Source: Acidimicrobiales bacterium
Lineage (GTDB): Bacteria > Actinomycetota > Acidimicrobiia > Acidimicrobiales > GCA-2861595
Assembly: GCA_035540975.1 (NCBI GenBank)
Contig: DATLFN010000057.1
Location: forward strand, 1 to 46,081
DNA length: 46,081 bases
Direction: 5' to 3'
Shown: positions 1-46,081 of the stretch, one piece after another
Layout of the letters: each line of letters opens with the position of its first letter
How positions within the stretch are numbered: the stretch's first letter is position 1
The notes under the pieces: generated by a model
Databases searched by the model: none
Seen by the model: only the letters and a program-made list of their open reading frames with translations
Told to the model about the DNA's origin: nothing
Position numbers and translations under genes: made by a program

Positions 1-52
1 CAGCCCCCTCCGCCAGCCCCGGACCCGGGGCCGGGGCTGGCGGAGGGGGCTG
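1..52. repeat. perfect 22-bp inverted repeat at the left edge
   Basis: Bases 1-22 and 31-52 are exact reverse complements around an 8-nt loop (acccgggg). The hairpin begins at the first base of the window. It lies inside the open frame of the truncated secreted protein (Pro/Ala/Gly codons) and has no T-tract, so I do not call it a terminator. Its coincidence with the edge suggests an assembly break at a repeated k-mer. Confidence 0.85.
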
Positions 53-241
53 GGTGGTGGTGGTCCCGGGATCGGTGGGCCACGCCTGCGTCGTCGTGGT
101 CTCCGGCGGCGGCCTCGTGGTGGTCGAGCCGGGCAGGGTGGGGAGCTGCGCGCCCGCCGGGGCCGTGGCGGCTACGGCCAGCGCCACCGCCACTCCTGCG
201 ATCGCGCCGAGAGGGAGGGCTCGGGCGCGACCGGCTGGCAC
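1..241 (-). CDS. secreted Thr/Pro-rich protein, N-terminal part only
   Basis: The minus strand is open from a GTG at 241 through the left edge, so the 3' end is missing. Translation gives a basic N-terminus (MPAGRARALPLG), a hydrophobic Ala/Val core and an AGA-Q signal-peptidase-like site near residue 31. The predicted mature start is QLPTLPGSTTTR, followed by threonine runs and a Pro/Gly-rich stretch. This is a Sec signal peptide followed by a low-complexity linker, so the product is probably exported; its functional domain lies outside the window. An in-frame GTG at 307, 4 nt after the htpX stop, is an alternative start, but it would give an unusually long basic leader. No good ribosome-binding site distinguishes the two. 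I do not recognise the family. Confidence 0.55.
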   Translation of the reverse strand, partial: MPAGRARALPLGAIAGVAVALAVAATAPAGAQLPTLPGSTTTRPPPETTTTQAWPTDPGTTTTQPPPPAPAPGPGLAEGA

Positions 242-311
242 GCCCCGCGGCCGGAGCGCCGTCCCCTCTCCCGCTCGTCGGCCCCCCGCCGGGCCCCGCC
301 GCCTCACACCG

Positions 312-1172
312 CTAGCGCCGCCATTCTCCCGCACGGAGGCGGGCCGCACGCTCCGAGGTGGGCGGGTGCGTGGTGAACAGGTTGGCGAACCGCACGTGGC
401 GGCCGGTCAGCGGGTTGATGATGTACTTCTGCGCCTGGGCGGGCTGGACGGGCATCGGGATGCTGCGGGCGTAGTGCTCGATCTTCTCGAGGGCCCGGGC
501 CAGCGCCTCGCCGTCGCCGATCAAGCGGGCGCCCGAGCGGTCGGCCTCGAACTCGCGGCTGCGGCTGAGCGCCATCTGGAGGAGGGCGGCCGCCATCGGC
601 GCGAGCAGGGCGGTGAGGATCAGCGCGATCGGGTTGGCACCCTCGTCGTCGTCGCTCCCGCCGCCGAACATGGCACCCCACATTGCCATGTTGGCGATGA
701 AGCTGATGCCGGTGGCGATGGCGGCGGCCACCGAGCCGATGAGGATGTCCCGGTTGCCGACGTGGCTGATCTCGTGGGCGAGCACGCCCCGCAGCTCGTC
801 GCCCCACCCGAGCATCTGGACGATGCCCTGGGTGACGGCGACCGCCGCGTGGTCCGGGCTGCGGCCGGTGGCGAAGGCGTTGGGCTGCATGTCCGGGGTC
901 ATGTAGAGCCTGGGCATGGGCATGCCCGCCCGCTGGGTGAGCTCGCGGACCATGCGGTGGTACTCGGGGAACTCGGCCTCGGTGACGGGGACGGCACGGG
1001 CGGCGCGAATGGCCAGCTTGTCGGAGTTCCAGTACGACCAGCCCACGATGGCGACGCCGAGGAGCAGGCCGATCAGGGCGCCGCCCCGGCCGCCGAGGAC
1101 GGAGCCGACGGTGACGAGGAGGCCGCCGATGCCGGCGAGAAGGATGGTGGTCTTGAAGGTGTTCTTGTTCAT
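312..1172 (-). CDS. htpX: HtpX-like membrane zinc metalloprotease (M48)
   Basis: This 286-residue protein is the usual size for HtpX, an inner-membrane zinc endopeptidase that degrades misfolded membrane proteins on the cytosolic side. Two hydrophobic segments lie at the N-terminus (about residues 9-27 and 32-48). The zinc motif HEISH is at residues 133-137, and the third ligand region EFEAD is at 207-211. Two further hydrophobic stretches (about 143-170 and 181-201) flank a short acidic GGSDDDE loop. The ATG at 1172 is chosen because AAAGGG lies about 6 nt upstream and the protein begins with the family-typical MNKNTFKT. The frame stays open further upstream only as an artefact over the preceding gene. 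The preceding gene encodes a HAD-like protein; any functional link is unknown. Confidence 0.95.
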   Translation of the reverse strand: MNKNTFKTTILLAGIGGLLVTVGSVLGGRGGALIGLLLGVAIVGWSYWNSDKLAIRAARAVPVTEAEFPEYHRMVRELTQRAGMPMPRLYMTPDMQPNAFATGRSPDHAAVAVTQGIVQMLGWGDELRGVLAHEISHVGNRDILIGSVAAAIATGISFIANMAMWGAMFGGGSDDDEGANPIALILTALLAPMAAALLQMALSRSREFEADRSGARLIGDGEALARALEKIEHYARSIPMPVQPAQAQKYIINPLTGRHVRFANLFTTHPPTSERAARLRAGEWRR

Positions 1173-1210
1173 GTCTGCCCTTTCAACGTCCCTGCCCGAG
1201 CCGGTGTTCC

Positions 1211-1639
1211 TCAGTCGTAGTAGCCGGAGTGGATGTAGACGCAGGGGATCCCCTCGCCGCGGAACATCTCGAGATTGCGCCGGTCGTCCTCGAAGGCGAG
1301 GCGCACGTCGAACCCGTAGAGGCGCAGGTCCGAGACCGTCATGCGCTTGAAGTCCCTCGCCGCCGTGTAGTCGCCGAAGTCGCGCATGATCAACACGTCC
1401 CAGCGCAGCTGGTAGCGGTCCAACCACGCCATCGTCTGGGGCTGGACCCGCACCGGGCGCCCGGTGAGCATGACGATGCCCAGCGCCGGGTCGAGCAGCT
1501 CCAGGAGACGGGCCACCTCCTCGATCAGCGGGTCGTCGCCGCAGGCGTCGAAGAACCCCTCCCAGTCGCGGCGGTCCGACTCCAGGTAGTGCTGGCGGCT
1601 GGCCGCGTCGGACAGGACGCCGTCGAGGTCGAACACCAC
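1211..1639 (-). CDS. HAD-superfamily-like hydrolase, small
   Basis: The protein begins VVFDLDGVLSD, the HAD motif I with nucleophile and acid aspartates (DxD). VMLTGRP is motif II (Thr). Near the C-terminus, AFEDDRRNLEMF resembles motif IV with paired aspartates. At 142 residues it is a minimal HAD fold without a cap domain. The spacing and the LTGRP and EDDRRN signatures resemble polynucleotide-kinase-phosphatase and swiss-army-knife RNA repair-ligase-associated HAD domains; the substrate cannot be read from sequence. The start is uncertain. The GTG at 1639 leaves almost no residues before the first beta strand. The frame stays open upstream (encoding PPDNWRWRQGTVEPGPA) without ATG, GTG or TTG, so a CTG start or the GTG itself are the options. 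The gene lies 70 nt downstream of acs on the same strand. Confidence 0.75.
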   Translation of the reverse strand: MVFDLDGVLSDAASRQHYLESDRRDWEGFFDACGDDPLIEEVARLLELLDPALGIVMLTGRPVRVQPQTMAWLDRYQLRWDVLIMRDFGDYTAARDFKRMTVSDLRLYGFDVRLAFEDDRRNLEMFRGEGIPCVYIHSGYYD

Positions 1640-1709
1640 GGCCGGGCCGGGCTCGACCGTCCCCTGCCGCCACCGCCAGTTGTCGGGAGGAACCCAGCCG
1701 CCGGCCAGC

Positions 1710-3677
<1,968 letters not shown>

Positions 3678-3715
3678 CGGGCCTCCCTGGGATGTGCCGG
3701 GCCGGGGCCCCGAGG

Positions 3716-3920
3716 CTAGATCTCCCGCAGGTCGACGGCGGCGCCGTCGTCGTGGTCGTCCCGCTCGACCAGCGACCAGACCCGCCCGCCACCCGGGCCG
3801 GGTCGGTGAGCCTCCCGTCCCGGTGGAGGTCGAGGAACCTCCGCGGATGCGGGCCTGCATCGCCGTGTCGACCGTGCCCGGCGCGATGGGGACCAGCCGC
3901 TGGGCGCTCCCGGGACCCAC
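3716..3920 (-). pseudogene. remnant of short-chain dehydrogenase C-terminus
   Basis: Three minus-strand frames carry consecutive pieces of what looks like the end of an SDR-family protein. One frame reads [19 protein letters not shown], resembling the SDR APGxVDTxM segment after the active site. A second frame reads [18 protein letters not shown]. The third reads [22 protein letters not shown] before a TAG at 3718-3716. Joined, these give a plausible C-terminal end, so the locus carries at least two frameshifts or small deletions. The N-terminal half with the Rossmann glycine motif and YxxxK is absent; the CHAT gene ends at 3933. I interpret it as a decayed gene displaced by the CHAT locus. 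The assignment rests on recognised motifs, not on an alignment. Confidence 0.6.
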
Positions 3921-3932
3921 CCCGGTGCCCGC

Positions 3933-6602
3933 TCAGGAGGCGACATGGCCCGGACGCCGGGTGGCGGGCGGGGGCCCTCCGTCCCGGTCGTCGGACCCGA
4001 TGCACACGAACGCCCGGGCGGTGACGGGGTCGGAGCCCGTGGACGCGGCGGCCAGGGCGGCGGCCGGGTCGTCACCCGCCCGGAGGCGACCGTGGAGGTC
4101 CACCATCAGCACGGCGGTGGCGTCGTCGGGCACGGCCATGACCGGTGCGATCACGCAGCGCACGCCCAGGCCGATGAGGGCGGCGGCCGTCCCCAGGAGC
4201 TCGTCGCCCGTGCGCACGGCGGAGACGGCCGCATGGCAGGCGGGCAGCACGACCACGGACGGGGCCCGCCGCAGGCGCTCGAGGTCGTACACCGTGAGCG
4301 GGCCGTCGGCCAGCAGCAGCGAGGAGAACATCGGGCTGTCGGCGCGGAAGCTGCCGTGGGCGGCGACGTGGGCCAGGGCCGCCCGCTCCAGGGCGGCGCA
4401 CGCGGCGCTCGCCGTGGCACCGGCGCCGGTGACCACCTCGGCATCGGCGTGCAGCGCGGCGATGGCCCGCACCTCGCCTTCGGCCGCCGGCAGGTTCGGG
4501 CCTGCGACGAGGGCGACGCCGCCGCCGGCGGCCGGGGACGCCCGCCCGCCGGCGAGCCACACGGCGGCACTGGGCGCCACCGTCGTGGGACGCCCGGCCA
4601 GCGTCGGGAGCGCGCCCCACGCAAGGCCGTGCAGGGCGCCCGTGGGCACCACGACGACGGGTGCGGCGGCCGGCAGCCCGAGGGGCGCCAGCAGGAGGTC
4701 GTCGAGGCGCTCGGCGGTGAGGCCCACCAGGTCCTCGGCCGCCCGGCGCGACCGCCGCGCCAGCAGCCGCCGCAGGCCGAACAGCAGGTACTCCACCTCC
4801 TGCTCCACCCGGTCGCCGGGGCCGAGGTCGAACAGCCGGATGCGCCGGCCCACGACGGTCACGGCATGGACGCGGCCCTGGAAGGCCACGAACTCGACCA
4901 GCGCCCGGTCGCCGAGCGCCCGCCGCAGGGCGGCCACGTCCAGCCGCCCGGTGCCGGGCCCACCCTCGTCGCGGGTCTTGAGGGTGCGGTCGCGAACGGC
5001 CTTCTCGACGGTGGCGAGGCGCTGCTGGAGCCGGCGGGGCGGCCCACCGGAGAGGGCGGCGTCCCGCAGCGCGCTGCGCAGGCGGCGCAGCTCCTCGAGG
5101 CCGGCCGCCAGCTCCTCGTCGTCGGGCGGCCGCACGGGCGGGCGCAGCAGCGCTCCCGCCCGGCGCCGCTCCGCCCAGCGCAGCACCCGGCGGGCGTCGC
5201 CGTCGCGCAGGGCGAGGCTGAGCCCCGTGCGGGCCAGGTCGGCGTCGAGGCCGGAGGCGGAGGCCCGCATCTCCGTGGCGCCCAGGGTGGCCCGGTAGGC
5301 GTCGACCACGGCCATTCCCCGGGTGAGCGCCCGCTCGGCTGCCGCCTCGTCCCCCTCAGCCAGGCGCAGCAGCGCGGTGGCGTGCCACGCCCGGGCCCGC
5401 AGGTCGGCGGTGCCCCGGGTGCGGGCGCCGGCCGCCCTGGCCAGCTCGGCCCGCGCGACCGCCGGTCGGCCGAGGGCGAGGGCGAGGCGGCCGACGAAGG
5501 TGCGCACGTGGAGCGCCTCCACCGGCCAGCCCCGGGCCTCCAGGTCCGCCGCGATGCGGCGGCTCCGGCGGAGGAGGTCGGGGGGCGGCACCTGCTGGTC
5601 CTCGCAGGCGGCGACCTCGGCCCGGACGGCGACGTAGCCGGCTTGGGCCGCCCACGGCAGACGGCGCTGGGCGCGGAAGCGCCGGGCCGCCTCGTCGGCC
5701 TCGTCCGCCGCCTCCTTGTAGGCGCCCTCGTCGAGCAGCGCCCGGGCCAGGAGCAGGCGGCACTCGCTGAGGTGGGCCACGTCGCCGGCGGACTCCAGCG
5801 CCGCCACCGCCGCCTCGGCCGCCTTGCGGGCCTCGGCCACCAGCCCCGCCGCCAGGAGCACCTCGCACCGGTCGCCCTCCAGGACGGCGCTCAGGCGGGC
5901 CGGGCGGCCCAGGGCCTGGTAGGCGCGCTCGACCCGCTCGAACGCGGCCAGGGCCTCGGGGACGCTCCCTCGCCGCCCGTGCACGAAGCCCGTGTCGTGG
6001 GCGGCCATGGCCGTGAGGACGGGGAGGCCGCACTCCACCGACAGGCGCTCCGCCTCGGCCAGGTCCTCCAGGGCGGCGTCGGACCGGCCCTGGTACGCGT
6101 GCAGGATCCCGCGGTTGAGCCGCAGGCGGGCGAGCGACGGGCGGTCGCCCACCGTCTCCAGGAACCGGAGGGCGCGCTGGTAGGCGGCCATCGCCTCGTC
6201 GAGCCGGCCGGACCGGGCCAGGCACACGGCGTGGAGCGACTCGACGACGCCCCGCACCGACGCCGGGGCCACGGCACGGGCGGCGGCGATCTCCCGCTGC
6301 GAGCCGGCGGCGTCGCCCTGGGTCATCAGGGAGTACGCCAGGCTGGCCCGGGCGAGCGCCTCGGCGTCGACCAGGCCGGCGGCCGAGCTCTCCGCCACCG
6401 AGCGGCGGTAGCTGGCGATCGCGTCCCTCCCCCGCCCCAGCTCGTGGAGCGAGAGGCCGATGACCCAGTGGACCGTCGCCCGGACGGCGGCGTCCTGGTC
6501 CCCGGCCAGGAGTTGCTGGGCCTGCTCGAGGACCCGGGCCGGGTCGACGTGGCGCTCCTCGGCCAGCCTCCGCAGCTCGTCGACCGCACCGAGGGGTGGC
6601 AC
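3933..6602 (-). CDS. TPR-CHAT caspase-like protease
   Basis: The 889-residue protein has two parts. Residues from about 1 to 450 are alpha-helical tetratricopeptide-like repeats, visible as recurring A/L-rich helix pairs such as ALARASLAYSLMTQGD and LEDLAEAERLSVECG. A helical linker follows. The C-terminal CHAT domain (roughly 600-870) contains VPTGALHGLAWGALP, the catalytic histidine in VAAHGSF (H749) and the catalytic cysteine in LPACHAA (C789). That His-Cys pair is the caspase-type dyad of CHAT peptidases. CHAT proteins usually act as regulated proteases in conflict or cell-death pathways, with TPRs sensing a partner; the trigger here is unknown. The GTG at 6602 is the only in-frame start after the TAG at 6614-6612. 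There is no signal peptide, so it is cytosolic. It is divergent from a subtilase gene 70 bp away, suggesting joint regulation. Confidence 0.9.
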   Translation of the reverse strand: MPPLGAVDELRRLAEERHVDPARVLEQAQQLLAGDQDAAVRATVHWVIGLSLHELGRGRDAIASYRRSVAESSAAGLVDAEALARASLAYSLMTQGDAAGSQREIAAARAVAPASVRGVVESLHAVCLARSGRLDEAMAAYQRALRFLETVGDRPSLARLRLNRGILHAYQGRSDAALEDLAEAERLSVECGLPVLTAMAAHDTGFVHGRRGSVPEALAAFERVERAYQALGRPARLSAVLEGDRCEVLLAAGLVAEARKAAEAAVAALESAGDVAHLSECRLLLARALLDEGAYKEAADEADEAARRFRAQRRLPWAAQAGYVAVRAEVAACEDQQVPPPDLLRRSRRIAADLEARGWPVEALHVRTFVGRLALALGRPAVARAELARAAGARTRGTADLRARAWHATALLRLAEGDEAAAERALTRGMAVVDAYRATLGATEMRASASGLDADLARTGLSLALRDGDARRVLRWAERRRAGALLRPPVRPPDDEELAAGLEELRRLRSALRDAALSGGPPRRLQQRLATVEKAVRDRTLKTRDEGGPGTGRLDVAALRRALGDRALVEFVAFQGRVHAVTVVGRRIRLFDLGPGDRVEQEVEYLLFGLRRLLARRSRRAAEDLVGLTAERLDDLLLAPLGLPAAAPVVVVPTGALHGLAWGALPTLAGRPTTVAPSAAVWLAGGRASPAAGGGVALVAGPNLPAAEGEVRAIAALHADAEVVTGAGATASAACAALERAALAHVAAHGSFRADSPMFSSLLLADGPLTVYDLERLRRAPSVVVLPACHAAVSAVRTGDELLGTAAALIGLGVRCVIAPVMAVPDDATAVLMVDLHGRLRAGDDPAAALAAASTGSDPVTARAFVCIGSDDRDGGPPPATRRPGHVAS

Positions 6603-6672
6603 GCCGCCATGCTAAAGACTTCGTATTCGTGGGTCCGGCGGCGGCTCCGGAACGAGGAAGAGGGAGAAGCCA
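6603..6672. promoter_or_regulatory. shared divergent promoter region of CHAT and subtilase genes
   Basis: This 70-bp space separates the two divergent protease genes and must hold both start regions. It contains one of the few AT-richer patches of the neighbourhood (about 6612-6630, with taaagacttcgtattcg) that could supply -10-like elements in either direction. The plus-strand gene has a strong GGGAG site about 8 nt before its ATG. The minus-strand gene has no clear site and may be leaderless. No operator was recognised. Confidence 0.35.
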
Positions 6673-8058
6673 ATGGCACAGGAAAAGCCGGACGGGCGGC
6701 CGCGCCCCAGCGGCCCGTGGACCGACCGCGTCTCGTTCGCCGACGGGGCCGGGTTCGCCTACGTCCCGGGGTCCGTCCTGACCACCGACCCCGAAGGGCT
6801 GACCGCCGTCGCCCGCCGGCTGTGGGAGAAGGACCGGGTCCGCACGGGTCGGACGCTGGGGCCGTTCACCGAGATCGCCGGGGTGCGCGACCCCCTCGTC
6901 CTGGCCCGCGAGGCGCGGCTGGCCGGCATCGTGGCCCAGCCCGACCACGTGTTCTTCGCCCACTGCGAGCCGTGCTGCCCGCCCCACCCCGCCGCCTCCT
7001 GCGGAGGCGGTGCCGGGGCGAACCCGGTCTACGCCACGCCGGTGTACGCCACGCCGGTCTACGCCACACCCGTCTACGCCACGCCGGTGTACGCCACGCC
7101 GGTGTACGCCACCGACGTCCACGCCAGCCCCGTCTACGCCACGCCCGTGTACGCCACGACGGCGTCGCCCGCCCGGGCGTCGGGCGTGCGCCGGAGCAGC
7201 GCCCGCCCCGCGCCCGAAGGCGTCGACACCACATCGGCCACGGAGGCGTTCGGCGTGGTGGCGGAGGGGCCTCCGCGGGTCATCGTCCTCGACACCGGGT
7301 TCGCCGGCACCGACGCCCCCGGCGCGCTGTCGACGACGACCGTCCGCCCCGCGTCGGCCGCCGACGTCGACGCCCCCGACGAGGACGGCAACGGGTTCCT
7401 CGACCCGGCCTCGGGCCACGGCACCTTCATCGCCGGCCTCGTCCAGCAGGTGGCGCCGGGAACGGAGGTCGTCGTGCACCGCGTCCTTTCCACCATGGGC
7501 GACGGCGCCGAGTCGAACATCGTCCAGTGCCTGGCCGACCTCGAGGTGCCCGACCCGCAGCGGACGATCGTGAGCCTCTCCTTCGGCGGCTTCGCCCTCG
7601 AGCAGGCGTTCGCCCTGGAGTGGGCCGTCCGCCGACTCCAGGCCATGGGCGTCGTGGTGGTGGCTTCGGCCGGCAACGACGGGTCGTGCCGGCCCACGTT
7701 CCCGGCCGCCTTCCCCGGCGTCGTCTCGGTGGGGGCGGTGGGCCCGTACGGGCCGGCGCCGTTCTCCAACTACGGCCCATGGGTCCGGGCGTGCGCGCCG
7801 GGCGTCGACCTGCTCAGCACGTTCTTCGACGGGTACGACGGCAAGGAGCCGCCGGGCGACCGGGGCGTGGACACCGACAAGTTCGACGGCTGGGCGCTGT
7901 GGAGCGGCACGTCGTTCTCGGCGCCGGTGGTGGCCGGTGCGCTGGCCCGCACCATCGCCGCCGAGAAGTGCACGGCCGCCGACGCCGTCAAGCGGGTGGT
8001 CGACGAGCCCGCCCTCATGCGGATCCCGAACCTGGGGACGGTCGTCAACGTGATCTGA
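6673..8058 (+). CDS. cytosolic subtilisin-like serine protease (S8) with PVYAT repeats
   Basis: The protein has 461 residues and an intact S8 catalytic set: aspartate in VIVLDTGF (D207), histidine in GHGTFIAG (H249), oxyanion asparagine in ASAGND (N335) and serine in GTSFSAP (S414). The N-terminal domain (1-90) is not recognised. It is followed by a Cys/His cluster (H92, H97, C98, C101, C102, H105, C110), nine tandem pentapeptides of the type PVYAT (118-162) and a linker of about 40 residues. No Sec or Tat signal or membrane segment is present, unlike most subtilases, so it is probably intracellular. An AGGGAG site precedes the ATG. Its divergent neighbour is a CHAT protease, which suggests a two-protease pathway in which one enzyme may cut or sense the other; that is inference. 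Confidence 0.9.
   Translation: MAQEKPDGRPRPSGPWTDRVSFADGAGFAYVPGSVLTTDPEGLTAVARRLWEKDRVRTGRTLGPFTEIAGVRDPLVLAREARLAGIVAQPDHVFFAHCEPCCPPHPAASCGGGAGANPVYATPVYATPVYATPVYATPVYATPVYATDVHASPVYATPVYATTASPARASGVRRSSARPAPEGVDTTSATEAFGVVAEGPPRVIVLDTGFAGTDAPGALSTTTVRPASAADVDAPDEDGNGFLDPASGHGTFIAGLVQQVAPGTEVVVHRVLSTMGDGAESNIVQCLADLEVPDPQRTIVSLSFGGFALEQAFALEWAVRRLQAMGVVVVASAGNDGSCRPTFPAAFPGVVSVGAVGPYGPAPFSNYGPWVRACAPGVDLLSTFFDGYDGKEPPGDRGVDTDKFDGWALWSGTSFSAPVVAGALARTIAAEKCTAADAVKRVVDEPALMRIPNLGTVVNVI
7024..7158 (+). repeat. nine 15-bp tandem repeats encoding PVYAT
   Basis: Nine in-frame 15-bp units code for PVYAT, except unit seven (7114-7128), which codes for DVHAS. Units differ by synonymous third-position changes (ccg/ccc, gtc/gtg, acg/aca). 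The protein repeat therefore appears to be maintained by selection rather than by very recent slippage. The tract lies between the Cys-rich segment and the catalytic domain of the subtilase. Confidence 0.97.
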
Positions 8059-8109
8059 CCCGGCCGCAGGCGGTTACCCTCCGCTCGTCACCCGTTCGAG
8101 GGGAGCGCC

Positions 8110-9456
8110 GTGAGACGCATGCTGATGGCGGCGGTACCGGCGGTCGTGCTGGCGGCGGCGTGCAGCTCGGCCGGTCCGGCCGAGCGGGTGGCCGCCGCCC
8201 CCGCCAGGACCGTCGCCGAGGGGTCGGCCAGGGTAACCCAGCGACTCGAGATCGTCGCCGCCGGCCCCGACGAGGGCGCCGAGCCGTCGGTCACCACGGC
8301 CGAGGGCACGGTCGACTTCGACGACCACGAGGGCACGATGACGGTGAGCGCCGCCGGTGAGACGTTCGACGTCGTCATCCAGGGGACCACCGTCTACCAG
8401 CACCTCCCGGAGGTGGCGGCCGCCGCCGGACGGGAGTGGATCCGCATCGACCTCGACGAGCTGGCCGAGGCGGTCGGCGTGGACGGCCTCGCCGAGCTGG
8501 TGCAGTCGCAGTCCAACGACCCGTCGGCCGGGCTCCAGTACCTGCGGGGGGCGTCGGATGCCGTCCGGACGGTGGGCAAGGAATCGATCCGCGGGGCCCG
8601 CACCACCTGGTACGAGGCGACGGTGGACGTCGAGAAGGCGGCGGCGGGCGCGCCGGTCGCCCAGCAGGAGACGATCCGCTCGGTCAAGGAGCTGTTCGGG
8701 ATCGCCACGATCCCGACCGACGTCTGGATCGACGGGGACGGCCGCGTCCGGCGCCTGAAGCAGTCGATCGACTACTCGTCGGCCGGACACTCGGGGCGGT
8801 TCCCGGCGGGGTCGCTCCCCCGGCGCATGGACGTGACGGTCGAGTTCTACGACTTCGGCACCCCGGTCTCGGTGACGATCCCGCCCGCCGAGGAGGTGGC
8901 CGGCTACGGCGAGATCCTGGACCGGGCCAGGAAGGGCCAGGGTTCGGGCACGGCGACGCCCGAGACCGACGCGCTGGTGCCCCGGCTCCTGGCCGAGGTG
9001 CCGGCCGGCTACGAGCAGCAGCCCGACAACGTGGGCGACACCGGCCCCTCCGACTTCGAGAAGGCCGTGCGCGACGAAGGGTCCCCGGATGCACGCCGGG
9101 TCCTGGAGGCCGACGGCTTCGTGGCCGGCTACCAGCGGCTGTGGACCAGGGACGAGGACGGGACCATCATCGACTTCGTCTACCGGTTCTCGGCGCCCGG
9201 CGGCGCCGAGCACTACCGCGACCGCACGCTGGCGTCGTTCCGGGAGGAGACGGAGGGCGCCCAGGTGAGCGAGCTGTCGGTGCCCGACGTGCCCGGCGCC
9301 CGAGGGGTCCGCATCGTGGAGGACGACGAGCACACCGCCGTGGTGTTCGTCGTCCGCAACGGGTTCCTCGGCCAGATCGTCGTGATCGGCCCCGACGCGG
9401 CGACCGACGCCGTCCCCGTCGCCCTGGCCCGCCAGCAGTACGAGCGGTTCGGGTAG
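8110..9456 (+). CDS. LppX/LprG-like lipoprotein
   Basis: The 448-residue protein starts with a short basic n-region, a hydrophobic core and a lipobox VLAAACSS, with the acylated cysteine at about residue 18. It is therefore predicted to be anchored on the outer face of the membrane. The following region (about 40-270) has the pattern of LppX_LprAFG-type lipid-binding lipoproteins: GTVDFDDHEGTMTV, the VVIQGTTVYQHLP strand, and TDVWIDGDGRVRRL near the end of the fold. The C-terminal part (about 290-448), with FEKAVRDEGSPDARRVL and a YRFSAPGGAEHYRDRTL segment, is a separate unrecognised domain. The GTG at 8110 has GAGGGGAG just upstream; an ATG three codons later is an alternative. It lies 51 bp after the subtilase and could be co-transcribed with it. 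Confidence 0.75.
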   Translation: MRRMLMAAVPAVVLAAACSSAGPAERVAAAPARTVAEGSARVTQRLEIVAAGPDEGAEPSVTTAEGTVDFDDHEGTMTVSAAGETFDVVIQGTTVYQHLPEVAAAAGREWIRIDLDELAEAVGVDGLAELVQSQSNDPSAGLQYLRGASDAVRTVGKESIRGARTTWYEATVDVEKAAAGAPVAQQETIRSVKELFGIATIPTDVWIDGDGRVRRLKQSIDYSSAGHSGRFPAGSLPRRMDVTVEFYDFGTPVSVTIPPAEEVAGYGEILDRARKGQGSGTATPETDALVPRLLAEVPAGYEQQPDNVGDTGPSDFEKAVRDEGSPDARRVLEADGFVAGYQRLWTRDEDGTIIDFVYRFSAPGGAEHYRDRTLASFREETEGAQVSELSVPDVPGARGVRIVEDDEHTAVVFVVRNGFLGQIVVIGPDAATDAVPVALARQQYERFG

Positions 9457-9784
9457 CCGTTCCCGCCCGCTGCGCCATCGGTCCGGACAGGAGGCCCTCT
9501 CCACTGATCCGGCTCTCCGACAAGTTCACCGTCAGGCAGGCGCAGTCCCGTAGCAGCGCACGTCCGCGGGGAGGCGGTGGATCCCCGGGCCGGTGAGCAC
9601 TCCCCGCAACGGGTCGCTGGTCGTCAGGCTCGGTCTCGGGTGCGTCGTCGATCACTCGGACCGCGAGCGGCCTTCCGGACGTCGTCTCCGGACACCGAGG
9701 AGGGACCAACGGTGGCTCGCAGCGGCACTCGCGCACCGACGCCCATGTCCACGGGGCCTGACGCGGTAGCGCCGACGGCGCCGA
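9457..9784. other. convergent intergenic region, no gene seen
   Basis: This 328-bp region lies between the converging lipoprotein gene and zwf. I looked for tRNA cloverleaf arms, short coding frames with ribosome-binding sites and strong hairpins and found nothing convincing. It presumably carries the 3' ends of both transcripts. Short open frames here on both strands have no recognisable product. Confidence 0.6.
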
Positions 9785-11155
9785 TCACGAAGGGCCCGGA
9801 CCGTCGCTGCCGGCGGTGTAGCCGAGGAGGGGGACCGCGCCGGCGTCCCAGGCGGCGACGATGGGCTCGATGATGTGCCAGCAGTGCTCGGCCTCGTCGC
9901 CGCGGATCGCCAGCGAGGCGTCGCCGTCGACGACGTCGAGCAGGATCCGGGCGTACGCAGACAGCTCCTGGTCAGCGAGCGCGAGCTCCCAGCGGGCGGC
10001 ATCGAGGCAGAAGGGGTCGCCGGCGCCGTTGAGCGCGATGTCGGCGGCGACGCGGTCGGGGTCCATGGCCAGCGTCAGGACGTTCGGCCCCGGGTCGTCG
10101 GCCTGGCCGAAAGGAAGTCGCTCCACCGGTCGGAACGTGACGCGGACCGCGCGGCGGTCCCGGGCCAGTGCCTTGCCGGTGCGGAGGTGGAACGGCACGC
10201 CGTGCCAACGGTCGTTGCCGACGAACAGGGTCACCTCGGCGAACGACTCGGTGTTGCGTGCCGGGTCCACACCGGGTTCGTCCCTGTAGTCCGGCACCGG
10301 TCGGCCAGCGACCGCCCCGGCTGTGTACCGGGCGCGGACGGTGTCACGGGTGATGTCGTCGACGGTCGGGCGCCTGACGGCGCTCAAGAGGTCGACCTTG
10401 GCGTCACGGAAGTGGCGCTCGCCGAGGCCGGCCGGGCGCTCCATGGCCACGAGGCACAGGATCTGCAGCAGGTGGTTCTGCACCATGTCGCGTAGCGCGC
10501 CAGTGTGGTCGTAGTAGCCGGCGCGGCCCTCCATCGCCAGGGTTTCGTCCCACACGATGTCCACACGTTCGATATGGGTCGCGCACCACAGCGGCTCGAA
10601 CAGCCGGTTGGCGAAGCGCAACCCGAGGACGTTCTGGACGGTCTGTTTGCCGAGGAAGTGGTCGATCCGGAACACATCGGGTTCGGCGAAGTGGCGGTGC
10701 AGCAGCGCGTTGAGGTCGCGGGCGGTCTCGAGGTCGACACCGAAGGGCTTCTCCACCACGATCCGGCTGCCGGACGCGAGGCCCGCGGCGGCGAGGGCGG
10801 TGATGGCATCCGCGAACACCGCGGGCGGCAGGGCCAGATAGGCCACCACGGGGCCGCGCCGGTCTCCAGCAGCAGCCCGCAGGGTGGCGGGATCGGCGAC
10901 GTCGCCGGCGACGAACCGCAGACGCTCGACGAGGCGGCGGCGTGCGCCGGCGTCGAGGTGCGGGGCGTGGCGTTCGAGGCGGGCCGACACGTGGGTCTTG
11001 AAGCGGGTGTCGTCCCAGTGGTCGCGGGCCACGCCGACGATGTCGGTACCAGCAGGGAAGCGGCCGCCTTCCACGAGCTCGCCGAGGGCGGGCATGAGGT
11101 AGCGGCCGGCAAGGTCGCCGGTGGCGCCGAGGATCAGGAGAAGGGCGGGGGTCAC
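9785..11155 (-). CDS. zwf: glucose-6-phosphate 1-dehydrogenase
   Basis: This is the entry enzyme of the oxidative pentose phosphate pathway; it oxidises glucose 6-phosphate to 6-phosphogluconolactone and makes NADPH. The 456-residue protein begins with the dinucleotide fold LILGATGDLAGRY (residues 7-19). It has EKPFG at 135-139 and the active-site signature RIDHFLGK at 163-170, followed by QNVLGLRFAN and the substrate-region RAGYYDHTGALRDMVQNH. It is somewhat shorter than the common 480-510 residues, mainly at the ends. The start GTG overlaps the stop of the upstream GH15 gene (GTGA at 11155-11152), so translation is probably coupled. Codon use appears a little less biased than in the nuo operons. 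Confidence 0.95.
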   Translation of the reverse strand: MTPALLLILGATGDLAGRYLMPALGELVEGGRFPAGTDIVGVARDHWDDTRFKTHVSARLERHAPHLDAGARRRLVERLRFVAGDVADPATLRAAAGDRRGPVVAYLALPPAVFADAITALAAAGLASGSRIVVEKPFGVDLETARDLNALLHRHFAEPDVFRIDHFLGKQTVQNVLGLRFANRLFEPLWCATHIERVDIVWDETLAMEGRAGYYDHTGALRDMVQNHLLQILCLVAMERPAGLGERHFRDAKVDLLSAVRRPTVDDITRDTVRARYTAGAVAGRPVPDYRDEPGVDPARNTESFAEVTLFVGNDRWHGVPFHLRTGKALARDRRAVRVTFRPVERLPFGQADDPGPNVLTLAMDPDRVAADIALNGAGDPFCLDAARWELALADQELSAYARILLDVVDGDASLAIRGDEAEHCWHIIEPIVAAWDAGAVPLLGYTAGSDGPGPS

Positions 11156-12978
11156 GGCCGGGCGCCCAGCCGGGCCAGGTTCATGCCCGAGGAGATGAGC
11201 CCGACATGGCTGAATGCCTGGGGGTAGTTGCCGAGGTAGCCCCCCGAGGTGGGGTCGATCTCCTCGGGGAGCAGGCCCAGCGGTCCCGCTCGGCCGCAGA
11301 GGCCGTCGAACAGGTCGTGCGCCTCCTGCAGGCGGCCCTGGTAGGCGAGATTGTCGACCAGCCAGAAGCTGCACAGCACGAACGCCCCCTCCTCGCCCGG
11401 CAGCCCGTCGGGGGACTCGCCGGGGAGGTAGCGGTACAGGAGGCCGCCGCCGGCCCCGAGCCGGTCGGAGATGGCGTCGACGGTGGCGGTCATCCGCGGG
11501 TGGCGCGGATCGACGACCCGCCGCAGCGGGAGGGCGAGCAGGCTGGCGTCGATGCCGCCCCCGCCCAGATGCTCGGTCAGCGCGCCGAGGGAGCCGTCCC
11601 ACGCTTGCTCGAGGACGGCCCGGCCGACACGGTCCGCTTGGGCGTGCCAGCGGGCGGCGTCGCCGGGTCGGCCCAGCGCCTCGGCGATGCGAGCACCGCG
11701 GTCGAGGGCCACTTGGCACATCGCCGCCGAGTAGGTGAACACCCGCCCAGGCGTGCGGACCTCCCAGATCCCGTGGTCGGGCTGATCCCAGCGGACGGCG
11801 GCTTCCTCGACGAGCGCGGCGAGCCGCGGCCAGATGCCGTCGAGGGACCCCCCGGCCGACCGCCACTGCCACGCGCAGTCGAGAACCTCGCCGTACGCGT
11901 CGTGCTGGCGCTGATCGGCGGCCGCGTTGCCCCACCGGACCGGTGCCGACCGGCGGTAGCCCTCCAACTCCTCGTCGTGGCGCTCCGGTGGCGGCTGCCG
12001 GCCATCGAGGGTATAGAGCACCCGCGCCTCGCCGTCCCGGTCGATCGAGTCGAGCACCCAGCCGAGAAAGGCCCACGCCTCCGCCTCCAGGCCCACCCGC
12101 CGCAGCGCGTAGACCGCGAACGCCGCGTCGCGGACCCAGGCGAACCGGTAGTCCCAGTTGCGCACCCCGCCGATCGCCTCCGGCAGCGACGACGTCGGCG
12201 CGGCGACGAGCCCGCCGGTCGGCACGTAGTCGAGCATCTTCAGCGTGACCGCCGAGCGTCGCACGAGCGCTGGCTGCGGCCCGTCGTAGCGAAGGTTGCG
12301 GAGCCAGCGGCGCCACCCGTCGAGCGTGGACTGCCCGAGCGCCGCCATGGTCGGGGTGCGGTGCCGGTGGGCACCACCGCCCCAGCGCAGCAGGAAGTCG
12401 GCGCGGTCCCCGGCCCGGAGGTCAACGGCGCTTCGCAGCCCGTCGAGCGCCACGGACGCCACAAGCTGCAGGTCCAGGTCGGGTCGCCGCAACGCCCTGA
12501 CCCGCAGACCGTCGGCCCGTCGCTCGCACGTGGCCCCACCGCGGGGCTCGAAGGCGACCCTGAGGCGCACGGCGCCGTCGAGCACCACGACGGACCGGAG
12601 CAGCTCTCCCCTCCCGGGCGCGACGTCCTCGCTCAGGTCGGCACCAGTACGAAGCGCCAGGCAATCGGTGATGCGCACCAGTCCGGTCGGCGAACGGAGT
12701 TCGGTCACGAGCACGCCGCTGTCGGGCTCGTACCGCTGCCGGGCATCGACGGCCCCGTCGGCCGCCAGCCGGAAACCGCCGCCGTGGCGGGCGTCGAGGA
12801 TCGAGCAGAACAGCGGGTCGTCGTCGAAGCGAGGAACGCACAGCCACGCCACCGTGCCGTCACGGCCGACCAGCGCGGCGGTGGAGCCGTCGCCGATGAG
12901 CCCGAAGTCCTCGATCGGCAAGTAGCCGTCCACTGGGACCAGCGGCGAGAAGCCGCTCGACGAGTACGACGCTGTCAT
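11152..12978 (-). CDS. GH15 trehalase or glucoamylase
   Basis: This 608-residue glycoside hydrolase family 15 protein is cytosolic (no signal peptide). The N-terminal beta-sandwich signature GYLPIEDFGLIGDGSTAAL and VAWLCVPRFD are followed by the (alpha/alpha)6 catalytic domain with RNWDYRFAWVRDAAF. GIWEVR contains the likely general acid E406, and the C-terminal EEIDP (E572-E573) contains the likely base, just before GGYLGNYPQAFSHVGLI. Proteins of this architecture in mycobacteria hydrolyse trehalose, others hydrolyse alpha-1,4-glucans; sequence alone does not decide. The ATG at 12978 has GGGAGG at good spacing. It is coupled to zwf downstream, which fits feeding released glucose, after phosphorylation, into the pentose phosphate pathway. 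Confidence 0.92.
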   Translation of the reverse strand: MTASYSSSGFSPLVPVDGYLPIEDFGLIGDGSTAALVGRDGTVAWLCVPRFDDDPLFCSILDARHGGGFRLAADGAVDARQRYEPDSGVLVTELRSPTGLVRITDCLALRTGADLSEDVAPGRGELLRSVVVLDGAVRLRVAFEPRGGATCERRADGLRVRALRRPDLDLQLVASVALDGLRSAVDLRAGDRADFLLRWGGGAHRHRTPTMAALGQSTLDGWRRWLRNLRYDGPQPALVRRSAVTLKMLDYVPTGGLVAAPTSSLPEAIGGVRNWDYRFAWVRDAAFAVYALRRVGLEAEAWAFLGWVLDSIDRDGEARVLYTLDGRQPPPERHDEELEGYRRSAPVRWGNAAADQRQHDAYGEVLDCAWQWRSAGGSLDGIWPRLAALVEEAAVRWDQPDHGIWEVRTPGRVFTYSAAMCQVALDRGARIAEALGRPGDAARWHAQADRVGRAVLEQAWDGSLGALTEHLGGGGIDASLLALPLRRVVDPRHPRMTATVDAISDRLGAGGGLLYRYLPGESPDGLPGEEGAFVLCSFWLVDNLAYQGRLQEAHDLFDGLCGRAGPLGLLPEEIDPTSGGYLGNYPQAFSHVGLISSGMNLARLGARP

Positions 12979-13163
12979 GGGGAGACTCCCTCCCGGCTCT
13001 CGATCAGGGCTGCGACGTCGTCTTTGACCGCCAACCCGAGCTCGCGGCCACGAAGAGGAACGCGACGAACACGGGCATCTTCGCTCGGTCGTTCCCGAGC
13101 GCGACGGCCGGCCACGCCGATGAGCCTCATGCCCAGTGTGCTGGCTTCGGTCGTAGCGTGCAA
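12975..13163 (-). CDS. possible small protein upstream of GH15 gene
   Basis: A 62-codon frame starts at an ATG (13163) and ends in a TGA that overlaps the GH15 start codon in an ATGA arrangement (12978-12975), the geometry of translational coupling. The product is basic in the middle and ends KDDVAALIESREGVSP; an internal ATG gives MRLIGVAGRRA. I recognise no family, and there is no clear ribosome-binding site. The region may equally be a leader or remnant sequence in the 253-355 bp space between the divergent GH15 and MFS genes. Confidence is low. Confidence 0.25.
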   Translation of the reverse strand: MHATTEASTLGMRLIGVAGRRARERPSEDARVRRVPLRGRELGLAVKDDVAALIESREGVSP

Positions 13164-13333
13164 CTGGGCGTCGACGCCGATGTCGGGGGAGCTGTCGCGC
13201 CACGCATGCGCTCAGGTGCAACAGTGAGACGATGGTGTCGAGGGATCCGTCGAGTGGCGCCCGGTCACCACGCCCGGGGGGCCGACGACGCCCTGCCGGG
13301 CGCGACGACCGTTCCACCTCCCCAAGGCGCGGC

Positions 13334-14515
13334 GTGGTCGGCTGGGTGCCCTTCCGCCGCCTCGCCCAGGCGCAGGCGGCGCACGCCGCCGGCGACGCGC
13401 TGGTGGCCGTGGCGCTCGCCGACACGCTGTTCTTCGCGGTCCCGCTGGGCGAGGCCAGGGACCGGGTCGGGCTCTACCTGGCGCTGACGATGGCCCCCTT
13501 CGCGGTGCTGTCGCCGGTCGTGGGGCCGGTCATCGACCGGTGGCGAGGCGCGTACCGCGGCGCGATCCTGCTGGCCGCGGCAGGACGGGCGCTGCTGGCG
13601 GTGCTGCTGTCGAGCAGAACCGAGCGCCTCACGCTGTACCCGCTCGCGTTCGGTCTGTTGGTGCTTTCCCGCGTTCACGGCGTGAGCCGCAGCGCGCTGG
13701 TCCCCGAGTCGCTGCCGCCCGAGCGGAGCCTGATGTGGGGCAACGCGTGGCTGGCGGTCGTGTCGGTCGTCGGCGGGGTGGCCGGGGCGCTGCCGGCGGT
13801 CGGCCTCAACGCGTGGCTGGGTCACGACGCGACCCTGTGGTTTGCAGGTGCGGTGTTCGCGGCCGGGGCCGTTGCGGCGTTCCGGCTCCCGCGCGGCACG
13901 CAAGAGGCGCGGCAGCGGGAGGCTCCCGGCGAGTGGCGGAAGCTGCTGTCGGCCCGGCTACTGGCCGGCGGCATCGCGATGGCCGGCTCGCGCGCGGCGG
14001 TCGGCTACCTCACCTTCTTGTTGGCGTTCCTCCTGCGAGCGGCAGGCGAGAGTGGTCGGGGGTTCGCGGTCGTGGTCGCCGCCGCCGGGATCGGCGGGTT
14101 CGCCGGGTCGGTCGTGGCCCCCCTCTTGCGCGCCGTGCTGCGGGAGTCTGCCCTGCTACTGGTGACGCTGGCCGGGATGACAGCCGCAGCGCTGTGGGCC
14201 GCCGGCGACTTCGACGTCACCCGGGCCGCGGTCCTCGCCGGTGCCGCCGGCCTCGGTTCCGGTGCCGGGCGGCTCGCCTTCGACAGCCTGCTCCAGCACG
14301 ATGCACCCGAGGCGGTGCGGGGCCGCACGTTCGCGCGCTACGAGACGATCTTCCAGCTCTGGTGGGTCGCGGGCGCAACCGTCGCGACCTTCGTCCCGCT
14401 CGGCGCAGCCGCCGGGATGCGGGTGCTGGCCGGGGTTTACGCCGTGACCGCAGTCCTGTCGGTGCGCGGCCTCGCTCGCCGCGACCCCGACACGGGCGGC
14501 CGCTGCGCCTCGTAG
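13334..14515 (+). CDS. MFS-type membrane transporter
   Basis: This is a polytopic membrane protein with about ten to twelve hydrophobic helices and short basic cytosolic loops. Its first helices read GDALVAVALADTLFF, LYLALTMAPFAVLSPVVGPVIDRWRG (Asp-Arg loop 2-3 typical of MFS) and AILLAAAGRALLAVLL. A second half follows a cytosolic stretch rich in charged residues (EARQREAPGEWRKLL). The transported substrate cannot be inferred. From the GTG at 13334 it has 393 residues. An ATG at 13232 would add 34 Arg/Pro/Gly-rich residues that look non-coding, so I prefer the GTG. It is divergent from the GH15-zwf pair, suggesting but not showing a link to sugars. Confidence 0.8.
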   Translation: MVGWVPFRRLAQAQAAHAAGDALVAVALADTLFFAVPLGEARDRVGLYLALTMAPFAVLSPVVGPVIDRWRGAYRGAILLAAAGRALLAVLLSSRTERLTLYPLAFGLLVLSRVHGVSRSALVPESLPPERSLMWGNAWLAVVSVVGGVAGALPAVGLNAWLGHDATLWFAGAVFAAGAVAAFRLPRGTQEARQREAPGEWRKLLSARLLAGGIAMAGSRAAVGYLTFLLAFLLRAAGESGRGFAVVVAAAGIGGFAGSVVAPLLRAVLRESALLLVTLAGMTAAALWAAGDFDVTRAAVLAGAAGLGSGAGRLAFDSLLQHDAPEAVRGRTFARYETIFQLWWVAGATVATFVPLGAAAGMRVLAGVYAVTAVLSVRGLARRDPDTGGRCAS

Positions 14516-14809
14516 CGCTGGGCCGGTTCCGCCGGTCCCGCGAAGGACTCCGACGGCATGCGACGAATGGGGAGTCGCAGCGTGCCAGGCCCTCCGGGAC
14601 CGTGGTCCCCACCTTGTGGTTGCCGCGTTGTCGATGGACACGGCCGCCGAGCTCCAGGATCCGAGACCGTGAAGATGCAACCGCTCCGAGCGCCCCCCGT
14701 TCGCCGAAGTTCGCTACCCGGCGCGCCACGGCGACCGGTCCCGACGACACAAGGCTCTCGGCCGGTCATGGCCGGGCCAGGACCGAGGGCCGCCCGCCCC
14801 CCGGCGGGC
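14516..14809. terminator. convergent intergenic region with a hairpin at its right end
   Basis: This region of about 294 bp lies between the MFS gene and the converging methyltransferase gene; no gene was found. At 14792-14809, immediately after the methyltransferase TGA on the minus strand, a 7-bp GC stem (gcccgcc/ggcgggc) encloses a 4-nt loop. There is no T-run, so it is at best a GC-rich terminator of the kind common in actinobacteria. Confidence 0.4.
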
Positions 14810-15688
14810 TCAGCAGTGCGCGTGGACGACGGCCCGGCCGTGGAAGACCTGCCACGGCGGCAGGTCGTCGGGCGGCTGGGCGATCACCTCGACCGACGAG
14901 AACCCGGCGGCCCGGCACGCACCGACCAGGCCGGCGACGTTCGGCGCCCACCAGTTGCTGGGGTCGCCGTTGAGCTGGTCCTCGGGGAAGAAGTCCCACA
15001 GCGGGCGGTCGGCCAGGCCCACGAGCACCAGGACGGCCGTCTCGATCACCGCCACCTCCCGGGTGACCCGGCGCAGGCGGCGCAGCGCGTCGAACGGGTC
15101 CATCAGGTGGTAGAGCACGCCGAGGAACAGGCTGACGTCGAATTGGCCGATGTCGGCGGGGTCGGTGGCCATGAAGTCGGCGACCACGGGCTCCACCGCG
15201 CTTCCGAGCGCGGCCCGGGCCAGGTCGAAGCCGCGCCGGCCGGGCAGGGCGTCCGGGCGCCACACATCGGGGACCGTCTCCCAGGGCGCCGGCGGCACCC
15301 CCTCGGCGCGGCAGCGCTCGTTGTACCCGTGCACGGCGGCGAGGTCGAGGGACCAGGCGTAATGGTCGAGCGCCACCACCCGCGCCGCGCCCCGCCGCTC
15401 GGCCTCGAAGGAGTAGAAGCCGTCCCACGCCCCGATGTCGAGGACGGTGCGGCCCCGCAGGTCGGGCAGGCGCAGCGACGCCAGCTCCGTCGCCAGGAGC
15501 TCGGCCGACTTCACGCCGGGCGTGACGACGCCGTGCCCCAGGTCCAGCGAGTGGAACCAGTCGGCGACCGTGGCCGCCGCCGCCTCGAGCTCGGCCCGCC
15601 TGGGGTCGTCGGTGTCGTGTGCCGCTTGGCCGCCCGCCGGGGGCCCGGCCTGCCGGCCGTCCGCGGCCCTTCCCCACCTGCGCAGCAC
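14810..15688 (-). CDS. class I SAM-dependent methyltransferase
   Basis: The 292-residue protein (from the GTG at 15688) carries the glycine-rich SAM-binding motif in TVLDIGAWDGFYSF (81-94). An acidic strand end VVALDHYAW follows, as does FLGVLYHLMDPFDALRRL, a post-motif seen in tRNA-wobble-uridine (CmoB-like) and related small-molecule methyltransferases. Upstream, ADWFHSLDLGHGVVTPG is the characteristic entry segment of the same group. The substrate is unknown. An ATG at 15793 overlaps the midA stop (ATGA), but the extra 35 residues would be encoded across a palindromic intergenic element that also occurs at 41949, so I prefer the later start. It is the last gene of the 11-subunit nuo transcription unit, 101 nt after midA. 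Confidence 0.8.
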   Translation of the reverse strand: MLRRWGRAADGRQAGPPAGGQAAHDTDDPRRAELEAAAATVADWFHSLDLGHGVVTPGVKSAELLATELASLRLPDLRGRTVLDIGAWDGFYSFEAERRGAARVVALDHYAWSLDLAAVHGYNERCRAEGVPPAPWETVPDVWRPDALPGRRGFDLARAALGSAVEPVVADFMATDPADIGQFDVSLFLGVLYHLMDPFDALRRLRRVTREVAVIETAVLVLVGLADRPLWDFFPEDQLNGDPSNWWAPNVAGLVGACRAAGFSSVEVIAQPPDDLPPWQVFHGRAVVHAHC

Positions 15689-15727
15689 GGCGGCCGAGCC
15701 TAGGGCTCCAGGGCTTCCGCCCGCCGC

Positions 15728-15775
15728 AACCTGTCGCGGAAACGACCCGGATCCGAGTCGTTCCGACGACAGGTT
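15728..15775. repeat. palindromic element with ggatcc core, copy A
   Basis: Arms aacctgtcg and cgacaggtt enclose a nearly perfect 48-bp inverted repeat centred on ggatcc (15749-15754). The inner core reads cggaaacgacccg / cgagtcgttccg. The same core, with different outer bases, occurs at 41949-41998. It lies between midA and the methyltransferase gene, upstream of the preferred start codon of the latter. Confidence 0.85.
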
Positions 15776-15789
15776 CCGGGTCCCGCCGG

Positions 15790-16881
15790 TCATCCCCCGG
15801 CGTCCGCTCCGACCGACCACTCCAGGACGCGGAAGGCGCCCAGGCCGCCCGGGTCGACCAGGGCGGCCGCCTCCGCCACCCGGCTGCGGGCCGCCAGCGC
15901 GGCCAGCGTCGCCGCCGCCGCGCCGGCCCACCACTCGGCCCGGGCGGCGGCCACCAGCTCGTCGATCCCCGAGGCGGCCAGGAACTCGGCCTGGGAGCGG
16001 TCGGCGACCGGTGCCCGCACCCGCGCCAGTTGGTCGACCGCCACCTCGCAGGTGACGTCCTGGGTGCCGGGGCGGTCCAGCGGATGGCCGCCCGGCCCGT
16101 GGGAGCGGTAGGTCCGCAGCCACTCGGGCCACGGCCGGGCGGCGAGCGACGGCGTGGTGTCGGCGTAGTCGACCACCACCACCCGCCCCCGGGCCAGCAG
16201 GGCGAGGGCGCCCCGCAGCCAAGCGCGGGCGCCGTGCTGGAGGGGCACCCGGGCCCCGTCGGCGGCACCGGGTGCCAGGCGGTCGGCCTCGGCGGCGAGC
16301 TCGGCGGCCGCCGGCACGAGCACCTCGGCGAACCCGTCGCCGCCGGCGGCGGTCCCCACCCGCACCTCCTGCCACCCGTCGGCGCCCCGTTCGAGCAACC
16401 GGAAGGGCAGGTTGTCGAGCAGCTCGTTGGCGAGGACGACGCCGGTGACCGGCCCCGCCGGCAGCCCGGCCAGGGCGGTGGCCAGCGGCCCTTCGCCCCG
16501 CACCGCCTCCCGTGGGCCCCCGTCGTCGTCCTCGTCGGCCGCCAGGGGACCGAGGACGGTGGCCGGGGACTCCAGTCTCAGGCGCGCGGCCTGCCGAGCC
16601 CGCAGCGTCTCCGACCGCTCCACCAGCACGTAGCGCAGTGCCTCCCGGCACGCCCCGGCGGCGCCGACCACGCCGGCGGCCAGCGTGCCGGCGCCCGCCC
16701 CCGCCTCCACCACCACGAAGGGGTCGGGCCGGCCCAGCGCGTGCCACCACCCGTCCAGGGCCCGGGCCACGACGGCGGCGAACAGGGGCCCCACCTCGGG
16801 GCTGGTGAGGAAGTCCCCGCGCCGCCCGGCGCCCCTACCACCGCCGGCGAAGAACCCGCCGTCGGGGTCGTAGAGCGCCAC
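15790..16881 (-). CDS. midA: MidA/NDUFAF7-type SAM-dependent methyltransferase
   Basis: The protein belongs to the family of mitochondrial NDUFAF7 and bacterial MidA: ALYDPDGGFF, then GDFLTSPEVGPLF, the SAM loop VVVEAGAGAGTLA, GVVLANELLDNLPF and DYADTTPS are all family signatures. NDUFAF7 dimethylates an arginine of NDUFS2, the NuoD homologue, during complex I assembly. Here the gene directly follows nuoN of the 11-subunit operon, a striking match. From the GTG at 16881 it has 363 residues. The conserved N-terminal segment (RIRERITRLGPIRFDEFLE) is encoded just upstream, in frame, right after the nuoN TAG at 16968-16966, without any ATG, GTG or TTG. The true start may therefore be a rare codon, or translation may continue through the stop. 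Confidence 0.88.
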   Translation of the reverse strand: MALYDPDGGFFAGGGRGAGRRGDFLTSPEVGPLFAAVVARALDGWWHALGRPDPFVVVEAGAGAGTLAAGVVGAAGACREALRYVLVERSETLRARQAARLRLESPATVLGPLAADEDDDGGPREAVRGEGPLATALAGLPAGPVTGVVLANELLDNLPFRLLERGADGWQEVRVGTAAGGDGFAEVLVPAAAELAAEADRLAPGAADGARVPLQHGARAWLRGALALLARGRVVVVDYADTTPSLAARPWPEWLRTYRSHGPGGHPLDRPGTQDVTCEVAVDQLARVRAPVADRSQAEFLAASGIDELVAAARAEWWAGAAAATLAALAARSRVAEAAALVDPGGLGAFRVLEWSVGADAGG

Positions 16882-16965
16882 TTCGAGGAACTCGTCGAAG
16901 CGGATCGGGCCCAGCCGGGTGATCCGCTCGCGGATGCGCCCGGCCGCGGCGTCAGCGGGCGTGGG

Positions 16966-18477
16966 CTACCCCGTGGCCAGCTGGGCCAGGTCGCCGAGGC
17001 GGGCGACGGCCTGCGGGTACACGCCGACGGCGACCACCGCGACGGCGGTGAGCCCGAGGGCGGCGGCCAGCGGCGCCGGCACGGTGATGGGCGTGCGGTC
17101 CTCGTCGGGCACCGGCCGCATCCACATCTCCCGGGCGATCGACGCGTAGTAGAAGAGCGCGATCACGGAGTTGACGCCCGCCACCACCGCCAGGAGCACG
17201 GCGTTGGAGGTGCCGGCGTCGAGCGCGGACTGGAAGATGGCCAGCTTGGCGAACCAGCCCCCCAGGGGCGGGATGCCGGCCAGCGAGAACACGAAGATCG
17301 TCATGAGGACGGTCAGCCCGGGTGCGTAGTTGAACAGCCCCCCGTACGACGAGATCTCGCCCGAGCGGGTCTTGCGGGCCACGGCCATGACGATGGCGAA
17401 CGCCCCCAGGTTCATGGCCGCGTAGATGACGAGGTAGACCATGGTCGCCGTCTGGGCCGTGCCCACCGCGTCGGGGTTCTCGGCGGCGACGGCGAACGGG
17501 ACGAGGATGTACCCGGCCTGGGCCACCGACGAGTAGGCGAGCATGCGGACGATGTTCGTCTGGCGCAGGGCCACCAGGTTCCCCACGGTCATGGTGAGCG
17601 CGGCCAGCACCCAGAACAGCGGCCCCCAGACGTCGGCGCGCCCGTAGAACCCGACGTAGACCAGCTGCATGAGGGCGACGAAGCCGCCCGTCTTGGACGC
17701 CACCGAAAGGAAGGCGGTGACGGGGGTGGGCGCGCCCTCGTAGGTGTCGGGCGCCCAGAAGTGGAAGGGGACGGCGGACACCTTGAAGGCGAACCCGACG
17801 ACGATGAGGAAGATGCCCATCGTGATCAGGGGCTCCTCCCCCACCGATCCCGACACCGCCTCGCCGATGGTGGTCAGCAGGGTCGAGCCGCTGGCGCCGA
17901 ACACCAGCGACATGCCGTAGAGCATCACCGCCGAGGCCAGGACGCCGAGAAGGTAGTACTTGAGGGCCGCCTCGTTGCTGCGGAGGTCGCGCTTGCGCCA
18001 GCCGGCCAGCATGTAGGCCGGGATCGAGAGGAGCTCGAGGGCCACGAAGATCGAGATGAGATCGCGCGACGACGACATCACCACCATGCCCAGGAGCGAG
18101 GCGAGCAGGAGGAACGAGTACTCGCCCTCGTAGTAGTCGCCCTCCTCGATGTACCGGGTGGACATGAGCAGCACCACGTAGCCCGTGGCCAGGAACAGGC
18201 CCTTGAAGAGCAGGGCGAAGTCGTCCACCACGTAGGCGCCGGCGAACATCGAGCGGTCGTCGCCGTTCACGGCGAGGGCGATGACGGGGACGATGGTCAC
18301 CAGGACGCCGACACCGGCCAGCTGGGTGACGAGGTACTTCCTCGTCTCGTCGACGACGAGGTCGAGCAGCAGGACGGCCACCAGCACGCCCGTGAGCACC
18401 AGCTCGGGGGAGAGTGCGGCGTAGTCGAGGTGCGGCGTCTTGAACGTGTCCGCCTGGGCGAGGAGGAGCGAGAGCAT
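16966..18477 (-). CDS. nuoN: NADH-quinone oxidoreductase subunit N, 11-subunit operon
   Basis: This 503-residue antiporter-like proton-pumping membrane subunit of complex I has about 14 hydrophobic helices. Recognisable segments are LLFKGLFLATGYVVLLMSTRYI, FVALELLSIPAYMLAG (helix with the conserved Glu), ALKYYLLGVLASAVMLYG, and KVSAVPFHFWAPDTYEGAPTP with the conserved Lys. The ATG at 18477 directly abuts the nuoM TAG. Its own TAG is followed without a frame change by midA coding sequence. It is the last structural subunit of the first operon. It differs clearly from the second NuoN in the window (28015-29535), so this is not a recent duplication. Confidence 0.96.
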   Translation of the reverse strand: MLSLLLAQADTFKTPHLDYAALSPELVLTGVLVAVLLLDLVVDETRKYLVTQLAGVGVLVTIVPVIALAVNGDDRSMFAGAYVVDDFALLFKGLFLATGYVVLLMSTRYIEEGDYYEGEYSFLLLASLLGMVVMSSSRDLISIFVALELLSIPAYMLAGWRKRDLRSNEAALKYYLLGVLASAVMLYGMSLVFGASGSTLLTTIGEAVSGSVGEEPLITMGIFLIVVGFAFKVSAVPFHFWAPDTYEGAPTPVTAFLSVASKTGGFVALMQLVYVGFYGRADVWGPLFWVLAALTMTVGNLVALRQTNIVRMLAYSSVAQAGYILVPFAVAAENPDAVGTAQTATMVYLVIYAAMNLGAFAIVMAVARKTRSGEISSYGGLFNYAPGLTVLMTIFVFSLAGIPPLGGWFAKLAIFQSALDAGTSNAVLLAVVAGVNSVIALFYYASIAREMWMRPVPDEDRTPITVPAPLAAALGLTAVAVVAVGVYPQAVARLGDLAQLATG

Positions 18478-20004
18478 CTACCCGCCCAGCGAGGCGAAGG
18501 CGGCGGTCACCGTCTGCACCGCCTCGTCGGTCATCCCGAACAGGATGCGGGGGTAGACGCCGAGCGCCACGATCAGCACCAGCAGCGGCGCCCACGCGAT
18601 CCACTCGGGGGCGTGCACGTCGTGGATGTCGGCCTTCTCGAACTCCTCCTTCGGCCGGCCGAAGGCGGTCCGCTGGTACATCCACAGCAGGTAGCCGGCG
18701 GCGAAGACGGTCCCGATGGCGGCGATCACCATGTACACCCGGAACAGCTCCTCGGACAGGCCGGGCGCCGGCTGGTAGGCGGAGAGGATGGCGGGGAACT
18801 CGCCCCAGAACCCGGCCAGGCCGGGCAGGCCGAGCGAGGCCATGGCGCAGAACCCGAGGATCCAGCCCAGCTTGGGCGCCTGGATCAGCAGCCCGCCGAG
18901 GCGGGCCAGCTCCCGGGTGTGGAAGCGCTCCTGGATGGACCCGGCGCAGAAGAAGAGCATGCCGGTGATCAGCCCGTGGGCGACCATCCCGAACACCGCC
19001 GCGTTCACGCCGAAGTCGGTGAGGGTGGCGATGCCGAGCATCACGTAGCCCATGTGGGCCACCGACGAGAAGGCGATGAGGCGCTTCATGTCCCGCTGGG
19101 CGAGGCACCCCAGGGCTCCGTAGATGATGCCGACCACCGCCAGCCCGCCGATCCAGGGCGCCCACGACACGGCCGCCTCGGGGAGGATGGGCAGGGCGAT
19201 GCGGACGAAGCCGTAGGTGCCGAGCTTCAGGAGCACGGCGGCCAGGATGACCGAGCCCACCGTGGGCGCCTCGGTGTGGGCGTCGGGGAGCCAGGTGTGG
19301 AACGGGAACATCGGGACCTTGATGGCGAAGCCCATGAACAGCCCGCCGAAGATCCACAGCTGGGTCTCGTGGTCGATGGCGCTGGCGTTGGCGATCAGCT
19401 CGGGGATGTCGAAGGTGTTGCCGGCCTTGAAGAACAGGGCCAGGAACCCGAGGATCATCAGGGCCGACCCGAAGAGGGTGAACAGGAAGAACTTGATCGA
19501 CGCGTACTGGCGGTTGGGCCCTCCCCACACCCCGATCATGAAGTACATCGGGAGCAGGACCAGCTCGAAGAAGACGAAGAACAAGATGAGGTCCTGGGAG
19601 ACGAAGGTGCCGTTCATGCCCACCTCGAGGACGAGGAGGAGCATCAGGAACGCCTTGGGGTTGTGCGGCTCGGGGAAGTGGTCCCACGAGTAGACGACGC
19701 ACAGGACGCTGATGAGCATCGACAGGGCCAGCAGCGGGAGCGAGATGCCGTCGATGCCCATGTGATAGCGGCTGTTGATGGCGTCGATCCACGGCTTGTC
19801 GACCTCGAACTGGAGGGCGTTGGTCGACCCGTAGTCGAAGTTCGCCAGCAGGGCCACGCCGAACGCCGCCGTGACGAGGGTGGTGGCCAGCGTCACCACC
19901 TTGATGAGCTGCTCGTTGTCCTTCGGGATGAGCCCGACCAGCACCACGCCCACGGCGGGCACGAACACCGCCGCCGAGAGGCCCCACGTGTCCAACCAGT
20001 CCAA
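18478..20004 (-). CDS. nuoM: NADH-quinone oxidoreductase subunit M, 11-subunit operon
   Basis: This 508-residue antiporter-like subunit has the family core segments: YHMGIDGISLPLLALSMLIS, FFVFFELVLLPMYFMIGVWG (conserved Glu), KFFLFTLFGSALMILG, KVPMFPFHTWLPDAHTEAP (Lys helix) and AFSSVAHMGYVMLG. The TTG at 20004 is chosen because TAGGGAGATTCCG places GGAGA about 6 nt before it and the protein then starts MDWLDTWGLSAAVF. The longer open frame upstream overlaps the end of nuoL and encodes Ser/Arg-rich nonsense. It lies 10 nt downstream of nuoL and abuts nuoN. Confidence 0.95.
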   Translation of the reverse strand: MDWLDTWGLSAAVFVPAVGVVLVGLIPKDNEQLIKVVTLATTLVTAAFGVALLANFDYGSTNALQFEVDKPWIDAINSRYHMGIDGISLPLLALSMLISVLCVVYSWDHFPEPHNPKAFLMLLLVLEVGMNGTFVSQDLILFFVFFELVLLPMYFMIGVWGGPNRQYASIKFFLFTLFGSALMILGFLALFFKAGNTFDIPELIANASAIDHETQLWIFGGLFMGFAIKVPMFPFHTWLPDAHTEAPTVGSVILAAVLLKLGTYGFVRIALPILPEAAVSWAPWIGGLAVVGIIYGALGCLAQRDMKRLIAFSSVAHMGYVMLGIATLTDFGVNAAVFGMVAHGLITGMLFFCAGSIQERFHTRELARLGGLLIQAPKLGWILGFCAMASLGLPGLAGFWGEFPAILSAYQPAPGLSEELFRVYMVIAAIGTVFAAGYLLWMYQRTAFGRPKEEFEKADIHDVHAPEWIAWAPLLVLIVALGVYPRILFGMTDEAVQTVTAAFASLGG

Positions 20005-20014
20005 CGGAATCTCC

Positions 20015-22393
20015 CTAGGCGAAGAGGACGAGGGCGCCGCCCAGAAGGACGACGCCGCCGAAGAGGAAGGCGGCGTACTGCTGCACGCGGCCCGTCTGCA
20101 GGACACTCAGGGCGCTTCCGCCCTCCTCGGCACCGACTCCGGTGCCGTTGACCACGCCGTCGACCAGCTTCTGGTCGACGACGTCGTAGGTGAACTGTGC
20201 GACGGCCCGGGAGCCGATGCCGACGGCGTTGACGACGCCGTCGATGATCCGCTGGTTCACCCAGTAGGCGCCGCGCGCCACGGGCCCCTTGATCCCGCCC
20301 ACGACCATGTCGGTGTAGAGGCGGTCGAGCCAGTACTTGTTCTCGAGGATCCGGTAGCCGGAGAGGGCGGCGCCGCTGCGCTCGGTGAGGCGGTGGGGCC
20401 CCAGGTTCCTCCAGTAGTAGGCGTAGCCGGCGCCGATGCCGGCGAGGCCCATGAGCGACCCGAGGAGGGCCACGCCGATGGAGAAGTCATGGTGCTCGAC
20501 GCCGGCGGCGATGGTGGTGGCCCCCTCCGTCCACTCCGAGAACAGCGCGATCCCGGGGGCGTTGAGGAGGCCGGCGCCGACCGAGAAGGCGGCCAGGACG
20601 ACCAGCGGGACGGTGATGGCGGGCGGCGACTCGTGGGGGTGGCCGTGGCCGCGGTACTCGCCGAAGAAGGTGAGGTACACGCACCGGGTCATGTACGCCG
20701 CCGTCATGAAGGCTCCGATCAGCCCGACGACCAGGAACAGCTGGTAACCGTTCGCCGAGGCACCGAGCAGGATCTCGTCCTTCGACCAGAACCCGGCCAG
20801 CGGGAACAGGCCGGCCAGGGCCAGGCTGCCGATGACGAACGTCTTGAACGTGGTCGGCATGTGCTGCTTCAGCCCGCCCATCTCCTTCTTCATGTCGAAG
20901 GAGTGGACGGCGTGGCTCACCGAGCCCGCCCCGAGGAACAGCAGCCCCTTGAACATGGCGTGGGTGAAGAGGTGGAACAGGCCGGCGGTCCAGGCGCCCA
21001 CGCCGAGGGCCATGACCATGTAACCCAGCTGGCTCACGGTGGAGTACGCCAGCACCTTCTTGATGTCGCTCTGGACGAACGCCAGGGCGGCGGCGATCAG
21101 GACGGTGACGCCGCCGGCGAGGGCCACGGGGTTGATGCCGCCGGCGCCGATGTCGAACCCCTCCCAGAACACGCCGTAGAGGCGGGCGACCAGGTAGACG
21201 CCGGCCACGACCATGGTGGCGGCGTGGATGAGGGCGGACACGGGTGTGGGGCCGGCCATGGCGTCGGGGAGCCACGTGTGGAGCGGGAACTGGGCGCTCT
21301 TGCCGATGACGGCGCACAGGAGGGCGGCGGCCGCCGCCACCAGGGCGGTCCGCCCGATGGCGCCCGACAGGGCGGCGTCGTTGATGGCGGCGATGTCGAA
21401 GGTGTTGCCGGCGGCGACGAACAGGATGGCGATGCCGACGAGGAGGCCGATGTCGCCGGTGCGGGTGGTGAGGAACGCCTTGAGGGCGGCGTCGGAGTTG
21501 TTCTTCTCCTCCCACCAGTGCCCGATCAGCATGAACGAGCACAGGCCCATCATCTCCCAGCCGAACAGGAGCTGGAGGGTGTTGCTGGCCGTGACCATGA
21601 TGAGCATGCCGGCCGTGAACAGGCTCAGCGCCGCGAAGTAGTGGGTGTAGCGGCGGTCGTCGTGCATGTAGTTCGTGGAGAACACGTGCACCAGGAACGA
21701 GATCAGGCAGACGGTGAACACCAGGATCACGGCCATGCCGTCCATCCGGGTCCCCGCCTTGATCTCGACGTCGCCGCTGGAGAACCACACCACCTCGCGC
21801 TCCACGGGCCGGCGGATGGGCTCGGCGTGGTGCTCCTCCTCGCCCGCCGCCGCCTCGGCGCCGTGGCCGCCCTCCTCGTCCTCGGCCGATGCGGCCACCC
21901 CCGCCTCGTCGGCGTGCTCGTCCTCGGCGGCGACCGCCTCCTCACCGGCGGCGGCCTCCTCGGCGGCGACCTCGGCGTCGGCCCGCTCGTCCTCGCTCAG
22001 GCTCTCGTCGCCGGCGGCGGCCACCGTGGTGGCGGGCTCGTCGCCGGCGTGCTCCTCCTCGGTCGCGGCGGTGGTGGTGCTCGCCTCGTCGTCGGCGTGG
22101 TCGTCGGTGGCGGCGCCCTCCTCGGCGTGCTCTTCCCCGGCGTGCTCGCCCTCCTCCGCAGCGTGCTCGCCCTCGCCCGCGGTGGCGGCGGCGTGCTCGC
22201 CCGCGGGCGGCACCTCGAAGTCGGCCGGTCGGTCGACCCACTGGACCAGCGCGACGACGGAGAGCACGAGGGCGCCACCCACGGCGGCCAGGCCGAGCTC
22301 GTGGCCCTTGCCCGGCAGCCGCTTGCCGAAGAACAGGATCAGGACGAACGAGAGGACGGGCAGGGCGGGGATGACCCAGGCGTTGCGCAGCAA
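20015..22393 (-). CDS. nuoL: NADH-quinone oxidoreductase subunit L with acidic His-rich insertion
   Basis: The distal proton-pumping subunit, at 792 residues, is well over the usual 610-670. After the first two helices an extra segment of about 130 residues (60-192) is made almost wholly of Ala, Glu, Asp, Gly, Thr and His. It has repeated GEHA/EEHA-like motifs and about ten histidines. After that the normal fold resumes with VKAG/MDGMAVILVFTVCLISFLVHVFSTNYM, WEMMGLCSFMLIGHWWE, KSAQFPLHTWLPDAMAGPTP and the C-terminal long-helix region. The insertion is predicted on the outer face between helices 2 and 3. The start is a TTG at 22393, 10 nt after nuoK, with a weak ribosome-binding site. The second NuoL in the window (31087-33093) lacks this insertion. 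Confidence 0.94.
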   Translation of the reverse strand: MLRNAWVIPALPVLSFVLILFFGKRLPGKGHELGLAAVGGALVLSVVALVQWVDRPADFEVPPAGEHAAATAGEGEHAAEEGEHAGEEHAEEGAATDDHADDEASTTTAATEEEHAGDEPATTVAAAGDESLSEDERADAEVAAEEAAAGEEAVAAEDEHADEAGVAASAEDEEGGHGAEAAAGEEEHHAEPIRRPVEREVVWFSSGDVEIKAGTRMDGMAVILVFTVCLISFLVHVFSTNYMHDDRRYTHYFAALSLFTAGMLIMVTASNTLQLLFGWEMMGLCSFMLIGHWWEEKNNSDAALKAFLTTRTGDIGLLVGIAILFVAAGNTFDIAAINDAALSGAIGRTALVAAAAALLCAVIGKSAQFPLHTWLPDAMAGPTPVSALIHAATMVVAGVYLVARLYGVFWEGFDIGAGGINPVALAGGVTVLIAAALAFVQSDIKKVLAYSTVSQLGYMVMALGVGAWTAGLFHLFTHAMFKGLLFLGAGSVSHAVHSFDMKKEMGGLKQHMPTTFKTFVIGSLALAGLFPLAGFWSKDEILLGASANGYQLFLVVGLIGAFMTAAYMTRCVYLTFFGEYRGHGHPHESPPAITVPLVVLAAFSVGAGLLNAPGIALFSEWTEGATTIAAGVEHHDFSIGVALLGSLMGLAGIGAGYAYYWRNLGPHRLTERSGAALSGYRILENKYWLDRLYTDMVVGGIKGPVARGAYWVNQRIIDGVVNAVGIGSRAVAQFTYDVVDQKLVDGVVNGTGVGAEEGGSALSVLQTGRVQQYAAFLFGGVVLLGGALVLFA

Positions 22394-22403
22394 GGGAGTC
22401 CGC

Positions 22404-22703
22404 TCAGCCCTTCATGAGGTCGACCTCGGTGAGGTCGATCGAGTGCTTGTTCCGGTAGATGAGCAGCACGATGGCGAGGCCGACGCCGACCTCGGCGGCG
22501 GCGATGGCGATCACGAAGAGGGCGAACACCTGGCCGACGACGGTCTCGTGGAACGCGCCGAAGGCGATGAGGTTGACGTTGACGGCGTTGAGGATGAGCT
22601 CGACCGACATGAGGACGAGCACACCGTTCCTGCGGGCCAGGACGCCGTATACGCCGACGCAGAACAAGAAGGCGGCGAGGAACAGGAACTGGTTGAGGTA
22701 CAC
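22404..22703 (-). CDS. nuoK: NADH-quinone oxidoreductase subunit K, 11-subunit operon
   Basis: This 99-residue, three-helix membrane subunit is standard NuoK length. The family helix [21 protein letters not shown] contains the conserved membrane glutamate, and [19 protein letters not shown] contains the second one. Both line the proton path between NuoJ and NuoN. GTG start at 22703, one nucleotide after the nuoJ stop. Confidence 0.96.
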
Positions 22704-22704
22704 G

Positions 22705-23199
22705 TCAGTCCCTCCGTGCGATGACGACGGCGCCGATGAGGGCGGCCAGCAGCAGGATGGAGACGACCTCGAAGGGGATCAGGTAGTCCTGGAAGATCGA
22801 CGTGCCCACGTCGGCCGACGTGGCGACCGGGCTGTCGGAGGGCAGCTTGGTGGAGCCGTAGGCGTCGTCGAGGACGGCGCCCAGCACCCCGAGCAGGAAC
22901 AGGGCGACCACGAGGGAGATGCCCCGCTGGTCGTTGTCGAGGTCGGGGGTCACCCCGAGCGGGGCGCGCGTGAGCATGATCCCGAACAGGAACAGCACGA
23001 CGATGGCGCCGATGTAGACGAGGACCTGGACGACGGCGGTGAACTCGGCCGCCAGCAGGATGTACAGGGCGGCGACGCCGGCCAGCACGACGACCAGGTA
23101 GAGGGCGGCGTGGACGATGTTCTTGGCGGTCACCACCCGGATGGCGGCGATGCCCATGGCCACGGCGATGACCCCGAAGATGACGTTCTGGGCGACCAT
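22705..23199 (-). CDS. nuoJ: NADH-quinone oxidoreductase subunit J, 11-subunit operon
   Basis: This 164-residue membrane subunit has five hydrophobic helices. The segment [24 protein letters not shown] is the signature third helix, with the conserved Tyr that undergoes the pi-bulge change in complex I. Acidic and polar residues after helix 4 ([13 protein letters not shown]) form the outer loop before the last helix [22 protein letters not shown] start at 23199, 3 nt after the nuoI stop. Confidence 0.95.
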
Positions 23200-23202
23200 C
23201 GG

Positions 23203-23688
23203 CTACTTCTTGCCGCCCTTCTTCGCCTCGGCGCCCGCCTCGAGGGGTGGCGGCTCGGGCACCGTCTCCATCCACTCGCCGAGGCGGGTCTTGTCGTGCA
23301 GGAGGTCGGCGATCTTCACCTCCGAGTACTCGTACTCGGGGCTCCAGAAGAGGGCGTCGAACGGGCACACCTCGACGCAGATCCCGCAGTACATGCAAAG
23401 GCCGTAGTCGATGTCGAAGCGGTCGAGCTTCTGCACGGTCCGCGGCTTGCCGCCCTCACGCCGCGGCGGCGCCTTGTCCTTGTGGCCCTCGATGTAGATG
23501 CACCAGTCGGGGCACTGGCGGGCGCACAGCATGCAGACCGTGCAGTTCTCCTCCTTGAGGGCGATGACGCCCCGGGCGCGGGTGGGCGGCGCCTCCTTGA
23601 CGTGCGGGTACTGCACGGTGACGGCCGGCTTCAGCATCGTCTTGAAGGTGACGCCGAGACCTTTGAGGAGGCCGGGCAGCTCGGGCAT
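23203..23688 (-). CDS. nuoI: NADH-quinone oxidoreductase subunit I, 11-subunit operon
   Basis: This 161-residue peripheral-arm subunit carries two [4Fe-4S] clusters of the ferredoxin type (N6a and N6b). The cysteines are C49, C52, C55, C59 and C98, C101, C104, C108 ([12 protein letters not shown] and [12 protein letters not shown]). A short amphipathic N-terminal helix [16 protein letters not shown] anchors it to the membrane arm. The C-terminal tail is Lys/Gly-rich. With nuoE, nuoF and nuoG absent from this operon, NuoI is the outermost cluster carrier and may accept electrons directly from a ferredoxin or other donor, as proposed for other 11-subunit complexes. Confidence 0.96.
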
Positions 23689-23691
23689 GGC

Positions 23692-24717
23692 TCAGAACAC
23701 CACCTTGAGGACGCCGGTGGCGAGGATGTTCACCAGCGAGACGGGGATCAGGAACTTCCACGCGAACGCCTGGAGCTGGTCCTCGCGCAGGCGGGGGTAG
23801 CTGAACCGGATCCAGAAGATGAAGAAGGCGACCACCATGATCTTGGCCCCGAGGACCAGCGGCCCGAGGATGTCGGCCAACGTCCCCTCCACGCCGGGGA
23901 CGTGCCACCCGCCGAGGAAGAGGGTGGCGCCGATGGCCGAGAAGGCGAAGGCGGTGCCGAACTCGCCCATGAAGAAGAAGAGGAACCGGAAGCCGGTGTA
24001 CTCGGTCATGTAGCCGGCCACCAGCTCCGACTCGGCGACCGGCATGTCGAACGGCGTCTGGGTCAGCTCGGCCTGGGCGGCGGCCAGGAAGATGAGGAAG
24101 CCGACGGCCTGGGTGAGGATGAACGGGTTGCCGATGATGCCGACGCCGAAGATCTCCCCCTCGGCCTGGGCCATCACGATGCCCTGGAGGCTCATCGTGC
24201 CCGCCTGGATCACCACGCCGACCACGGCCAGGACGAGCGGCAGCTCGTAGGCGATGAGCTGGCCGGCGGCCCGGAGCGCGCCGATCAGCGAGTACTTGTT
24301 GGCCGACGCCCACCCGGCCATGAGGATGCCGAGGACCGACAGCGACGACACGGCGAGGGCGAAGAAGATGCCGGTGTCGAGGTCCTCGACGATCAGCCGC
24401 GGCCCGGCGGGGATCACGATGTAGAGGAGGAACGTGGACATCAGCACAACGATCGGCGCGGCGGCGAAGACGAACCGGTCCGCCCGGGCCGGGAAGATGT
24501 CCTCCTTCTGCATGAACTTCACGCCGTCGGCGACCAGCTGGAGGGTGCCGTGCGGTCCCGCCTCCATGGGGCCGAGCCGGCTCTGCATGTGGCTCATCAT
24601 CTTCAGCAGGAAGACGTAGCCCAGGATGATCGCCCCGGCCGGGATCAGCCCGAGCACCACGGCCACCTTGATGGCCGTCGTCTGCCAGTAGGCGAGCTCG
24701 ATCGCCTGGATCACCAC
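23692..24717 (-). CDS. nuoH: NADH-quinone oxidoreductase subunit H, 11-subunit operon
   Basis: This 341-residue membrane subunit holds the quinone-binding cavity with NuoD and NuoB. Visible family segments: SRLGPMEAGPHGTLQLVADGVKF on the cytosolic side (GPMEAGPHG versus GPNRAGKWG in the second copy), then SSLSVLGILMAGWASANKYSLIGALRAAGQ and QTPFDMPVAESELVAGYMTEYTG with the acidic residues of the quinone channel. Start GTG at 24717 (or the next codon, also GTG), directly downstream of an in-frame stop. A 118-nt gap separates it from nuoD, exactly where nuoEFG sit in 14-subunit operons. Confidence 0.95.
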   Translation of the reverse strand: MVIQAIELAYWQTTAIKVAVVLGLIPAGAIILGYVFLLKMMSHMQSRLGPMEAGPHGTLQLVADGVKFMQKEDIFPARADRFVFAAAPIVVLMSTFLLYIVIPAGPRLIVEDLDTGIFFALAVSSLSVLGILMAGWASANKYSLIGALRAAGQLIAYELPLVLAVVGVVIQAGTMSLQGIVMAQAEGEIFGVGIIGNPFILTQAVGFLIFLAAAQAELTQTPFDMPVAESELVAGYMTEYTGFRFLFFFMGEFGTAFAFSAIGATLFLGGWHVPGVEGTLADILGPLVLGAKIMVVAFFIFWIRFSYPRLREDQLQAFAWKFLIPVSLVNILATGVLKVVF

Positions 24718-24835
24718 AGACCGCCGTGGTGGTCATCCGTTCGTGCGGCGGCGACGGGCGAATAGCGCCCCTTCCTGCCGCCGGAGCCGACGCCGTGGGC
24801 GCACCGAGCCGTTCGGGATGACGAAGCCGTCTGCG

Positions 24836-26008
24836 TCATCGGTCGATGTCGCCCAGGATGAAGTAGAGGCTGGCCAGGATGGTGATGACGTCGGGGACGT
24901 AGACGCCGCGCAGGAGCCACGGCGTGATCGAGATGTTGTTGAACGAGGGGGTGCGGATCTTGACCCGGAACGGGCCCAACCCGCCCTTGGAGACGACGTA
25001 GTAGCCCATCTCGCCGAGCGGGTTCTCGGTGTGGACCCATGCCTCGCCGGCCGCGACCTTGATGATGCGGGGGACCTTGGCCTGGATGGAGCCCGCCGGC
25101 AGCGAGTCCAGCAGCTGGTCGACGATCTTGGTGGCCTCGCGGGTCTCCTGGAGACGGACCCAGTAGCGGGCGTAGGAGTCGCCGTCCGGGTGGGTCCAGA
25201 CCTTCCAGTCGCAGTGCCGGTAGGCGAGGGGCGAGGGCTCGTCGCGGCGGATGTCCCAGTCGACCCCGCTGGCCCGGATGTTGGCGCCCGACAGGCCGTA
25301 CTCCACGCCGACCGCCGCCGGGATGACGCCGATGCCGCGCGTGCGGGCCTGGAAGATCTCGTTCCCCATGAGGAGGTCCTCGATCTCGTCGCAGAACCGC
25401 CGCATCTTCTTCATGGCGCCCCGGCACTCCTCCACCCACCCCTTCGGCAGGTCCTCCTTGAGGCCGCCGATGCGGTCGTAGTTGGGGTGGAAGCGGCCGC
25501 CGGTGGCCGCCTCCATCAGGTTGAGGACGTACTCGCGGTCGCGGAAGGCGAAGAAGATCGGGGTGATGGCCCCCAGTTGCACGCCCATGTCGCCGAGGAA
25601 CAGCGTGATGTTGGCGATGCGGGCCATCTCGAAGAAGATGGTGCGGATCCACTGGGCCCGGGGCGGCGCCTCGATGCCCATGAGCTGCTCGGCCGCCAGG
25701 ATGAACGGCACCTCGTTGGCGAAGTGGCCCAGCCAGTCGATGCGGTTGATGAGGGTGGTGACCTGGGGGTAGGTCCGGACCTCGCACAGCTTCTCGTATC
25801 CCCGGTGCATGTAACCGGGGACGGGCTCCGCCCACACCACCTGCTCGCCGTCCAGGCGGACGACGATGCGCAGGGTGCCGTGGGTGGCGGGGTGCTGGGG
25901 GCCGAGGTTGAGGGTCATGCCCTCCGTCTCGAGCTCCACGTTCACGCGGGCGTCGGCGGCCTGCCCGGCGACGTACGCCGCCTTCTGCCAGTCGGTCGTG
26001 ACGGCCAT
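24836..26008 (-). CDS. nuoD: NADH-quinone oxidoreductase subunit D, 11-subunit operon
   Basis: This 390-residue peripheral subunit forms the quinone head-group site. LNLGPQHPATHGTLR (34-48) carries the conserved His loop. GYMHRGYEKL (65-74) contains R69, which by alignment with mitochondrial NDUFS2 is the arginine (Arg85) methylated by NDUFAF7. RAQWIRTIFFEMARI and the C-terminal GDIDR end are typical. The ATG at 26008 overlaps the nuoC stop by one base (TGATG). The neighbouring midA in the same operon suggests this arginine is methylated; the other NuoD in the window has Thr there. Confidence 0.97.
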   Translation of the reverse strand: MAVTTDWQKAAYVAGQAADARVNVELETEGMTLNLGPQHPATHGTLRIVVRLDGEQVVWAEPVPGYMHRGYEKLCEVRTYPQVTTLINRIDWLGHFANEVPFILAAEQLMGIEAPPRAQWIRTIFFEMARIANITLFLGDMGVQLGAITPIFFAFRDREYVLNLMEAATGGRFHPNYDRIGGLKEDLPKGWVEECRGAMKKMRRFCDEIEDLLMGNEIFQARTRGIGVIPAAVGVEYGLSGANIRASGVDWDIRRDEPSPLAYRHCDWKVWTHPDGDSYARYWVRLQETREATKIVDQLLDSLPAGSIQAKVPRIIKVAAGEAWVHTENPLGEMGYYVVSKGGLGPFRVKIRTPSFNNISITPWLLRGVYVPDVITILASLYFILGDIDR

Positions 26009-26748
26009 CAGTCGCCTCCCTCCCCCTCGGCCGAGGCCTCCTCGCCGGGCATGGCCTCGACGTCCACCAGCCCGGGCCACGGCTTGATCTCGCGTGCCAG
26101 GAGCGGGAAGTCCTTGCGGAGGGGGTGCCCCTCGAACTCGCCCGGCAGGTACAGGTGGCGCAGCCCGGGATGCCCGTCGAAGGTGAACCCGTACATCTCC
26201 CAGGCCTCGCGCTCGTGCCAGTCGGCGCCCCGGTAGACCGGGACCCACGACGCCACCCGGGGGTCGTGCTCGTCGAGGTCGGCCTTGAGGGTGATGCCGA
26301 CCTTGGCGGTGGTGGAGAAGACCCGGGCGAACACCTGGAAGCGGGTGTCGCCGCCGGCCACGCCCGTGACCAGGCCGTCCCCGGCGGCGACCTCGTCGGC
26401 CCCGGCGCCGTCCTCGTCCTCCTCCTCCAGGGCCGCGCCGCCCTCGGGGTCCCACACCTTCTCGCCCGACAGGTCGGGGTTCACCATCCAGTCCAGACCG
26501 GACAGGAAGCAGAAGTAGTCCATCCCCATGGTGTTGCGGAGCACCTCGGCGGCCCGGCCCCAGGCGCCGCGGTCGAGGCGGACCCAGGCGTCGCCGCCGG
26601 CGACCTCCGAGTCCACGACGGCGCCGTCGCCCAGCTCCCGGGCCAGCGTCGCCACCAGCTCCGTCCGCACCTCGTCGACATCACCCGTGCCGGTCTCACC
26701 GGCCGCCGGGAGGGCGCCCTCGTCAGCGGCCGACGACAATCGGCTCAC
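26008..26748 (-). CDS. nuoC: NADH-quinone oxidoreductase subunit C, 11-subunit operon
   Basis: The 246-residue peripheral subunit ends with the family signature [16 protein letters not shown], then [27 protein letters not shown]. It is longer than usual because of an acidic stretch (about residues 95-130, including [20 protein letters not shown]) inserted between two beta strands of the core, and an acidic C-terminal tail. The GTG at 26748 overlaps the nuoB end by 26 nt; a later start is possible but would remove only a low-complexity leader. Confidence 0.93.
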
Positions 26749-27226
26749 CCCTCCAGCGCTCGGCCATGTCCTCGTTGTGGATGCGCTGTTGGAGCAGGAC
26801 GATGCCCTCGAGCAGCGCCTCCGGCCGGGGCGGGCAGCCGGGAACGTACACGTCCACCGGGATGATCTGGTCGATGCCCTTGGTGACGGAGTAGCTGTCC
26901 CAGTACGGGCCGCCGCAGTTGGCGCACGACCCCATCGAGATCACGTACTTCGGGTCCGGCATCTGCTCGTAGAGCCGGCGGATGGGCGGCGCCATCTTGT
27001 CGGTGACGGTCCCGGAGATGACGACCAGGTCGGCCTGGCGGGGGCCGGCCGGGAACGGGATGACGCCGAGGCGCATCACGTCGTACCGGGGCGAGCCGAA
27101 GGCGGCGCCCATCTCGATGGCGCAGCACGCCAGCCCCCACTGGTACACCCACAGCGAGTACTTGCGGCTGATGTTGAGGAGCGTGCTGAGCGGCTTGGGG
27201 ATCCAGCCCTTCTCGACTAGGCCCAC
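26723..27226 (-). CDS. nuoB: NADH-quinone oxidoreductase subunit B, 11-subunit operon
   Basis: This 167-residue subunit binds the terminal [4Fe-4S] cluster N2 that reduces quinone. Ligands are the tandem C34-C35 (GLACCAIE), C101 (GSCANCGG) and C131 (VPGCPPRPE). Start GTG at 27226 overlaps the last codons of nuoA by 10 nt, and the protein begins [18 protein letters not shown], typical of actinobacterial NuoB. It overlaps nuoC at its 3' end by 26 nt. Confidence 0.96.
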
Positions 27227-27585
27227 TTCAGCACCCCCTTCCGCCAGGCGTAAACGAGGCCGAGGGCGAGGATGACGATGAAGATCGCCATCTCCACCAG
27301 CCCGAAGATCCCGAACGACTCCAGGCCGACGGCCCACGGGAAGATGAAGACGGCCTCCACGTCGAACATGACGAAGAGCAGGGCGAAGATGTAGTAGCGG
27401 ATCTGGCTCTGCGACCAGCCGGTGCCCACGGGGTCCACGCCCGACTCGTAGGCGATGTACTTCTGGCCCTGCGGCCGGGTCGGGCGCAGCAGGCGGCCGA
27501 CCCCGAGCATGGCCCCCACCATCGCCACCGCGGCGACGCCGAAGATCAGAACGCTGAGGTAGCTCCTCAGGAAATCCGACATCAC
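27217..27585 (-). CDS. nuoA: NADH-quinone oxidoreductase subunit A, first gene of 11-subunit operon
   Basis: This 122-residue, three-helix membrane subunit has the loop [29 protein letters not shown], the conserved NuoA loop that gates the quinone cavity and usually carries a Cys or Ser after [16 protein letters not shown] follows. The start is GTG at 27585 or ATG at 27582; no strong ribosome-binding site distinguishes them. It is the first gene of its operon, behind a 430-bp spacer with long inverted repeats. Confidence 0.95.
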
Positions 27586-27628
27586 GCGGAGCCTACGTGA
27601 GCAACTTCACGAACCGCCAAAGCGCCCG

Positions 27629-28011
27629 TCGCCGTCGCAACCGGAGGTTGCTCGGCGAGCCGAGGGCGCTCCGGCCGGCCGGCGGAGCCGGCCGCCCTCC
27701 GCCCGGACCTCTCAGGGGCCGGCTGCGCCGGCCCTGGCCGCCAGCCGGACGAGGCCGCCTCCGGCGGCGCCGGCGGCCGGCGGCCAACCCCCGCCGTCGG
27801 CGCCGGCACGCCGTGGGACCGGGCGCCAGGGCCGCCGCCCACGGCTGCCGCCGCAGGCGGCCACCCTGGCTGGCGGCCACCGCCGGCGGAGCCGGCATAA
27901 CAACCCTTCGGGCGGAGCCGGCCGGCCTCCGCCCGAAGGGTTGTTATGCCGGCTCCGCCGGTCGGCCGTAGCTCCGCCAGCTCGCCGAGCAACCTCCGGT
28001 TGCGACGGCGA
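27629..28011. repeat. 383-bp spacer element with 32-bp terminal inverted repeats
   Basis: Bases 27629-27660 and 27980-28011 are perfect 32-bp inverted repeats (tcgccgtcgcaaccgg at the outer end). Between them lies GC-rich sequence with many small ggccggc palindromes and a second perfect inverted repeat near the right end. No open frame here looks like a gene. The element fills the whole space between the stop of the second nuoN (28015) and the start of the first nuoA (27585). The terminal repeats resemble those of a MITE or a large REP/BIME-type element, but no target duplication was identified. Confidence 0.85.
27883..27961. terminator. 35-bp-arm hairpin inside the spacer
   Basis: Bases 27883-27917 and 27927-27961 are perfect 35-bp inverted arms around a 9-nt loop (ccggccggc). 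The arms include the AT-containing stretch gcataacaacccttcggg. Transcripts from the 14-subunit operon leave nuoN at 28015 and meet this hairpin about 55 nt later. It could end or process them and so insulate the two operons. There is no T-run. Confidence 0.55.
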
Positions 28012-28014
28012 AGC

Positions 28015-29535
28015 TCACAACATCAGCGTGGCGTCGCGGGCGAACTCGATCATGGGCGAGGGGATGAGGCCGAAGACGACGGTGAAGGCGGCGGCGGCGG
28101 CGACCACCACGCCGGTGGTGACGGGCACGGGGAGGCGGCGCGCCGGGGTGGCGTCGGCGGCGGCCTCGACCTCGGTGGGCTGGGCGTACATCAGCACGGT
28201 GATGCGAAGGTAGAAGAAGGCGGCGATCACCGCCGCGAGCATGCCGACGAGGCCCAGCGCGTACGACTCGGCCTCCACGGCGGCGGAGATCACGTAGAAC
28301 TTGGCCAGGAACCCGGTGGTGAACGGGACCCCGGCCTGGGAGAGCAGGAACACGGTGAAGGCGAAGGCCAGGGCCGGGCGGCGGGCGGCCAGGCCCCGGT
28401 AGGCCGACAGGTCGTGGTCGGCATCGCCCCGGCGGCCCACCACGGTGACCACGGCGAAGCTCCCCAGCACCATGAACGTGTAGGCGAGGAGGTAGAACAG
28501 CGACCCGGCGATGCCTTTGTCGCTGGCGGCCTGGAGCCCGATGAGGACGTAGCCGGCGTGGCTGATCGACGAGTACGCCAGCATCCGCTTGATGTCGGTC
28601 TGGACGACGGCGAGGACGGAGCCGACCAGGAGGGTGACCACGGCCAGCGCCCACACCAGCGGGCGCCAGTCGACCTGCAGGGTGGAGAACGTGGAGAAGA
28701 AGACCCGCAGGAGGGCGGCGAAGCCGGCCGCCTTGGCGGTGGCGGCCATGAAGGCGGTCGCCGGGGAAGGCGCTCCCTGGTAGACGTCGGGGGTCCAGGT
28801 GTGGAAGGGCACCAGCGCCACCTTGAACCCGAGGCCGACGAGGAGGAGGGCGGCGCCGGCCAGGAGGACGCCGCCGTTCGGGGCCAGGTTGCCGGCCAGG
28901 AAATCGCGGACGGAGGCCAGGTTGGTGGAGCCGGTCGCGCCGTAGACGAGGGCCACGCCGTAGAGGAACAGGGCCGAGGAGAAGGCGCCGAGCACGAAGT
29001 ACTTCATGGCCGCCTCCCTTGAGGCGGCGCGGCGGGCGTCGAACCCGGCCATCACGTAGAGAGCGAGCGAGAGGATCTCCAGCCCCAGGAACACCACGAT
29101 GAGGTCGTTGGCCGAGGCCATGACGACGGCCCCCGAGGCCGACAGCAGCATCAGCACGTGGAACTCGGGCCCCTCGAACCCCTCGCGCTCGAGGTAGCCG
29201 CCGGCCAGGAGCGCGCCGAGGATGACCGCCGCGCTCACCAGGACCATGAAGAAGGCGCTGAACCCGTCGACGACCAGGGCGTCGGCCACGATGCGGCGCG
29301 GGCCCTCGTCCTGGACGTCGGCCCACACGGCGTACGCGGCGACGAGCGACGCCACCCCCGTCGCGGCCGAGACGAAGGTCCACAGCATGGGCCGCCGGCC
29401 CGTCGTGGTGGCCACGGCAACGAGGAGGACGACGGCGCCGGCGATCAGCACCAGCGCGGGCAGCATGCCGGCGTACTCGACCTCGGGGACGTCGATCGGG
29501 GTCAGCTCGCCGACCTGGGCCAGCAGGCGCGTCAT
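28015..29535 (-). CDS. nuoN: NADH-quinone oxidoreductase subunit N, 14-subunit operon
   Basis: This 506-residue antiporter-like pump subunit has family segments NDLIVVFLGLEILSLALYVMAG (conserved Glu), AMKYFVLGAFSSALFLYG, KVALVPFHTWTPDVYQGAPSP (Lys helix) and AYSSISHAGYVLIG. The ATG at 29535 overlaps the nuoM stop (ATGA). Its C-terminal helix is followed by the TGA at 28017-28015, where the inverted-repeat spacer begins. It is the last gene of the 14-gene nuo operon. Confidence 0.96.
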   Translation of the reverse strand: MTRLLAQVGELTPIDVPEVEYAGMLPALVLIAGAVVLLVAVATTTGRRPMLWTFVSAATGVASLVAAYAVWADVQDEGPRRIVADALVVDGFSAFFMVLVSAAVILGALLAGGYLEREGFEGPEFHVLMLLSASGAVVMASANDLIVVFLGLEILSLALYVMAGFDARRAASREAAMKYFVLGAFSSALFLYGVALVYGATGSTNLASVRDFLAGNLAPNGGVLLAGAALLLVGLGFKVALVPFHTWTPDVYQGAPSPATAFMAATAKAAGFAALLRVFFSTFSTLQVDWRPLVWALAVVTLLVGSVLAVVQTDIKRMLAYSSISHAGYVLIGLQAASDKGIAGSLFYLLAYTFMVLGSFAVVTVVGRRGDADHDLSAYRGLAARRPALAFAFTVFLLSQAGVPFTTGFLAKFYVISAAVEAESYALGLVGMLAAVIAAFFYLRITVLMYAQPTEVEAAADATPARRLPVPVTTGVVVAAAAAFTVVFGLIPSPMIEFARDATLML

Positions 29536-31085
29536 TCCTCTCCGTTCGCGTGCTCGGCCGGGGCGGCGCCCCCGGCCGCGACCTCGGGCTGGCGGTGGTC
29601 GCTGTTCGCCTCGACGTGCTCGACCAGGGCCTCCACCGACGGGTTGATGCGGTCCAGCACCGGCTTGGGGTAGACGCCGAGGAACACGATCAGCACCACG
29701 AGGGGCGCCATGGTGGCCTTCTCCCGCCACGTCATGTCGGGCAGCCCCACGTTGTCACCCGTGGGGGTGCCGTGGAACACCCGTTGGTAGGCCCACAGCA
29801 GGTAGAGGGCGGCCAGGATCACGCCGGCGGTGGCGACGACGGCCCACCACCGGTGCGTCACGAACGTGCCGATGAGGATGAGGAACTCGCCGACGAACCC
29901 GTTGAGGCCGGGGAGCCCGACGGACGAGAGCATCACCACGGTGAACACGGCGGCCAGCACCGGCATCGACTTCTGGAGCCCGTTGAGCTCGGAGATCTGG
30001 CGGGTGTGGCGGCGCTCGTAGATCATCCCCACGAGGAGGAACAGCGCGCCGGTGGACAGCCCGTGGTTCACCATCTGGAGCACGCCGCCCGACAGGCCCT
30101 GGGTGGTGAAGGCGAAGGTGCCGAGCACGATGAAACCGAGGTGGGCGACGGACGAGTAGGCGACCAGCCGTTTCAGGTCCCGCTGGACCGTCGCCACCAG
30201 GGCGCCGTAGATGATCCCGATGGTGGCCAGGGTGAGCAGCAGCGGGGCCAGGTCGACGGCGGCCTCGGGGAAGAGGAACAGGCCGAAGCGCACCAGCCCG
30301 TAGGTGCCGAGCTTGAGCAGGACGCCGGCCAGGATGACCGACCCGGCGGTGGGCGCCTCGGTGTGGGCGTCCGGGAGCCACGTGTGGACGGGGAAGAGCG
30401 GGACCTTCACGGCGAAGGCGGCGGTGAATGCGAGGAAGATCCACCGGGCGGTGGAGTCGGCCAGCCCGCCGCGTTCGGCCAGCTCGCGGATGTCGAACGT
30501 CACCGGCTGGCCGTCGGCGGTGATGAAGACCAGGGCCAGCATCCCGACGAGCATGAACGCCGACCCGAACAGCGTGTAGAGGAAGAACTTGAGCGAGGCG
30601 TAGACCCGGTTCTCGTAGCCCCAGCCGCCGATGATGAAGTACATCGGGACGAGGGTCAGCTCGAAGAAGAGGAAGAACACGAACAGGTCGAGGGCCAGGA
30701 ACGACCCCAGGCAGCCGGCCTCCAGCACCAGCATCCACGCCATGTAGGACTTCACGTCCCGCTCGACGTGGACTCCCATCAGGGCGATGGGGAACAGCAC
30801 GCCGGTGAGCACGACGAGGAACAGCGAGATGCCGTCCACCCCGAGGATCCACGAGACGCCGAAGTCCTCGATCCAGCTGTGCTGCGAGACGAACTGGTAG
30901 CCGGCCTCGCCGGCCTCGAACTCGACGGCCAGCACGACCGTGAGGACGCCGGTGGCGAGGGACGCCAGGGCGGCGACCAGGCGGATGGCGTCGGCCCGGG
31001 CCTTCGGGAGCGCGGCGATGACCGCCGCGCCCACCGCGGGCAGCAGGACGATGGCCGTCAGCAGCGGGAAGTCGAGGTCGTTCAC
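29532..31085 (-). CDS. nuoM: NADH-quinone oxidoreductase subunit M, 14-subunit operon
   Basis: This 517-residue antiporter-like subunit contains WILGVDGISLFLVVLTGVLFP, FFLFFELTLVPMYFIIGGWG (Glu helix), KVPLFPVHTWLPDAHTEAP (Lys helix) and AYSSVAHLGFIVLG. The C-terminal tail is hydrophilic and ends EVAAGGAAPAEHANGEE. Start GTG at 31085, one nucleotide after the nuoL stop. It differs from the first NuoM (18478-20004) throughout, so the two are old paralogues. Confidence 0.96.
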   Translation of the reverse strand: MNDLDFPLLTAIVLLPAVGAAVIAALPKARADAIRLVAALASLATGVLTVVLAVEFEAGEAGYQFVSQHSWIEDFGVSWILGVDGISLFLVVLTGVLFPIALMGVHVERDVKSYMAWMLVLEAGCLGSFLALDLFVFFLFFELTLVPMYFIIGGWGYENRVYASLKFFLYTLFGSAFMLVGMLALVFITADGQPVTFDIRELAERGGLADSTARWIFLAFTAAFAVKVPLFPVHTWLPDAHTEAPTAGSVILAGVLLKLGTYGLVRFGLFLFPEAAVDLAPLLLTLATIGIIYGALVATVQRDLKRLVAYSSVAHLGFIVLGTFAFTTQGLSGGVLQMVNHGLSTGALFLLVGMIYERRHTRQISELNGLQKSMPVLAAVFTVVMLSSVGLPGLNGFVGEFLILIGTFVTHRWWAVVATAGVILAALYLLWAYQRVFHGTPTGDNVGLPDMTWREKATMAPLVVLIVFLGVYPKPVLDRINPSVEALVEHVEANSDHRQPEVAAGGAAPAEHANGEE

Positions 31086-31086
31086 G

Positions 31087-33093
31087 TCAGATACCGGCCC
31101 GGACCAGGACCCACCCGAGGAGCAGCGTGGTCCCGAAGGCGACGCCCAGGGCGTAGTTGCGGACGTAGCCGGTCTGGACCCGGCGCAGGATCCCGCCGCC
31201 GGCCCTGACGACGGTGCCCGTCCCGTTGACGATGCCGTCGATGATCCGGGCGTCCACCACGTAGGCGGCGAAGGCCGACAGGGCGCGGCCGGGCGCCTCG
31301 ATGAGGGCGGCGTACAGCGCGTCCACCCCCCAGGCCCGCTTCAGCACCGCCGGCTCGAAGGCGTCGGTCCGTCGCCCCTTTCCGAAGACGGAGTACGCCA
31401 GGGCGATGCCGGCGGCGGCGGCCGCGGTGGCGAACAGGCCGAGCCGCACCTTCTCGCCGCCGCCGAGGTCGGTGTGGTGCAGGGCGTCCTCGAACACCGG
31501 CTCGAGGAAGTGCTCGAGGTGGTGGAAGCCGTCGAAGGGCAGGTTCAGCCCGCCGGCGACCACGGCCAGCCCGGCCAGCACCACGAGGGGCCCGGCCATG
31601 AGCCACGGCGACTCGTGCGGCTCGCGGTGCCCGTGCCCGCCGGAGCCGCGGTGGCCGCCGGCGTCGGCGGCGGCATGGCCGGCCGGGGCGGCCGCCACCC
31701 GCGCACCCGTTCCGGGACCGACCGGCTCGGGCTCGGTCAGCTCGGCCTTGTCGTCGGCCGGGACCGACCGCCACCGCTCGTCCCCGTAGAACACGAGGAA
31801 CACCTGGCGGCTCATGTAGTAGGCGGTGAGCAGGGCGGTCACCAGCCCAACCGCCCACAGGGCCACGCTCTTGTCCCAGGCGGCCAGGAGGATGTCGTCC
31901 TTGGACCAGAACCCGGCGAACGGAGGCACGCCGGCGATGGCCAGCCAGCCGACGATGAACGTGGCCGACGTGACCGGCATCCACTTCTTCAGCGCCCCCA
32001 TCCGCTTCATGTCCTGCTCGTCGTGTAGCCCGTGGATGACCGAGCCGGCGCCCAGGAAGAGCAGGGCCTTGAAGAAGGCGTGGGTGACCATGTGGAAGAT
32101 GGCGGCCACGTAGGCACCCGAACCCACGGCCAGGAACATGTAGCCCAGCTGCGAGATCGTCGAGTAGGCCAGGACCCGCTTGATGTCGTCCTGGGCCACG
32201 GCGACCGTCGCCGCGAAGAAGGCGGTGGCGGCGCCGACCACGGCGATCACCGTGCCGACGTCGTCGGTGAGGGCGAGCAGCGGCGCCACCCGGCACATGA
32301 GGTAGACGCCGGCGGTGACCATGGTGGCGGCGTGGATGAGCGCGGAGACGGGCGTGGGGCCCTCCATGGCGTCGGGGAGCCATACGAACAGCGGGAGCTG
32401 GGCCGACTTGCCGCAGGCGCCGACGAAGAGGAGCAGGGCGATGGCCGACAGGGTGGACTGGCCGGCCCCCTCGGCGTTCTCGAGGATCCCGGCGTACTCG
32501 AGCGTCCCGAAGGTGGCGAAGCACAGGAACATGGCGATCATGAACCCGAAGTCGCCCACCCGGTTGACGACGAACGCCTTCTTGCCCGCGCTGGCCGCCG
32601 ACTCCCGCTCGAACCAGAAGGAGATGAGGAGGTACGAGCAGGCGCCCACGCCCTCCCACCCCACGAAGGTGAGCAGGAGGCTGTCCCCCAGCACCAGGAC
32701 CAGCATGGAGAACACGAACAGGTTCAGGTAGACGAAGAACCGGGGGTACCGCTCGTCGCCCTTCATGTAGCCGATCGAGTACAGGTGGATCAGGAACCCG
32801 ACGCCGGTGACGAACAGCGCCATGGTGATCGAGAGGGGGTCGACCAGCAGCCCCGCCTCCACGTCCAGGCCGCCGGCGGGGATCCACGTGAAGAGGTGGT
32901 CGACCACGTGGCGGTCGTGGCCGTCCTCGCCCAGCAGCTCGAAGAAGGCGACCAGGGTCGCCAGGAAGGAGCCGCCCACCGCCGCCGTGCCGATCCACCC
33001 CGCGCCCGGGTCGCCGGCGCGCTTCCCCACGGCGACGAGCACCAGGAAGCCGACGAGCGGCAGGAGGGGGATCAGGTAGGCGTTCTCGAGCAC
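31087..33093 (-). CDS. nuoL: NADH-quinone oxidoreductase subunit L, 14-subunit operon
   Basis: This 668-residue distal pump subunit is close to the normal size. LLVDPLSITMALFVTGVGFLIHLYS, WEGVGACSYLLISFWFE, KSAQLPLFVWLPDAMEGPTP (Lys helix) and AYSTISQLGYMFLA are family segments. Between two late helices (roughly residues 447-495) lies a hydrophilic segment rich in Gly and His (AGGHRGSGGHGHREPHESP), a milder analogue of the insertion in the other NuoL but at a different place. Start GTG at 33093, 9 nt after nuoK. Confidence 0.95.
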   Translation of the reverse strand: MLENAYLIPLLPLVGFLVLVAVGKRAGDPGAGWIGTAAVGGSFLATLVAFFELLGEDGHDRHVVDHLFTWIPAGGLDVEAGLLVDPLSITMALFVTGVGFLIHLYSIGYMKGDERYPRFFVYLNLFVFSMLVLVLGDSLLLTFVGWEGVGACSYLLISFWFERESAASAGKKAFVVNRVGDFGFMIAMFLCFATFGTLEYAGILENAEGAGQSTLSAIALLLFVGACGKSAQLPLFVWLPDAMEGPTPVSALIHAATMVTAGVYLMCRVAPLLALTDDVGTVIAVVGAATAFFAATVAVAQDDIKRVLAYSTISQLGYMFLAVGSGAYVAAIFHMVTHAFFKALLFLGAGSVIHGLHDEQDMKRMGALKKWMPVTSATFIVGWLAIAGVPPFAGFWSKDDILLAAWDKSVALWAVGLVTALLTAYYMSRQVFLVFYGDERWRSVPADDKAELTEPEPVGPGTGARVAAAPAGHAAADAGGHRGSGGHGHREPHESPWLMAGPLVVLAGLAVVAGGLNLPFDGFHHLEHFLEPVFEDALHHTDLGGGEKVRLGLFATAAAAAGIALAYSVFGKGRRTDAFEPAVLKRAWGVDALYAALIEAPGRALSAFAAYVVDARIIDGIVNGTGTVVRAGGGILRRVQTGYVRNYALGVAFGTTLLLGWVLVRAGI

Positions 33094-33102
33094 GGGTCGG
33101 CG

Positions 33103-33408
33103 CTATCCCTTGAGCAGGTGGAGGTCGTCGGCGGTGGCGCCGGCCCGCCGGCGGAAGATCGAAACGATGATCCCGAGGCCGACGACCACCTCGGCGGCGG
33201 CGACGACGAGGACGAAGAACACCAGCGACTGGCCGCCGATGTCGTCGAGCTCGCGGGCGAAGGTGACGAAGGTCAGGTTGACGGCGTTGAGCATCAGCTC
33301 GACGCACATGAACATCACCAGCACGTTGCGGCGCACCAGCAGGCCCACGGCGCCGATGGTGAACAGGGCGGCCGCCAGGTAGAGGTACCACTCGCCGCCG
33401 ATGCTCAC
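33103..33408 (-). CDS. nuoK: NADH-quinone oxidoreductase subunit K, 14-subunit operon
   Basis: This 101-residue, three-helix subunit has [20 protein letters not shown], with the conserved glutamate, and [21 protein letters not shown], with the second. It overlaps the nuoJ stop by 4 nt. The N-terminus [16 protein letters not shown] is the actinobacterial type, unlike the [12 protein letters not shown] of the other copy. Confidence 0.96.
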
Positions 33409-34046
33409 CGAGCGGTCTCCGCCCCGGCGTCGGCCGGCGCCCCGGGCACGTTGACGACCGCGCTCACCGGCTCGCCCTCGGAGTCCCCCTCGGCCACCGG
33501 CGGCGGCGGCCGGCGCACGAGGACGACGGCGCCCACCACGGCGATGATCAGCAGGACCGACGTGACCTCGAAGGCGAACATGTACCGGGTGAAGATGCTC
33601 TCGGCCAGCTTCTCCACGTTGCTGCCCTCGCCGCTGGCCTGACCGGCCACCGCCGGAGCGCCCGTCACCCAGTCGCCGCCCCGTGACAGCAGCACGATCT
33701 CGGCCAGGGCGACGAGGCCGAGCAGGACGGCCAGCGGCCGCTGGCCGCGCAGCGGCTCGCTCCGGATGTCCTCGGCCCGGTCCACGCCGATGAGCATGAT
33801 CACGAACAGGAAGAGCACGACGATGGCGCCGGCGTAGACGATCACCTGCACGGCGGCCAGGAAGTGCGCCTCCTGGGCGACGAACAGCACGGCGATCCCG
33901 AACAGGGTCATCACGAGCGAGAGGGCGGCGTGGACGGGGTTGGAGCTGATGACCACGCCGATGGCGCCGGACAGCACGATGACGGCACAGGCCAGGAACA
34001 CGCCCTGGTCCACCTTGGTGGCGGCCAGCAGCAGGCCGAGGCTCAC
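33405..34046 (-). CDS. nuoJ: NADH-quinone oxidoreductase subunit J, 14-subunit operon
   Basis: This 213-residue membrane subunit has the signature helix [24 protein letters not shown] preceded by [21 protein letters not shown]. The outer loop before the last helix is longer than in the other copy and Gly/Ser-rich. The C-terminus has a hydrophilic tail of about 45 residues ([16 protein letters not shown]). Start GTG at 34046 overlaps the nuoI stop (GTGA); the longer frame upstream is a shadow of nuoI. Confidence 0.95.
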
Positions 34047-34672
34047 GTCCGCTCCTCCCCGCCGGCGGCCGGTCCGGCGGGTCCCTCGGCCGACTGGCCC
34101 GGCTCCGGCGGGCGGACGCCGTAGCCGAGCTCGCCCGACCACTGGACCTTGCCCTCGAAGCGGGCGTTGCCGGACGGGGCGGTGACCCGGGCCCACGCCG
34201 AGGTGTGCTCGTCGTCGCCCTCCCGCCAGTCCTCCCAGGGGAGCTTCTGTGGCCGGCCGTCGTCGTCGACCATCAGCTCCGCCTTGGTGTAGATGGCGTC
34301 CTTGCGGTCGGTGAAGGAGAACTCGAACAGCTTCGACTCGGTGATGGCCTCGGTGGGGCAGGCCTCCACGCACAGGTCGCAGTGGATGCAGCGCAGGTAG
34401 TTGATCTCGTAGACGTAGCCGTAGCGCTCACCGGGCGAGACCGGAGCGTCGGGCGGGTTGTCGGCGCCCCGGACGTAGATGCACCGGGCCGGGCACACCC
34501 CGGCGCACAGCTCGCAGCCGATGCATTTCTCCATGCCGTCCTCGTAGCGGTTCAGCACGTGGCGCCCGTGGAAGCGCTCCGGCTTGGGGCGCTTCTGCTT
34601 CGGGTACTCGTTGGTGACCCGCTTCTCGAACATGGTCTTGAACGTGACCTTGAACCCGTCGAGGTACCCCAT
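34043..34672 (-). CDS. nuoI: NADH-quinone oxidoreductase subunit I, 14-subunit operon
   Basis: This 209-residue subunit has two [4Fe-4S] cluster motifs, C50-C53-C56-C60 ([12 protein letters not shown]) and C95-C98-C101-C105 ([12 protein letters not shown]). The membrane-associating N-terminal helix is [21 protein letters not shown]-terminal extension of about 90 residues with [16 protein letters not shown] is typical of actinobacterial NuoI. The ATG at 34672 overlaps the nuoH stop by one base. Confidence 0.96.
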
Positions 34673-35919
34673 CAGACGACCTCCTCGAAGGCGGGCGCGC
34701 CGCCGGAGCCCGCCTCGCCCCGCGTCGTGGCCTGCCCGATGTGGATGGCGCGCAGCAGCAGCAGCCCGAGCAGCAGGCCGCCGACGAACACGCCGAACCC
34801 GTAGCGCCGGCGCAGGAGGGACCCGACGAAGCCGTCCTGGGTGGTGGGCGCCTCGATCAGCATGCCGGCCAGCACGAGGAGCCAGAACAGCGAGAGCGGG
34901 ATGAGCTTCTTCCACCCCAGGTCCATCAGCTGGTCGTAGCGCAGCCGGGGCAGCGTGGCCCTCAGCCACACGTAGGTGAACAGGAAGACGAACGTCTTGG
35001 CCAGGAACCACAGGACGGGGACGACGGCCCCGAGGAACCCGCCGTCGGGCGCGGGGCCGGCCGGCCCGCCGAGGAAGAGGGTGACGATGACCGTCGACAT
35101 CACCACCGTGCTCATGAACTCGGCCAGGAAGAACATGGCGAAGCGCAGCGACGAGTACTCGGTGTTGAAGCCGCCGACCAGCTCCTGCTCGGCCTCGACC
35201 AGGTCGAACGGCGGCCGGTTCAGCTCGGCCGTCGCCGCGATGCAGAAGATGACGAAGGGGAGGAAGCCGAGCCGGAAGACGTTCCAGTCGGCGATGGTGC
35301 CGCCCGACTGGTCGGCCACGATGTCGCTGGTGAGCAGCGAGCCGGTGACGAGGACGACGGCGGCCACCGACAGCCCGAGGGCGGCCTCGTAGGACACCAT
35401 CTGGGCCGACGCCCGTACCGAGCCGAGCAGCGGGTACTTCGAGCCCGACGACCAGCCGGCCAGCATCACGCCGTAGACGGCGATGGACGACACGGCCAGC
35501 AGGAACAGGATCCCGACGGGGGGGTCGGCCAGCTGGAGGCGGGTGGTGCGGTCGCCGATGGTGATCTCGCCGCCCACGGGGACGATGGCGAAGGCGAGGA
35601 AGGCGGGCACCAGCGAGAGGTAGGGCGCCAGGCGGAAGATGCGCCGGTCGGCGCGGTCGGGCAGCAGGTCCTCCTTGAAGAACAGCTTGGTGCCGTCGGC
35701 CAGCGCCTGGAGGACGCCCCACTTGCCGGCCCGGTTGGGGCCGATGCGGGCCTGCATGTCGGAGACGAGCTTGCGCTCGAACCACACCATGAACAGCACC
35801 GACACCATCAGGGCGGCGAACACCACCAGCGTCTTGACCGCCACGATGAGGACGACGGCGCCGTCCACGCCCTCGGCGAAGAGGGGGTCGGCGGCCAGGA
35901 TCACCGACCGCGCCGTCAC
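34672..35919 (-). CDS. nuoH: NADH-quinone oxidoreductase subunit H, 14-subunit operon
   Basis: This 415-residue membrane subunit of the quinone cavity shows [21 protein letters not shown] and [17 protein letters not shown] near the first cytosolic loop. [30 protein letters not shown] and [22 protein letters not shown], with the acidic channel residues, follow. The extra C-terminal length relative to the other copy is a hydrophobic helix plus a short tail. Start GTG at 35919; a 40-nt gap separates it from nuoG. Confidence 0.96.
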
Positions 35920-35959
35920 TGCTGCGCCATCCGATCGGGACCGCCGACCGTTGCGTCGT

Positions 35960-38671
35960 TCACGGCGTCTCCACCCGGACGTCGGTGACCGCAGCGGACA
36001 CGTCGATCAGCTCGCCGGCGCCGACACCGTCGCCGCCGGTGTTGAACGGCAGCGAGATCGACCCTCGGGGGACGCCGGGGTCGGGCGTGGCGTCCACCAC
36101 GAAGTTGGCCCGGTTCGAACGCACCCGCACGCGCCCGCCCGATCCCATGCCCAGACGGTCGAGGTCCGACGGGTTGGCCCGGGCGCACGGCTCGGGCGCC
36201 AGCGCGGCGAGGGCCGGGGCGTGCTGGACGAGCGTGCCGGTGCCGTAAAGCTTGCGGGCCGACACCAGGCGGAGCGAGTAGGCGTCCAGCGGCGGCAGGG
36301 CGACCTCGGCACTGCCGGCCGAGAACGACAGGGTGGGCGGGCGCGGCACCTCGGGCGGAGGAGCCACGCCACCGGACGGGGCGCCGTGCGGGGCCGTGAC
36401 AACCGCGGTGGCCGGGATGCCCTGCGACTCGACGGCGTCGATGCCGGGGTCGGCGACGGGGTCCACGGCGGCGGGCACGTCGGTGGTGGAGCCGGTGGAC
36501 GTGTCGGTGGCCGCCGGGCCTCCGGCCCCGAGGTCGCCGGTCGGCGGCGACTCGACGGCGCGGGGGACGACGACGCCGTCGCGGAAGCGCCGGTCGCCGA
36601 GCAGGGCCCGGGTGATCCCGGCGTGGGACGGGGCCAGCCGCTCGATCTCGTCCCACGCCGCGTCCACGCTCTCGAAGCCGAGGTCGGCGCCCAGGCGGGA
36701 GGCCAGCTCGCAGGCGATCATCCAGTCCGGCCACGCCACGCCGGCGGGCACGACCTTCTGGCCGAGGCGGGTGACCCGGCCCTCCAGGTTGGTGGTGGTG
36801 CCGGGCCGCTCGGCGAAGGCGGCGGCGGGCAGGACGACGTCGGCCTGCCGCGACGACTCGGTGAGGAAGGTGTCGACGGCCACGACGAAGCCGGCGCCGG
36901 CGATGGCCCGGCGGGCCAGCTGGCGGTCGGGGAAGTCGGCCGCCGGGTCGGCGCCCAGCAGGACCAGGCACTGGATGCGGCCCTCCGCCGCCGCGCCGAG
37001 GATGCCGGCGGCGTCCATGCCCCGCTCGGCGGGGACGCCCGGCCATGCCGCCGAGTACCACTCCCGCGCCTCGTCGAGCCCGACGCGCCCGGGGAGGACG
37101 CCGGGTGCCAGCCCCATGTCCAGCGCCCCGTGCACGTTTCCCCGCCGGAGGGCGGGGAGGAAGCGCACGCCGGGGAGCCCGCCGGCCAGGATGGCGGCCG
37201 CGGCGGTGATGGACGCCGCCGATTCGGCCAGCGACGGCCGGCCGAGCACCACCACGGCGCCGTCGCCCAGCACGGCACGGGCCTCGGCGATGGCCGCCGC
37301 CTTCACCCCGGCCACGTCGCCGCTCAAGCCGTCCACCAGGGCCCTGGCCAGCGCGACCGCCTCGCCGGGGCGGTACCCGAGGCTCGCCTTGCAGTAGCGC
37401 GACATGCCGGTGCCCTGCGGCGTGAGCTCGACGATCGGTACCTTGCCGTCCACCGCGGCGGCCCGCAGGCGGAGGTACAGGACGGGCAGCTCCTCCTTGA
37501 CGTCGGGCGCCAGGAGGACCACGGCGGGAGCCGAGCAGGCGTCGTCGATCGTGGCCCGGGGCAGGCCGAGGACCACCTCCGCCTGGAGGCCGTCGCCCAG
37601 CTGGGCGTCCACGTTGTCGGTGCCGAGCACGCCCTTGGCCAGCTTGGCCCAGGCGTAGGCGTCCTCGTTGGCGAGGCGGGCGCCGCCCAGCACCGCCAAC
37701 GCGCCCGGCCCGTGCACGTTCTTCGCCGACTCCAGGGCCTTGGCCGCCGTGGTCAGCGCCTCGCCCCACGACGCCTCCACCAGCTCGTCGCCCTTGCGGA
37801 CGAGCGGCGCGCCGAGCCGCTCCTCGCTGTTGACGTACTCGTAGCTGAAGCGGCCCTGGTCGCACAGCCACCCGTGGTTGACGGGGTCGCTGTCGACGCC
37901 GAGGTAGCGGGTGAGGGCGTTGGACGACGACTGGACGGCGATGCGGCAGCCCACCGAGCACATGGTGCACGTGCTCTCCACCTGCTCGAGGTCCCACGGC
38001 CGGGCCTTGAACCGGTAGGGCTTGGCCAACAGGGCGCCCACCGGGCAGATCTGCACGGTGTTCCCGGAGAAGTAGGAGGCGAAGGGCTGCTCGGGGAAGG
38101 TGTTGACCTCGATGTGGTCGCCCCGGCCGACGAACTCGATGAGGGGGTCGCCCGCCACCTCGTCGGCGAAGCGGGTGCAGCGGTCGCACTGGATGCAGCG
38201 CTCCCGGTCGATGAGCACGAGGTCGGAGAGGGGGATGGGCTTGGCCCAGTGCCGCTTCTCCTCGACGAAGCGGGTCTCGCCCGGGCCGAAGGCGAGCGTC
38301 TGGTCCTGGAGCGGGCACTCCCCGCCCTTGTCGCACACCGGGCAGTCGAGGGGGTGGTTCACGAGCAGGAACTCGAGGACGCCGTCCTGCGCCTTCTTCA
38401 CCGTCTCCGACGTGGTGACGACCTCCTGGCCGTCGGCCACGGGGACGAAACAGGCGGGCGTGAGCATCATGCCCCGCGGCCCCTTCACCTCGACCAGGCA
38501 CATGCGGCACATGCCCACCGGCCGCATGCGCGGGTGGTAGCAGAACCGGGGGATGTACACGCCGTTGCGCTCGGCCGCGGCGATGATCATCTCGCCCTTC
38601 CCGGCCTGCATCCGGCGGCCGTCCACCGTGATGGTGACGGTCTCGGTGGTCGCTTCCGTCTGCTCAGCCAT
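35960..38671 (-). CDS. nuoG: NADH-quinone oxidoreductase subunit G
   Basis: The 903-residue largest peripheral subunit carries the electron wire. The N-terminal [2Fe-2S] domain has C44, C55, C58, C73. The His-ligated [4Fe-4S] set is H106, C110, C113, C119. The next [4Fe-4S] set is C159, C162, C165 with C209. A fourth set (C235, C238, C242, C270) corresponds to the optional N7 cluster found in some bacteria. The large molybdopterin-oxidoreductase-like domain follows. Before the C-terminal beta-barrel part there is a Pro/Thr/Ala-rich linker of about 80 residues (STGSTTDVPAAVDPVADPG). The ATG at 38671 overlaps nuoF by 8 nt. This subunit has no counterpart in the first operon. Confidence 0.97.
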   Translation of the reverse strand: MAEQTEATTETVTITVDGRRMQAGKGEMIIAAAERNGVYIPRFCYHPRMRPVGMCRMCLVEVKGPRGMMLTPACFVPVADGQEVVTTSETVKKAQDGVLEFLLVNHPLDCPVCDKGGECPLQDQTLAFGPGETRFVEEKRHWAKPIPLSDLVLIDRERCIQCDRCTRFADEVAGDPLIEFVGRGDHIEVNTFPEQPFASYFSGNTVQICPVGALLAKPYRFKARPWDLEQVESTCTMCSVGCRIAVQSSSNALTRYLGVDSDPVNHGWLCDQGRFSYEYVNSEERLGAPLVRKGDELVEASWGEALTTAAKALESAKNVHGPGALAVLGGARLANEDAYAWAKLAKGVLGTDNVDAQLGDGLQAEVVLGLPRATIDDACSAPAVVLLAPDVKEELPVLYLRLRAAAVDGKVPIVELTPQGTGMSRYCKASLGYRPGEAVALARALVDGLSGDVAGVKAAAIAEARAVLGDGAVVVLGRPSLAESAASITAAAAILAGGLPGVRFLPALRRGNVHGALDMGLAPGVLPGRVGLDEAREWYSAAWPGVPAERGMDAAGILGAAAEGRIQCLVLLGADPAADFPDRQLARRAIAGAGFVVAVDTFLTESSRQADVVLPAAAFAERPGTTTNLEGRVTRLGQKVVPAGVAWPDWMIACELASRLGADLGFESVDAAWDEIERLAPSHAGITRALLGDRRFRDGVVVPRAVESPPTGDLGAGGPAATDTSTGSTTDVPAAVDPVADPGIDAVESQGIPATAVVTAPHGAPSGGVAPPPEVPRPPTLSFSAGSAEVALPPLDAYSLRLVSARKLYGTGTLVQHAPALAALAPEPCARANPSDLDRLGMGSGGRVRVRSNRANFVVDATPDPGVPRGSISLPFNTGGDGVGAGELIDVSAAVTDVRVETP

Positions 38672-39968
38672 ACGGGCAGGCGCCCTCTTTGATGTGGGTG
38701 AGGAACTCGTCGCGGAACATGCGGATGGCCGACGTGATCGACGACGGGATGGACGGGCCCAGCACGCAGATGGTGGTCTGCCTGGGGGGCCACGAGAGGC
38801 CGGGCGCGATGTTGTCGAGCACGTCGAACAGCAGGTCGAGGTCCTCCTCGCGGCCGCCGCCGTCCTCGATCCGGCGCATGACCTTGTCCACCCAGCCGCT
38901 CCCCTCGCGGCACGGCGTGCACTGCCCGCACGACTCGCGGTGGAAGAAGCGGGTGATGCGCCACGCCGCCCGGACCATGCACGTGGTGTCGTCCATCACG
39001 ATGACGGAGCCCGAACCCAGCATGGAACCGGCCTTGCCCACCGCGTCCTGGTCCAGCGGCATGTCGACCTGGTCGGGGCCGAACCACGGCGCCGACGCCC
39101 CGCCCGGGATGAACGCCTTCAGCTGGTTGCCGTTGCGCATGCCGCCGCCCAGCTCCGGGTGCTCGATGAGGTCGCGGAAGGTGACCTTGTTCATCTCGAC
39201 CTCGTAGTTGCCGGGCCGGTTGACGTGGCCCGACAGCGAGAAGATGCGGGTGCCGGCCGACCGGCCCTCGCCCAGGGCGGCGAAGCTGCTGCCGCCGTGC
39301 TCCACGATCCACGGCAGGTTCGAGACGGTCTCCACGTTGTTGACGATGGTGGGCTGGCCGTACAGCCCGATGGCGGCCGGGAAGAAGGGCGGCTTGATGC
39401 GGGGGAAGCCCCGCTTGCCCTCCAGGCTCTCGATGAGCGCCGTCTCCTCGCCGCAGATGTAGGCGCCGGCGCCCGGGTGGACCACGACGTCGAGGGAGAA
39501 GTCGGACCCGAGGATGTTCCGGCCGGCGGCGCCGTGGGCGTACGCCTCGTTGAGGGCGGCCGTCATCCGCTCCAGCCCGAGCGCGAACTCGCCCCGCACG
39601 AAGATGAACGCCTGGGCGGCGCCCACCGCGTACGCGCAGATCAGGGTGCCCTCGATGATCTGGTGGGGGTCGTTCTCGATGAGCATGTGGTCCTTGAACG
39701 TGGCCGGCTCGCTCTCGTCGCCGTTGACGACGAGGTAGGCGGGGCGGCCCTTGCCGAGCATCGACCACTTCTTGCCCGCCTCGAACCCGGCGCCGCCGCG
39801 GCCGAGCAGGCTGGCCGTGATCACCTCGGAGGCCACGTCCTCGGGCTTCATGGTGAGCGCCTTGCGCAGGCCGGCGTAACCGCCGGTGTCGAGGTACGAC
39901 TGCAGCGTCCACGAGTTGGGGACGCCGATGCGGCGGGTGACGATGGGCCTGGCGTCAGTGAGCGCCAC
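38664..39968 (-). CDS. nuoF: NADH-quinone oxidoreductase subunit F (NADH and FMN binding)
   Basis: This 434-residue catalytic subunit oxidises NADH. GRGGAGFEAGKKW (56-68) binds FMN and NADH, NGDESEPATFKDHML continues the nucleotide site, and GAGAYICGEETALIESLEG is a family signature. The [4Fe-4S] N3 ligands C347, C350, C353 are in ESCGQCTPCREG, with a fourth cysteine in QTTICVLG. The GTG at 39968 lies 2 nt after the nuoE stop; the frame is open further upstream only over nuoE. It is present only in the second operon and makes that complex NADH-dependent. Confidence 0.97.
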   Translation of the reverse strand: MALTDARPIVTRRIGVPNSWTLQSYLDTGGYAGLRKALTMKPEDVASEVITASLLGRGGAGFEAGKKWSMLGKGRPAYLVVNGDESEPATFKDHMLIENDPHQIIEGTLICAYAVGAAQAFIFVRGEFALGLERMTAALNEAYAHGAAGRNILGSDFSLDVVVHPGAGAYICGEETALIESLEGKRGFPRIKPPFFPAAIGLYGQPTIVNNVETVSNLPWIVEHGGSSFAALGEGRSAGTRIFSLSGHVNRPGNYEVEMNKVTFRDLIEHPELGGGMRNGNQLKAFIPGGASAPWFGPDQVDMPLDQDAVGKAGSMLGSGSVIVMDDTTCMVRAAWRITRFFHRESCGQCTPCREGSGWVDKVMRRIEDGGGREEDLDLLFDVLDNIAPGLSWPPRQTTICVLGPSIPSSITSAIRMFRDEFLTHIKEGACPYG

Positions 39969-39970
39969 GA

Positions 39971-40588
39971 TCAGGCCCCCGGGCTCTGCGGACGGCCGCC
40001 GCCGGGCGTGCCCTGCGGCGCGGCGTCGGCGCCGGGGCCGGCCACGGCCTTGAGCCCCACGTTGCGGCGCACCCGGCAGAGCGTGCCGTGGGGCGGGACC
40101 TCGTCGGCCAGCTTCCCCGAGCGCAGGTCGGCGACGAGGGTGTCGAAGCGCTGGTTGGTGACGTCGCCGAAGAAGCGCCAGTTGACCGTGAGGCACGGCG
40201 CGTTGCCGCACAGGGCCAGGCACTCGACCTCCTCCAGCGTGAACTCGCCGTCCTCGGTCGTGCCGCCGCCCCGGACCCCGAGCGTCTGCTCGGCGTGCTC
40301 GAGCAGCTCGAAGCCGCCGTTCAGCAGGCAGGCGATGTTCGTGCACACCGATACCAGATGGCGGCCGACCGGGGAGGTGAACAACATCTCGTAGAAGGTG
40401 GCGGTGCCGTACACCTCGGCGGCGGTGAGCCCCAGCAGCTCGGCCACGTGGTCGATCGACTCGGGTGTGAGCCAGCCGTTCTGCTCCTGGGCCACGTGCA
40501 GGATGGGGATGAGGGCCGAGCGCGACTGCGGGTACAGGGCGATGATCTCCTTGGCCCGCTTCTCGTTCTCGGCCGTGAGCCGCGCCAT
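39971..40588 (-). CDS. nuoE: NADH-quinone oxidoreductase subunit E
   Basis: This 205-residue thioredoxin-like subunit holds the off-path [2Fe-2S] cluster N1a, ligated by C82 and C87 (VCTNIACLL) and C123 and C127 (CLALCGNAPC). The N-terminal helical domain reads ILHVAQEQNGWLTPESIDHVAELLG. A C-terminal tail of about 30 Gly/Pro-rich residues is family-variable. The ATG at 40588 overlaps the nuoD stop by one base. Present only in the second operon. Confidence 0.97.
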   Translation of the reverse strand: MARLTAENEKRAKEIIALYPQSRSALIPILHVAQEQNGWLTPESIDHVAELLGLTAAEVYGTATFYEMLFTSPVGRHLVSVCTNIACLLNGGFELLEHAEQTLGVRGGGTTEDGEFTLEEVECLALCGNAPCLTVNWRFFGDVTNQRFDTLVADLRSGKLADEVPPHGTLCRVRRNVGLKAVAGPGADAAPQGTPGGGRPQSPGA

Positions 40589-41922
40589 CAGCGGTCCACC
40601 CCGCCCATGACCGGGTCGACCGACGAGATGCAGGCGACGGCGTCGGCCACGAACCCGCCCTTGAGCATCACCGGCAGAGTCTGGAGGTTGGCGAAGCTGG
40701 GGTCGCGCATGTGGAAGCGGTAGGGCTTGGCCGACCCGTCGGCCACGAGGTAGCCGCCCAGCTCGCCGCGGGGCGCCTCGATGGCGACGTACACCTCGCC
40801 GGCGGGAACCTTGAAGCCCTCGGTGAACAGCTTGAAGTGGTGGATGAGCGCCTCCATCGACTCGTCGATGCGCCCGCGGGGCGGCGGCGTCAGCTTCTTG
40901 TCCTGCGTGCGGTAGTCGCCCGGCGGCAGGCGGTCGGCGATCTGGCGCACCAGCTTCAGCGACTCCCGGATCTCGTTGAGGCGGATGGCGTAGCGGTCGA
41001 ACGTGTCGCCGTAGGTGCCCACGACCACGTCGAAGTCGAGCTGGTCGTAGAACAGGTAGGGCATGTCCCGGCGCAGGTCCCAGTCGAAGCCGGTGGACCG
41101 GAGGATGGGACCGGTGGCCGACAGGGCGAGGGCCTGCTCGGTGGTGACGACGCCGACGCCCTGGGTGCGCTCCTGGAAGATGGGCTGGCCGGTGAGGAGC
41201 GTGTCGTACTCGTCCAGCCGGGGGGGGATGGCGTCGCAGATGGCGAGGACCTCGTCGCGCCAGCCGGGCGGGAGGTCGGCGGCGACCCCGCCCGGGCGGA
41301 TGTAGTTGTAGTTCATCCGCAGCCCGGTGGTGCGCTCGAAGAACGACAGGATCAGCTCGCGCTCTCGCCAGCCGTAGAGCATCATCGAGATGGCGCCCAG
41401 GTCCATGCCGTTGGTGGCCATGAACAACAGGTGCGACGACGCCCGGTTGAGCTCCATGAGCAGCATGCGGATCCACGTGGCCCGTTCGGGGACCTCCACC
41501 TCGAGCAGCGTCTCCACGCACATCGAGAAGACGCACTCGTTGAAGAAGTTGGCCAGGTAGTCCATCCGGGTGACGTTGGTCGAACCCTGGATGTACATCA
41601 GGTCTTCCTGGGTCTTCTCCATGCCGGTGTGGAGGTAGCCGATCACCGACTTGGAGCGGATGACGGTCTCGCCCTCCAGCTCCAGCATCAGGCGCAGCAC
41701 GCCGTGGGTGCTGGGGTGCTGGGGCCCCATGTTGATGATCATCGTCTCGTCGTCGGTGACCTCGACGTTCATGTCGCCGCGGTCCAGCTCCACTCCCTCG
41801 GGCAGCCGCAGGAACGCGCCCTCCTCGCGCGCCAGCTCGGCCGGCGCCGTCATCCTGCGGGGCCGGAGCTCCTGCGCCCCTTCCGACGTCTCGACGATCC
41901 CGGGCCGCTCCTGCGTGCTCAC
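40588..41922 (-). CDS. nuoD: NADH-quinone oxidoreductase subunit D, 14-subunit operon
   Basis: This 444-residue quinone-site subunit has INMGPQHPSTHGVLRL (63-78) with the His loop and GYLHTGMEKT (95-104). T99 stands at the position of the methylatable arginine of NDUFS2 and of the other NuoD in the window. RATWIRMLLMELNR and the C-terminal DPVMGGVDR are typical of actinobacterial NuoD. The GTG at 41922 has a G-rich site upstream; an ATG at 41853 is an alternative. The frame extending to 41994 crosses a palindromic repeat and is rejected. The gap to nuoC is 121 nt. Confidence 0.96.
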   Translation of the reverse strand: MSTQERPGIVETSEGAQELRPRRMTAPAELAREEGAFLRLPEGVELDRGDMNVEVTDDETMIINMGPQHPSTHGVLRLMLELEGETVIRSKSVIGYLHTGMEKTQEDLMYIQGSTNVTRMDYLANFFNECVFSMCVETLLEVEVPERATWIRMLLMELNRASSHLLFMATNGMDLGAISMMLYGWRERELILSFFERTTGLRMNYNYIRPGGVAADLPPGWRDEVLAICDAIPPRLDEYDTLLTGQPIFQERTQGVGVVTTEQALALSATGPILRSTGFDWDLRRDMPYLFYDQLDFDVVVGTYGDTFDRYAIRLNEIRESLKLVRQIADRLPPGDYRTQDKKLTPPPRGRIDESMEALIHHFKLFTEGFKVPAGEVYVAIEAPRGELGGYLVADGSAKPYRFHMRDPSFANLQTLPVMLKGGFVADAVACISSVDPVMGGVDR

Positions 41923-41948
41923 ACCGGCCCCCCAGCGACCAGGGGCCC

Positions 41949-41998
41949 GAACCCGTAGCGGAAACGACTCGGATCCGGGTCGTTTCCGCCACAAGTTC
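41949..41998. repeat. palindromic element with ggatcc core, copy B
   Basis: This 50-bp imperfect inverted repeat has its inner core gcggaaacgactcg / cgggtcgtttccgc around gatc, and the outer bases gaac/gttc also pair. The core matches copy A at 15728-15775 with compensating changes across the arms (ctcg/cggg versus cccg/cgag), which indicates that the pairing or symmetry itself is conserved. It lies in the 121-nt gap between nuoC and nuoD, an unusually wide gap for this otherwise overlapping operon. Confidence 0.85.
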
Positions 41999-42043
41999 GC
42001 TCGCCGAGACCCGACGAGCGCAGCGAGCGGGTGAGGACGAAGT

Positions 42044-42583
42044 TCATCGGGACGGCGCCGCCGCCTTGAACTGGACGGGGACGCGCCCCGTCGCGTAGTC
42101 CTTGCGGAGCGGGTGGCCCTCCCAGTCCTCGGGCATGAGGATGCGCGTGAGGTCCGGGTGGCCGTCGAAGCGGATGCCCATGAGGTCGAACACCTCCCGC
42201 TCGAACGCCTCGGTGCCCGGGTGGACCGGGAACAGCGAGGGGACCACCGGGTCGGCCTCCGGCACCTGGACGCGCACCCGGGCCCGCTCCTTGCGGGTGG
42301 TGGACAGCAGGTTCACCACCACCTCGAAGCGCTCGGGGGCGACGCCGTCGGGGAGCGGGCGGGCCGGAGCGGCCAGGTAGTCCACGGCGCAGACGTCCAG
42401 GCAGACGTCGAACCCGTCCTCCCCGAGCGCCTCCACCAGGGCGACGTACTTCTCCCTCGACGGATGCAGCACCTTCTGGCCGCGCGACCGGGTAACGGGC
42501 GCCCCGTGCACCTCCTCGGGCGGCGGGGGAGGTGCCGGCGGCTGGTCGTCGGCGACGCCCTCCGCCGGGCCCGGGCCGCTCAC
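42044..42583 (-). CDS. nuoC: NADH-quinone oxidoreductase subunit C, 14-subunit operon
   Basis: This 179-residue peripheral subunit is normal NuoC length. It has [19 protein letters not shown] and [16 protein letters not shown], the family signature around the NuoD contact, and a Pro-rich leader ([14 protein letters not shown]) at the start. The GTG at 42583 overlaps the nuoB stop (GTGA). It lacks the acidic insertion of the other NuoC. Confidence 0.94.
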
Positions 42584-43128
42584 CGGGGCGTCCCCACGGC
42601 CACCCGCCGGGGCTCGAGGACCAGGCCGGCGCCGGCGCCGGTGGCGTCCCGGCGGCGCAGGATCTCGCCCGTGCGGATCTTCTCGTGCAGGGTCAGGATG
42701 CCGTGCAGCAGCGTCTCGGGCCCGGGAGGGCAGCCGGGCGTGTAGACGTCCACGGGCACGACCTGGTCCACGCCCTGCACGATGGCGTAGTTGTTGAACA
42801 TGCCGCCGCTCGACGCGCACACGCCCATGGAGATGACCCACTTCGGTTCCATCATCTGGTCGTAGACCTGGCGGAGCACGGGGGCCATCTTCTGGGACAC
42901 CCGGCCGGCGACGATCATCAGGTCGGCCTGGCGGGGCGACCCGCGGAAGACCTCCATGCCGAAGCGGCTGATGTCGAAGTGGGACGCGCCGGTGGCCATC
43001 ATCTCGATGGCGCAGCACGCCAGGCCGAACGAGGCCGGCCACACGCTGTTCCGCCGGGCCCACCTCACCACGTCCTCGACCCGACCGGTGAGGAAGTTGT
43101 GGTTGAGGCTCTCGAGCCCTCCTGCCAT
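42580..43128 (-). CDS. nuoB: NADH-quinone oxidoreductase subunit B, 14-subunit operon
   Basis: This 182-residue subunit binds cluster N2 through C38-C39 ([10 protein letters not shown]), C104 (MGVCASSGG) and C133 (TPGCPPGPE). The ATG at 43128 directly abuts the nuoA TAG. The C-terminal tail of about 30 residues is longer than in the first copy. Confidence 0.97.
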
Positions 43129-43560
43129 CTAGGCCGCCTCCCGCTGGCGCCCGACCCGCCGCACCGTCGACTCGGTGGTGCGTGCGCCGCTGCTCTTGGC
43201 GGCCGACGGGCCCCAGTCGAGGGCGCCGTTGCTCAGCAGGTACACGAACGACACGAACACGGCGAGGGCGAAGACGAGCATCTCGACGAGGCCGAACAGC
43301 TCGAGGCGGCGGAACACCACCGCCCACGGGTAGAGGAACACGATCTCGATGTCGAAGATGATGAAGATCATGGCGATCAGGTAGAAGCGCACCGGGAAGC
43401 GCTCCGCCGGCTCGCTGCGGGGCAGGATCCCCGACTCGTAGGGCGCCGCCTTGGCCGCCGTGGGCTTGCGCGGCCCGAGCAGCCGGGAGGCGACGAACGA
43501 CAGGCCGGCGAAGAGCGTGGCCAGCACCATCAGCGTCAGGATGGGCAGGTACTCGCTCAA
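43129..43560 (-). CDS. nuoA: NADH-quinone oxidoreductase subunit A, first gene of 14-subunit nuo set
   Basis: This three-helix subunit has APYESGILPRSEPAERFPVRFYLIAMIFIIFDIEIVF as the conserved loop and second helix, then a charged C-terminal tail. I place the start at the TTG (43560), giving MSEYLPILTLMVLAT in 143 residues. A perfect AGGAGGTG Shine-Dalgarno sequence (complement at 43570-43577) lies 9 nt upstream. The GTG at 43572 used by the longest frame is part of that Shine-Dalgarno sequence. Confidence 0.94.
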   Translation of the reverse strand: MSEYLPILTLMVLATLFAGLSFVASRLLGPRKPTAAKAAPYESGILPRSEPAERFPVRFYLIAMIFIIFDIEIVFLYPWAVVFRRLELFGLVEMLVFALAVFVSFVYLLSNGALDWGPSAAKSSGARTTESTVRRVGRQREAA

Positions 43561-43617
43561 CGACCCTCGCACCTCCTCGCTCGATCCGGCGTGAGGCTAG
43601 CCGGTCCGTACCGGGAA

Positions 43618-43648
43618 GGTCGGTTGGACCGACCCCCCGGAAGGGGTC
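43618..43648. terminator. two adjacent hairpins before nuoA
   Basis: Two short inverted repeats stand side by side in the gap between the unknown membrane protein gene and nuoA. The first is ggtcggt/accgacc with a 3-nt loop (43618-43634). The second is gacccc/ggggtc with a 6-nt loop (43631-43648). They share four bases, so they are mutually exclusive, an arrangement compatible with partial termination or attenuation between the cytochrome genes and the nuo operon. No T-run follows. Confidence 0.4.
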
Positions 43649-43678
43649 TCGACGGGGACGGAACGCCGCCCGACGCCC

Positions 43679-44479
43679 TCAGGCGGCGGCGCTCTCCGCC
43701 TGTCGCCGCCAGATCTCCTTGTCGCGCTGGTGCAGGTTCCAGCAGCACACGCCGAAGACGATCCCCGACGCGAACATCACGAGGAACGGCGGGAGCCGGA
43801 CGCTGCCGAGGTCGCGGATCATGATGACGGCGGTGGTCGGTGCGGTGAGGTCGGGCTGCGGCCTGACGCCGGCCGGCGGCTCCTCGAACAGGGCCGGCTT
43901 CACCCGGACCACCACGTAGTGCGGCCGGTGGCGGAGGGTGAGGAAGTAGTCCTCACCGCCCAGGCGGAAGCCGTCGAGGAGGACGTAGTCCTCGGTGGTG
44001 GAGAACGGCGACTCGAAGCGCTCGGCCACCGGGTCGGGCTTCGCCTCGGCCTCCTCGCCGTGGCCGGCCGGCGCCTCCTCGGCGGACGCCGGCGCCAGCA
44101 GCTTGTCGGCGGTGGCCTGGGCGTCGGCCAGGATGGCGTCGCCGGGGCGCAGCTCCTGCCACTTCCCGCCCGGGAAGTCGTCCATCACGTCCAGCAGCGA
44201 CTGCTCGGCCGGGCCCGTCACCATCTCGAGCGCCTTCCACGAGGGCTCCTCGCCCTTGAGGCCGATGCCGAACACCACCCAGGTGGCGCCCATGATCGTC
44301 ATCCACCCGGCCAGCCCGGTGAGGGCGAGCACGAAGCCGATCCTCGCCCCCATGTTGGTGGCGAGGAGCAGGTAGACGCTGCCCGGGAGGAGCACCAGGC
44401 TGGCCAGGAAGATGGCGAAGCCCCGGATCTGGGGGTCCCAGGACAGGGCGGAGAGGAGCACGTCGGCGTCCACGGTCAC
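43679..44479 (-). CDS. membrane protein of unknown function next to cytochrome genes
   Basis: The 266-residue protein has two N-terminal transmembrane helices (about residues 15-35 and 40-65), a large hydrophilic region with an Ala/Glu-rich part (about 130-155), and a C-terminal helix PPFLVMFASGIVFGVCCWNL followed by a basic end HQRDKEIWRRQ. No haem motif, Fe-S motif or enzyme signature is visible. GTG start at 44479 overlaps the cytochrome c stop (GTGA), so it is translated with the Rieske and cytochrome c genes. By context it could be an accessory subunit of the quinol-cytochrome c reductase. I do not recognise the family. Confidence 0.8.
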   Translation of the reverse strand: MTVDADVLLSALSWDPQIRGFAIFLASLVLLPGSVYLLLATNMGARIGFVLALTGLAGWMTIMGATWVVFGIGLKGEEPSWKALEMVTGPAEQSLLDVMDDFPGGKWQELRPGDAILADAQATADKLLAPASAEEAPAGHGEEAEAKPDPVAERFESPFSTTEDYVLLDGFRLGGEDYFLTLRHRPHYVVVRVKPALFEEPPAGVRPQPDLTAPTTAVIMIRDLGSVRLPPFLVMFASGIVFGVCCWNLHQRDKEIWRRQAESAAA

Positions 44480-45480
44480 AGGCCCCGCTCGTAGTCCACG
44501 ATGGCCTCGATCTGCTCCTTGGTGAGCATCCTGCCGAACCCCGGCATGCCGCCTCCCTCGTCGCCGCCGAGGCCGCGGATGCCGTAGGGCTCGGCGTACT
44601 CGGCACCCTCGGTGATGAACTCCACGTGCATCTCGCGGTCGGGGAACTGGCGCAGGGTCGCACCGGCGGTGAGGCTGGGCCCGTAGGCGCCGCCACCGGG
44701 GACGCCGGGTTCGCCGATGGACCAGCCCTCGGTGTGGCAGCGGGAGCAGAACCCGTCGAACAGCTTGGCGCCGTCGGTGCCGAACTCGTTGAGGTTCCTG
44801 GCCCGGACCTCCTCGGGGTCGAGCTGGATGCTGTCGATGTAGGCGATGAGATCGGTGATCTGCTGGTCGTTCATCGGACCGCCGCCCTCGATGCCCCAGG
44901 CCGGCATGGGGGTGTTGGCCCGCCCGTAGACGAGCACCGACTTGAGCTCGTCCTTGGAGTAGCGCAGGAGGACGGTGTCGAGCGGCGGGGCCGCCCACTT
45001 CACCTCGCGGGGCGGCTTCTCGGGGTCGATCGGGTCGGCCATGACGTAGTTGGCGACGCCGCCCTGGCCCTGGGCGCCGTGGCAGCCCCCGCAGCCGAAG
45101 TGGCCGATGTTGCCCTCGGGGATGGGCGAGCCGGCGGGCTGGAAGAGGACGAGGCCGCGACCGGCGGCCCGGTGGTCGAAGCCCCGCTCGGCGCCCTCCT
45201 GGCGGCTGGGCTCGCGGGCCCAGTACAGGGGGAGGCCGACGGCCGTGATGACCATGAGGATCAGGCCCCACATGAGGGCCCGGTCGAGACGCGGGCCCTC
45301 GAGCCCCTCGTCGTCGAAGTACGGGCGCCGGTTGGGCGCCAGCTCCATCTCGGCGCCCGGCGGCGGCGTGTCCTCCTTGCGGAGGTAGCCGGCCAGGTAC
45401 GCCAGCCAGCCGAGGACGAGCAGGACGGCGGTGGCGACGCCGGCCTTCTGGAAGTTGTTGAGGGCGAGGAGGTGCGTCAC
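44476..45480 (-). CDS. membrane-anchored dihaem cytochrome c
   Basis: The 334-residue protein has two transmembrane helices (about 13-33 and 69-87) and an outer domain with two c-type haem sites, CGGCH (130-134) and CSRCH (245-249). Likely axial methionines are M192 (NTPMPAWG) and M312 (GGGMPGFG). Both halves resemble class I cytochrome c domains, as in the QcrC-type cytochrome cc subunit of actinobacterial bc complexes, although the N-terminal membrane topology is different. It presumably carries electrons from the Rieske protein to a terminal oxidase. Start GTG at 45480 overlaps the Rieske stop. Cytochrome b is not in the window. Confidence 0.88.
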   Translation of the reverse strand: MTHLLALNNFQKAGVATAVLLVLGWLAYLAGYLRKEDTPPPGAEMELAPNRRPYFDDEGLEGPRLDRALMWGLILMVITAVGLPLYWAREPSRQEGAERGFDHRAAGRGLVLFQPAGSPIPEGNIGHFGCGGCHGAQGQGGVANYVMADPIDPEKPPREVKWAAPPLDTVLLRYSKDELKSVLVYGRANTPMPAWGIEGGGPMNDQQITDLIAYIDSIQLDPEEVRARNLNEFGTDGAKLFDGFCSRCHTEGWSIGEPGVPGGGAYGPSLTAGATLRQFPDREMHVEFITEGAEYAEPYGIRGLGGDEGGGMPGFGRMLTKEQIEAIVDYERGL

Positions 45481-46052
45481 GCGCAGTGCGGGCCTTCGGC
45501 CTCTTGGCCGGTCGTGTTCACGCCGACGGGGGGCCCCTGGATGACCTGGCTGGTGTCGACGGAGACGACGCCGCCGCTCACCTCGACGCCGAAGCGGTCG
45601 AGACCACGGGGGGCGGGGCCGGCCTTCCTCTCGCCGACCCGGTTGTAGCGGGAGCCGTGGCACGGGCACTCGAACCACTGGGCGCTCTTGCAGAACGGCA
45701 CCCGGCAGCCCAGGTGGACGCACTTCTGGTAGAGGGCGACGACGCCCTCCTTCATGCCGTCCAGCACGGCACCCTCGTAGTTGGCCTCCGCCGCCTTGGC
45801 CGCGTCCTTGGGGTAGGGGGCGATCCAGGTGCGGGCCTCGGCCAGGTAGTACGGCTCCTTGGTGCTGGCGATCTCGCTGAGGATCTCGTCGAGCTTGCCG
45901 ACCCGGATCTTGGCGCCGAAGCCGCCGCTCAGGGTGGGCCACAAGAAGGCGACCGAGGCGGCGCCGAACCCGGCCAGCCCGAGCTGGAAGAAGCCCACGA
46001 TGCTGCGGTTGAAGAACTGCCGGCGGGTGACGCCGAGGGCCTCGGGGTCCAT
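45477..46052 (-). CDS. qcrA: Rieske iron-sulphur protein of cytochrome bc complex
   Basis: This 191-residue protein has a Tat-like N-terminus TRRQFFNRS followed by one hydrophobic helix (about 16-40) and a Rieske domain. CVHLGC (111-116) and CPCHGSRY (129-136) supply ligands C111, H113, C129 and H132, with disulphide cysteines C116 and C131. It takes electrons from quinol at the outer face and passes them to the adjacent cytochrome c. ATG start at 46052; the frame is open to the right edge, so a longer N-terminus cannot be excluded. However, the last 22 nt of the window are a repeat of an internal part of this gene and may not be its true upstream sequence. Confidence 0.93.
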   Translation of the reverse strand: MDPEALGVTRRQFFNRSIVGFFQLGLAGFGAASVAFLWPTLSGGFGAKIRVGKLDEILSEIASTKEPYYLAEARTWIAPYPKDAAKAAEANYEGAVLDGMKEGVVALYQKCVHLGCRVPFCKSAQWFECPCHGSRYNRVGERKAGPAPRGLDRFGVEVSGGVVSVDTSQVIQGPPVGVNTTGQEAEGPHCA

Positions 46053-46059
46053 GGGCGCC

Positions 46060-46081
46060 CGGGGGGCGGGGCCGGCCTTCC
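46060..46081. repeat. 22-nt direct repeat at the right edge (other copy 45607-45628)
   Basis: The last 22 bases of the window are identical to 45607-45628 inside the Rieske gene (core cgggggg, cgggg, ccggcc), with mismatch at the base before. The match ends exactly at the last base. This mirrors the 22-bp repeat at the left edge and suggests an assembly break. Confidence 0.9.

Follow-up and report, generated by a model that had tools for sequence, protein, structure and literature searches.

The CHAT and S8 protease genes

The window, that is the whole analyzed stretch of 46,081 nucleotides, carries two divergent protease genes, one encoding a TPR-CHAT protease and the other an S8 subtilase (Table 1). 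Both open reading frames were found as originally predicted, with their catalytic residues intact, and the shared gap of 70 bp between the divergent genes was borne out. In the CHAT protein, a caspase-like CHAT domain (Pfam PF12770, E 2e-30) occupies the C-terminal residues 629-854 (nt 4041-4718), and a TPR superhelix (Pfam PF13424, 1.6e-14) lies at the N-terminus. The His/Cys pair was present at the corresponding positions in 81 of the 81 aligned CHAT homologues. The only NCBIfam matches of the two window proteins were to generic S8 models and, weakly, to a histidine-kinase TPR model; no CATRA model was among them.

Table 1. Features of the CHAT/S8 locus in the window and of the trypsin-like proteases found at related loci
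Feature	Position	Strand	Remarks
Short-chain dehydrogenase C-terminus-like remnant, frameshifted	3716..3925	-	weak matches
TPR-CHAT protease gene, 889 aa	3933..6602	-	ORF + Pfam
CHAT catalytic residues	His749 nt 4356-4358; Cys789 nt 4236-4238	-	
CHAT/S8 divergent intergenic region, 70 bp	6603..6672	.	
Promoter-like motif TCGTATTC-N14-GGCTCCGG into S8 gene	6621..6650	+	starts 52 bp before ATG
S8 subtilase gene, 461 aa	6673..8058	+	ORF + Pfam
S8 propeptide-like domain, about residues 20-96	6730..6960	+	predicted model
Tandem repeat linker NPVYAT(PVYAT)n, residues 117-162	7021..7158	+	predicted disordered
S8 catalytic domain with D207, H249, N335, S414	7261..8055	+	
Trypsin-like protease replacing S8	L173:10783-12315	+	SNWHVLAG / GDSG motifs
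Trypsin-like protease replacing S8	L089:6227-7756	-	SNWHVLAG / GDSG; Pfam NAL1_N only, weak

The S8 domain match (PF00082, 1.2e-20) covers residues 203-442, and the catalytic residues are DHNS in 73 of the 75 aligned S8 homologues. The subtilisin fold was supported by a Foldseek search with the predicted model (E 1.7e-16; AlphaFold2, 41 sequences, pTM 0.82). Assignment to the mycosins (TIGR03921) was rejected, the protein scoring 72.5 bits against a cut-off of 278.75. By inspection, the N-terminus has no visible hydrophobic segment, in agreement with the claimed lack of an export signal. One member of the S8 family (L115:552-1820, minus strand) has a start resembling a twin-arginine signal (MSGLTRRRLLATTGLVAAAAPL), which is either a mis-chosen start codon or an exported exception; start codons in the compared loci are approximate and the gene calls were script-based.

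For the N-terminus of the S8 protein, the AlphaFold2 model predicts the fold of a subtilisin propeptide (about residues 29-95). In the model, this region has the topology beta-alpha-beta-beta-alpha-beta, with a block pLDDT of 78-93 over residues 21-100, and over about 450-470 columns the whole model aligned in Foldseek with PCSK9 and with pro-subtilisin E in its unprocessed form (3whi). Residues from about 100 to 178 were modelled with low confidence and include the PVYAT repeats, so that the repeat linker sits between the propeptide and the catalytic domain. The proposal that S8 is a zymogen is reasonable, because the predicted model combines a propeptide-like domain with a disordered, repeat-bearing linker.

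A decayed dehydrogenase fragment beside the CHAT gene had been taken to suggest that the pair was inserted here. The fragment is plausible, as it can be read across three frames of the minus strand between the CHAT 3' end and an acetyl-CoA synthetase-like gene; database support is weak, the stitched query matching sepiapterin reductases at E about 0.07. The remnant is probably outside the system. In an empty-site comparison, the right flank was kept in none of the relatives examined.

A recurring four-gene set in Actinomycetota

A CHAT profile, built from a closer set of CHAT proteins after a first profile had proved too diverse, was run against one genome per species (84,980 species). The 80 loci kept all belonged to Actinomycetota and spanned Lentzea, Saccharothrix, Salinispora, Amycolatopsis, Nonomuraea, Actinoplanes and Acidimicrobiia MAGs. 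They are not 80 independent events, because many come from close species (Lentzea). Neighbours were counted within the fetched flanks of up to 8 kb, and some absent genes fall at contig ends.

An S8 gene was found within 8 kb of CHAT in 73 of the 80 loci, divergent and adjacent in 61 of these 73, with a gap of 64-134 bp in most divergent relatives. In the same-order relatives G002, G004, G009, G011, G022 (two cases), G031, G033, G045 and G056, the nearest CHAT homologue is divergent from an adjacent S8. CHAT and S8 thus form a conserved unit as originally predicted, the linkage recurring in other genomes, and the view that they are chance neighbours was rejected. Two other families, absent from the original prediction, accompany CHAT: a partner protein of about 155 aa (77/80 loci) and an ECF sigma factor (Sigma70_r2; 72/80). 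All four genes occur together in 65/80 loci. When 1,312 neighbour proteins were clustered, four families were constant (80, 77, 72 and 71 loci), the next reached 25 loci, and no fifth constant neighbour appeared around the 80 CHAT genes. Gene order varies, with 11 arrangements, while gene content persists, and the synteny of the module genes is conserved on the chromosomes of Lentzea and Saccharothrix.

S8 is not indispensable, because it was not found even at E 1e-15 in G035 and in the genomes of L100, L122, L157 and L167. At L032 (8995-13192), a close S8 homologue with PLYGS repeats (54% identity in the catalytic part) has a cyclase-AAA-TPR protein as its neighbour in place of CHAT; a further locus in that genome pairs S8 with CHAT.

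In the genome of the window, the sigma factor and the partner lie together on another contig (C72), and neither is near the window pair. The same split was seen in the one-contig genome G173, where the two pairs are about 1.17 Mb apart, and in G142, G099 and G289. The module is therefore made up of two pairs, because split genomes keep S8 with CHAT (G173, G142, G099) and the sigma factor with the partner (G173, G142, G289). Across 296 sampled genomes of the phylum, 23 had a strong match to CHAT (E < 1e-100); every one of these also encodes the partner, as do six others.

The predicted fold of the partner consists of two N-terminal helices and a seven-stranded Ig-like beta-sandwich (mean pLDDT 85). 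The partner had no Pfam match, its profile gave nothing better than E 0.4 against the PDB, with no Csx30 or known anti-sigma factor, and a fold search returned no match below E 0.001. All four module proteins look cytosolic, the partner being without a visible membrane segment. In G031, the partner is followed by another sigma-factor-like gene, the second at this locus (L036:4009-4533, minus strand), and the promoter motif occurs a third time before this gene.

Promoter motif and protease repeats

The two-box motif TGTATCW-N14-nnCTCYG was found upstream of 36/72 sigma factor genes, 22/77 S8 genes and 1/82 CHAT genes, compared with about 1% of random 260-bp pieces. The window site served as one of the seeds for this first count; a second matrix was trained without the Acidimicrobiia loci, and so without this site, which matches it weakly (p = 0.01). 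With the same held-out matrix, sites at p < 0.01 were present in the Acidimicrobiia loci L033, L034, L035, L036, L038, L044 and L109. L036 has sites before both S8 (p 2e-4) and the sigma factor gene (p 1e-4), and L109 likewise has sites before both. The natural reading of the motif, going by its positions, is that it may be the sigma factor's own promoter. A genome-wide scan with a strict pattern gave two sites in the genome of the window and one in the control, and nine in G031, three of them in the module locus, with six in the control. No regulon can be named, because the strict-pattern sites barely differ from the control (2 vs 1).

The repeat-bearing linker of the original prediction is present in the window S8, and such repeats occur in only a minority of S8 proteins. 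Their proline-aromatic units differ: PVYAT in the window, NPVYA in L033, PLYGS in L032, TPYPGG in L035, NPSFFG in L109 and HPFWGG in L187. Of 131 protease ORFs, eight carry tandem P-x-aromatic repeats (six of the 128 distinct S8 ORFs and two of the three trypsin-like ones), compared with 3/16,270 other ORFs of the same loci; these counts are not phylogenetically independent, and the window itself had prompted the hypothesis. The view that the repeats mark the S8 family as a whole was rejected, most members having short linkers that are free of them.

At two loci without S8, in G237 (L089) and G289 (L173), the place divergent from CHAT is taken by a gene for a trypsin-like protease, in which GLEPHYQ/LEPYYQ repeats follow the His motif as an insertion within the catalytic domain. 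Four of the 296 genomes were found to encode the trypsin-like protein; each has the CHAT module, and in three the gene lies at the CHAT locus. We read the second protease of the switch described below as swappable. One locus (L187 / L245, G300) encodes two repeat-bearing proteases, an S8 with HPFWGG units and a trypsin-like one with PVTRDPxGCW-like units repeated at its C-terminus. Within the same order, S8 proteins with SAWTG repeats lie beside GGDEF or histidine kinase genes (L047, L048, L049), a set that also includes a 1611-aa protein with STPIR repeats (PIRST). Short tandem repeats are thus widespread in this lineage and alone are not diagnostic, because SAWTG and PIRST occur in unrelated large or secreted proteins of the order.

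A possible proteolytic sigma factor switch and related systems

Tentatively, we take the CHAT/S8 pair to supply the proteases of a four-gene signalling module in the cytosol that acts as a CRISPR-free proteolytic sigma switch, a leading reading that still falls somewhat short of probable. The 155-aa partner would hold the sigma factor inactive until a stress signal, received via the TPRs, activates CHAT. Active CHAT would then cleave the partner and/or the S8 linker, and S8 is a plausible candidate substrate. The freed sigma factor would transcribe its own operon and the S8 gene, giving positive feedback, and S8 freed of its propeptide may either carry out wider proteolysis or complete the destruction of the sigma inhibitor. 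The near absence of the motif before CHAT genes (1/82) and the weak motif of the window S8 count against this switch, as do the partner's lack of similarity to Csx30 or a known anti-sigma factor and the genomes in which no S8 was found.

It is possible, if on the unlikely side, that the two proteases form a cascade in which CHAT as initiator cuts the linker of the S8 zymogen and S8 is the executioner, the sigma factor and partner controlling expression only. CHAT and S8 are the tightest pair, remaining together after splits and sharing one gap in 61/73 loci, and of the distant pairs they show the best-correlated distances (r 0.85). The predicted propeptide fold and disordered linker of S8 also fit, as do P-x-aromatic repeats that recur in S8 and in the trypsin-like proteases replacing it, the latter confined to genomes with the CHAT system (4/296), and the reported SAVED-CHAT/PCaspase precedent in Haliangium. 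However, a second protease is not required, because subtilisin propeptides normally process themselves. Moreover, most S8 members have short, repeat-free linkers, the trypsin-like repeats lie within the catalytic domain and away from any propeptide junction, and some loci with CHAT, sigma factor and partner are without a close S8.

A bolder proposal, which we consider doubtful, is that a TPR-CHAT initiator recognizes the P-x-aromatic repeats in interchangeable subtilisin- or trypsin-like executioners and simultaneously frees a dedicated sigma factor held by a soluble inhibitor of a new class. This would constitute a CRISPR-independent, feed-forward commitment switch widespread in Actinomycetota.

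Short peptides are commonly bound by TPR superhelices, and the P-x-aromatic grammar is kept while the repeat sequence varies; both would suit repeats that serve the TPRs, or some other scaffold, for docking rather than as cleavage sites, with binding controlling S8. Since most S8 members are without repeats, we regard docking as improbable. The shared motif before S8, as before the sigma factor gene, in many loci could place S8 upstream, cleaving CHAT or the partner, with CHAT as its target or regulator; but CHAT-sigma-partner loci without S8 exist and the obvious sensor repeats are on CHAT, which makes this order very unlikely. That the window genes are unrelated divergent neighbours, or a decayed relic copy, is scarcely credible. 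Sigma factor and partner are absent near the pair and a broken dehydrogenase remnant adjoins CHAT, which would suit such a reading, but the linkage in 73/80 loci contradicts unrelated neighbours, the frames are open with intact catalytic residues, and sigma factor and partner are present elsewhere in the genome.

The suggested role in conflict found no support. PADLOC gave only weak, generic matches in the window (BovA 7.8e-5; generic subtilase 6.6e-10), and the stable synteny seen in Lentzea and Saccharothrix, rather than variable islands, argues mildly against anti-phage defence. A switch for stress or development is no less likely than a defence role, and the recurring four-gene set looks like an intracellular alarm switch present in many actinobacteria. 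The mostly open literature that was searched contained no description of a CHAT-S8-ECF sigma locus, and the sigma factor group may be included in the ECF reclassification. The proteolytic sigma switch, if true, would be a CRISPR-free chromosomal form of the type III-E CHAT-to-sigma logic. The module occurs in cultivable Lentzea, Saccharothrix, Salinispora and Amycolatopsis, where trigger, substrate and regulon are open to genetics, and a repeat-bearing, exchangeable second protease would make the substrates of bacterial TPR-CHAT proteases directly testable.

In type III-E systems, the TPR-CHAT protease Csx29 cleaves Csx30, an inhibitor of the ECF-like CASP-sigma, whose binding motifs include some at the locus that encodes it (PMC10028731). 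By analogy, Csx29/Csx30/CASP-sigma would be the closest functional parallel of the module. As in type III-E CASP/Craspase, the TPR-CHAT gene is accompanied by genes for an ECF-type sigma factor and for a possible sigma-inhibitor protein, and the motif before the sigma factor gene (36/72 loci) makes self-regulation a candidate shared feature. In contrast, Cas7-11 is absent, none of the four constant families in the 80 loci being of Cas7-11 size; the partner of about 155 aa has no detectable similarity to Csx30 (565 aa); and the module adds a second, subtilisin-type protease.

SAVED-CHAT, encoded at a type III-B locus in Haliangium, reportedly activates PCaspase by cleavage. There too a CHAT protease is paired with a second, possibly latent protease. 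However, the window CHAT protein shows only TPR and CHAT in Pfam, with no SAVED domain, and the second protease is of the S8 (or trypsin-like) type rather than caspase-like.

The TRADD-N/EACC2-caspase systems occur with an ECF sigma factor and a TPR protein, and some with trypsin-like peptidases (PMC8195603). They share with the module a neighbourhood of caspase-superfamily protease, TPR and ECF sigma factor, whereas the window proteins have another architecture and no TRADD-N or DUF1822 match. The S8 catalytic domain is common to the window protein, mycosin and other actinobacterial S8 proteases, while the window S8, unlike mycosin, is without a visible signal peptide. As in ECF sigma/anti-sigma pairs, a motif is common to the sigma and S8 promoters, and the sigma factor would be its reader. 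Proteolysis as a route to ECF sigma release is likewise known from membrane RIP (DegS/RseA/RpoE, site-1/site-2 proteases), but here the proteins look cytosolic, the proteases are CHAT and S8, and the partner has no visible membrane segment.
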